Positions 1 to 41,699 of a stretch of DNA of 41,699 nt are shown piece by piece. Under the pieces are notes generated by a model. It was not told the DNA's origin. It saw only the letters and a program-made list of their open reading frames with translations, and searched no databases. Source of the DNA: Nitrosomonas sp. Nm33 (GTDB taxonomy: Bacteria > Pseudomonadota > Gammaproteobacteria > Burkholderiales > Nitrosomonadaceae). Within the stretch, counting starts at the first letter, position 1, and each line of letters begins with the position of its first letter. The DNA is taken from contig NZ_FNPJ01000021.1 in assembly GCF_900107265.1 (NCBI RefSeq), positions 1 through 41,699 of the forward strand, written 5' to 3'. Made by a program: the position numbers and the translations under genes.

Positions 1-153
1 TGGTCAATGACCAAGCAAGGGAGAAAATACGAAACTCGGTAAATAGATTACAAAAATCGCTTGAAAATTTAAATGGGATGTTCAGTCATTGTATAGTGCA
101 TGAAGCGCATTTATGATACGTAGCCATAAATGAATATGGAGAAGAATGGTTTT

Positions 154-1000
154 ATGGCGCGTCCAATCAGGCTAGGATTTTAGAATGGTTTATACCATGT
201 TATGTCAAGAGGGAGCGGTGGAGAAGCTATTTTTGATGAAGATGAGGATAGACAGCAGTTTCTTGATTTATTAGCAGAGTTGATGACACGCTATGGGGCA
301 ATATGTTATGCCTACTGCCTGATGGATAATCACTATCATCTTTTGCTGGAAACGCCAAAGGCAAATCTATCTCAAATAATGCGAGGACTAAACGGGCGTT
401 ATACAAGATTTTTCAACAAAACGCGTCAACGAATGGGGCATGTATTTCATGGGTTGCTATAAAGCGATTATTGTGCAAAAGGATAACTACTTACTTGAAC
501 TGTCGCGCCATATCATTCTCAATCCAGTACGTGCCGGCATCATTGATGTTCCAGAAAACTATAACTGGTCCAGTTATAGTGCAACTATAGGTCGGTATGC
601 ATGTCCTGACTGGCTTGCTGCTGATAATTTACTCAGTTTGTTCGATCATCGAAGAAAAGAGGCCATTCGCTTATACAAGATGTATGTCAGCCAGGGTGTT
701 GATCAGCCTTTCTCTGGAAAGGTATTGCAACAAACTTATTTAGGCGATAATGCTTTTATTGGTGAGGTACAAAAACATATTAGTTTGAAACAAAGTGATA
801 GTATTCATATTACCAAGCGATCGAAGAAATCACCCAAAAAACCAATGGATGAAATTGTTGCCGGCATTACTGATAGAGAAGAAGCAATGAATGCGATATA
901 CAAAACGGGACATTACACAATGTTTGAAATTGCAACGTATTTTAATGTTCATTACAGTACTGTTAGCCGGTTAATTCGTTCATTTTGCAAGATGCAATGA
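154..1000 (+). pseudogene. REP-associated tyrosine (Y1/HUH) transposase, broken
   Basis: Translation from the ATG at 154 gives MARPIRLGF, the usual start of RAYT/Y1-type transposases, but codon 10 is TAG (181-183). The frame then continues through SRGSGGEAIF and the HUH motif in DNHYHLLLE. Near 450-458 one extra base shifts the frame: the first part ends in GHVFHGLL, while the family continuation YKAIIVQKDNYLLELSR lies in the next frame and runs to 1000. The C-terminus (EIATYFNVHYSTVSRLI) is a helix-turn-helix. Family knowledge: these single-strand transposases act on REP palindromes and are single-copy domesticated relatives of IS200/IS605. The two lesions (nonsense and frameshift) mean it is most likely dead. 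The 153 bases upstream hold no gene; they begin with the 13-bp palindrome TGGTCAATGACCA. Confidence 0.85.
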
Positions 1001-1038
1001 CTGGCACCTTTTTGAGATAAATTTGACAGGAAAAAGCT

Positions 1039-1749
1039 ATGAAAAAATTAACCTAAATCTTTTTGTTTATAAGCTTAATTTCTGGAGAGGCTTTTGGATT
1101 ATCCATTGTTTACCGCGGTCAATCATGCCAAGACTCTATGTCATTTGATCCATTGACGCACCAAACTACATTACATAATCCAATTGAAAGTCGTTTTGAG
1201 ATAATTGAAGACAATGGAAACGGAATGTTCCGCTTACGTCTTACGGGTGGATTAGCAGTTTTTGTTGTGAGAAGAAATTGTTCAGCTGCAGCTCCAGAAT
1301 GTACTACTCAAATTTATGGTTGTGTTGATATTGGGAATGGAATAGGAGATGAAGTCATTACAGAGAACAAAAATCAGCCCGTTGTTCCTAATGTATCCAC
1401 AGTTGTCACACCAAAACAGTCTAATGAAGCCATCGGTTATTTTAATGGTCAGCAATTAGTTATTTCTGTTCATTCATTGCATGCATTATCAAACCAAAAA
1501 GGTGGAATAAATTCTGAAGACAATACCTTCTCCTCTAGCTGGGTAAATCCAATTGCTAACACCTTGATCTTTAAATACATCCCAGAAAGATCTTCTTTCA
1601 AACTCGAACAAATAATACAGAAGAAAGGAACAGTATTTTCAACCGGAAACACCACGCCGTCAGATAAATACCTTGCTGAGATCATAACGATGGAAGAAGG
1701 AGTTCCTTTATATAACGGTGATATCCCTGTAGAGTATACAATAGAATAA
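1039..1749 (+). pseudogene. Unknown secreted protein with stop codon in the signal peptide
   Basis: An ATG at 1039, preceded by AGGAAAAAGCT, opens MKKLT and then TAA (1054-1056). Reading on in frame gives IFLFISLISGEAFG, so MKKLT plus this stretch would be a normal Sec signal peptide. The open part continues without a stop to 1749 (about 228 residues). The mature part has a few cysteines (QSC, RRNC, PECTTQIYGC) and a beta-rich look, with no family I recognise. An alternative TTG start at 1063 would give a shorter hydrophobic leader lacking the positively charged N-terminus. Best read as a recently inactivated exported protein, or as one saved by a poor internal start. It lies in a run of damaged genes. 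Confidence 0.6.
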
Positions 1750-2046
1750 ATTATTAGCTCACTCGCTAATTTCAATCAGGAAGCATGTGCGATGGGCACA
1801 TCACGCCATTTCGTGGTGTAGCAAGGTAACATATAACAATGGGTAGAGTAAAGAACTGGCTTCCAGTCAACAATAGGAACTGCCTATCTGTTTCCGCCTC
1901 TTTCGTTTGACGGTACCTCAATAGCTATTCCATATCAAACAATGTCCTTAGAGAACTAAAAACGATGTCCTTGTTCTGTCCGCTGGGCCGGCCCGAACGT
2001 TTGAGAGAATGTGCGGAAGGTAGAGAAGTGTCGAAAGGTTATTTAA
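1750..2046. other. Intergenic region without recognisable gene
   Basis: About 300 bases between the broken secreted protein and the broken GrpB gene. I see no ORF with a ribosome site, no transposon ends and no strong hairpin. A 23-codon ORF starting near 1839 has no support. Confidence 0.5.
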
Positions 2047-2630
2047 ATGGGCTTTTCCTTACAGAAAAAGGTGTCAAAAATCGTGGAAAATGAAGTCTTG
2101 ATTGGCGGAATTGAGAAAAGAGAAATCGTGATCGTAGACTATGATCCGCTTTGGCCAAACAAATTTCTAGAGCATAAGAAAAGGATTGAGGTGGCCTTGA
2201 AAGGTCGTTTTATCTTAATCGAACACATTGGATCAACATCAGTTCCGCAGCTGGCGGCCAAACCAATAATTGACATCATTATTGTTGTTGAAGATTCCAG
2301 CAATGAAGCAACCTATCTCCCAGCATTATTGGATGCTGGTTATGTTCTCCGGGTGAGAGAGCCCGAATGGCATCAGCATAGAATGGTTAGAACTCCAGAA
2401 CGGGATGTTCATGCACATATTTTTTCGCTTGGGTGTCCGGGGAGATTAAAAGGCAAATTGCCTTTCGAAATCGACTACGGCAGATTGACGGAGAACGTCT
2501 TCTATACGAGTCTGTCAAGCGTCAATTGGCAAAACAGGACTGGGCAGACATGAACGCATATGCTAGCGCAAAAACGGAGGTTGTAGAGCAAATTACAGCT
2601 CGGGCATTAAGCGAGTCAGATGGTATCTGA
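2047..2630 (+). pseudogene. GrpB/UPF0157 nucleotidyltransferase-fold protein, frameshifted
   Basis: The first frame (2047 to about 2435) carries the family signature: IVDYDPLWPNKF, then HIGSTSVPQLAAKPIIDI with the GS motif and acidic residues of the nucleotidyltransferase fold, and RDVHAHIFSLGC. The normal continuation, GEIKRQIAFRNRLR then DWADMNAYASAKTEVVEQI, is in another frame ending at 2630. A one-base loss near 2433-2440, in a G-rich stretch, explains the switch. The cellular role of this family is not settled. The frameshift falls before the C-terminal helices, so the product is probably nonfunctional. Confidence 0.85.
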
Positions 2631-2794
2631 CCCCATTCTGTATACTCTTTATAGTTCAATTCTTAAATTATTACTTATGTTTAAAAATCTGCTTTAACCT
2701 CCTAAGATCCATGAAAATATTTACGCTCTATATAAAGTAAATATCTGTGTAGCATAAATCATTTGAATAAGATTTCCTTACTATCCGAATCAAG

Positions 2795-3592
2795 ATGCTC
2801 AGGTTTTTTGTAACTCAATCAGATCAAAGTCTTACCAAATTACTGCAATGGCAAACAAAAAGAAGAGCCAGCTTTAAAGTCGCGCTGATTTGTATCGTGG
2901 TAGCGTTGGTGCTAACCCTTCATCGCTATTTGGGAGATTATCGTTTTGTGTTATCGGTTTTAAAAAGCATAGAACTAAACGACCTCTCAAATATATTTCA
3001 ATCATTCATGTTGCATCATGTTAATGCCCAATTACATCAATTAATGTTCTGGGCATCATCCATCGTTTTGTTTTATTTCATTCTGCCATTGCTCGTAATT
3101 GTGCTGGTGATAAAAGAAAAACCCGGTGATTATGGATTAGCGCCTAATTACAGTTTTAGCAATTACAGGCCTTACTTAATCATGATCATCAGTATGATTC
3201 CCTTAATTGCTTATTTCTCAGGAACAGATGGTTTTCTGGCAAGCTATCCATTTTATAAAGTAGGGAAAAATGAGGGGCTTTATCCAAATTTTGTAATCTG
3301 GGAGATATTTTATTTTCTTCAGTTTATTGCGCTCGAATTTTTATTCCGAGGATTTTTATTGCATGGAACTAAACGAAGATTTGGGGTTTATGCCATTTTT
3401 GTCATGACAATTCCCTATTGCATGATTCATTTTGGTAAACCTCTACCTGAAACAATTGGCGCAATAGTGGCCGGTATCGTGTTAGGTGCGATGAGTCTGA
3501 AAAGTAAGAGCATTTGGCCAGGTGTAATGCTTCATTATGGTATCGCAATCATGATGGATTTAAGTGTTTTGTATCGCAAGGGAATGCTATGA
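2795..3592 (+). CDS. CPBP (CAAX/Abi) family intramembrane metalloprotease
   Basis: A 265-residue polytopic membrane protein with at least six hydrophobic segments. The conserved CPBP motifs are in the C-terminal half: EFLFRGFLLHG (the family EExxxR site is reduced here to E-F-L-F-R), a middle His in CMIHFGK, and a last motif in SIWPGVMLHYGIAIMMD. Family knowledge: relatives of Rce1/Abi are glutamate-type intramembrane proteases, some of which process prenylated or bacteriocin-like peptides. The start ATG at 2795 gives MLRFFV. It stands alone between a GrpB pseudogene and an IS remnant, so the context gives no substrate. Confidence 0.8.
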   Translation: MLRFFVTQSDQSLTKLLQWQTKRRASFKVALICIVVALVLTLHRYLGDYRFVLSVLKSIELNDLSNIFQSFMLHHVNAQLHQLMFWASSIVLFYFILPLLVIVLVIKEKPGDYGLAPNYSFSNYRPYLIMIISMIPLIAYFSGTDGFLASYPFYKVGKNEGLYPNFVIWEIFYFLQFIALEFLFRGFLLHGTKRRFGVYAIFVMTIPYCMIHFGKPLPETIGAIVAGIVLGAMSLKSKSIWPGVMLHYGIAIMMDLSVLYRKGML

Positions 3593-3596
3593 ATCA

Positions 3597-3872
3597 ATCT
3601 GCCAAACCTCTTTCCCATTGAATAAAGTCTCCATAGGAGTTTTCCCATTTCAGATTTTACCCTGATGAGTTCTTTCATTATTGTAATAATCGATCCAACT
3701 GTTCAGGTCTTTCTTAAGGATTCTAAATCATAGTTGCGCTTCTTGCGGAAAGTTACTTGATAGAATTCCTGCAGAATGGTTTTGTGAAATCGTTCACAAA
3801 TACCGTTGGTCTGTGGAGACATCACCTTGGTTTTGGTGTAATCGATATCATTGATTGCGAGGTACAACTGGG
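3597..3872 (-). pseudogene. IS481-family transposase remnant (C-terminal half)
   Basis: The reverse strand translates to LYLAINDIDYTKTKVMSPQTN, then GICERFHKTILQEFYQVTFRK, typical of the C-terminal catalytic part of IS481-type integrases, with the final E of the DDE triad in ICERFHK. After about 60 residues the frame breaks with a stop and shifts, but fragments such as WIDYYNNERTHQG can be followed. The N-terminal part is missing. The same sequence starting with its ATCGATATCATTGATTGCG stretch recurs at 6753, marking the borders of the tandem duplication. Confidence 0.8.
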
Positions 3873-3885
3873 GAAACTATTGACT

Positions 3886-3990
3886 ATGCAAACATTTACA
3901 TTGGTTTTTCTTATTGCACTATTGCTTACAACACTGACCCGGATTTGGCTGGCAGTAAGACATATTCGATATAGTAATGACAGGATTTAA
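3886..3990 (+). pseudogene. N-terminal stub resembling M48-family (STE24-like) peptidase
   Basis: A 34-residue ORF reading MQTFTLVFLIALLLTTLTRI followed by WLAVRHIRYS. This matches the first membrane helix and the R-H-I-R junction of bacterial M48 CAAX-type peptidases as I remember them. It then stops, with no HExxH domain. A second copy exists near 6884, split by an IS. It is probably what remained after the IS481-type element and later rearrangement cut the peptidase gene. The match is from a short hydrophobic segment, so identity is moderate. Confidence 0.45.
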
Positions 3991-4096
3991 ATTTACAAAA
4001 AACCAAGAATATGTATTTCTTGGTGGTTTCCTGAGCGCGCCTGATATTGCTTACTATGGGTAAGTATGGTGGGAAGAATCATCAATCAGAAACTAG

Positions 4097-4120
4097 AAGG
4101 GGACGATTAACGCCCCCTTT
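4097..4120 (-). terminator. Terminator hairpin closing duplicated unit A
   Basis: Stem AAGGGGGCG / CGTCCCCTT (minus strand) with a 5-base TTAAT loop, just after the stop of the small gene at 4133. The tail is only weakly T-rich on either strand. The equivalent hairpin in copy B (8227-8249) keeps pairing despite base changes. Confidence 0.6.
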
Positions 4121-4132
4121 GTTTGCTCAGTG

Positions 4133-4300
4133 CTAGCTCAGTACAGTGACATCATTCCAGCTAATTTGGCCGGGTTGTTCCGTTACTCCATTTTCAACTT
4201 CGAGAAAGGCCGTTACAGCGCCATTCTCAATGGTAAATGTAAACCGTTTATCACTGCTGGTGGATAAATCATCATGTCCTGAGCTGATTTTTTCCCTCAT
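4133..4300 (-). CDS. Small hypothetical protein downstream of cupredoxin-propeller gene, copy A
   Basis: Reading from ATG at 4300 gives 55 residues: MREKISSGHDDLSTSS, then FTFTIENGAVTAFLEVENG, ending SWNDVTVLS. A longer reading from 4354 exists, but the copy B counterpart has a clear GAGGAG site before an ATG just upstream of the shared SGHDD segment, which favours a short protein of about 52-55 aa. There is no signal peptide. The beta-strand-like pattern suggests it may be the end of a lost secreted domain rather than a complete protein. It lies between the propeller gene stop and the terminator. Copy B has a one-base deletion that destroys it. Confidence 0.45.
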   Translation of the reverse strand: MREKISSGHDDLSTSSDKRFTFTIENGAVTAFLEVENGVTEQPGQISWNDVTVLS

Positions 4301-4390
4301 CAATATAAGGTAAGTAAAAGTATAAACAGTATTACAAATAGTATTACAAATCATGAGACTCTATCGAACACTGCTTATACCCGTCTTAGC

Positions 4391-6226
4391 TTATTTAATT
4401 GGATTAATTGGATCACGTTGCGCTGGGGTTAGCTGATCACTCCAGGAAGCAGGTAGATTCTGAACCCAGCCGTTATACACGAGCGGGATTGGCAGTACGC
4501 CTTGCCCCCCCATTCCAGGATTACCTTTTATGGTGTCATCCAGTTTTGTTGCGCCTGCAGCAAACAGTCCTACTTGACCTGCAATCATGGCATCGGAGGG
4601 ATCGCCATCATTGTTTGGATCAGGATCGACAACTAGCAGTCTGTTGGAGAATTTGCTGGCAACATACGCATAGTAACCGCCTCCTTGTTTGGCGCCGTAT
4701 TGCACACCGTGGCAACCAGGATCGCAAGGCAACATGGCAACAACTTCATCAGTGCTGGTATTGACAACAGTAATCGTGCCTGTGAGCGTATTGGATGTGA
4801 CCATATTTTTCCCATCGGGGGAAACGGGAGTTTGAACCGGTAATGCACCTACAGGGCCGGAAATGGTTCCTGCCACGGGATCATAATCTTTTAGCAGATC
4901 AATATGCTTGATAACTTGATGTGTGTCCATGTTTATAACAGCGATGGTGTTGTCAAGGAAATTCGAAACATAATATTTGCTGCTATCCGGCATCATGCCG
5001 GCTGCCAAAGGATGACTGAATTCACCACCGACTTTTGTAAGGGAATCAATACCATTTGTATGGAAATTGTATTGCGTGGAATCGCCGAAAAGGGCGTTTG
5101 CCGTTACCATGGTTTTGCCCTCATGACTCATCCAATGCGCATGTGGATTGCCTTGTCCAATATTTATCGTACGCAGCACCTCGGTTGCGAGTGGAGCTAG
5201 TTCCATGACTGAATCTTTTACATCATCGCCGTTATTGGTGACGTGAATCCGATCGCTATCGGGCAGAGTCATCACATGCGCAGGTGATTCGCCCACAGAT
5301 ACATTGCGAATCAATTTACCCGTTTGACGATCAAAAACAGCCAGTTTATCGTCAAACCATTGTGTCACATAAATAACGGTTTGATCTTTATCGGTCCACA
5401 TATTGTGTGGATTGTTCATGTCGATGGAAGGCAACGCTACTTTGCGGGTGACCTGCCAGGAAGAGCCATCTACCGCTGATACCGTACCTGGGTTTCCTTT
5501 TCCTGAGGTGGTTTCAAACTCAGTGGCTACCCAAACTTCACCTACTGCGGGTGTTTTAGGATTTTGAAGCGCTGCCAAGGGAGTATCATTGCCATAGCGA
5601 GCATTCAGCATTTCTGGCAAGTTAACGACGCCACTATCCACACGTACATCAACATTAGGATAGGTAATATGCCATGGTTTATTACTTGCATAGTTCTGCC
5701 AGTTATCAGGATTGGTCGCGATAAAGAAAGTGCGTAATAGGCGGGTTGCCAGATCGCTGCTGCTTGGCACAGTAATGCCATTGATTAAACTGAGTGAAGA
5801 TCCTAAATCCAGACCGGTGGTATTAGGATCATCAACAATCACTGCACCGAGCATGAAAGGATGAATACTACAGAAAAAAACATATAAGCCCGGCGTTGTC
5901 AGCGTTACATCATCGCCCCCATCCGAATGTTTCGTATCATTATGTGGCATACCAGCGGCTCCAGTTGGGAAGATCAAACTGGTTCTTGTGTGCACCGTAT
6001 TGGAATCACCAGAAAATTTAACCCGCACACCAGGCTGGGCAATTGCAATGGAGCGATTGCCTGCGATCGCTGTTCCGGTGTCAAACCAGAGTGCTGCGTT
6101 GTCTGTCAGTGCAAATCGGACTTCGTTATCACCAGCAGAAACGTTGCTTACAGATGACAAGGTTAAGATTGCTGAGGAATAAACTGCCAGGTTCACAATC
6201 TTTTTGATAAAAGACCTATCAAACAT
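4391..6226 (-). CDS. Exported cupredoxin / beta-propeller copper protein, copy A
   Basis: A 611-residue protein. Residues 1-31 are a Sec signal peptide (cleavage likely after SNVSA). Residues about 33-135 form a cupredoxin with type-1 copper ligands H79, C119, H122 and M125 in YVFFCSIHPFMLG, close to the amicyanin/plastocyanin pattern. After a linker, residues about 225-560 form a YVTN/YncE-like beta-propeller with repeats such as GTITVVNTSTDEVVA. Histidines recur near blade starts: NPH274N, PAH317, PH362AH364W, SH405P, CH506G. C501-DPG-C505-H506 is a CX3CH motif that could be a disulfide or an unusual haem c site. RBS GGAGAAC lies 8 bases before ATG 6226. Role is inferred as periplasmic copper binding or electron transfer. 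The nearly identical copy B is at 8509-10347. Confidence 0.85.
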   Translation of the reverse strand: MFDRSFIKKIVNLAVYSSAILTLSSVSNVSAGDNEVRFALTDNAALWFDTGTAIAGNRSIAIAQPGVRVKFSGDSNTVHTRTSLIFPTGAAGMPHNDTKHSDGGDDVTLTTPGLYVFFCSIHPFMLGAVIVDDPNTTGLDLGSSLSLINGITVPSSSDLATRLLRTFFIATNPDNWQNYASNKPWHITYPNVDVRVDSGVVNLPEMLNARYGNDTPLAALQNPKTPAVGEVWVATEFETTSGKGNPGTVSAVDGSSWQVTRKVALPSIDMNNPHNMWTDKDQTVIYVTQWFDDKLAVFDRQTGKLIRNVSVGESPAHVMTLPDSDRIHVTNNGDDVKDSVMELAPLATEVLRTINIGQGNPHAHWMSHEGKTMVTANALFGDSTQYNFHTNGIDSLTKVGGEFSHPLAAGMMPDSSKYYVSNFLDNTIAVINMDTHQVIKHIDLLKDYDPVAGTISGPVGALPVQTPVSPDGKNMVTSNTLTGTITVVNTSTDEVVAMLPCDPGCHGVQYGAKQGGGYYAYVASKFSNRLLVVDPDPNNDGDPSDAMIAGQVGLFAAGATKLDDTIKGNPGMGGQGVLPIPLVYNGWVQNLPASWSDQLTPAQRDPINPIK

Positions 6227-6260
6227 TAAATGTTCTCCATGGATTAATTAATACTATTCT

Positions 6261-6290
6261 CAGTTTGCCGTTAGTTTGGCGAAACTGGGT
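6261..6290 (-). promoter_or_regulatory. Intercistronic hairpin between small peptide and cupredoxin genes, copy A
   Basis: CAGTTTGCC pairs with GGCGAAACTG with one bulge. It is followed on the plus strand by GGGTTTTTT, but on the minus (sense) strand it lies within the leader of the propeller gene. The copy B version is a perfect 11-bp stem, so the structure is kept although the bases differ. Confidence 0.45.
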
Positions 6291-6349
6291 TTTTTACTTT
6301 TTCCTATCTCACGTTACAGTGGTTGGTCGTCTTAAACATGGTTGTTAAT

Positions 6350-6544
6350 CTAAAGGAGTTTTCCAACGCGCCTTGCTTCAAGATCATCGGCTGCCATGTA
6401 CAAGTTCTGCAAAAGCATATGCACTATTTGTGTATCCAATATAGTCGCATAGTCGCTTGAATTGACTATTTGTCGTGCCAGGGCTGGAGCAGAAGTAAGA
6501 CCTATACTTAGTGTAAGAATTGAAATGTTTGAGAGTCTTCTCAT
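6350..6544 (-). CDS. Small secreted peptide preceding cupredoxin-propeller gene, copy A
   Basis: A 64-residue ORF starting MRRLSNISILTLSIGLTSAP, with a signal peptide cut after APALA, leaving a mature peptide of about 40 residues: RQIVNSSDYATILDTQIVH followed by MLLQNLYMAADDLEAR. A good AGGAG lies 7 bases before the ATG. No family recognised and no cysteine is present. It is the first gene of the duplicated unit and sits directly downstream of the conserved palindromes; the large copper protein follows 123 bases later. The second copy (10498-10692) differs by a single residue (D to N), which supports a real coding sequence. It could be a chaperone, subunit or leader peptide; none of these can be shown here. 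Confidence 0.7.
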   Translation of the reverse strand: MRRLSNISILTLSIGLTSAPALARQIVNSSDYATILDTQIVHMLLQNLYMAADDLEARRVGKLL

Positions 6545-6599
6545 AGCACTCTCCTTGATTTAGTTAATGCAGCATCAGCAAAACCATCACGATGTATAT

Positions 6600-6742
6600 T
6601 GTGTGATTATTTCCCACACAGAAGGAATAGTAAATGAAAATAATTCTCATGTCTACATTTTGTGTAAAAATTTCCCACAAAATGCTTGCCGCATTACCGT
6701 ATCGTATTATTATTACAATGTCATCATGTCATTATTACAATG
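6600..6742 (-). promoter_or_regulatory. Operator/promoter region of unit A: two palindromes plus direct repeat
   Basis: Two copies of TGTGTRAWWATTTCCCACA lie at 6600-6618 and 6661-6679, 61 bases apart (about six helical turns). The second is part of a longer palindrome, CATTTTGTG / CACAAAATG. Further upstream ATTATTACAATG occurs at 6709 and 6731 with 22-base spacing. All are conserved in copy B. They look like binding sites of a dimeric regulator controlling the small peptide and copper-protein genes. The regulator is unknown. Confidence 0.6.
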
Positions 6743-6752
6743 TTATTAATGT

Positions 6753-6860
6753 GTGATCGATATCATTGATTGCGAGGTACAACTGGGAATCGTAATGTTC
6801 AACCCGTCCACAATACTCCGTACCTCTATCAGTTAATATCCGTAACATTGGCAAATTATG
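6753..6860 (-). pseudogene. IS481-family transposase remnant at the unit A/B border
   Basis: The reverse strand reads RILTDRGTEYCGRVEHYD, then QLYLAINDIDH, the central catalytic segment of the transposase whose C-terminal half lies at 3597-3872. The two fragments share the last 30 or so bases, so the border of the tandem duplication falls inside this old insertion sequence. Confidence 0.75.
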
Positions 6861-6932
6861 CATTGTGTTGTGTCATATTGACTATGCAAACATTTACATT
6901 GGTTTTTCTTATTGCGCTATTTGTAAGAAACC

Positions 6933-7999
6933 TCAGGGTTGTTTACAGAGAGGTTGATTGAAATAATGTTGGAGTATTTCATAAGGAGTTGAGTTATTCA
7001 AACTCTTGTGAGGTTTGACAGTGTTATAAAAGTTAATAAAGCGGCCGAGTTGAATTTTCCGGTCGGTGCAGTCTTTAAAGTTGGTCTTGTCATGCCACAT
7101 CTGCATTAGAGTGCGGATAGCGCGTTCAGCCTTGCCGTTGGTTTGGGGTCGATTGACTTGAGTGAATTTCTGGCCGATGCCGTGCGCTTTGCAGGTTTTA
7201 ACGAAAGCATGACTGTCAGTGCCCTTATATTCTTTGCCATTATCAGAATAAGCATAATCCTAAATTCCTCAGTTGAAGACTCCTAAATCGCTCAAGAACC
7301 CTATTGATTAAGGTTCTTTGAAAGATCCATGGCATTACCAATCAGATGAGATTTTAGTGAAATAATCAAAATCTGCTGAAAGTGTTGCCACACCTTGCTC
7401 TCAGCTTGTTTACTGTAACTGAGGAGCAGTTAACATTTTTGGCTATGAACCGTTGATAGTATTAGATTACAGCTATTTTCATTCTAAATTCCAACTGAGG
7501 AATTTAGGATAATCGATCTGGTAAGGGCATTGGGCGATAACGGTTTCGGTGAGGAACCAGGCGGCGCTATTTTGGGTTTTATCGGGCAGGATGGCTGCAT
7601 GGAGTTCTCGGGAGAAGTCATCAATCGCGACAAACAGGTATTCCCTTGGTTGGGTGATTGGCCTTTGAGCAAAGGCAAGCGTTTAGTATCGAAATGCACG
7701 AGTTCGCCAGGATAAGACTTGTTATAACGCTTTGCCTCATGTTTCAAGCGCTCCTGGATGGACTGCTCGACTTTGGCTAAGCGTTTGAGGCCGTACTGGA
7801 TTGTTTTAAAACGTTGATTGGTACTGTCACGGGGAACAAACTCCTTGAGCCTTGCCCGTTTGAGAACAGTGTAGATCGTAGGTCTTGAGACTCGAAAGCG
7901 TTCGGCAAGTTGGGACACTTTCCAGCAGCGAGTTTGGTAAAGCTGCCACAGCTCCTGACAGTCAAGTGGCGTAAGTCTTATATGTTTGTGCATGTTCAT
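6933..7999 (-). pseudogene. IS481-family transposase, frameshifted and split by a MITE
   Basis: The N-terminus (from ATG 7999) has a helix-turn-helix, VSQLAERFRVSRPTIYTVL, then HFDTKRLPLL with the first catalytic D. One base is missing near 7655: the frame leaves at QSPNQ, while REYLFVAIDDFSREL follows in the next frame. Removing the MITE at 7259-7508 joins PYQIDY directly to AYSDNGKEYKG (second D). Then GKAERAIRTLM gives the E, and the protein ends at TGA 6933-6935. Two lesions make it inactive. Confidence 0.85.
7259..7508. mobile_element. 250-bp MITE with perfect 17-bp terminal inverted repeats
   Basis: Left end CCTAAATTCCTCAGTTG and right end CAACTGAGGAATTTAGG are exact inverses. ATAAT flanks both sides (7254-7258, 7509-7513) as a 5-bp target duplication. 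It has no ORF. Excision in silico restores the transposase reading frame, which proves the boundaries. Confidence 0.9.
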
Positions 8000-8226
8000 T
8001 TACAGTATTCTCCACAATACTGTAAACAACGCTAGAAATTCTTACACACTATTGCTTACAACACTGATCCAGATTTGGCTGGCAGTAAGACATATTCGAT
8101 ATAGTAATGACAGGATTTAAATTTACAAAAAACCAAGAATCTGTATTTCTTGGTAATTTCCTGAGCACGCCTGATATTGCTTACTATGGGTAAGTATGGT
8201 GGGAAGAATCATCAATTAGAAACTAG

Positions 8227-8249
8227 AAGGGGGCGATTAATGCCCCCTT
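8227..8249 (-). terminator. Terminator hairpin closing duplicated unit B
   Basis: On the plus strand AAGGGGGCG, ATTAA, TGCCCCCTT. Compared with copy A the stem has changed on both arms (GGGGAC/CGCCCC to GGGGGC/TGCCCC) while staying a stable 8-9 bp hairpin. Confidence 0.6.
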
Positions 8250-8262
8250 TGTTTGCTCAGTG

Positions 8263-8417
8263 CTAGCTCAGGACAGTGACATCATCCCAGCTAATTTGAC
8301 CGGGTTGTTCCGTTACTCCATTTTCAACTTTAAAAAAGGTCGTTACAACGCATTCTCAATGGTAAATGTAAACTGTTTATCACTGCTGGTGGATAAATCA
8401 TCATGTCCTGATCTCAT
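8263..8417 (-). pseudogene. Small gene downstream of cupredoxin-propeller, copy B, frameshifted
   Basis: ATG at 8417 has a strong GAGGAG site 7 bases upstream and reads MRSGHDDLSTSSDKQFTFTI, then stops because one base is missing relative to copy A (CGTTACAACGCATTC versus CGTTACAGCGCCATTC). The remaining codons down to DVTVLS and TAG 8263-8265 are still readable in the other frame. Its RBS shows where the ancestral start lay. Confidence 0.5.
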
Positions 8418-8508
8418 TTTTTTCTCCTCATCAATATAGGTAAGTCAAGGTATAAACAGTATTACAAATCATGAGACTCTATCGAACACTGCTTATACCC
8501 GTCTTAGC

Positions 8509-10347
8509 TTATTTAATTGGATTAATTGGATCACGTTGCGCTGGGGTTAGTTGATCACTCCAGGAAGCAGGCAGATTCTGAACCCAGCCGTTATACACGA
8601 CTGGGATTGCCAGGACGCCTTGCCCCCCCATTCCAGGATTACCTTTTATGGTGTCATCCAGCTTTGTTGCGCCTGCAGCGAACAGTCCTACTTGACCTGC
8701 AATCATGGCATCGGAGGGATCGCCATCATTGTTTGGATCAGGATCGACAATTAGCAGTCTGTTGGAGAATTTGCTGGCAACATACGCATAGTAACCGCCT
8801 CCTTTTTTGGCGCCGTATTGCACACCGTGGCAACCAGGATCGCAAGGCAACATGGCAACAACTTCATCAGTGCTGGTATTAACAATAGTAATCGTGCCTG
8901 TGAGCGTATTCGCTGTGATCATATTTTTCCCATCGGGAGAGACGGGGGTTTGAATCGGTAATGCACCTACAGGGCCGGAAATGGTTCCTGCCACGGGATC
9001 ATAATCTTTTAGCAGATCAATATGCTTGATAACTTGATGTGTGTCCATGTTTATAACAGCGATGGTGTTGTCAAGGAAATTCGAAACATAATATTTGCTG
9101 CTATCCGGCATCATGCCGGCTGCCAAAGGATGACTGAATTCACCACCGACTTTTGTAAGGGAATCAATACCATTTGTATGGAAATTGTATTGCGTGGAAT
9201 CGCCGAAAAGGGCGTTTGCCGTTACCATGGTTTTGCCCTCATGACTCATCCAGTGTGCGTGTGGAGCGCCTCGTCCAATATTCACCGTACGCAGCACCTC
9301 GGTTGCCAGAGGAGCCAGTTCCATCACAGAATCATTTTGGGTGTCGCCATTATTCGTGACGTGAACCCGATCGCTATCGGGCAGAGTCATCACATGCGCA
9401 GGTGATTCGCCCACAGATACATTACGAATCAATTTACCCGTTTGACGATCATAAACAGCCAGTTTACTGTCAAACCATTGTGTCACATAAATAACGTTTT
9501 GATCTTTATCGGTCCACAGATTGTGTGGATTGTTCATGTCGATGGAAGGCAACGCTACTTTGCGGGTGACCTGCCAGGAAGAACCATCTACCGCTGATAC
9601 CGTACCTGGTTTTTGTTTTCCTGACGTAGTTTCAAACTCAGTGGCTACCAAAACTTCACCTACTGCCGGTGTCTTTGGATTTTCAAGTGGTGCCAACGGG
9701 ATATCATTGCCATAGCGCGCATTCAGCATGGTCGGCAGATTAACGACACCGCTATCCACACGCACGTCAATATCGGGATAGGTAACATGCCACGGTTTGT
9801 TATCCGCGTAGTTTTGCCAGTTATCAGAGTTGGTCGCGATAAAGAAAGTGCGTAATAAGCGGGTTGCCAGATCACTACTACTTGGGAAGGTAGGGCCATT
9901 GATTAAACTGAGTGAAGATCCAAGATCCAGACCAGTAGTATTTGGATCATCGACAATCACTGCACCAAACATGAAGGGATGGACGCTGCAGAAGAAAACA
10001 TATAAACCTGGCGTTGTCAGCGTTACCTCATAGCTGCTTTCGTCAGCTGGCGTATTAAATGGCATGTTAGCCGCTCCAGTTGGAAAGATCAAACTGGTTC
10101 TCGTGTGCACCGTGTTGGAATTGTCCCAATCAAACTTGACTCGTACACCCGGCTGGGCAATTGCAATAGAGCGGTTGCCTGCGATCGCTGTTCCGGTATC
10201 AAACCAGCGTGCTGGGTCATCTCTCGGTATAAATACGACTTCGTTAGCATTAGCAGCAGAAGCGTTGTTTATAGACAAACAAGTTAAGAGTGCTGAAGAA
10301 CAAACCGTCAGGTTCACAATTTTTTTAAAATATGACATATCAAGCAT
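8509..10347 (-). CDS. Exported cupredoxin / beta-propeller copper protein, copy B
   Basis: A 612-residue near-twin of the 4391-6226 product with the same plan: signal peptide ending in NNASA, a cupredoxin with H, C, H, M in YVFFCSVHPFMFG, then a YVTN-type propeller. The propeller keeps all blade histidines (NPHN, SPAH, PHAHW, SHP) and LPCDPGCHG. Differences cluster in the cupredoxin surface, for instance SSYEVT for DGGDDVT near the copper loop, and in the first blades. The C-terminal 300 residues are almost unchanged. RBS AAGGAGAGC precedes ATG 10347. Two intact copies suggest gene dosage or early divergence. Copy B is next to DUF6502 and probably represents the original locus. Confidence 0.85.
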   Translation of the reverse strand: MLDMSYFKKIVNLTVCSSALLTCLSINNASAANANEVVFIPRDDPARWFDTGTAIAGNRSIAIAQPGVRVKFDWDNSNTVHTRTSLIFPTGAANMPFNTPADESSYEVTLTTPGLYVFFCSVHPFMFGAVIVDDPNTTGLDLGSSLSLINGPTFPSSSDLATRLLRTFFIATNSDNWQNYADNKPWHVTYPDIDVRVDSGVVNLPTMLNARYGNDIPLAPLENPKTPAVGEVLVATEFETTSGKQKPGTVSAVDGSSWQVTRKVALPSIDMNNPHNLWTDKDQNVIYVTQWFDSKLAVYDRQTGKLIRNVSVGESPAHVMTLPDSDRVHVTNNGDTQNDSVMELAPLATEVLRTVNIGRGAPHAHWMSHEGKTMVTANALFGDSTQYNFHTNGIDSLTKVGGEFSHPLAAGMMPDSSKYYVSNFLDNTIAVINMDTHQVIKHIDLLKDYDPVAGTISGPVGALPIQTPVSPDGKNMITANTLTGTITIVNTSTDEVVAMLPCDPGCHGVQYGAKKGGGYYAYVASKFSNRLLIVDPDPNNDGDPSDAMIAGQVGLFAAGATKLDDTIKGNPGMGGQGVLAIPVVYNGWVQNLPASWSDQLTPAQRDPINPIK

Positions 10348-10407
10348 TAAATGCTCTCCTTGGATTAATTAACACTATTACTATTAGTTTTCCGCTTTTG
10401 TATTCAT

Positions 10408-10437
10408 CCAGTTTTGCCGTTAATTCGGCAAAACTGG
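10408..10437 (-). promoter_or_regulatory. Intercistronic hairpin, copy B
   Basis: A perfect 11-bp stem, CCAGTTTTGCC / GGCAAAACTGG, with an 8-base loop, followed on the plus strand by GTTTTTT. By shape it is a plus-strand terminator, yet no plus-strand gene precedes it. On the sense (minus) strand it sits 60 bases before the copper-protein start and could stabilise or process the mRNA. Confidence 0.55.
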
Positions 10438-10497
10438 GTTTTTTACTTTCCCTATCTCACGTTACAGTGGTTGGTCGTCTTAAACATGGTTGTTAAT

Positions 10498-10692
10498 CTA
10501 AAGGAGTTTTCCAACGCGCCTTGCTTCAAGATCATCGGCTGCCATGTACAAGTTCTGCAAAAGCATATGCACTATTTGTGTATTCAATATAGTCGCATAG
10601 TCGCTTGAATTGACTATTTGTCGTGCCAAGGCTGGAGCAGAAGTAAGACCTATACTTAGTGTAAGAATTGAAATGTTTGAGAGTCTTCTCAT
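10498..10692 (-). CDS. Small secreted peptide preceding cupredoxin-propeller gene, copy B
   Basis: 64 residues, identical to the 6350-6544 product except N for D (ILNTQ). Same signal peptide, same AAGGAGAG ribosome site, same position as first gene of the unit. Function unknown. Confidence 0.7.
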   Translation of the reverse strand: MRRLSNISILTLSIGLTSAPALARQIVNSSDYATILNTQIVHMLLQNLYMAADDLEARRVGKLL

Positions 10693-10747
10693 AGCACTCT
10701 CCTTGATTTAGTTAATGCAGCATCAGTAAAACCATCACGATGTATAT

Positions 10748-10890
10748 TGTGTGATTATTTCCCACACAAAAGGAATAGTAGATGAAAACAATTCTCATGT
10801 CTACATTTTGTGTAAAAATTTCCCACAAAATGCTTGCCGCATTACCACATCATGTTATTATTACAATGTCATCGTGTTATTATTACAATG
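10748..10890 (-). promoter_or_regulatory. Operator/promoter region of unit B
   Basis: The same two TGTG-N11-CACA palindromes are at 10748-10766 and 10809-10827 (61 bases apart). The ATTATTACAATG pair lies at 10857 and 10879 (22 bases apart). Here the region separates the minus-strand copper unit from the plus-strand DUF6502 gene starting at 10946, so it may serve both. Confidence 0.6.
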
Positions 10891-10945
10891 TTATTAATTT
10901 CAGATTTAATTTGATAATCTGATATTCTTATTTTTAAAATGCACT

Positions 10946-11818
10946 GTGCTTCCTTCCACTTCAATACTTTCACCAGCACTCGTTTCTGCGTTGCGCCGTG
11001 TATTGCGGCCATTTATCAAATTGATGCTAGCAAAGGGAATTACTTACAATTATTTATCTGAATTATTAAAAGATATTTTTGTAGAGGTAGCAGAAAAAGA
11101 ATGCAGGATTGGAGGAAAGCCTTCTAGTGATAGTCATTTGAGCTTACTGACGGGTATCCATCGTAAAGATATCAAACGATTACGTCATAGTGACCATTCC
11201 ACTATTCAAGTTATCCCGCACGCTGTTTCAATGGGCGCGCGACTCGTAAGCCTGTGGACAAGTGATACGCGTTATCTGGATGAAAGCAATCAGCCCAGGC
11301 CATTGCCCAGATTTATTAAAGAAGGTGGAGATATTTCTTTTGAAGGACTGGTTGCCAGTGTGAGCTGTGATATCCGTTCGCGAGTTGTACTTGACGAATG
11401 GTTAAGGCTCGGTATAGCTCGCTTTGATGAAAAAAATCGCGTGTGTCTCAATACCGCTGCATTTGTCCCTGCACATGGCTTTGATGAAAAAGTTTATTAT
11501 TTTGGTCATAACTTGCACGATCATGCAGCAGCAGCTACCAGTAATTTGTTACAAGATGATCAACCATTTTTAGAGCGCAGTGTTTATTACGATGCACTAA
11601 GCGTGGATTCAGTTAGAGTATTGGCTGAAAAGTCTGAAAGTCTGGGAATGGAATCTTTACTTGCCATCAACAAAGAGGCCATAGAACTAAAAACAAATGA
11701 TGCACTGAATAATAGTCCACGTTACCGTATGACATTTGGTATTTATTGCTTCAGCGAATCTGTTGAACCCGAGATACCTGTTGAGAAGAAAAATAATGTA
11801 CATAATATGAATGAATAA
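10946..11818 (+). CDS. DUF6502-family protein, possible regulator
   Basis: A 290-residue soluble protein opening with a GTG codon (MLPSTSILSPALVSAL). The N-terminal 80 residues match the DUF6502 pattern: RRVLRPFIKLMLAKGITYN, SELLKDIFVEVAEKE, then LSLLTGIHRKDIKRL. This reads like a two-helix DNA-binding (HTH) arrangement. The remainder, with FIKEGGDISFEGLVASV and WLRLGIARFDEKNRV, is typical of the family; its function is not established. It is transcribed away from the copper unit, sharing the operator region 10748-10890. Regulation of the copper unit by this protein is an inference from position only. Family call is from memory. Confidence 0.7.
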   Translation: MLPSTSILSPALVSALRRVLRPFIKLMLAKGITYNYLSELLKDIFVEVAEKECRIGGKPSSDSHLSLLTGIHRKDIKRLRHSDHSTIQVIPHAVSMGARLVSLWTSDTRYLDESNQPRPLPRFIKEGGDISFEGLVASVSCDIRSRVVLDEWLRLGIARFDEKNRVCLNTAAFVPAHGFDEKVYYFGHNLHDHAAAATSNLLQDDQPFLERSVYYDALSVDSVRVLAEKSESLGMESLLAINKEAIELKTNDALNNSPRYRMTFGIYCFSESVEPEIPVEKKNNVHNMNE

Positions 11819-12025
11819 AAAATATTTTAAAACTTCTGAATGACAAAATTTCATTAACAACAGCATACCATTTCAGCACTTCTTATCTATTACGCATTAT
11901 TATTTTGTTATTCATATGCATTAATAAATGCATTAGCGAAAAACAATTGCGATACCAACACTTCACAGGTTAATCCTGCAAACCTTTCTCATTCTGAAAT
12001 GGGCGGCACGGCAGGTGCTTCCGTA

Positions 12026-12700
12026 TCATCCCGAATTCACTTTCTTCCTTCTCTTTATGGGTTTATCAGCGTGATATAAAGCAACAGTGCCAAGCACTGT
12101 ACGGTAACATGTTGTCTCCTCGATCGAATGAAATCCAGCATCCACCATATAAACCGGCAATAGACCCAGAATGTTATCGTGTACCTCTTCAAACCAACGC
12201 ACTAACCAAGAGATCAGCCACATGACTGAATCATGTGGCTTGCCGAAATCCGCTACATGCAGCTTGCCACCGGGCTGGAGGACACGGAATGCTTCCCTGA
12301 GCATTTGCTGTTTATCTTGCCTCGTTAGATGATGTAGCATCAAACTGGCAAATACGTGATCGAAGCTTTCGTCTGCATAGGGTAGACAAGTTGCCGTACC
12401 CTGCTGCAGGATGATGATCTCGCCTGCTTCTTCGGTCTTCCTGCGTGCGATATCTAACACCTCGGAATCCACGTCAAGTCCGTATACTGTAGCGTTCGGG
12501 TTGGCCTGTTTGATCATGAGGGTGAGCGTGCCTGTCCCGCAGCCAATATCCAACACGTTTTGGCCTGGTTGGATATGCGCTTGAGCAATCAACGCAGTCT
12601 TTAACGCCTCTTCAGGAAAGAAGAGCCGTATCATCGGATCGTACCAACGCGTCAACCAGTGGAAATGAAATGCTGGAATATAACGCAAAGGTTTCTTCAT
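12026..12700 (-). CDS. Class I SAM-dependent methyltransferase
   Basis: 224 residues from ATG 12700, chosen because GAGAGG lies 9 bases upstream and because the longer frame would read into the IS630 element. Motif I is VLDIGCGTGTLTLMI. An acidic motif II is in VYGLDVDSEVL, and the later motif in FDHVFASLMLHHLTRQDKQQ is followed by LREAFRVLQPGGKLHVADFG. This is the UbiE/Methyltransf_11 type; the substrate cannot be told. An IS630 element ends 19 bases before the start, so the native promoter has been displaced and expression may depend on the IS. Confidence 0.85.
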   Translation of the reverse strand: MKKPLRYIPAFHFHWLTRWYDPMIRLFFPEEALKTALIAQAHIQPGQNVLDIGCGTGTLTLMIKQANPNATVYGLDVDSEVLDIARRKTEEAGEIIILQQGTATCLPYADESFDHVFASLMLHHLTRQDKQQMLREAFRVLQPGGKLHVADFGKPHDSVMWLISWLVRWFEEVHDNILGLLPVYMVDAGFHSIEETTCYRTVLGTVALYHADKPIKRRKKVNSG

Positions 12701-12720
12701 GGTGATCAACCTCTCATATA

Positions 12721-13602
12721 TAGCTAAACCAGTTAGGAATGACTCAAAGAGCATTCTCATTGAAGAGGTTCTCGATGGAGCACTGAGATTTTCTGCGCAA
12801 GGCTTTTGATTGCGCCCACTTGTGTTCGATGGGATTGAAGTCTGGGGAGTAAGCGGGCAGGTATTCGAGCATGTGCCCAGCTTTGGCGATGACATCCTCG
12901 ATATCCTGTCGTTTGTGGAAAGTGGCGTTATCCATCACGATGACGCAAGCCGGAGGAAGTTTGGGCAACAGGTCTTGCACGGTCCACGCGTAGAAAACAT
13001 CGGCATTGATGCTCGTCCTGAACAATCCGATGGTATGCAGGAATTCTCCGATCAACGCACCGATGACGTTTGTCCGCTCTTTGGCATGCCAGTCCCGGAC
13101 GCCGTAGCATCTTTGCCCCATGGGAGCATATCCATGCGTGCGCGGCATATCATGAGCAAACCCACTTTCATCAATGTAAACAATCGTGCGACCGACAGTT
13201 TCATGCGCCTTGATTTTTTCCTGGAAGGAAAACCGTGCGCTTTCGTTCGCCCCAGGATGCCGCAGTGTTTTTTTTATAGGTCACGCGCAATTTCCTGAGG
13301 GCAAGAAAAATCGCATTTTGCGTAACACCCAGACGCTTTGCTCGTTCGTATTGGTAAGCATCGGGATAATCGAGAACATCCTGGCGCAGCGCCTCGAGAT
13401 CGATCTTGCGTCTTCTGAACCCTTGTGGCTTGCGATGAATATTCTTAATCCAGCGCGTCACACTTGCCACACCAACATCAAACCGGGTCGCCACCTCCGC
13501 TATTGTGAGTCCTTCTTTCTTTCGAACAGACAGAACTTTACGGCGAAAATCCAACGTATATGCCATACCTTTTATTATAATCATAATTATCTTGTTCTGC
13601 TA
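12721..13602 (-). mobile_element. IS630-family insertion sequence
   Basis: About 880 bp. Ends TAGCTAAACCAG and the inverse TAGCAGAACAAG form imperfect inverted repeats, and TA dinucleotides flank both sides (12719-12720, 13603-13604), the usual IS630/Tc1-type target duplication. Confidence 0.85.
12744..13566 (-). CDS. IS630-family transposase in two frames
   Basis: The first part, from ATG 13566, starts MAYTLDFRRKVLSVRK and has the helix-turn-helix EVATRFDVGVASVTRWI. After VTYKK it meets eight A residues (near 13269-13276, minus strand). The zero frame ends at 13201, while the family continuation TLRHPGANESARFSFQEKIK is in the shifted frame. That frame reads VYIDESGFAHDMPRTHG (first D), VIVMDNATFHKR (second D) and SPDFNPIEHKWAQSK (E), ending at 12744. 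Either one A was gained, or the protein is made by slippage on the A8 run, as happens in some IS families. The catalytic residues are intact. Confidence 0.8.
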
Positions 13603-13676
13603 TAGTGAAAATTTTTTACTGCTACGATTAGCCACCAAATAACCAGGTCATTAAATTGGTTTGCAAATGTAAATTT

Positions 13677-16600
13677 TTATATTTTTTCGGTTTTAAATGA
13701 ACGCTGAATCTGCATTTCCTTAATCATTGCATAAATGGCTGGGAAAATGATCAGCGTCAGCACAGTGGCTGAGACCATGCCGCCAACCATTGGAGCAGCA
13801 ATGCGCCGCGTTATCTCTGAACCGGTGCCCGTACTCAGTATGACTGGCAACAAGCCCACGATACTGCCGGCAATGGTCATCATGACGGGACGTATCCTTC
13901 TCACTGCACCTTCTGACACGGCAGCATAGAGATCTTCAATGGTGACTTTTTCACCAGCTGCATGGCGTTTTGTTGTAATGGATTTGAACGCTTGATCGAG
14001 GAAGGTCAGCATCACCATACCGATTTCGGCTGCGATACCCACTAGACCGATGAAACCCACTGCGACCGCAGTACTCATGTTATAACCAAGCCAGTAAATC
14101 AGCCAGATGCCCCCGATCACGGAAAAAGGCACTGTCAGCATCACGATCAATGTTTCGGTCAGACGATTGAAATTTAAATAGATCAGCACAAATACGATTA
14201 ACAGCGTAAAGGGCACCACCACTTTCAATTTCTCGATGGCACGCTGCATATATTCAAACTGGCCGCTCCAGGTAGCGTAGTACCCCGGTGGGAATTGTAC
14301 TTGTTCTCGGACTGCCTGCTGCGCATCCGCGATATAGCTGCCGATATCACGATCACGTATATCAACAAAAATGTAAGCGGACAGCAAAGCGTTCTCGGTG
14401 CGAATGCTCGGCGGCCCTTTGACAAGCTTAATCTGCGCAAGCTGTCCCAGTGGAATCATCGCTCCGCCCATAGTAGGGACCAGCACCTGTGTCGCAATCG
14501 CTTGCGGGTCGCTGCGCAGTTCACGTGGGTAGCGCACGGTGACTCCATAGCGCTCACGTCCTTCAACGGTAGTAGTAATCGTTTCGCCCCCCAATGCTGT
14601 GGTAATCACTTCCAGCAGATCACCGACAGCCAAGCCATAACGCGCAAGTGCCATACGGTCAGGTTCGATATCGAGGTAATAACCACCAGTGGTTCGTTCC
14701 GCATAGACACTAGCGGTGCCAGGCACTGTTTTGACGGCCATTTCGATCTGCTTGCCGAGTTTTTCTATTTCATCCAGATCGCTGCCAAATACTTTAATAC
14801 CAATTGGTGTACGGATGCCGGTTGCCAGCATGTCAATCCTGTTTTTGATCGGCATTGTCCAGGCATTACTGACACCGGGTATTTGCAGCGCTTGATCCAG
14901 TTCAGCAATCAGCTTGTCGATGGTCATGCCGGGACGCCACTCACTTTCCGGTTTCAGATTGATGATGGTCTCGGTCATTTCCAATGGCGCTGGATCAGTC
15001 GCGGTATTGGCGCGGCCAGCTTTACCAAATACCGATGCCACTTCTGGAAAGCTTTTAATGATTTTGTTCTGAGTTTGCATGAGTTCCGCCGCTTTGGTGA
15101 CGGAGATAGCCGGCAGCGTCACCGGCATATAAAGCAGCGTACCTTCATTCAACGGTGGCATAAATTCGGATCCCAGTTTGACAGCCGGATAAATAGTTAA
15201 TCCTAATAAAACAATGGCAGCAACGAGTATGCTTTTCTTCCATTTGATGACCCATGGAATGAGGGGCTGATAAAGCCGGATCATGAGCCGACCCAGTGGA
15301 TTATCCTGCTCACGCGGAATACGGCCCCAAATCAGCAGTAGCATCAGCGCTGGAACCAGCGTGATGGATAGGAGTGCAGCACCTGCCATGGCAAATGTCT
15401 TGGTAAAGGCGAGTGGTTGAAACATGCGCCCTTCCTGAGCCTCGAGCGTGAATATCGGCAGAAACGATACCGTAATAATCAGCAGGCTGAAAAATAACGC
15501 CGGCCCGACTTCCTTACATGCTGTAATAATGGCATCCCTACGCGCCGCTGCGGGAGCAAGCGGATCAAGGCGTGCAAGGTGTTTATGCGTATTCTCCACC
15601 ATGACAACCGCGGCGTCGGTCATCTCGGCAATGGCGAGTGCGATGCCAGCCAGACTCATGATGTTGGAGTTGATGCCCAGGTGAAACATGACAATGAAAG
15701 CGATAAGCACACCGATTGGCAATATGATGATCGCCACCAGCGCACTGCGCACATGCATGAGAAAAACGGCACATACCAGCGCCACGATAATCACCTGCTC
15801 GATCAACACTTCGTCCAGTGTCGCGATAGCACGCTCAATCAACTCGGAACGGTCATAAACAGATTGAATCGTTACGCCTTCCGGTAAACCCGGTTTAAGA
15901 TCATCGATTTTCGCTTCGATATCGCGGATAACATTGAGCGCATTCTCGCCATAGCGCGCAATGGCGATCCCTGAAACGGCTTCGCCTTCACCATTGAGTT
16001 CAGTGATCCCACGGCGTTCATTGGGCGCCAGCTCAACACGGGCGACATTACGCAATAGTACCGGCATACCCTCGTGTGCTTTTACGACCAGATTCTCTAG
16101 GTCACTGATGCTGCGTAAGTATCCTTTGCCACGCACCATGTACTCGGTTTCTGTAAGCTCGATCACACGCCCGCCCACATCGCGATTACTCTGAGCAACA
16201 ACATTGATCACCGTCTTAAGTGAAATGCCATAAGCTTGTAAACGCCGTGGATCGACCGTAATCTGATAAGTTTTCTCAAACCCTCCGACGCTAGCTACTT
16301 CCGACACCCCTTCCGTCGCGACCAATTGATAACGCAGAAACCAGTCTTGGATACTGCGCAGCTCATCCAGTGTCCGTTCTTCAGCAGTAACGACATATTG
16401 ATAAACCCAACCTACTCCAGTCGCGTCTGGACCGAGCGCGGGCCTGACACCCTGTGGCAATTTGTTAGCTGCAAAATTCAGGTATTCCAACACACGTGAA
16501 CGTGCCCAATAGATATCAGTACCATCTTCAAAAATGACGTAGATAAACGACACCCCAAAGGCCGACATTCCCCGCACTACTTTCGATTTGGGCACACTCA

Positions 16601-16820
16601 GCATGGCCGTAGTCAGTGGATAAGTAACCTGATCTTCAACCACTTGCGGTGCCTGGCCGGGATATTCGGTATAGATGATGACCTGAACATCGGATAAATC
16701 AGGAATTGCATCAACAGGCGTTTTCAACACTGCATACACGCCCCAGGCAACGATAAAGAATGTTGCCAGCAATATTAGAAAAACATGCCGTACCGACCAT
16801 TCGATTATTTTGCTAACCAT
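13677..16820 (-). CDS. cusA: CusA-type heavy-metal RND efflux pump (Cu/Ag)
   Basis: 1047 residues, normal length for the family, with the RND topology of TM1, a large periplasmic loop, TM2-6, a second loop and TM8-12. The N-terminus has TPVDAIPDLSDVQVIIYTEY, a CusA/CzcA hallmark. TM4 has EMTDAAVVMVENTHKHL with the proton-relay acidic residues. The second loop has Met-rich GSEFMPPLNEGTLLYMPV and DPAPLEMTETI, typical of Cu(I)/Ag(I) rather than Zn/Co pumps. It works in the inner membrane with CusB and CusC. It starts one base after the cusB stop (16822), so the two are translationally coupled. The 3' end at 13677 is close to an IS630 element. Confidence 0.9.
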   Translation of the reverse strand: MVSKIIEWSVRHVFLILLATFFIVAWGVYAVLKTPVDAIPDLSDVQVIIYTEYPGQAPQVVEDQVTYPLTTAMLSVPKSKVVRGMSAFGVSFIYVIFEDGTDIYWARSRVLEYLNFAANKLPQGVRPALGPDATGVGWVYQYVVTAEERTLDELRSIQDWFLRYQLVATEGVSEVASVGGFEKTYQITVDPRRLQAYGISLKTVINVVAQSNRDVGGRVIELTETEYMVRGKGYLRSISDLENLVVKAHEGMPVLLRNVARVELAPNERRGITELNGEGEAVSGIAIARYGENALNVIRDIEAKIDDLKPGLPEGVTIQSVYDRSELIERAIATLDEVLIEQVIIVALVCAVFLMHVRSALVAIIILPIGVLIAFIVMFHLGINSNIMSLAGIALAIAEMTDAAVVMVENTHKHLARLDPLAPAAARRDAIITACKEVGPALFFSLLIITVSFLPIFTLEAQEGRMFQPLAFTKTFAMAGAALLSITLVPALMLLLIWGRIPREQDNPLGRLMIRLYQPLIPWVIKWKKSILVAAIVLLGLTIYPAVKLGSEFMPPLNEGTLLYMPVTLPAISVTKAAELMQTQNKIIKSFPEVASVFGKAGRANTATDPAPLEMTETIINLKPESEWRPGMTIDKLIAELDQALQIPGVSNAWTMPIKNRIDMLATGIRTPIGIKVFGSDLDEIEKLGKQIEMAVKTVPGTASVYAERTTGGYYLDIEPDRMALARYGLAVGDLLEVITTALGGETITTTVEGRERYGVTVRYPRELRSDPQAIATQVLVPTMGGAMIPLGQLAQIKLVKGPPSIRTENALLSAYIFVDIRDRDIGSYIADAQQAVREQVQFPPGYYATWSGQFEYMQRAIEKLKVVVPFTLLIVFVLIYLNFNRLTETLIVMLTVPFSVIGGIWLIYWLGYNMSTAVAVGFIGLVGIAAEIGMVMLTFLDQAFKSITTKRHAAGEKVTIEDLYAAVSEGAVRRIRPVMMTIAGSIVGLLPVILSTGTGSEITRRIAAPMVGGMVSATVLTLIIFPAIYAMIKEMQIQRSFKTEKI

Positions 16821-16821
16821 C

Positions 16822-18426
16822 TCAGTGTTCTCCGCGTTCGTTGACGACGGGGCTGGTGTTTACTGGATGGATACGGACGAGCAGGTATTCCCCTGCTGAT
16901 TCCTCGGTGATTTCGAATGTGACTCTCTGGCCTGGCTTTAACGAGCGAAGTAATGCCGGATCAGCAATGCGGAAATCCATAATCATCGAAGGCCAATTGA
17001 GACTGGCGATCGGTCCATGCGCAAGTGTGATGGTTGTATGCGCAAAATCAATTGCCTTAATATTGCCCTCACCACGATGAGTTTTTGGCGGTGCGCTTTC
17101 AATGAACGTGCCAGGTTCGGCGTGTGATTTTTCGCTTTTCGCTAAGGAATGGTCTCCGGGACCAAAGCCACTTATGGCTGCCTTGAGGTTACTTTCTGCA
17201 TCGATCAGAAAATTTGCCTTGACCACCACGGCTTCCCCTGCTTCAAGCCCTCCTAATACCTCAGCATAACCATCGGCCTGCATACCGAGTTTTACCGTGC
17301 GCGGTTCATAACGGCCTGCACCAAGATCAACCAGTACCAACTGTCGTATGCCAGTATCGAGTACTGCTGAGTCAGGGACAGTAAGTACTTTTTCCTTACT
17401 ATGAAAAGTAGCAAACTCCGCGCGTGCGTACATATCTGGTTTAAGCAGTCCATCAACATTGGGCAGCTCAATGCGCACGAGAGCAGTACGTGTTTCTGGT
17501 GTCACTTCGGGATAGATAAAAGCCACCTTACCACTGAATACCTTATCCGGGTAGGCATCGACTCTGATGGTAGTCATCTGACCTGGACGAATCATACGGA
17601 GATCTTGTTCAAACACATCAGCCAATACCCATACGCTTGATAAGTCGACAATCTTATAAAGCTCCTCTCCAGGCTCAAAGCGTTTGCCTTCAATGGATGG
17701 TTTTTCCAGCACGACGCCATTTGCTTGGGAGCGTAGCGTAAGATATTGCCTGATTTCGCCTTCACGCTGCAGGCGCTGCAATTCAATCTCCGATATGTCT
17801 AAGTTGCGCAATCGCTGCAATGCACTCTCGATCAGCCTTTGCACTCCAGCTCGCGCATCTGGGCTGCCCTCGGCAACCATACGCATGCCTTTCATTGCAA
17901 TAAAATATTCGTGTTGTGCCGTAATCAGAAGAGGACTATAAACATCCATCAATGCATCGCCTTTTTTGACTGCTTGGCCAGTGGTATTGACGTAGAGTCG
18001 ATGAATCCATCCCTCGAATTTGGTCACTAACGTGTACAATTTACGCTCATCTGGCTGTATTGTGGCCACAGCCCTGACGGTATGAATCATCTCTCGTAAC
18101 ATGGCAGTTTCAGTCCGAACTCCCAGTTTTTGTATTTTTTCAGTGCTAATCTTCACCGCCGCACTATCCACTGGAGGTTCTTCACCTTCATAAACGGGAA
18201 TATAGTCCATCCCCATCGGATCCTTCTTAGGCACTGGCGAGGTATCCGGTAGTCCCATCGGATTGCGGTAATAAAGAATCTTACCCTTCGCAGTGGTAAC
18301 CTCGGGTGACTCGGCCACAGGCTTAACAGACTGGATATTTCCCCACCAATATCCTGCAACGAGTGAAAGTGTGATCAAAACAGCAATAAGAATTACTTTA
18401 GCAAGTGCTCTCATAGCGAACTCCAT
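16822..18426 (-). CDS. cusB: CusB-type periplasmic adaptor with C-terminal CusF-like domain
   Basis: 534 residues, longer than plain CusB. An N-terminal membrane anchor is followed by a heavy-metal-binding segment (residues about 50-80, YRNPMGLPD...KKDPMGMDYIP), then barrel, lipoyl and hairpin domains (KFEGWIHRLYVNTTGQAVKK, then VLEKPSIEGKRFEPGEELYK). Residues about 453-522 form an extra CusF-like domain with LAHGPIASLNWPSMIMDF, giving the H, W, M, M metal site. It joins CusA to CusC and should hand on Cu(I). The ATG at 18426 overlaps the cusC stop (TAATG); a second possible start is Met5. Confidence 0.9.
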   Translation of the reverse strand: MEFAMRALAKVILIAVLITLSLVAGYWWGNIQSVKPVAESPEVTTAKGKILYYRNPMGLPDTSPVPKKDPMGMDYIPVYEGEEPPVDSAAVKISTEKIQKLGVRTETAMLREMIHTVRAVATIQPDERKLYTLVTKFEGWIHRLYVNTTGQAVKKGDALMDVYSPLLITAQHEYFIAMKGMRMVAEGSPDARAGVQRLIESALQRLRNLDISEIELQRLQREGEIRQYLTLRSQANGVVLEKPSIEGKRFEPGEELYKIVDLSSVWVLADVFEQDLRMIRPGQMTTIRVDAYPDKVFSGKVAFIYPEVTPETRTALVRIELPNVDGLLKPDMYARAEFATFHSKEKVLTVPDSAVLDTGIRQLVLVDLGAGRYEPRTVKLGMQADGYAEVLGGLEAGEAVVVKANFLIDAESNLKAAISGFGPGDHSLAKSEKSHAEPGTFIESAPPKTHRGEGNIKAIDFAHTTITLAHGPIASLNWPSMIMDFRIADPALLRSLKPGQRVTFEITEESAGEYLLVRIHPVNTSPVVNERGEH

Positions 18427-19826
18427 TAATGGTGATCTGCTAATTCATCAGGGGTTTTGCCAGTAAGCAGATCGATTTCTGCGAGCGCCTTGTTGTAGTT
18501 GGCTATCGCTGTCACCAGGCTGATTTCGTAATTAAATACCGTCATCTGGCTATCAAGCAGCGTGAGAAAATCGACCTGATTAACTCGGTAGGCAGCCAGC
18601 GCTGATTCAACCGTGAGTCTGGCCTGTGGCAGAATGGTAGTTTGATACAGCTGCACCGATTTGAAATTCTGCTCAGCCGTTGCCACCTGTTGCCGCAGTT
18701 TTGCCGCAATCTCGTTAATTTGCGCCTGATGCAGATCCAATGCTTGATAGTGCAGCGCTTGCGATTCCGCAATACGTGGTTCGATTTTACTGGTGCGCCA
18801 TACCGGAAGGTTAATCGCCACAGTCAGGCTGACCATGTCAGGGCGCGATGTGTTATCTAACATCCTATCCCGCTGGCCATACGCAAGGCGCACATCAAAA
18901 TCCGGATAATATGCTTTTTGCGCGAGTTCCACTGCTTTTTTATTGCGCGCGGCAAGGCTCTGCAGTGCTAATAATTGCGGCCGCTGCGTCATTGCTCTCT
19001 CCCGCAATGATTCCAGCTTCAAGGAGGCTTGATGAATGTGTAGCGACTCGGGTATCAGCTCTCCAGCATAAGCACTACGACCAAGCGCGCGAATAAGCTC
19101 TGCTTCAATCACGGGCCGTTCGCGTGCCAGCTTGAGCAACTCATCCTGCATTCTGGATACCTGTGTCTGCGCCTTGAATGCATCGGCCTGAGTACCCATT
19201 CCCACCCGGTAATGATCCACAGCCAAGTGAGTAAGATCTTCCAGAATCAACTTGTTTTTCTCGACCAGCTTGGTCATTTCCAGAGTAAGCCCCAGGTCGA
19301 AATAAGCAACTTTGAGATCACGTACTACTCGATTTACTGTTTCTTGATAGCCGTAATCAATCGCTTCTGCGTCCTTGCTGGCAACTTCCTTGCGTAAACC
19401 ACGTTTCCCCGGAAAGGGGAAACGCTGGGATAGGCCAATCATTTTCATGGTCATATCCTCGCGATTGAATGGCGAAGATGCCAAGGGCGCATTAATCACT
19501 CCCGCTTCCAGCACAGGATCATCCAGTGCCTCTGCCGGTAATATTCTCCGCTGAGCTGCTTCGCGTTCCCGCTGCGCAGCCTGTATTTCCGGATTGTTCT
19601 GTAAGACCTCGGTGATGAGGGTGGCCAGTGGCGTAACCTGCTTGCCATCGACTGTGGGCTTATCTTGCTGAAATATCGCTGGATGAGCATGGTTTGAAGC
19701 ATCTGCCCGCACATTGAGCGGAATCACCATCCCTAAAACCCATACTGCGATAATTCCATTCCTGAGTATGGAAAAAACATTTCTAGCGCTGTCCGGCGAT
19801 GAGGCAATCATTTTGCTCTCCCTCAC
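18426..19826 (-). CDS. cusC: CusC-type outer-membrane efflux protein (TolC family)
   Basis: 466 residues. There is an N-terminal signal region, then two repeats of the outer-membrane efflux family: LITEVLQNNPEIQAAQRERE, the PLASSPFNREDMTMKMIGL segment, and in the second half VRLAYGQRDRMLDNTSRPDM and LTVAINLPVW. It forms the trimeric exit duct for CusBA. Met6 at 19811 is an alternative start. It lies 43 bases after cusF and overlaps cusB. Confidence 0.88.
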   Translation of the reverse strand: MRESKMIASSPDSARNVFSILRNGIIAVWVLGMVIPLNVRADASNHAHPAIFQQDKPTVDGKQVTPLATLITEVLQNNPEIQAAQREREAAQRRILPAEALDDPVLEAGVINAPLASSPFNREDMTMKMIGLSQRFPFPGKRGLRKEVASKDAEAIDYGYQETVNRVVRDLKVAYFDLGLTLEMTKLVEKNKLILEDLTHLAVDHYRVGMGTQADAFKAQTQVSRMQDELLKLARERPVIEAELIRALGRSAYAGELIPESLHIHQASLKLESLRERAMTQRPQLLALQSLAARNKKAVELAQKAYYPDFDVRLAYGQRDRMLDNTSRPDMVSLTVAINLPVWRTSKIEPRIAESQALHYQALDLHQAQINEIAAKLRQQVATAEQNFKSVQLYQTTILPQARLTVESALAAYRVNQVDFLTLLDSQMTVFNYEISLVTAIANYNKALAEIDLLTGKTPDELADHH

Positions 19827-19869
19827 GTATCAATGTATCACTGATATACGACCTCCCTGATAGCCACAC

Positions 19870-20190
19870 CTATTTACTCCGCTGGATATGCGTAACTATA
19901 TAGTCCCCATTCGACTGAATGAATGTAAAAGTCACACTGTCACCCACTTTGATTTCTTGCATGGGAGCACGCTCCTTGACCTTAAAATTCATCACCATAG
20001 CTGGCCATTTAAGTGATGCAATCGGCCCATGGGCAAGTTTTACGATGTTCTTATCCAAATCAATCGCTTTTACCGTTGCTGTTCCCTCATGAGACACGGC
20101 GGCAGCACCGGCAAGCTGCATGGTGATCAACCCAGCCAATACGGATAAAACACAAACATTGACAAAAACAACCATTACGTTTCGTTTCAT
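19870..20190 (-). CDS. cusF: CusF periplasmic copper/silver chaperone
   Basis: 106 residues from ATG 20190, chosen for AGGAG 8 bases upstream; a longer frame begins at 20259. A signal peptide ends near LAGAAA. The mature part is a CusF-fold domain with the Cu(I)/Ag(I) site H54, W62, M65 and M67 in LAHGPIASLKWPAMVMNF. It delivers metal to CusB/CusA. The same domain is also fused to the end of CusB here, so the system has two CusF modules. Confidence 0.9.
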   Translation of the reverse strand: MKRNVMVVFVNVCVLSVLAGLITMQLAGAAAVSHEGTATVKAIDLDKNIVKLAHGPIASLKWPAMVMNFKVKERAPMQEIKVGDSVTFTFIQSNGDYIVTHIQRSK

Positions 20191-20252
20191 GATTCTCACT
20201 CCTGAATAAATAAATCTTGGTATACAAATCGCTCTAGTAATCCAAGCAGGCA

Positions 20253-20309
20253 AATACATCCTGGCACACTGGCAGGATGTATTGCGCTTTCCTTCTAATG
20301 AGGAAAGCG
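20253..20309. promoter_or_regulatory. Two adjacent hairpins between the membrane-protein gene and cusF
   Basis: AATACATCCTG / CAGGATGTATT (20253-20263, 20273-20283) is an 11-bp perfect stem with a 9-base loop. CGCTTTCCT / AGGAAAGCG (20285-20293, 20301-20309) is a 9-bp stem. Neither has a good T-tract. They may separate cusF expression from the upstream genes, or be an operator. Confidence 0.5.
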
Positions 20310-20389
20310 AAACAAGTTTGGAAAACGATTAAAAATACTCGTTGAATCGAATGGAATTCACTCACGCTGAGGGGCGTGCAGAAATCCAG

Positions 20390-20827
20390 TCAATCAATAC
20401 TGAAAGGAGGAGTGGGAATGAAAAGACGCAGGAAGAGTAGATATAAAGGCGGCCCGAGGCCGGGCACAAATGCGGTATAAGAAGTATGGGGCGAAAAGCT
20501 AAGGAATAAGCCCATCACAAACATTATCACCGGTAACCCGACGATAATGTCAAGCAACGCGATCTCACCTGTAAGCTTGGGTTTACTTATCGAATATTCA
20601 CAATTAGCCAGACAGACTCGCTCACTAGGTGAAGCAGGCTCAGCACAAGTCCCCTCCATATGCTCCATGCTCTGCAGTGCTGGCAGATAGGGCATTACCA
20701 GACAGCCCTCCAGCATAATCTTTGCTTGCATCATCAAAAGGGAGATGAGCAATACTCCGCTCAACAGTCGTTTCGAATAGCGCAAGGAAAACAGGCGGGA
20801 GCAGGTGGAAAGAGTTAAGTGCTTCAT
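20390..20827 (-). CDS. Cys/Met-containing membrane protein of the cus cluster, unknown
   Basis: 145 residues from ATG 20827 (TTG 20839 possible). A hydrophobic N-terminal segment is followed by a short extramembrane stretch with MPYLPALQSMEHMEGTCAEP and ERVCLANCEYS (Cys and Met residues that could bind Cu(I)). Then come a long hydrophobic segment, LLDIIVGLPVIMFVMGLFLS, and a proline-rich hydrophobic tail. No family recognised. Its place between a lipoprotein gene and cusF, on the same strand, suggests a copper-related role; this is inference. Confidence 0.55.
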   Translation of the reverse strand: MKHLTLSTCSRLFSLRYSKRLLSGVLLISLLMMQAKIMLEGCLVMPYLPALQSMEHMEGTCAEPASPSERVCLANCEYSISKPKLTGEIALLDIIVGLPVIMFVMGLFLSFSPHTSYTAFVPGLGPPLYLLFLRLFIPTPPFSID

Positions 20828-20885
20828 GCCGAAAAACAAACTCTTAAAACTGGCAGCCGAATCTTGCTACTTTGTTGATCAAACA

Positions 20886-21239
20886 TTACTTGATCTCTGC
20901 AGCCACTTTACGATGAGAATTAGCCATATCCATATTCTCTTTTACAGCTTGCTCATAAAAATTGATCAAGGCATGGCACATCGATTCCATATCTAGACCG
21001 CGTCTACCATAAAATTGTCTTTGTGCTTCATATTGTTCAAGCATTTTCTTATGCTCTTGCACTTTTGATTGCATCTCTCTAGCAACAGCTTCATAGTGCC
21101 TGGCTAGCGCTTCATGGTCAGCAGCGGTTTTAGCATTCTGGATAGCTTGTGTCATATCCATTGAATGGGGTTTCATTTGGGCACAGGAAATCAATAAAGC
21201 AAGAACGATTAAAATCACAGAAATTTTCCATATTCTCAT
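20886..21239 (-). CDS. Small lipoprotein with coiled-coil, cus cluster
   Basis: 117 residues. Signal peptide with lipobox LLISC (Cys19), so it is lipid-anchored, probably to the outer membrane. The mature part is mostly helical, with MQSKVQEHKKMLEQYEAQRQ, a likely coiled coil, and several His and Met residues. GGGAG lies 8 bases before the ATG. No named family recognised. It is upstream of the membrane protein and the cusFCBA genes on the same strand. Confidence 0.65.
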   Translation of the reverse strand: MRIWKISVILIVLALLISCAQMKPHSMDMTQAIQNAKTAADHEALARHYEAVAREMQSKVQEHKKMLEQYEAQRQFYGRRGLDMESMCHALINFYEQAVKENMDMANSHRKVAAEIK

Positions 21240-21449
21240 GACATCGCTCCCAAATAAGTTGAAGTATTAAGCTAGCAATTAAGACTTCCTGATACGACTT
21301 ACCACACTGGAGTTTACTATTAAATTGTCCCTGAAAAAAGGATTTTGCAAAGAATACTTCAGGAGAAATAACGGACTCCTCACCCAAGTTAAAAGAAAGG
21401 CAAGTGGATGAGGAATACTGTCTTGTATTAGTATCAGATAAAGATAAAC

Positions 21450-21929
21450 TCAATCCCGCTCTGTTTTCAGAATATTTCCATTGAGATCCAATTCGAGTTC
21501 GAGTTCGAGTTCCTTTCCTTCTGTCTTGAGTTCAACTTCATAACCAGTAATCGTCCCATCAGGCTTCATTATCTTCTCAGCCTCCTTGATGGTCGCTTTT
21601 GGGTGTGCCTTGGAAATGGCTTGAACTACCGGTTCAGGTAGTGTCTTGACGTCGATGGTTTCTTCCTTCTGCAGCACCACACCTTCTGGGCTATACAGAA
21701 TTTCGTGTTCTCTGCCGTCTTCTTTGTATTCCACCTCATAAGCATCTTTGCCTTCGAACACTCCCTTCTCGAATTCTACCTTTTTGGTATTTGGGTAAGC
21801 CTTTTCAAAGGCTTCGAGAACCGCTTTGGGTACTTGATGCTTGCTTAATTCTTTCTCACCGGCATTTGCCTGGCCGAATGCTGCTAAAAAAGTGGCCAGT
21901 GCCGCCACAATCCAAAGTTGCATTTTCAT
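21450..21929 (-). CDS. PepSY-like periplasmic protein
   Basis: 159 residues from ATG 21929, preceded by an excellent AAGGAGG; a longer frame from 21965 has no RBS. A signal peptide ends in QANA. Two PepSY-like repeats follow: VPKAVLEAFEKAYPNTKKVE with GKDAYEVEYKEDGREHEI, and LPEPVVQAISKAHPKATIKE with GYEVELKTEGKELELELEL. This matches putative beta-lactamase-inhibitor-like PepSY domains, often found near metal-sensing genes. The ELELELEL tail is coded by a GAACTC hexamer repeat. Likely first gene of the copper cluster. Confidence 0.75.
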   Translation of the reverse strand: MKMQLWIVAALATFLAAFGQANAGEKELSKHQVPKAVLEAFEKAYPNTKKVEFEKGVFEGKDAYEVEYKEDGREHEILYSPEGVVLQKEETIDVKTLPEPVVQAISKAHPKATIKEAEKIMKPDGTITGYEVELKTEGKELELELELDLNGNILKTERD

Positions 21930-21975
21930 AAAACCTCCTTTGGCCGTAGCCGAATATGCACTCATTAAAACCTAT

Positions 21976-22038
21976 CGATCTCTGTCTTTGCAGGCAGAGA
22001 TCGAAAAGATCGCAACGAAAAAATTTTCGTTGCGATCT
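21976..22038. promoter_or_regulatory. Two strong inverted repeats upstream of the PepSY gene
   Basis: AGATCGCAACGAAAA and TTTTCGTTGCGATCT (22007-22038) form a 15-bp perfect inverted repeat with a 2-base spacer. Next to it CGATCTCTG / CAGAGATCG (21976-22003) pairs over 9 bp. On the minus strand the first is followed by TTTTC. This may be an attenuator in the leader of the copper cluster, an operator, or a small-RNA terminator. Confidence 0.5.
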
Positions 22039-22167
22039 ATCTCTACTCTTTAGTTGAATGATTGTCAATATCATTTTCGATGTATGAGAATTACCCAAAA
22101 TAACGAGTTCGTCTGCATTTATCGCAGCAGTCGGTCATATTCAATCAGCAAAGCTGATTTGCAGCTA

Positions 22168-22268
22168 ATTCCATTTCCAAATCAAACATGACGCGAAGGA
22201 GAGCCGCAGACAGTATAAATAATACGGCAGAGAAGCCGACAAAGTCGGGTTTGGTTTTAAAATGGAAT
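22168..22268 (+). repeat. Palindromic element E1 upstream of nnrS
   Basis: 101 bp. Ends ATTCCATTTCC and TTTTAAAATGGAAT pair. Inside are CCGAC-AAA-GTCGG and GTAT/ATAC within GCC/GGC. The relative E2 at 25943-26045 has the same layout, with ATTCTATTT / AAATAGAAT as outer stem, so the ends co-vary. It has no ORF. It ends 36 bases before the nnrS start. It could be a MITE or a structured leader. Confidence 0.75.
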
Positions 22269-22304
22269 AAAATAATAATTTGAATAAAAAAGTACATTAC
22301 CCAA

Positions 22305-23477
22305 TTGAAAAATATATTGTTACAGTGGTTTCCGGATGAAACTAAAACTCACGCGCATCAATGGTTCTTTCCGGCTGCATGTGTATATGCTGTGCTGATG
22401 GTGCCATTGGCCATGCTGGCAAGGCATGGTTACGGACCGGGAGCGCTGGCCGCACCAACCGGCCATGCTTTTGAAATGCTGTTCGGTTTCGCCTTGGCCT
22501 TGATCGCGGGTTATCTGCTGGGTCCTATGCCTGCACGACGATTAGCCTTATTCATAGTTACTTGGCTGCTGGCGCGGCTAATGGGATTGATCGATCCTGC
22601 CAATTGGCTGACTTTGGTGAGTAATGCTGCCTTTGTCACGCTGCTTGCCTGGCATTTACTTCCCCGTCTGCGGGTTGCGAAGAAATGGCGTAATCGTACG
22701 CTGGTACCTTTGCTCGGTCTGATTTGCGCCATTACAATTGCAATCACCTTGATGAACCAGCTTGACTATCGCTGGTTGCATCGCTTTTTGCTGGATGAAA
22801 GCGTGCAATTATTCGCCTTACTGATGCTTTTCATGGGAGGACGCATGCTGGCGCCAGCAGTAGCCGGTGAGTTTTATCGCCAAGGGATGGAACTTGAGGC
22901 AAGGGTTCAGCCGCACATCGAAGCAGGGTTAATTGTGACAGTTACAGCTGCTTTCGTGCTTGCTCCAATCGCGACTTCGGTATCAGGTGTTTTGCTGATC
23001 ATGAGTGGAATTTTGGCAGCTATCCGGCTGTTTCGCTGGCAATTATGGCATTGTCTGGCACGGCCTGATCTGATTTGTCTTGGGCTAGGCTACGGCTGGT
23101 TGGCATTGGGGCTCATGCTGCTGGGCTGGGTAAAGCTGAGTGGAGGTGACTATTTTAGTACCGCAGTTCACGCAATCACCGTAGGTGCGTTAGGTACACT
23201 CGCCGCCAATGTCATGGTGCGCGTGACACTGCTGCATGTGAAGCAATACCCTTCGCGTATACCGCAGATCGTGATAATGACTACCATCATGAGCATCGCT
23301 GCACTCACGCGCATGGGCGCTGATTTCAGCGCCCATCGGGAAATATTATTAGCTATCGCCGCAGTAGCCTGGAGTACCAGTTTTTTGTTTGTTTTATTTG
23401 TTTTGCTGGATTGCCGGACGAATATACTGCAGCACAAATCTGTGAAGCAGCAGTCATTGGCAAAAGATAAGATCTAA
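22305..23477 (+). CDS. nnrS: NnrS-family membrane protein
   Basis: 390 residues with about 12 hydrophobic segments. The N-terminal NnrS signature GYGPGALAAPTGHAFEMLFG is clear, with conserved histidines in GHAFEM and in the later STAVHAITVGALGTLAANVM, which would bind haem/copper. Family knowledge: NnrS relieves nitrosative (NO) stress, which fits an organism making NO from ammonia oxidation. The likely start is TTG 22305 (MKNILLQWFP), as no in-frame ATG precedes the conserved region and no good RBS is visible. Palindromic element E1 is directly upstream. Confidence 0.85.
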   Translation: MKNILLQWFPDETKTHAHQWFFPAACVYAVLMVPLAMLARHGYGPGALAAPTGHAFEMLFGFALALIAGYLLGPMPARRLALFIVTWLLARLMGLIDPANWLTLVSNAAFVTLLAWHLLPRLRVAKKWRNRTLVPLLGLICAITIAITLMNQLDYRWLHRFLLDESVQLFALLMLFMGGRMLAPAVAGEFYRQGMELEARVQPHIEAGLIVTVTAAFVLAPIATSVSGVLLIMSGILAAIRLFRWQLWHCLARPDLICLGLGYGWLALGLMLLGWVKLSGGDYFSTAVHAITVGALGTLAANVMVRVTLLHVKQYPSRIPQIVIMTTIMSIAALTRMGADFSAHREILLAIAAVAWSTSFLFVLFVLLDCRTNILQHKSVKQQSLAKDKI

Positions 23478-23511
23478 CACTTCCTTCGATTTATTACTTA
23501 TCTGGCCAAAA

Positions 23512-23658
23512 TTAAAAAAACAATAGATTGACAATCTGCTGTTCAAAAGCCTGCGGAAAATATTGCAACCCATCCAGAGTGGAATTGGTTGCAATATAAC
23601 CCAGCCCGCAATGGGAGTAGCACCTGACCAGTTCGCTGGTACGCTGGTGTTCAGCCAT
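23512..23658 (-). CDS. Possible 48-aa ORF, doubtful
   Basis: In the roughly 300-base gap between nnrS and the RidA gene an ORF reads MAEHQRTSELVRCYSHCGLG and ends QIVNLLFF. It has no ribosome site and no known family. It may be a remnant; nothing else is visible in this gap. Confidence 0.2.
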   Translation of the reverse strand: MAEHQRTSELVRCYSHCGLGYIATNSTLDGLQYFPQAFEQQIVNLLFF

Positions 23659-23774
23659 ATCGTAGCGTGATTTGTGCAGCTACCTCACGGATCGGGTTCC
23701 TCCGAAATATACCGGTGCTCTTGTGCAATTCACGCTGAATATGCAACAAATACAGGTGCCTGGATATGGTTACC

Positions 23775-24164
23775 TTAGGGGCTCTTGCGTGCGGTTACCT
23801 GAATTTCAATTCGCATGCGCGGATCGGATAAGCCAGCTGCAATCATCATGGCCGCCGGGCGAACCTTATCGAGATACTTGCGAAAAACTGGCCAGCACAA
23901 TTCAAAATCAGCCGCATTGGGTAGTACATAAGTCACCCGTACGATGTCCTGCAAACCGGAGCCGGCCTGTCGTAGGGCTGATTCGATATTCTTGAAGCAC
24001 TGCTCGGCCTGCTCAAGTAAATCATCCGAAATGGTCATGGTGGAGTAATCAAAGCCTGTCGTTCCTGAAACAAAAATCCAGTCCCCTTCCACAACTGCAC
24101 GTGAATAGCCAATTTCTTCTTCAAAGATGGAACCTGAGCTAATCAACCGCCTTGTCATACTCAT
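23775..24164 (-). CDS. RidA/YjgF-family protein
   Basis: 129 residues from ATG 24164 (GGGGAG 5 bases upstream). Family features: SSGSIFEEEIGYSRAVVEGD, FVSGTTGFDY, SALRQAGSGLQDIVRVTYVL, and the C-terminal RIEIQVTA with the substrate-binding Arg of imine deaminases. RidA members hydrolyse reactive enamine/imine intermediates; the subfamily with FELCWPVFRKYLDKVRPAAM may differ in substrate. Monocistronic as far as can be seen. Confidence 0.85.
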   Translation of the reverse strand: MSMTRRLISSGSIFEEEIGYSRAVVEGDWIFVSGTTGFDYSTMTISDDLLEQAEQCFKNIESALRQAGSGLQDIVRVTYVLPNAADFELCWPVFRKYLDKVRPAAMMIAAGLSDPRMRIEIQVTARKSP

Positions 24165-24314
24165 ACTATCTCCCCTTAAAATATTGATAAAAATTTCATT
24201 CAATAATGATCAACCGGTCTAGCAAATAAAGTCAACTACGTAGATTAAAATGTGAATAGATAATCAATCAACTGCGCTCCACCAAAACCACCCAATGGCA
24301 GTAACAGCGCTTGC

Positions 24315-24494
24315 TCATAATGCGTCAGTACTCTGCTGTTTGATCGGAACAAACTTCACCCGCTCGACATCACTGGGGCGGGCACTTTCCAGATGAATAT
24401 TCTTGATCAGCACACTTATTGCAAGCAAGATCACCATAATGATCGGTAGCGGATTGATCAAGACACTTTTGTTGCAATCGGGATCTGCGTCCAT
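24315..24494 (-). CDS. Small single-pass membrane protein, unknown
   Basis: 59 residues: MDADPDCNKSVLINPLPIIM, then VILLAISVLIKNIHLESARP, ending KFVPIKQQSTDAL. One clear membrane helix (about residues 14-31), an acidic N-terminus and a polar C-terminus. No good ribosome site is seen. Codon use looks coding and no stop interrupts. Family unknown. Confidence 0.45.
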   Translation of the reverse strand: MDADPDCNKSVLINPLPIIMVILLAISVLIKNIHLESARPSDVERVKFVPIKQQSTDAL

Positions 24495-24517
24495 GTCATT
24501 GGTTCATTAGTAACTTC

Positions 24518-24728
24518 GCACACTCTCAAAGGTAGTGAAAACGAATGTAATGAGTTTCGCTAAAACGAAGTTTCGCCAAAAAATCGTAGCGAACACTCCA
24601 AGCGCAAGGCGGACGGAGCGCAGCGACGAGAAAATGAAGTTTCAGCGAAACTGCGTTTTAGCGTAGCTACACATATCAAATAGATAGGCGAGAAGCGAGT
24701 ACCGCCCAATACAACGATTGGAGTGTGC
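24518..24728. repeat. Structured inverted-repeat element
   Basis: About 210 bp bounded by GCACACTC (24518-24525) and GAGTGTGC (24721-24728). Inside, CGCTAAAACG (24558) pairs with CGTTTTAGCG (24654) and ACACTCCAA (24593) with TTGGAGTGT (24718). It has no ORF. It may be a small mobile element or a folded transcript just beyond the EAL gene stop. Confidence 0.55.
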
Positions 24729-24739
24729 AGTAGATTTAA

Positions 24740-25927
24740 TCACAGCCTTTCAGTTAAAAATAATTCTTTTGCAGGCTTTGGTAGCCCAAATAAGTTGCCT
24801 TGAACTAGGGTTGCGCCACATTGCTTGAGCACCTCAGCCTGATAAGCATTTTCCACGCCTTCCCCTAAAGTTAACCCACCCAGCGCGGTAATCGCTCGAA
24901 TCGTTTCCGACATCTCCTGTTCGACTCCGTCTTTACGACCAATGCGGCTGATTACAGTAATGCATAATTTAACAATTGCGGGGCGCAATTCCTCGACCGT
25001 CGTCATATCAAAAAAACCACAACCCGTATCGTCCAATGAAAGCTTAAGCCCGTTGTTCCTGAAATCTGCCATCACGCTATGCAGCTTTACCGCCGATTCA
25101 ATTGGCAAATGTTCTGTCAGTTCGAAAACAATGCGTGACAACAAAGGCTTGATATGTGGGCTGGATAAGTATTGCTGAAACTCATCTGACATGAACAAGT
25201 CTGGTCCCAGATTGACTGATATCCATAAATGCTTAGGAATATCAGTCAACCAATTGATTGCTTGTTTGAGGCAGGCAAATTCCAGCGCTTGCGTCATACC
25301 AAACTGCCTGGCGGCAGTAAATAAGGCATCTGCCGTATAAAAAACTGAATCGGCTGGTCCTCGTGATAATGCTTCATAGCCGACGATTTTTTGATCAGCA
25401 AGTGAAAAGATGGGTTGAAAATAGCATTGCAGCTGATCCTGCTCAATCAATCGTTGCAGGATTTCCCTGGTTTGATTGCCATGCAAAAGCAGGCTCGCAT
25501 CAGCAACAAGCTTAAGCGCATCATCGATGGCTTGGTTAATCGATTTCTCATCAAGCAATTCTGGGGCAGGTAGAATCAATAATCTAAAATTTTGCCGACT
25601 GCCAGTTGCTTGCCCGAAATTGGTGATCAGCAATTCATGCATCTTTGCTGTACCTACTTCCTGTAATAGCGGGATTTGCTCCGCCATGTCAAAAGACATT
25701 AAGGAAGCTTTAGGACTAAATACTCTGTACCAGCGTCCGAAATAAGATGAAGCGATCGAGCCGTAACATTGATATTTTTGTAACAGAACTTCGGATAAAA
25801 GTTGAATATCATATGTCATATCCACATAAGCAAACTTGACGATTGCCTCGCCAAAAATCTCACGAAAGCGCTCCGGTTGTGTCAGTTGAACAGCCAAAAT
25901 AAAACGCTGATTGCCAGGTACTGTCAT
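24740..25927 (-). CDS. EAL-domain protein (c-di-GMP phosphodiesterase type), partly degenerate
   Basis: 395 residues. The first 150 or so are an unrecognised N-terminal domain with the pattern of a sensory or GGDEF-like remnant. The EAL domain starts at CYFQPIF (169-174), with YEAL at 184-187, NLGP, the metal-binding Glu in FELTEH, and LDDTGCGF. The usual K-x-D motif is VKLC, so the Asp is replaced by Cys, and the last motif is GEGVEN. Metal-binding residues are mostly present, so activity is possible but not certain. RBS AGAGGTGAG precedes the ATG; element E2 lies 16 bases upstream. Confidence 0.8.
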   Translation of the reverse strand: MTVPGNQRFILAVQLTQPERFREIFGEAIVKFAYVDMTYDIQLLSEVLLQKYQCYGSIASSYFGRWYRVFSPKASLMSFDMAEQIPLLQEVGTAKMHELLITNFGQATGSRQNFRLLILPAPELLDEKSINQAIDDALKLVADASLLLHGNQTREILQRLIEQDQLQCYFQPIFSLADQKIVGYEALSRGPADSVFYTADALFTAARQFGMTQALEFACLKQAINWLTDIPKHLWISVNLGPDLFMSDEFQQYLSSPHIKPLLSRIVFELTEHLPIESAVKLHSVMADFRNNGLKLSLDDTGCGFFDMTTVEELRPAIVKLCITVISRIGRKDGVEQEMSETIRAITALGGLTLGEGVENAYQAEVLKQCGATLVQGNLFGLPKPAKELFLTERL

Positions 25928-25942
25928 AAGCTCTCACCTCTT

Positions 25943-26045
25943 ATTCTATTTCTAAATCAAACCCGACTTTATCGGTTTCTCTTTGCCTTATTATTTATAC
26001 TGTTTACGGCTGACCTTCATGTCATATTTAATTTAGAAATAGAAT
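25943..26045 (-). repeat. Palindromic element E2 upstream of the EAL gene
   Basis: 103 bp, homologous to E1 (22168-22268) in inverted orientation on the map but in the same orientation relative to its downstream gene. Outer ends ATTCTATTTCTAAAT and its inverse, inner CAGTATAAATAATA shared with E1, and a CCGAT-AAA-GTCGG hairpin with a G-T pair where E1 has CCGAC. It has no ORF. The remaining bases 26046-26272 hold nothing I recognise. Confidence 0.75.
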
Positions 26046-26272
26046 GAGTTCAGGATAAAGCCTAAATATCAACAATTATTGCTTAATGTTATGCCATCCT
26101 TATCATACACGCACTTCTTCTGTATGCTGATTTTTCATCCCGGTCAGCCAAGAAAATTTGCCGCTCTTATTCGCACTATAGAATATGTTACCTGAGCATG
26201 GTATAAAAACATGAGTTTTGACCAGATATTCACCTCATAATTTCCAACAAGTTATTCATCAAACTCTAAACA

Positions 26273-27133
26273 ATGTATCGCTTGATTCTGATTCAAATCG
26301 CTTCAATTCTGGTCGCTGCTGTTATCGGCATTGTTATCATGGGCGAGATTTTAACCAGCCCTGCATCCACCGCTGTTGGTGTCTTGATACCCGATTTTCC
26401 GGTGGAATCAGTACAGATTCCAGCTGGCCAGAACCACAAAGTCCATGGCTGGCTGGCACGGGGCATCAGGGATCACGGTGCAGTACTGCTTGTCCACTCC
26501 ATCCGCAGCAATCGCCTGGAAATGCTTGGCAGAGCCAGATTTTTAAATGCGCAAGGATACAGCGTATTATTGATTGATCTGCAAGCTCATGGGGAAACAC
26601 CGGGCGAACGAATTACTTTTGGTGTGCGTGAGTCGAAAGATGTCAAAGCTGCTGTTGACTATCTGCGGGACAATTTTCCTGGTGAACGCATTGCCGCCAT
26701 CGGTGTCACCCTGGGCGCAGCCGCGATCACGCTAGCAAATCCCCCTCTAAAACTCAATGCCGTTGTGCTGGAATCTCTTCATCCGACATTTGAAGAAGCC
26801 GTTGAGAATCGACTAAAACTTCATCTCGGTGAATTCGGCATATGGCTTAAGCCTTTCTTATTATCCTACTTATCCTTGCTTTTGGATCTCTCAACTGATC
26901 AACTCAATCCCATTGATCGGATAAGTAATCTGAATACCCCTATCCTCTTGATTTCAGGTACGCACGACAGACATACGACACAATCCGAGACTGAGCGTTT
27001 ATTTGATGCCGCTCTTCAGCCCAAAGAACTGTGGATCGTTCCCGGTGCAGGTCACTATAATATGCATACTTACAACAGCAGAAACTATGAGGAGCGCGTT
27101 TCCTCGTTTCTGTCCAAGTATCTACGGCAATAA
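26273..27133 (+). CDS. Membrane-anchored alpha/beta hydrolase with Thr at nucleophile position
   Basis: 286 residues. An N-terminal hydrophobic anchor (about 5-24) is followed by an alpha/beta-hydrolase domain. GAVLLVHSIRSNRLEMLGRA is the oxyanion-hole region. The nucleophile elbow is G144-V-T146-L-G148, where the family has G-x-S-x-G. The acid is D232 in ISGTHDRHT and the base H261 in PGAGHYNM. With Ser replaced by Thr the enzyme may be slow or inactive. It stands alone. A degenerate copy of its 3' end lies at 34048-34140. Confidence 0.8.
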   Translation: MYRLILIQIASILVAAVIGIVIMGEILTSPASTAVGVLIPDFPVESVQIPAGQNHKVHGWLARGIRDHGAVLLVHSIRSNRLEMLGRARFLNAQGYSVLLIDLQAHGETPGERITFGVRESKDVKAAVDYLRDNFPGERIAAIGVTLGAAAITLANPPLKLNAVVLESLHPTFEEAVENRLKLHLGEFGIWLKPFLLSYLSLLLDLSTDQLNPIDRISNLNTPILLISGTHDRHTTQSETERLFDAALQPKELWIVPGAGHYNMHTYNSRNYEERVSSFLSKYLRQ

Positions 27134-27257
27134 AATATTTTCATCCTTTCTTTATTAATCAGAATCATACTAAGACAATAAGAGCAGTCATTCTCGATTA
27201 TTCAAACCCTTATTTCACTATTTGACTACTTATTCAAAGGTTTTTTCTTAATAGGTA

Positions 27258-28493
27258 TCAGCTACCAGTGATTAGTTCAAGTATTTTGAAACCTGCTATA
27301 TATGTGCCAATAGCGGATCCGAATGAAGAAAGCAGAAATATCAGTAAAATACGTGTTACTTGATTGTGCCACCAGCCTTTTAGGCTAGTTGTATCACTTC
27401 TAAGACGACTAAAATCACCCACTGTGGGTTTACGTAAATAAGCCTCTGCTAAAGCTGTAAACATTCCGACCCCTGTTGTAGGATCAAGGGAGGTAATTGG
27501 TGCAGCTAGAAAAGCAGTTAAAATTGTGAGTGGATGGGCGAGTGCAATGGCAGCACCTAAAGCGGCCAGACCACCATTGATGAGTATCCAATCGATTATC
27601 ATAGCCATACCAACCTCAGGGCTACGCATGAATCCTATTGTAAAGCCAGTCAGTACCAAGGTTACAATCACCCATGGTATAAATTTAAGCCAGTTTGTGG
27701 ATTCTGGAATGGTGTCAAGCTGCTGAATAGTTATATCCGGATCGTTAATCCTACCGTCCATCATGATTTGCTCAATCCCTTTCAAGTGTCCAGCGCCTAC
27801 CACTGCAAGGGTGTGTTGATAATTGTTTTCCCTGCATTCTTTCAAGAGGCGTGCCGACATATATTCATCCCGTTCACTAATCAAGGGTTTAAATAGGTGC
27901 TTTTCGTTTTCTGCAAACTGTGAAAAAGCGCTTTCCAACACATCGCCTTCTTTCAATCGCTCGATTTCTTCAGCACTCACTGCTTCCCGAGTGATAATGC
28001 TGGCCAGCAAACCACTATATAACTCCATACGTCTCCACCAGGGTACACTGTGATAGATGCGCTTAAGAGTGGTTCCAATCTCTCTATCAATCAGTAAAAT
28101 CGGTAGTTTGGCTTCCATAGCGTCTTTAATAGCAGTTCGCATTTCTGCGCCAGGTTCGATATCTAATCGTTCAGCCATCCGCTGCTGAAAAGCTCCCAGC
28201 GCTAGACTGGCAGCAACCATACTTGCTTGATCTTTTCGAATAACTTGGAAGAGATCCATTTTGCTTAACAGATCCGGATCAACGATAGCCTTATGACGGC
28301 TTGGGCATAATTCGACAGCAACCGCATCAAATTCACCCATGGCAATCAATTCTTTCACTTTGTCTGCGCTAGCTTGGGAAATATGTGCGGTACCGAGGAT
28401 CGTAATTTTGTGACCGTCTACCTCAACAGTTTTGATTGGTTCTGTCTCGGTTTCGTTTTTTATTTTTACCGAGAGTGTTATCTGTTCTTGCAT
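27258..28493 (-). CDS. TraB/PrgY/GumN-family membrane protein
   Basis: 411 residues. A cytoplasmic-type N-terminal TraB domain has G34TAHIS39 and then AVAVELCPSRHKAIVD, ILLIDREIGTTLKRI and VVGAGHLKGIEQIM. About four hydrophobic segments from residue 270 onward (WVIVTLVLTGFTIGF, GGLAALGAAIALAHPLTILT, and a last one near FLLSSFGSAIGTYIAG) form the membrane part. Family members in enterococci (PrgY/TraB) lower the activity of peptide pheromones; the function in proteobacteria is unknown. A possible metal site is formed by the H and E residues of the motifs above. Confidence 0.8.
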   Translation of the reverse strand: MQEQITLSVKIKNETETEPIKTVEVDGHKITILGTAHISQASADKVKELIAMGEFDAVAVELCPSRHKAIVDPDLLSKMDLFQVIRKDQASMVAASLALGAFQQRMAERLDIEPGAEMRTAIKDAMEAKLPILLIDREIGTTLKRIYHSVPWWRRMELYSGLLASIITREAVSAEEIERLKEGDVLESAFSQFAENEKHLFKPLISERDEYMSARLLKECRENNYQHTLAVVGAGHLKGIEQIMMDGRINDPDITIQQLDTIPESTNWLKFIPWVIVTLVLTGFTIGFMRSPEVGMAMIIDWILINGGLAALGAAIALAHPLTILTAFLAAPITSLDPTTGVGMFTALAEAYLRKPTVGDFSRLRSDTTSLKGWWHNQVTRILLIFLLSSFGSAIGTYIAGFKILELITGS

Positions 28494-28963
28494 AATTCAG
28501 ACATGAGTGGATTAGTTTTATCGATTAAGGCTTAAGGTAAGGTTATTTTAACTAGTGGAAATATTGCCAATTCAATTTTGATATCTAAAGATATAAGCCT
28601 TTATGTATTCAGAATGATCAGTAATAAATAGGCAGTATAGTCGAATATAATAAATAGAGAGCAGCCGATATTAAGTGAAAAAAGAATTTTATGATTCTTT
28701 TCATTTGATGTTGCCGCATACAAAAAGAATTAAGGTTGTGAAACTTCAACACTTTTTATTCGTGAAGATCTGCATGAAAATATCATGCCGATCATCAGAA
28801 TTCAAATTTACGACATTGCTACCAATTACAAATCCTAAACTTTTGGTGGTAATTTATCGCTTAAGCTAAATATTTTTTTTGACTGCTTATCAATGTGTTT
28901 GATAGCATGCTGGATTTTCCAGTCCATCCTTCTTAAAAAAGAAAATTATTTTTTCCTGCGCTC
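28494..28963. other. AT-rich intergenic region without gene
   Basis: 470 bases between divergent TraB-family and DedA genes. A 64-codon ORF at 28675 lacks a ribosome site, has a GTG start and no family. No transposon ends or strong hairpin seen; it should hold both promoters. Confidence 0.5.
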
Positions 28964-29599
28964 ATGTTTCTTATTGACTTTATTCTCCATATTGACAAGT
29001 ATCTGCATGCACTCGCATCAGAATATGGGCTATGGATCTATGGAATTCTCTTCTTGATTATATTTTGTGAGACCGGACTTGTTGTGTTTCCTCTCTTGCC
29101 GGGTGATTCCCTATTATTCGCAGCGGGTTCTCTCGCATCGTTACAAAATTCACAACTCAATCCGCATCTTTTACTTGTTGGATTGTGCATCGCAGGTATT
29201 CTGGGGGATACTGTGAATTACTGGATAGGTAAAAAAATCGGATCAAAAGTTTTTGCCTCGCAAGAATCTCGCTTCTTTAAACGAGAGTATTTAGACAAGA
29301 CTCACGCTTTCTACCTCAAACACGGAAGTAAAACAATTATCATCGCACGCTTCATTCCCATTATTCGCACATTCGCTCCATTCGTGGCTGGTATTGGAAC
29401 TATGCCCTATCGTACTTTCATTGTGTATAACATAATTGGCGCTGTACTGTGGGTAGGGTTATTTATTTATGCCGGATATTATTTTGGACAACTCCCATTT
29501 GTTCAGAAGAACTTCAAGTTTATTATTTTCGCAATTATCATTCTATCGATAACGCCACCCATAATTGAATATCTCAAACACCGCCATAAAAAACAATAA
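28964..29599 (+). CDS. DedA-family membrane protein
   Basis: 211 residues with four or five hydrophobic segments. DedA motifs: [18 protein letters not shown] with the conserved glutamate and proline, then GKKIGSKVF, and [19 protein letters not shown] with the conserved arginines and proline. Family knowledge: these inner-membrane proteins act in lipid (undecaprenyl-phosphate or phospholipid) translocation and envelope homeostasis. Monocistronic. Confidence 0.9.
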
Positions 29600-29730
29600 A
29601 GTAGATTGAAATAAATTAGGATTCTGTTTTCTGAATTATCAAGAACCGATTTTCAATCTCACATAGCTCAGAAGATCAAGTTGGTTGATTTACATAATCA
29701 TTTAGCTGAAAAATTTAACGTAACCGGGAT

Positions 29731-32376
29731 TCATGACTTTGCATACTGAGCAGGAATCCGCAGCAATGTAGGTAAGATGATGAGAGTACAAAGCAAAGTA
29801 AAGGTTAGCCCAACGGTAAGTAATGCACCCATGCTGGCGGTACCTTTGTGCGATGAGAACATGAGACTTGCAAAATCGACCAAAGCAGTTAAAGCACTAT
29901 AAAAAATAGCGCGCGCGGTACTGGTGTGAATCAGAATTTCACTTTCCTGCTTCTTATCCAAGCTCCGGTGCACCATATGCAGACTACTATCGATACCAAG
30001 GCCAAGTAATAGCGGTAAGGCAATAATGTTGGCAAAGTTAAACGGTATATTCAACAAGACAGTGAAGACACCAGTAAATATGCTAGACAGCAAAAGAGGA
30101 ATCAGCACTAGTAAAGTATATTTTATGCTGCGCAATAATATCAAAAGCGCTACTGTGACCCCTACCAGCGCCAGGGAAAAAGCCTGAACAAATGCTTCTA
30201 CTACTGCTTCGCCTGCCTCAAGACTTACCACCGGCATTCCGGTAGCATTCGGTGCTATTTGCTGTACTGATCTTACGAAGCGAGTTAATGTTTCATTATC
30301 GCCGATATCTTCTGATGGATAAACAGCGATTCGATATTCTCCTGTATGGCTTAGCCAGCGTCTAGTGAGTGATTCGGGTAGCTCTTGCTCACTAAAGGGT
30401 GTAGCTTCAATCGAAGTGCGTAATCGCTGAATCGAAACAGGCAATGTGGAAAGCAGATCTTCTTCTATTGAATGCAGTAATTTTTCCTTATCACTGAGAT
30501 CCATCATGTCTAGCCGGATAAACAGCTCTGCAAGAGATGCCTTGAGAGTAGGCGCAGAGTCAGATAAGGAGGATCCGGGGTGTTCCTTAATATAGCGGTC
30601 TAACGCCGCATTTAACTTATTCAATGCTTCCAACTGCTGTACTACCATTTGCTTATCTGTCGAAGGCTCTGGCAATGATAATATGAGTGGGCCTATTATA
30701 AGCGCCATTTCCTCAATGGCTGAGAGTTTCTCTTCCTGCTCCGTTGGTACAAAATCAAGAAATGTAACTATCTTGCCTACTTCAGGAAGCTCAGCCAAGC
30801 GTTCTTTTAATTGTCGCGCTTCTTCACGATCCTTGGTCAACACGACTGCGTGCCAAGGTGAATGTTCAGGCAATGCTAGTAACTTCCGAAAAGTCTGCAC
30901 CGCTTTTCCTTCCGGGTCTTGCATGTTAAGCAGATTGTAGTCAAACCTTATCTGGGGCAATAGTGCTATAGCAATAAGTAACAACACTAAAGTAGCGGCA
31001 TACGTCAATTTGCGCCACTTCAACGAGAACTCAAGTACTTTGCCCAGAGACCCTTTTATGCCCGCTTCAGGGGTAGGTCGTTTTGACAAATATCGTAACA
31101 GAGCGGGACCTATGATAAAGGTAACCAATAAGCTGATCAGCATACCTGTGCCAGAGATTATCCCCAACTCTGCCACCCCACTGTAACTGGTCGGGATAAA
31201 TGCATAGAAACCAATAGCGTTGGCAATAGTACATGCAGCCAGCGCACTCCCGGCTTCGCCGCCCGCCTTATACATGGCTTCTGTTGAGATCAGACCATTC
31301 TCTAACATTTCGCGATATCGTAGCAAAAAATGAATAGCGAAATCTGCGCCAAGACCTATGTATAGCACTGCAAAAGCGATAGAGATAACATTCAGTTGAC
31401 CAATGGCAACGGTAGCAAAGGCTGCAGTGAGCAACAGTCCTAGCGTTAAGCAAAGCACTACGGCAAGTGCCATACCAATCGTGCGCATTGCGAAATAGAG
31501 TACTATTCCCACCAGCACAAATGTGATTATTCCAGCATATTCCATGCCACTGAGCGAACTCTTGAGTTCATCATCAGCTAACGCCATATCGCCAGTAACA
31601 CGAAGCTGAATTGGACCATCTTCTGTTAAGCCAATATCTATCGCCGCAGCATGAACTGCAGATATAGCCTGTTCACTTGGAAAAAGTTGTGAATAATCTG
31701 GTCTTGGTTTTACTAAAATCATCTCTTGGTAGCTATTTTTCTGCGGTTCACCGCGAAAAAGTGTCTGCCATGATAGCTGCTGTGGCTTACCTGCAAGCCG
31801 CGCATCCAGAGTATTGCTCATACTTTTTAACACCGGCTCCAGCTCCAAGTTACGCCCTTTTCTTAATTCTTCTATTGCGCCGGTAAGCACTGAGGTAAAA
31901 GTATAGAGTGATGGATTATCAGCAATGCGCGCAATTAATGGTTGTGCCTCTGCCAAGCGATCAGTAATGCGTTCGAGTTCTGAAATACTCTCGTAAAGTA
32001 AGCCATTGCGCTCAAAAAAAACATCAACATTTGGAGCATAAACATCAATAAAATTCCTGGTGTCTTTTTTTAAGTGCGCTGCAAGCTGATTAGCAGCAGA
32101 ATAAGCCTGCTCCGGTGTAGGAGCATCCAGCACGAGCAGCAGAATATCCATCTCCTGAGGGAATGTTTTATTGTAGTGGATACTATTAACACGAAACGGC
32201 AGATCCTTAGAGAGCATATCTGTAGTATCGGTATTCATACCAAGATTGCGCGAGATGTATACAGTGCTGGCTACAGCTATCAGGAATGCTGCAAACAGAA
32301 CCCAAGGAGCATAGTGGTAGGAGAAGCTGGCGCATCGGGCAAAGGCTCTGTAGGTATAACTGTGTGAAGCTTCCAT
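29731..32376 (-). CDS. hpnN: HpnN-like RND transporter (MMPL type)
   Basis: 881 residues with two RND halves, each with one TM, a periplasmic loop and five TMs. Start MEASHSYTYRAFARCASFSY, then MNTDTTDMLSKDLPFR at the loop entry, a family hallmark. TM4-like segments are IAFAVLYIGLGADFAIHFLL and NIIALPLLLGLGIDSSLHMV, with the conserved Gly-Asp. Known members move hopanoids to the outer membrane. No other hopanoid gene lies in this window, so the substrate is inferred from similarity only. It starts 446 bases before the TSUP gene, on the opposite strand. Confidence 0.75.
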   Translation of the reverse strand: MEASHSYTYRAFARCASFSYHYAPWVLFAAFLIAVASTVYISRNLGMNTDTTDMLSKDLPFRVNSIHYNKTFPQEMDILLLVLDAPTPEQAYSAANQLAAHLKKDTRNFIDVYAPNVDVFFERNGLLYESISELERITDRLAEAQPLIARIADNPSLYTFTSVLTGAIEELRKGRNLELEPVLKSMSNTLDARLAGKPQQLSWQTLFRGEPQKNSYQEMILVKPRPDYSQLFPSEQAISAVHAAAIDIGLTEDGPIQLRVTGDMALADDELKSSLSGMEYAGIITFVLVGIVLYFAMRTIGMALAVVLCLTLGLLLTAAFATVAIGQLNVISIAFAVLYIGLGADFAIHFLLRYREMLENGLISTEAMYKAGGEAGSALAACTIANAIGFYAFIPTSYSGVAELGIISGTGMLISLLVTFIIGPALLRYLSKRPTPEAGIKGSLGKVLEFSLKWRKLTYAATLVLLLIAIALLPQIRFDYNLLNMQDPEGKAVQTFRKLLALPEHSPWHAVVLTKDREEARQLKERLAELPEVGKIVTFLDFVPTEQEEKLSAIEEMALIIGPLILSLPEPSTDKQMVVQQLEALNKLNAALDRYIKEHPGSSLSDSAPTLKASLAELFIRLDMMDLSDKEKLLHSIEEDLLSTLPVSIQRLRTSIEATPFSEQELPESLTRRWLSHTGEYRIAVYPSEDIGDNETLTRFVRSVQQIAPNATGMPVVSLEAGEAVVEAFVQAFSLALVGVTVALLILLRSIKYTLLVLIPLLLSSIFTGVFTVLLNIPFNFANIIALPLLLGLGIDSSLHMVHRSLDKKQESEILIHTSTARAIFYSALTALVDFASLMFSSHKGTASMGALLTVGLTFTLLCTLIILPTLLRIPAQYAKS

Positions 32377-32496
32377 TATTTAAATTTTCCTTCTGGCAAC
32401 AATCTGAGAAAATCAGCTTTAATCTGCCAGTGTGCCAGTGTTAATTCCATAATTGATAGGATTTAAGCAGGCTGTTGACAGTCTAGTGTATAAAAA

Positions 32497-32565
32497 AGCT
32501 GAGAGTATTTCATAATAGGTGGCGTTATTCAAACCCTTAAGAGGCTCAACTGTAATAAGTTAAGT
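32497..32565 (-). pseudogene. Decayed IS481-type remnant
   Basis: Bases 32497-32565 (AGAGTATTTCATAATAGG, then GTTATTCAAACCC) match, with many changes, the transposase 3' end at 6962-7035 (GGAGTATTTCATAAGGAG and so on). An AGCAGGCTGTTGACAG stretch at 32467 resembles the end of the MITE at 34661. The rest of the gap 32377-32822 shows no gene. Confidence 0.55.
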
Positions 32566-32822
32566 AAGTACAGTCGACTAATTCGATACCATTTAGCTAG
32601 ATAAGTAGCTTTCCAATGGCGTGTTCAATAAAACCATCAAATGCACCTGGCGCTCCGGTAAGGCTAATTGAGTGCGTTTATAGATGTTCAGTCATAGTAT
32701 TTATTGGAATACTCTAATTAGCGTTAGAAATTTTTCATATAAGCTTATTACTTAATATTATTTCTCATTTTTCGCGAGCAAGACTATAGTGCCAAACATT
32801 TTAAGATTATTAAGTTAAGCTT

Positions 32823-33803
32823 ATGAAAATCCGCAATCTGGACCTGACACTCAATCCGGTAAATGAAGAACACCAACAATTGGGGCTACCACCTGTTGAA
32901 GACACTGTATCTCACTTAGAGGCACACCCTTTTTTACGCGCTTCCGTCTGGTTTGCTGTCATTATTTTAGTTTCGCTTATTTTATTTCTGATTGGTCGCT
33001 TCTTCCTTGCACAGAATTGGGATGATAGTTGGCAGATCATTAACGGTACGCTGGATAGCAGAATTTTCTGGATCGCTGTTGCTGTTGGTTTTCTCGCACA
33101 AGTGGTCGATGGTGCATTGGGTATGGCCTATGGCATTACAGCAACTACTTTTTTATTGGCATCAGGCGCAAGTCCTGCTGCAGCTAGCGCTAGTGTCCAT
33201 ATTGCCGAGATTTTCACAACCGGTGTTTCAGGTATTGCTCATGCCAAATTTGGCAACGTGAACAAACAACTATTCACGCGCTTACTGGCACCAGGCATAC
33301 TGGGTGGTATATTAGGTGCAGTATTAGTTACACATATAGATAGTACATTATTTAAACCTTTCATTTCAGCTTACCTGCTTCTGCTAGGAGTTTACATCCT
33401 GAGTAAAGCCTTTCGTCAGTTAAGTATTCGAAAAGAAGCCCCAAAACATGTAGGTAAGCTGGCACTTTTTGGTAGTTTCATGGATGCTGCAGGTGGCGGA
33501 GGTTGGGGGCCTATTGTAACAACAACCTTGGTAGGCACGGGTAATGATCCACGCACAACAATTGGTTCAGTCAATTTTGCAGAATTTTTCTTGACACTAA
33601 CTAGTGCAGCCGTTTTTGCATTACTGATGGAGACTAACACTTGGCCACTTATTATAGGCCTAGTATTCGGAGGTTTATTTGCAGCGCCCTTTGCAGCAAT
33701 CTTATGCAAGAAATTTCATGCACGCACATTACTCATACTGGTAGGAATTCTGATTACTATTATTAGTTGCTACAATCTTTATAAAGCCTTTATTTCTCTA
33801 TAA
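32823..33803 (+). CDS. TSUP (TauE/SafE) family membrane permease
   Basis: 326 residues with a soluble N-terminus of about 35 residues and 8 or so hydrophobic segments. The first repeat reads AVGFLAQVVDGALGMAYGIT, the second FGSFMDAAGGGGWGPIVTTT, both carrying the family G-rich signatures. Family knowledge: exporters or importers of sulfite, sulfonates or related anions. The context does not show the substrate. Confidence 0.85.
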   Translation: MKIRNLDLTLNPVNEEHQQLGLPPVEDTVSHLEAHPFLRASVWFAVIILVSLILFLIGRFFLAQNWDDSWQIINGTLDSRIFWIAVAVGFLAQVVDGALGMAYGITATTFLLASGASPAAASASVHIAEIFTTGVSGIAHAKFGNVNKQLFTRLLAPGILGGILGAVLVTHIDSTLFKPFISAYLLLLGVYILSKAFRQLSIRKEAPKHVGKLALFGSFMDAAGGGGWGPIVTTTLVGTGNDPRTTIGSVNFAEFFLTLTSAAVFALLMETNTWPLIIGLVFGGLFAAPFAAILCKKFHARTLLILVGILITIISCYNLYKAFISL

Positions 33804-34047
33804 AAGGAAGCCTTCGGCAAGAGCAACACATAATAGAGTAGACTCATCACAACAAAAGCTGTGTCATGAATTATTTGTTACGGCTCTTGTTACTGGGATT
33901 TTAGCGTTACACTGACAATTCTCAAGCAGATTACGGCCTGCAATTTTTGCAGAATAATGAAAATCATCGCTGTCTTTCTTGAATTGCATTCTCGAATCCA
34001 GCTTAATCGGCAAAAAATCTTGGCTATCTCGGTTTTTGCCCATATAG

Positions 34048-34140
34048 ACACCGCTACTATAACATTCATACTTACAATAGTAGACACTATGAGGAACACG
34101 TTTCCTCGTTTTTGTCCAAGTATCCATGGCAGTAAAATAA
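34048..34140 (+). pseudogene. Remnant of an alpha/beta hydrolase 3' end
   Basis: The stretch CACTATGAGGAACACGTTTC, then CTCGTTTTTGTCCAAGTATC, matches 27085-27135 closely (AACTATGAGGAGCGCG, then TCTGTCCAAGTATCTACGGC), including the region before it (ACTATAACATTCATACTTAC). Only the last 30 codons remain. No other gene is visible in 33804-34186. Confidence 0.65.
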
Positions 34141-34186
34141 TTGTTTTTACCAGTCAGCATTATCCTACCAAACTAAAGGAGTAATT

Positions 34187-34660
34187 ATGGCCGATTATCA
34201 GCATATTCTGTTAGCAGTCGATTTCTCCGATCAGGATACGTATGTTGCCCGCAAAGCTGAACGTTTAGCGACCTTCTTCAACGCAAAATTGAGCATTATT
34301 CACGTACTGGATAATATTCCAATGCCAGATACCGCCTATGGCACAGTGATTCCACTTTATTCGGATTCATCCTACGAACTGCTTGAAATAGAAAAAAACA
34401 AATTAATCCAGACGACCAATAGATTAACTATTGATCCCGCCAATCGATGGTTAATCTGGGGTAAACCAGAAGTAGAAATTATTCGAATCGCGAATGAAGA
34501 GGGTGTTGATTTGATTGTAGTAGGTTCACATGGACGGCACGGCCTTGCATTACTTCTAGGATCTACTGCCAGTGGTGTGCTGCACCATGCGCAATGTGAT
34601 GTTCTGGCTGTTCGCTTACAGGATGAGTGGGCTGGCTCGGTAATGTTTGCATCTGCCTAG
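34187..34660 (+). CDS. Universal stress protein (UspA family)
   Basis: 157 residues, a single Usp domain. It starts with HILLAVDFSDQDTYVARKAE and has the ATP-binding signature VGSHGRHGLALLLGSTASGV, the G-2x-G-9x-G-(S/T) pattern of ATP-binding Usps. AAAGGAG lies 7 bases before the ATG. Likely a cytoplasmic stress-response protein. The stop TAG lies in the target duplication of the MITE that follows. Confidence 0.88.
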   Translation: MADYQHILLAVDFSDQDTYVARKAERLATFFNAKLSIIHVLDNIPMPDTAYGTVIPLYSDSSYELLEIEKNKLIQTTNRLTIDPANRWLIWGKPEVEIIRIANEEGVDLIVVGSHGRHGLALLLGSTASGVLHHAQCDVLAVRLQDEWAGSVMFASA

Positions 34661-34802
34661 CAGACTGTTGAAAAACTATCTACGTTGCCGCTGCGGTGTT
34701 AAAAACAGGTTTAAAATGCTCATTTATCAGGTATAAACTCCGCTTTTTTTGCCTGTTTTTGCTTATCATCGACTGGCCTCAAATACGTTTTTCAACAACT
34801 TG
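34661..34802. mobile_element. 142-bp MITE with TGTTGAAAAAC ends
   Basis: Left CAGACTGTTGAAAAAC, right the inverse CAAGTTGTTGAAAAAC (13 of 16 match, 11 in a row), flanked by CTAG on both sides (34657-34660, 34803-34806) as a 4-bp target duplication. It has no ORF. It sits exactly between convergent uspA-like and bamD genes and could act as their shared terminator. Confidence 0.75.
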
Positions 34803-34838
34803 CTAGAAGCATCCTCTCTTCCAGGTAGATTCATATGA

Positions 34839-35639
34839 TTACCATATTTTCCACCAAGCCTCTTTTCCTAGCGAACTAGAATCCGAAAAGAATTCGCTTT
34901 CAGGAAAATTTTTTCTCATGACACGTTCTGCGTCATCTCGTAAATCGTTCATTCCCATTTCATCATAGGCCTTGGCCATGATGTACAGAGCTTCTTCTGT
35001 AGCAGGTGTTTGTGGATATTCTTCCAGAACATATTGCGCGCGCCTGGCTGCAGCAACATACGCTTTACGTTTCATATAATAGCGCGCAACATATATTTCA
35101 CTTTTAGCAACTACGTTAACCAAATGTGCCATACGCTTAAGCGCATCAGGGGTGTACTTGCTCTTCGGAAAGCGGATAACCAGTTCTTTGAAATTTTCAA
35201 ACGATTCACGTGATGCCTTCGAATCACGCTCACTCATATCCTGATTAATAATTCTGGATGAGATATAACCGATGATTCCCAAGTCATCATGAAAATTAGC
35301 TAACCCCTTGATATAATATGCATAGTCAACATTGGGGTGATGGGGGTAAAGCTGAATGAAACGATCTGCTGCCGCAATTGCTGAAGCTTGCTGTTGATCT
35401 TTATAATAGGCATACGCAATCTCAAGTTGCGCTTGTTGCGCATACCGTCCATAAGGATAGCGCGCCTCCAGCGCTTCGAATAATTTGACCGCTTTCTCAT
35501 AATTACCATTATTTAGTTCATTCTTAGCTTCAGAGTAAAATTTATTAGGTGACCAGTGGCTATTGTCCGCTGACTTTTCCTTCAATAAACCACATGCTGA
35601 CAACCCAAAAACCAAAACTAAAATTAAACGATACCACAT
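34839..35639 (-). CDS. bamD: BamD outer-membrane assembly lipoprotein
   Basis: 266 residues from ATG 35639 (AGGA 6 bases upstream; the frame is open 8 codons further up). Lipobox LSAC then GLLKEK, followed by the five TPR repeats of BamD: YSEAKNELNNGNYEKAVKLF, LEARYPYGRYAQQAQLEIAY, FIQLYPHHPNVDYAYYIKGL, and later VVAKSEIYVARYYMKRKAYV and YPQTPATEEALYIMAKAYDE. An essential part of the BAM complex inserting beta-barrel proteins. Divergent from rluD with 63 bases between, a common arrangement in betaproteobacteria. Confidence 0.92.
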   Translation of the reverse strand: MWYRLILVLVFGLSACGLLKEKSADNSHWSPNKFYSEAKNELNNGNYEKAVKLFEALEARYPYGRYAQQAQLEIAYAYYKDQQQASAIAAADRFIQLYPHHPNVDYAYYIKGLANFHDDLGIIGYISSRIINQDMSERDSKASRESFENFKELVIRFPKSKYTPDALKRMAHLVNVVAKSEIYVARYYMKRKAYVAAARRAQYVLEEYPQTPATEEALYIMAKAYDEMGMNDLRDDAERVMRKNFPESEFFSDSSSLGKEAWWKIW

Positions 35640-35702
35640 GAAATTTCCTGTAAAAACTAACAAAGCTATTCAAGATTATAACGTAAAGCCACCTTTATTC
35701 GC

Positions 35703-36674
35703 ATGACTGACCAAACTGAATCGATTATTGAATTAGTTGTGCCCCAAAGTTATATCGGGCTTCGACTAGACCTCGTGTTAGCACAATTACTACCCCACTG
35801 GTCACGCAGCCGTTTGCAGTCATGGATACTTGAGAAACGTGTGAACGTAGATGGCAAGATTGCTACCCCCAAACAAAAAATTTGGGGAAACGAAAAAATT
35901 AGTATTAGACCTCATATTGTTGGGGCCAACGAGACGCATGCTGCAGAAGCAATTTCGCTTGAGATCATTTATGAAGATAATCACTTACTTGTGATCAATA
36001 AACCAGCAGGAATGGTCGTCCATCCTGGCAATGGGAATTGGCAGGGAACACTATTAAATGCACTCCTTCATCATTCCAAGCAGCTTAACAATATACCAAG
36101 AGCGGGTATTGTCCATCGGCTAGACAAAGATACCACTGGTTTGCTCGTTGTTGCAAAAACAATAGAAGCACAAACCAGCCTGGTGCGGCAACTACAAGAG
36201 CATAGCGTCAAGCGGGATTATTTAGCAATTGCATTAGGTGAGGTCAAACAGAACGGTTATATCGACGCTCCCATAGGTCGACATCCTGTTCAACGCACCA
36301 AAATGGCTGTGACTATCCATGGCAAGCCAGCACGTACTTACTATCAAATATTAGAATCATTCGACGGTTGTACTTTGCTTCGTTGCAGCCTGGAAACTGG
36401 GCGGACTCATCAGATCCGCGTACACATGCACAATATGGGCCATCCGCTCGTGGGCGATCCGGTCTACACTGGCAAAACCAGGAAACTACCTCCAGAGATA
36501 GCACGATTGATCATGCGATTCCCGAGACAAGCTTTGCATGCACAACAGCTAGCCTTCGTTCATCCGCTGCATGGTGAAACAATGATATGGAATTCTGAAC
36601 TACCGGAAGATATGAGTGTACTGCTGCAGGGGCTACGGCAATATGGTACGTTGCCAAGTCTGGCATCATTTTAA
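35703..36674 (+). CDS. rluD: RluD-type 23S rRNA pseudouridine synthase
   Basis: 323 residues. An N-terminal S4 RNA-binding domain (about 17-70, SRSRLQSWILEKRVNVDGK) precedes the pseudouridine synthase domain with VINKPAGMVVHPGNGNWQGT and the catalytic Asp141 in GIVHRLDKDTTGLLVV, then GRTHQIRVHMHNMGHPLVGD. Known members modify U1911, U1915 and U1917 of 23S rRNA. Other RluA-family members are possible, but the length, the S4 domain and the bamD neighbour favour RluD. Confidence 0.88.
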   Translation: MTDQTESIIELVVPQSYIGLRLDLVLAQLLPHWSRSRLQSWILEKRVNVDGKIATPKQKIWGNEKISIRPHIVGANETHAAEAISLEIIYEDNHLLVINKPAGMVVHPGNGNWQGTLLNALLHHSKQLNNIPRAGIVHRLDKDTTGLLVVAKTIEAQTSLVRQLQEHSVKRDYLAIALGEVKQNGYIDAPIGRHPVQRTKMAVTIHGKPARTYYQILESFDGCTLLRCSLETGRTHQIRVHMHNMGHPLVGDPVYTGKTRKLPPEIARLIMRFPRQALHAQQLAFVHPLHGETMIWNSELPEDMSVLLQGLRQYGTLPSLASF

Positions 36675-36807
36675 TCTCTTAATAGAGAATCTATTAAGCT
36701 AGAGTATGCAAAAACTAAGAGACAATATAAGAAATGCACCCGCAGGTACATTTCTTGAATATATTTAAATAGTTTAACAATTCACTATCTCCTAGAAAAT
36801 TGTTGTT

Positions 36808-38187
36808 TTAAAAAGGCAGTATTGCATCGAGTGACATCAGAACTTGATCGTTATTACCGCCAAATGGCCTAAAGGATGATCCATGAAGCGGATCTGCTAT
36901 ATCGTAGCGAAAGTTCGGTCGAATATTCAGCTGCCGCAGGCTATCAGTAAAATTAAACATTTTTCCTGGTTTCCAATTCAAACCCAGTGTTACAGCATAA
37001 TAGTCTGAAGGAGAACTGGTAGCAAGTTGGGTTGAGCCACCTAAGGCAAAGCTCTCTCCTAAGTGGTTAGTTGCAAGGGAGACCCGAGCTGGCGAAAATA
37101 CACGGAACCCATCCCTATCGCGAAACCATTCCCCCCGCACACCCACCGACAAATCTGATGTCACATCATAATAAAGGTGCATATTGATTCCATACCACTC
37201 GGCATTCTTGGTTACATTAGTAAAATGGAGATTATTAAGCAATACGTTATCAGCAAAACCATGATCATGTTGCAAAACAAAATGGGTTTTTGAAGTAATC
37301 ATATGTTTCAGAACGATACTGAACATCCCCCAGAAGCTACTGTTCCGGGTGGAAGTTGTACTACCTGTGCCACTGATATCGAGAGAGGTATCACCATCAT
37401 CGCTCATCCAGCTTAATCCACCTATCCCACCCCAGTTAGCCAATTGTTTATCAAAATTACCGTCCCAGCCACCTGTCGCGCTCCCTGTAATTGCTCCCGC
37501 CTTTACGGACCAATTATCGGTAATAGCATATTCACCCAATAAGCCAGTATGGGTAAAAGGTTCACCAAATTGCATAGTGTAAGCATGGGTATAGAAGAAA
37601 TTATTAGGTGCCGGAACCGATTCATAACCAATCGGTGTGTAAAAGTGCCCAATCTTTATATTCACGCCTCTGCTGTCAGTAATGGGGGCGTACACCTCAG
37701 CAAAAGCTTGTGGAAAAGCAATACCATAGGTACGACTGGAGTTACAGCAAATATCAAGATCCCAATTGCCTCTGTCCTCGAGAGGTCTACCATTATTTAC
37801 ATCAAATGCCGGATTTCCAAAGGCTTGTGCAAAAATAGCATCGGTACCGAACATGAAGTCGGCTCGGAAGCCTATATCCCATGAACTTCCCTCTGTTACT
37901 ACAGGCCGTTCCATGAACAAATTAAGTTGGTTGAGTTGAAATCGGTTGGCCTGATCTGCAAAAGTAACCGGACCATTAAATCCATCAGTCTGAAACGTAT
38001 TATAGGTTGCACCACCATGAATCCAGCCACCAACTTTAAGCCCGTATTGATCAAGATTAAGTCCGTATTTATCAAGAAAATTCATGGTGGTGTTTGCATG
38101 AACGGCAGCAGAGCTCATGCCAAATAATAACAATCCCACGATTACAGCAAAGACCCCCTGCTTTCTGCATTTAGAATTAATTCTCAT
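36808..38187 (-). CDS. Outer-membrane beta-barrel protein (BBP2/OmpL-like porin)
   Basis: 459 residues. Signal peptide MRINSKCRKQ...SSAAVHA, then YGLKVGGWIHGGATYNTFQT, the typical entry of the putative beta-barrel porin-2 family, with alternating amphipathic strands throughout (NQLNLFMERPV, GFRADFMFGTD, YYAVTLGLNWKPG) and a C-terminal aromatic residue, AILPF, as required for BAM recognition. DICCNSS has a CC pair. Probably a porin for small solutes; the solute is unknown. Monocistronic. Confidence 0.85.
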   Translation of the reverse strand: MRINSKCRKQGVFAVIVGLLLFGMSSAAVHANTTMNFLDKYGLNLDQYGLKVGGWIHGGATYNTFQTDGFNGPVTFADQANRFQLNQLNLFMERPVVTEGSSWDIGFRADFMFGTDAIFAQAFGNPAFDVNNGRPLEDRGNWDLDICCNSSRTYGIAFPQAFAEVYAPITDSRGVNIKIGHFYTPIGYESVPAPNNFFYTHAYTMQFGEPFTHTGLLGEYAITDNWSVKAGAITGSATGGWDGNFDKQLANWGGIGGLSWMSDDGDTSLDISGTGSTTSTRNSSFWGMFSIVLKHMITSKTHFVLQHDHGFADNVLLNNLHFTNVTKNAEWYGINMHLYYDVTSDLSVGVRGEWFRDRDGFRVFSPARVSLATNHLGESFALGGSTQLATSSPSDYYAVTLGLNWKPGKMFNFTDSLRQLNIRPNFRYDIADPLHGSSFRPFGGNNDQVLMSLDAILPF

Positions 38188-38623
38188 TCTCCCCCCTCTT
38201 TCCTCGGACTTATAAATTAAAAATATAAAAATGAAAAGTTAATACCCTTATTTAATACAAGGATTTGACTTTACACATAACATAAGACTGGGTCAATGTA
38301 AAACCTCTCTAGCATTAAGTAAAGTGATTTGAACTATCGACACCAGAAATCAGCCACAAGGGATGGTGCAATAGTTAACATGATGAGGGCAAAATTGGAA
38401 CTTTAATACTTATGCAGATTGGGAAGCTTTGGGATAATTTGGGATAAATTAGCAAGCAAAGGAGAAACGTAGAGAAAGGAAATTGTTCAAGGATGCTATT
38501 TTAGAACGCGGAACCATTTGATTCTTAAGAAAGAAAGTTGGTGTAATGCTTTCTTTCTAAAAAATTATCACTATATGATAGATTTTCTACTTTATATAAT
38601 GAATAGTTAGATTTTATTAATTT
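38188..38623. other. Intergenic region with one inverted repeat
   Basis: AGAAAGAAAG / CTTTCTTTCT (38528-38537, 38549-38558) is a 10-bp inverted repeat without a T-tract. GGGATAATTTGGGATAAATT near 38430 is a short direct repeat. No gene is seen; the promoter of the outer-membrane protein must lie here. Confidence 0.45.
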
Positions 38624-38672
38624 AAAATAAAAAAATGCCGCACATTATCCTTCATGATATAAAACGTGCGGC
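38624..38672 (-). terminator. Rho-independent terminator after the 24-aa peptide gene
   Basis: On the minus strand GCCGCAC (38672-38666) and GTGCGGC (38643-38637) form a 7-bp GC-rich stem that can be extended by AT pairs. It is followed by ATTTTTTTATTTTA, a clear T-tract. Confidence 0.85.
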
Positions 38673-38707
38673 GATTATTACTGATAATAACCTATCGCTT
38701 ATTTATA

Positions 38708-38782
38708 TTAAGCAATCCCTTCAAGAATATTTAATAATGAAAGAATAGATAGAATAATATAATATGCTGTTGGTAATTTCAT
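38708..38782 (-). CDS. 24-residue hydrophobic peptide
   Basis: ATG 38782 with a perfect AAAGGAG site 8 bases upstream. The product is MKLPTAYYIILSILSLLNIL then EGIA and TAA: a single short membrane helix. A strong terminator follows 36 bases on. An upstream hairpin (38814-38841) could be a leader structure. The set of RBS, hydrophobic coding sequence and terminator argues for a real small membrane peptide, like the small subunits or regulators of membrane complexes, or a toxin-type peptide. No homologue can be named. Confidence 0.65.
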   Translation of the reverse strand: MKLPTAYYIILSILSLLNILEGIA

Positions 38783-39135
38783 AAATTTTCTCCTTTATAA
38801 TTTTATTACATTTGAGAAACCATACTGGTAATATGGTTCTCTTAAGGATGTATAGTAGCGATAACATATTCAAAGAATAAGCATAATAAAATGAGTCACA
38901 TTGGCGCTTATTAGGATACAATCAACTCATATATGAAAATTTAATTTACTTATACTCTCAATTTTTTTGATTAATAAATAGAAATATTGGCTTTATATAG
39001 CAGAGTATTGGCTTTATTTTTTCAGAGAGTTTATAAATAAGCCGATAAATACTCAGTCCCCAGAATGTGAGATGACGGTCAAATATTCTGACTTTCCACC
39101 TTGGTTACTGCTAGCTCGACCTGAGCTAGCATACT
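38783..39135. promoter_or_regulatory. Leader/promoter region of the 24-aa peptide gene
   Basis: AT-rich. It holds the imperfect hairpin GAGAAACCATA / TATGGTTCTC (38814-38841) and a direct repeat TATTGGCTTTAT at 38985 and 39006, 21 bases apart. Nothing else is recognised. Confidence 0.35.
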
Positions 39136-39468
39136 TCATCTTGCAATCACTAATTCTTCCCATTTTGTCGTATAAGCAGGACTTCTATTTTCCTGTTTCA
39201 TTTTCCATGGCTGCCGGAGTCTTTCCGAAGCAAGTTTCACTGACTGTCTACCCATAGCACGATTGATCATGTCAAGTGTAGCCACTAATTGATTAGATTT
39301 ATCATCTAAATTACCTGAAGAAAAAAGCTTTCCTTGGCAGCGCTCTGCTGGCACCAGTTCCAACAGCGTCACACCTGCTTTTTGGTAGGAATACCCCGGC
39401 CTGTAAATACGCTTCAATCCCCACAAAGCAGCTCTGACGAGCGCTATGGTATTATCAGTTGGTGAAGG

Positions 39469-40846
39469 GAGTTATGATCATTTCTGGTGTATGACAGGAG
39501 AAGGAAGCGGTGTAACCTGTTGGTAAAGATCTTGGCAGATCAACCACCACTAGAAGGGACACACCGCTATGATAGATAGTAATCATTTTAACCTGAACAA
39601 ACCAGATCAAAATGATCTGCTACAGGAAGTTCTCCGCGAAGGCGCCCGCAAAATGTTGGCTGCAGCCATTGAAGCGGAAGTAGCTGCCTTTATTGAGCAA
39701 TATAGCACTTTAAAAACTGATGAGGGAAAACCGGCAGTAGTCAGAAATGGTTATCTGCCAGAACGTCCGATTCAGACGGGGCTGGGAGCTATCGAGGTCA
39801 AAGTACCAAAGATTCGGGATCGCTCTGAATCTGGCATCAAGTTTAACAGCAGCCTGGTGCCACCCTACTTGAAGCGCACCAGGAATATTGAAGAATTTTT
39901 ACCCTGGCTTTATTTGAGAGGCATTTCAACGGGGGATTTTTCAGAGACACTGAAGCATCTGTTGGGGCCTGGGGCACCTGGATTATCGGCGGCTACGATT
40001 AGCCGTTTAAAGCAAGGCTGGGAGCTGGATTATTATAATTGGAGTCGACGCAACCTGAGTAACAAACGCTATGTCTATGTCTGGGTTGATGGTGTTTACA
40101 GCAATGCGCGCATGGACGATCGCTTATGCCTGCTGGTGATGATTGGTTCTGACGAAACAGGACGTAAAGAGTTATTGGCATTATCTGATGGCTATCGTGA
40201 ATCGGCGGCAAGCCGGGAGGAAGTGTTAATCGATTTGAAGCAACGGGGTCTTAAGAATGCACCTGAATTGGCTGTGGGTGATGGTGCGCCGGGATTCTGG
40301 AAAGTGGTAACCAAACTCTAGCCAGAAACAGACCAGCAACGCTGCTGGGTACATAAAACTGCTAATGTATTGGAAAAACTACCCAAAGCCATGCAACCCA
40401 AGGTCAAAAAAGCCTTGCATGATATTTGGCAAGCCAGTACCCGGGAAGAAGCTTATCAGGCATTTGATCATTGTATTGAACGATTCAGCCCGAAATATCC
40501 AAAAGCAATGGAGTGCCTGGCTAAAGACAAAGCTTCCATGCTGGCTTTCTATGATTATCCTGCCGAAAACTGGCAGCATATTAGAACAACCAATCCAGTT
40601 GAATCCGTCTTTGCTACTGTCAGATTGAGAACAGACAAAACCAGGAATTGTGGTAGCAGGACAACCACGTTGGCCATGGCGTTCAAACTCATGGAAACAG
40701 CACAGAAAAAATGGTTTCGATTACGAGGTTATAAGCTGTTAGCTGATGTCATCACCGGCGTCAAATTTGTTAACGGTATTAAACAATCAGGAGATCAAAA
40801 ACAGGCAGCCGCTTAACTCTCTATACACCAGATTTGACTGTAGCTC
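39469..40846 (+). mobile_element. IS256-family insertion sequence
   Basis: 1378 bp. The left end GAGTTATGATCATTTCTGGT and the inverse of the right end, GAGCTACAGTCAAATCTGGT, are imperfect inverted repeats of about 26 bp. TGGTGAAGG flanks both sides (39460-39468, 40847-40855), a 9-bp target duplication inside umuC. Confidence 0.88.
39569..40816 (+). pseudogene. IS256-family transposase with in-frame amber stop
   Basis: One frame of 416 codons from ATG 39569, interrupted only by TAG at 40319-40321 (VVTKL, stop, PETDQQRCWVHKTANVL). Catalytic residues: YVWVDGVYSNARMDD (first D), LAVGDGAPGFWKVV (second D), TNPVESVFATVRLRT (E). The family CWVHK motif and the C-terminal RLRGYKLL are intact. The single nonsense codon sits between the second D and E, so the translated fragment lacks the E and is inactive unless the stop is read through. 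Confidence 0.85.
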
Positions 40847-41179
40847 TGGTGAAGGTAACGGAGTAGTCAGACTGTTGCTGTAATATGCTTTTTTCTTGTT
40901 GAACGGGCTGGTTCGAATATATACATATACCAAACTCGCATACGAGTGCTGCTGGCGCAATTTTTCCGCTGCTCGACTTATATATAGCGTGACAGCTTCT
41001 TGCAAGCTTTCCAGATCCATTACCAGCCTACCAAATGATCGGGATGACATGATCTGTTTCTTAGTTAGTCGCCCCTGAAATACTATAGAAGCTAGCATAA
41101 ATATTGGCATTGAGGGATACTGAAAAGGTATGGAATTTGCCAGAATTAATACTATTGACCCCTAATTTCTGGTGAATTG

Positions 41180-41699
41180 ATGAAGCCAAAGAAGCAAGAA
41201 CCCACCCCCTGTGATGATCTTTTTCGCATGAGACTGGAGCAGATGTTGGACCAGCGCCACGAGCTGTATCGCCTGGCAGGGAAGATTGACTGGTCTGTAG
41301 TAGAAGAGCGATTTGACCGACTGTATTCAGATGAAGGCCGCCCAGCTATTCCGATCCGCTTGATGGTAGGGCTGCACTACCTGAAGCACACTTTCAACGA
41401 ATCGGATGAAACGGTGGTGGAACGCTGGGTGGAGAACCCCTATTGGCAATACTTCTGTGGAGAAGAATACTTTCGCCACGAATTGCCAATCGATCCCAGC
41501 CAGATGACGAGATTTCGTGACCGCATAGGCGAAGCAGGCTGTGAATTCATGTTAAGTCTAACGGTGGTAGCAGGAATTGCCACGCAGACCGTATCAAAGA
41601 CATCGCTCACAGCAGTAAACGTGGATAGCACGGTGCAGGAAAAAGCGATCAATTACCCGACAGATGCCCGGCTGTATCATAAGGCTGGAAGTGCACTGG
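41180..41699 (+). CDS. IS5-like transposase, 5' part, runs off the window
   Basis: Open from ATG 41180 to the last base: MKPKKQEPTPCDDLFRMRLE, IDWSVVEERFDRLYSDEGRP, LMVGLHYLKHTFNESDETVV, then SQMTRFRDRIGEAG and LTAVNVDSTVQEKAI with the first catalytic D. This is typical of the N-terminal half of IS5-family transposases (DUF772 plus the start of the DDE domain). The left IS end should lie between 41062 and 41180, but I could not fix it without the right end. Confidence 0.8.
   Translation, partial: MKPKKQEPTPCDDLFRMRLEQMLDQRHELYRLAGKIDWSVVEERFDRLYSDEGRPAIPIRLMVGLHYLKHTFNESDETVVERWVENPYWQYFCGEEYFRHELPIDPSQMTRFRDRIGEAGCEFMLSLTVVAGIATQTVSKTSLTAVNVDSTVQEKAINYPTDARLYHKAGSAL

What the first reader, a model, noticed from the sequence alone, without database searches (positions are those of the whole stretch)
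3886..10890. Tandem duplication of a whole copper-protein operon
Two units of about 2.87 kb (3886-6750 and 6884-10890 after removing a later IS) share the same order of operators, small peptide, hairpin, copper protein, third gene, terminator and M48-like stub. Both start beside IS481-type remnants. The two copper proteins are intact and nearly identical at the C-terminal half but differ near the copper domain. Such dosage of an exported cupredoxin-propeller protein suggests a heavily used function, perhaps linked to ammonia oxidation or copper supply.
Basis: partly seen in the sequence, partly recalled or inferred. Interest (0 to 1): 0.75.

Follow-up and report, generated by a model that had tools for sequence, protein, structure and literature searches.

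The report
Twinned nitrifier copper-propeller operon
In an ammonia-oxidising Nitrosomonas, an operon for a predicted exported copper protein stands twice in a row, its two copies likely kept alike in one half by gene conversion while the copper-binding half drifted apart; relatives of the protein occur in many other ammonia oxidisers, bacterial and archaeal, where it would act as a redox enzyme of still unknown job.

Summary
The tandem duplication is real: 3917-6750 and 8047-10898 align at 90.6% over 2875 columns, with a late IS481-type element in the second unit. Both copper proteins are open (611 and 612 aa, 88-89% identical). Divergence is a mosaic: dS is 0.54 in residues 32-245 (cupredoxin and linker) but 0.05-0.09 in most of the propeller, while a second tandem pair in the same genome has 0.16 and 0.18. 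Gene conversion after an older duplication fits best. The third gene is a deletion remnant in both units, frame-broken in one.

The protein is an N-terminal type 1 cupredoxin joined to a seven-bladed propeller (pLDDT 91.7). Five near-invariant histidines and a glutamine start the inner strands of five blades: a predicted metal site in a register like that of the NosZ CuZ ligands, domain order reversed. Relatives occur in Nitrosomonas, Nitrosospira, comammox-type Nitrospira and some ammonia-oxidising archaea, but 5 of 37 Nitrosomonas genomes lack a strong match, so it is accessory. An operator-like motif almost private to these units in its genome is present in 19 of 19 related loci with an adjacent DUF6502 gene, a likely regulator. 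Function is inferred; the dosage idea is not supported.

The parts
3836..3872 (-). IS481 scrap at the distal end of unit A
   Evidence: 37-bp repeat of 6751-6787; overlaps ORF 3703-3867, which matches NF033577 IS481 transposase below its cut-off
3886..3990 (+).
   Evidence: ATG at 3886; repeated in unit B; in 116 fetched loci no match under E 0.4 outside the two units
4097..4119 (-). terminator-like hairpin, unit A
   Evidence: fold of 4060-4150, z -1.11 (not beyond shuffles); hairpin present in both units
4133..4300 (-). third gene, unit A: 55-aa remnant keeping both ends of a longer repeat protein
   Evidence: both ends match relatives' longer gene, the middle is missing
4391..6226 (-). copper protein A, 611 aa: predicted signal peptide, cupredoxin, linker, seven-bladed propeller
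6261..6287 (-). hairpin between the 64-aa ORF and copper protein A
   Evidence: fold, z -1.11 for the whole stretch, not beyond shuffles
6350..6544 (-). 64-aa exported-looking peptide, unit A
   Evidence: ORF; related longer peptides in some relatives
6600..6618 (-). operator-like site TGTGGGAAATAATCACACA, unit A
6661..6679 (-). operator-like site TGTGGGAAATTTTTACACA, unit A, 61 bp from the other
6751..6787 (-). IS481 scrap between the units
   Evidence: repeat of 3836-3872
6876..6921 (.). distal end of unit B left of the IS
   Evidence: 98% repeat of 3878-3923
6922..8046 (-). IS481-type element inserted in unit B, itself interrupted by a palindrome-ended insert at about 7258-7509
   Evidence: NF033577 matches of ORFs 6933-7106 and 7484-7999, and PF13683 rve_3 match of 6933-7106; ends read
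8227..8249 (-). terminator-like hairpin, unit B
   Evidence: fold, z -1.41, not beyond shuffles
8263..8423 (-). third gene, unit B: same remnant, frame broken
   Evidence: two tblastn pieces in different frames, alignment
8509..10347 (-). copper protein B, 612 aa, the copy next to DUF6502, with the diverged N-terminal half
10408..10437 (-). hairpin before copper protein B, 12-bp stem
   Evidence: fold, z -2.61, 2 of 200 shuffles as good
10498..10692 (-). 64-aa exported-looking peptide, unit B
   Evidence: one residue different from unit A
10748..10766 (-). operator-like site TGTGGGAAATAATCACACA, unit B
10809..10827 (-). operator-like site TGTGGGAAATTTTTACACA, unit B
10946..11818 (+). divergent DUF6502 gene, likely the operon's regulator
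   Evidence: PF20112 E 1e-28; adjacent in 19 of 34 Nitrosomonas loci; residues 33-88 resemble helix-turn-helix domains, weakly

Best explanation
The window holds a tandem pair of one small operon whose central gene encodes a predicted exported protein joining a predicted N-terminal type 1 copper cupredoxin to a predicted seven-bladed beta-propeller; the two copies have likely been partly re-homogenised by gene conversion, and the protein would pass electrons between its cupredoxin copper and a second metal site predicted at the propeller axis, likely acting on a small nitrogen compound. Shown here: the duplication; the mosaic of synonymous divergence; the near-invariant cupredoxin ligand set and propeller histidines; the distribution; the motif and its co-occurrence with DUF6502. 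Predicted with high model confidence: the seven-bladed fold. Inferred: that conversion rather than import made the mosaic; that copper is bound at either site; that the propeller residues form one metal site; that the reaction is redox; that the substrate is a nitrogen compound; that DUF6502 binds the motif. The original place is likely that of unit B, beside DUF6502. Unit A carries the sequence closer to relatives, and B's cupredoxin half has the longer branch while keeping all ligands.
Confidence: 0.42

Rival explanations
1. Copper supply: the protein would bind or oxidise copper in the periplasm to feed the many copper enzymes of a nitrifier; the propeller site is a copper-holding or cuprous-oxidase site rather than a catalytic site for a nitrogen compound.
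For: A copper-limitation study of Nitrososphaera viennensis (PMC7785015, passages read) found two-domain multicopper oxidases with an extra blue copper domain among the most induced genes, and the two longer family members tested carry multicopper oxidase domains. In this genome the long member on C145 follows a 326-aa multicopper oxidase gene (PF07732). About 3 kb beyond the operon pair the window carries a CusCBA/CusF-type copper efflux set.
Against: That efflux set is not a shared neighbour: tblastn found no relative of it in the 34 Nitrosomonas loci, and one locus of the 116 (L085, Nitrosomonas marina) has one several kb away. Among the shared neighbour families I recognised no copper transporter, but only four neighbours were searched against Pfam.
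Confidence: 0.27
2. Electron carrier or scaffold only: the cupredoxin carries electrons and the propeller is a docking platform without a metal.
For: Many listed propeller matches are proteins not known for a redox metal (recalled); the propeller's Pfam and NCBIfam hits are generic.
Against: Five histidines and one glutamine near the start of inner strands are conserved in 63-64 of 64 sequences, more than docking alone would seem to need.
Confidence: 0.2
3. Unit B is a chimera: its N-terminal half was brought in by recombination from another Nitrosomonas lineage instead of drifting in place.
For: dS of 0.5 in the N-half against 0.05-0.09 in most of the rest; long end branch 0.40.
Against: B's N-half still groups with A and the Is37 protein (97/92). 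A search with that half listed nothing closer than 82% among its best 120 of 904 matches.
Confidence: 0.25
4. Assembly artefact, or a fresh duplication kept for dosage.
For: Only one assembly was seen; a protein 98% like A exists in Nitrosomonas sp. Is37, and no second B-like protein was listed.
Against: 205 mismatches between units, different insertions, a frame break in one unit only; synonymous divergence far above zero.
Confidence: 0.03

Closest known systems
Nitrous oxide reductase NosZ (clades I/II)
   Same: Seven-bladed propeller plus a cupredoxin in one chain; histidines in like motifs (NPH, SPAH, NPHAH, GCH here; SPH, GPLH, IGH, EPHY in five Chloroflexota NosZ).
   Different: Cupredoxin is N-terminal and type 1 (C-x2-H-x2-M), not C-terminal CuA (C-x3-C); five conserved His and a Gln instead of seven His (seven recalled); sequence similarity marginal.
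Clade III lactonase-type NosZ (L-NosZ, NCBIfam NF052460)
   Same: Local propeller similarity, E 6.7e-12 over residues 248-443 of A.
   Different: 44.7 bits against a cut-off of 700; 7 of 14 control genomes also match this model at E <= 0.001 without reaching the cut-off, so the match says little more than propeller.
YVTN / lactonase-like propellers, hydrazine synthase beta subunit
   Different: No fused cupredoxin (recalled); the histidine set was not looked for in them.
Multicopper oxidase-propeller long form of ammonia oxidisers (about 920-980 aa)
   Same: Same cupredoxin-propeller unit, about 49-53% identical in most.
   Different: Multicopper oxidase domains in front (PF07732, PF07731 in both long proteins tested), absent here.
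Nitrosocyanin (PDB 1iby)
   Same: Copper protein of ammonia oxidisers of unsettled function (PMC3764937, passages).
   Different: Single small domain (136 aa with signal peptide); no significant complementarity with the short form in 37 Nitrosomonas genomes (p 0.32; 0.048 if one broken and one further fragment copy are counted).

Membership tests
Type 1 copper cupredoxin | His, Cys, His, Met ligand set | tested here: met
   H79, C119, H122, M125 in 64 of 64; pseudoazurin/amicyanin/NirK matches. Copper itself not testable.
Seven-bladed beta-propeller | seven four-stranded blades | tested here: met
   strand list of the model and matches to seven-bladed proteins; a prediction, not a solved structure
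NosZ | C-terminal CuA cupredoxin with two bridging Cys | tested here: not met
   single Cys motif, cupredoxin N-terminal (compared)
NosZ | seven His binding CuZ (number recalled) | tested here: not met
   five near-invariant His and Q465; H405 in 40 of 64
L-NosZ (NF052460) | score over curated cut-off 700 | tested here: not met
   44.7 and 42 bits
Multicopper oxidase | Cu-oxidase domains | tested here: not met
   none in A or B at E <= 0.001; present in the long form
IS481 transposable element (insert in unit B) | IS481 transposase with inverted ends and target duplication | tested here: met
   NF033577 partial matches, below the cut-off, the gene being broken; ends and repeated flank read
Transcription regulator (DUF6502) | DNA-binding helix-turn-helix | tested here: inconclusive
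NosZ-like function | metal site at the propeller axis reached by electrons from the cupredoxin | not testable with these tools
   no coordinates or metals available

The most novel reading that the evidence does not exclude
Ammonia oxidisers of three lineages (Nitrosomonadaceae, comammox Nitrospira, some Nitrososphaeria) share a mirror-image analogue of nitrous oxide reductase: a type 1 copper domain in front of a propeller whose axis carries a five-histidine, one-glutamine copper centre, which turns over NO, hydroxylamine or N2O in the periplasm and could fill an unassigned nitrogen-oxide step of nitrification; the window shows that enzyme being diversified at its electron-entry half by duplication with conversion of the catalytic half.
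Probability: 0.17. Interest if true: 0.9.

Novelty: new variant of a known kind. Interest (0 to 1): 0.5.

Why it matters
Which enzymes handle NO and other nitrogen oxides in nitrifiers is still argued (recalled). A predicted copper protein with a second, highly conserved histidine set, spread over bacterial and archaeal ammonia oxidisers and likely carrying its own regulator site in Nitrosomonas, is a concrete candidate that can be purified and tested. The duplicate pair is a natural experiment: nearly the same propeller, two cupredoxins.

Tried and rejected
Recent dosage duplication: rejected by the mosaic of dS. NosZ or L-NosZ membership: rejected by score, domain order and cupredoxin type. 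Replacement of nitrosocyanin by the short form: tested in 37 Nitrosomonas genomes, not significant for the 21 short-form genomes (p 0.32; two of these, G003 and G032, are partial hits), 0.048 with one broken copy (G031) and one further fragment (G015) added, 0.36 for any family member. Fur-type box between the two operator-like sites: seen by eye, not consistently present in relatives. DUF6502 in PDB sequences: no match. A paper on DUF6502: none held. Conserved copper-efflux neighbour: not found in the 34 loci. Searches for a printed description of a nitrifier cupredoxin-propeller protein listed no paper that, from title, abstract start or the passages I opened, describes it; most listed papers were not opened, and the library lacks many subscription journals. 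Nitrosomonas Is37: no paper held.

Limits of counts. One search kept the best 80 of 204 matching stretches (79 loci). One search was given 42 of those 79 loci (41 genomes), 22 of 41 with PF02461; it gave no hit in the Nitrosomonas europaea draft, an ammonia oxidiser by name, so absence there is weak. AmoB was sought only in the 18 protein-positive, AmoA-negative Nitrospiraceae, not in the 96 double negatives. One search drew 250 genomes from a larger class and used the long form as query. Trees used 33 of 64 prepared rows. One search scored 2110 candidates that share short exact words and listed 120. One search tested 33 of 34 Nitrosomonas loci (one too short), with the motif loosened at one place and a hand-typed list of DUF6502 loci; shared descent is not corrected there or. 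The gene lists were typed by hand. The DUF6502 search found 3498 proteins, so the family is far wider than this operon.

Full report
The observation. The window lies on contig C72 of a genome of 3.2 Mb whose nearest named protein match is Nitrosomonas sp. Is37 (98%). Two units align at 90.64% over 2875 columns. Of four stretches folded, only the hairpin before copper protein B stands out from shuffles (z -2.61; the others -1.11 to -1.41). Unit B carries an IS481-type element at 6922-8046, itself interrupted by a palindrome-ended insert at about 7258-7509.

The duplication is old in one half and young in the other. Between copies A and B, dS is 0.50 in the cupredoxin, 0.59 in the linker, 0.05 in residues 246-330, 0.51 in 331-360, and 0.08-0.09 in 361-611. 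The longest run of codons without a third-position difference is 101; 20000 shuffles gave a mean of 29 and a maximum of 77. The peptide and the stretch before it are also nearly identical. A second tandem pair in the same genome (contig C93, 61% and 60% identical to A) has dS 0.155 and 0.183 in the two halves, smaller pieces ranging from 0.00 over 30 codons to 0.28; so the strong step belongs to the C72 pair and is not the family's rule. Trees of each half, on 33 of 64 prepared rows, keep A, B and the Is37 protein together (97/92 and 100/100), with an end branch for B of 0.40 in the N half and 0.024 in the C half. A search with B's N-half listed nothing nearer than 82% among its best 120. Conversion between tandem copies explains this most simply; import of B's N-half remains possible. 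The family turns over in this genome: five complete members plus relics on C57 and C120. The third gene was found with its C-terminal end in 19 of 31 relatives with enough downstream sequence, at 159-301 aa, 18 of the 19 at least 207; here it is cut to 55 aa in A and frame-broken in B, so the shared internal deletion likely came before the duplication, or spread by conversion.

Who has it. Of 37 Nitrosomonas genomes (own genus, window's genome included) 32 have a match below E 1e-40 to some member; five do not. In genome contigs the best 79 loci are mainly Nitrosomonas, Nitrospira, Nitrosospira and Nitrosovibrio, with ammonia-oxidising archaea and a few records named Methylomirabilis, Methanoperedens, Chloroflexi, Acidobacteria and Betaproteobacteria. 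In 175 Nitrospiraceae genomes, 56 have the protein at E <= 1e-60 and 61 have PF02461; 38 have both, 18 only the protein, 23 only AmoA, 96 neither (odds ratio 8.8, p 7e-10 without correction for descent). Seven of the 18 have AmoB, eleven do not. Four of four archaeal genomes tested have archaeal AmoA; 24 of 250 Nitrososphaeria genomes have a strong match to the long form. The gene is therefore enriched in ammonia oxidisers and accessory within them.

Copper genes nearby. A CusA, CusB (with a CusF domain), outer-membrane and CusF-like set lies at 13677-20259. It is not a conserved neighbour: no relative in the 34 Nitrosomonas loci, one in L085. On C145 the long family member follows a multicopper oxidase gene.

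Literature seen. PMC7785015 (passages): multicopper oxidases with an extra blue copper domain are strongly induced by copper limitation in an archaeal ammonia oxidiser. PMC3764937 (passages): Nitrosomonas sp. Is79 lacks nitrosocyanin; a protein of strain Is79A3 belongs to the present family. PMC13122619, PMC13274427 and PMC12569097 (passages): clade III NosZ exists as a recently reported group. PMC13374858 (passages): copper systems of nitrifiers are compared; 'cupredoxin', 'plastocyanin' and 'beta-propeller' do not occur in it. PMC5960693 (passages): no mention beyond a reference title. The original description of L-NosZ was not read.

Verdict. A real tandem duplication of ordinary kind, with a clear mosaic best read as conversion, of a gene that is more interesting than its duplication: a predicted cupredoxin-propeller protein with a conserved second histidine set, enriched in ammonia oxidisers across domains. 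Function remains inferred.

Noticed in passing
G000:C93:2582-6660 (L131): A second tandem pair of the same family in this genome, 91.9% identical over 2173 bp, without the strong step in divergence.
   Followed up: yes
G000:C57:2620-2979 (L133) and G000:C120:6305-6676 (L134, 1806-2177): Two relics of the family: an N-terminal piece and an N-terminal piece joined to a C-terminal piece; the C57 relic runs into an unrelated-looking gene, perhaps an assembly join.
   Followed up: partly
window 6922-8046: IS481-type element with a nested insert of about 250 bp that has palindromic ends (about 7258-7509), MITE-like.
   Followed up: partly
window 6350-6544 and 10498-10692; L038-L042, L046: The small exported-looking peptide shares a C-terminal motif ([DE][RL]E[AS]RR[IV]GKLL) with 6 of 34 Nitrosomonas loci; five of these carry a His-containing tail after it that the window copies lack, the sixth (L038) looks frame-broken.
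   Followed up: partly
window 6620-6660 and 10768-10808: A Fur-box-like stretch (TGAAAATAATTCTCA on the + strand in unit A) lies between the two operator-like sites; not consistently found in relatives.
   Followed up: partly
G000:C145 (L132, 615-4394): The long family member (928 aa) directly follows a 326-aa multicopper oxidase gene (PF07732): a likely gene pair.
   Followed up: partly
window 13677-20259: CusA-, CusB-, outer-membrane- and CusF-type copper efflux genes; CusB carries a fused CusF domain.
   Followed up: partly
34 Nitrosomonas loci, upstream of DUF6502: In 16 of 34 loci a roughly 600-aa protein recurs beyond DUF6502; the one tested has DUF5666. I did not see it in the window, where a methyltransferase-like ORF and transposase remnants follow.
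   Followed up: no
L042 and L052: Another Nitrosomonas assembly (N. ureae MAG LH-05nov19-234) has two short-form copies, one with a broken frame.
   Followed up: no
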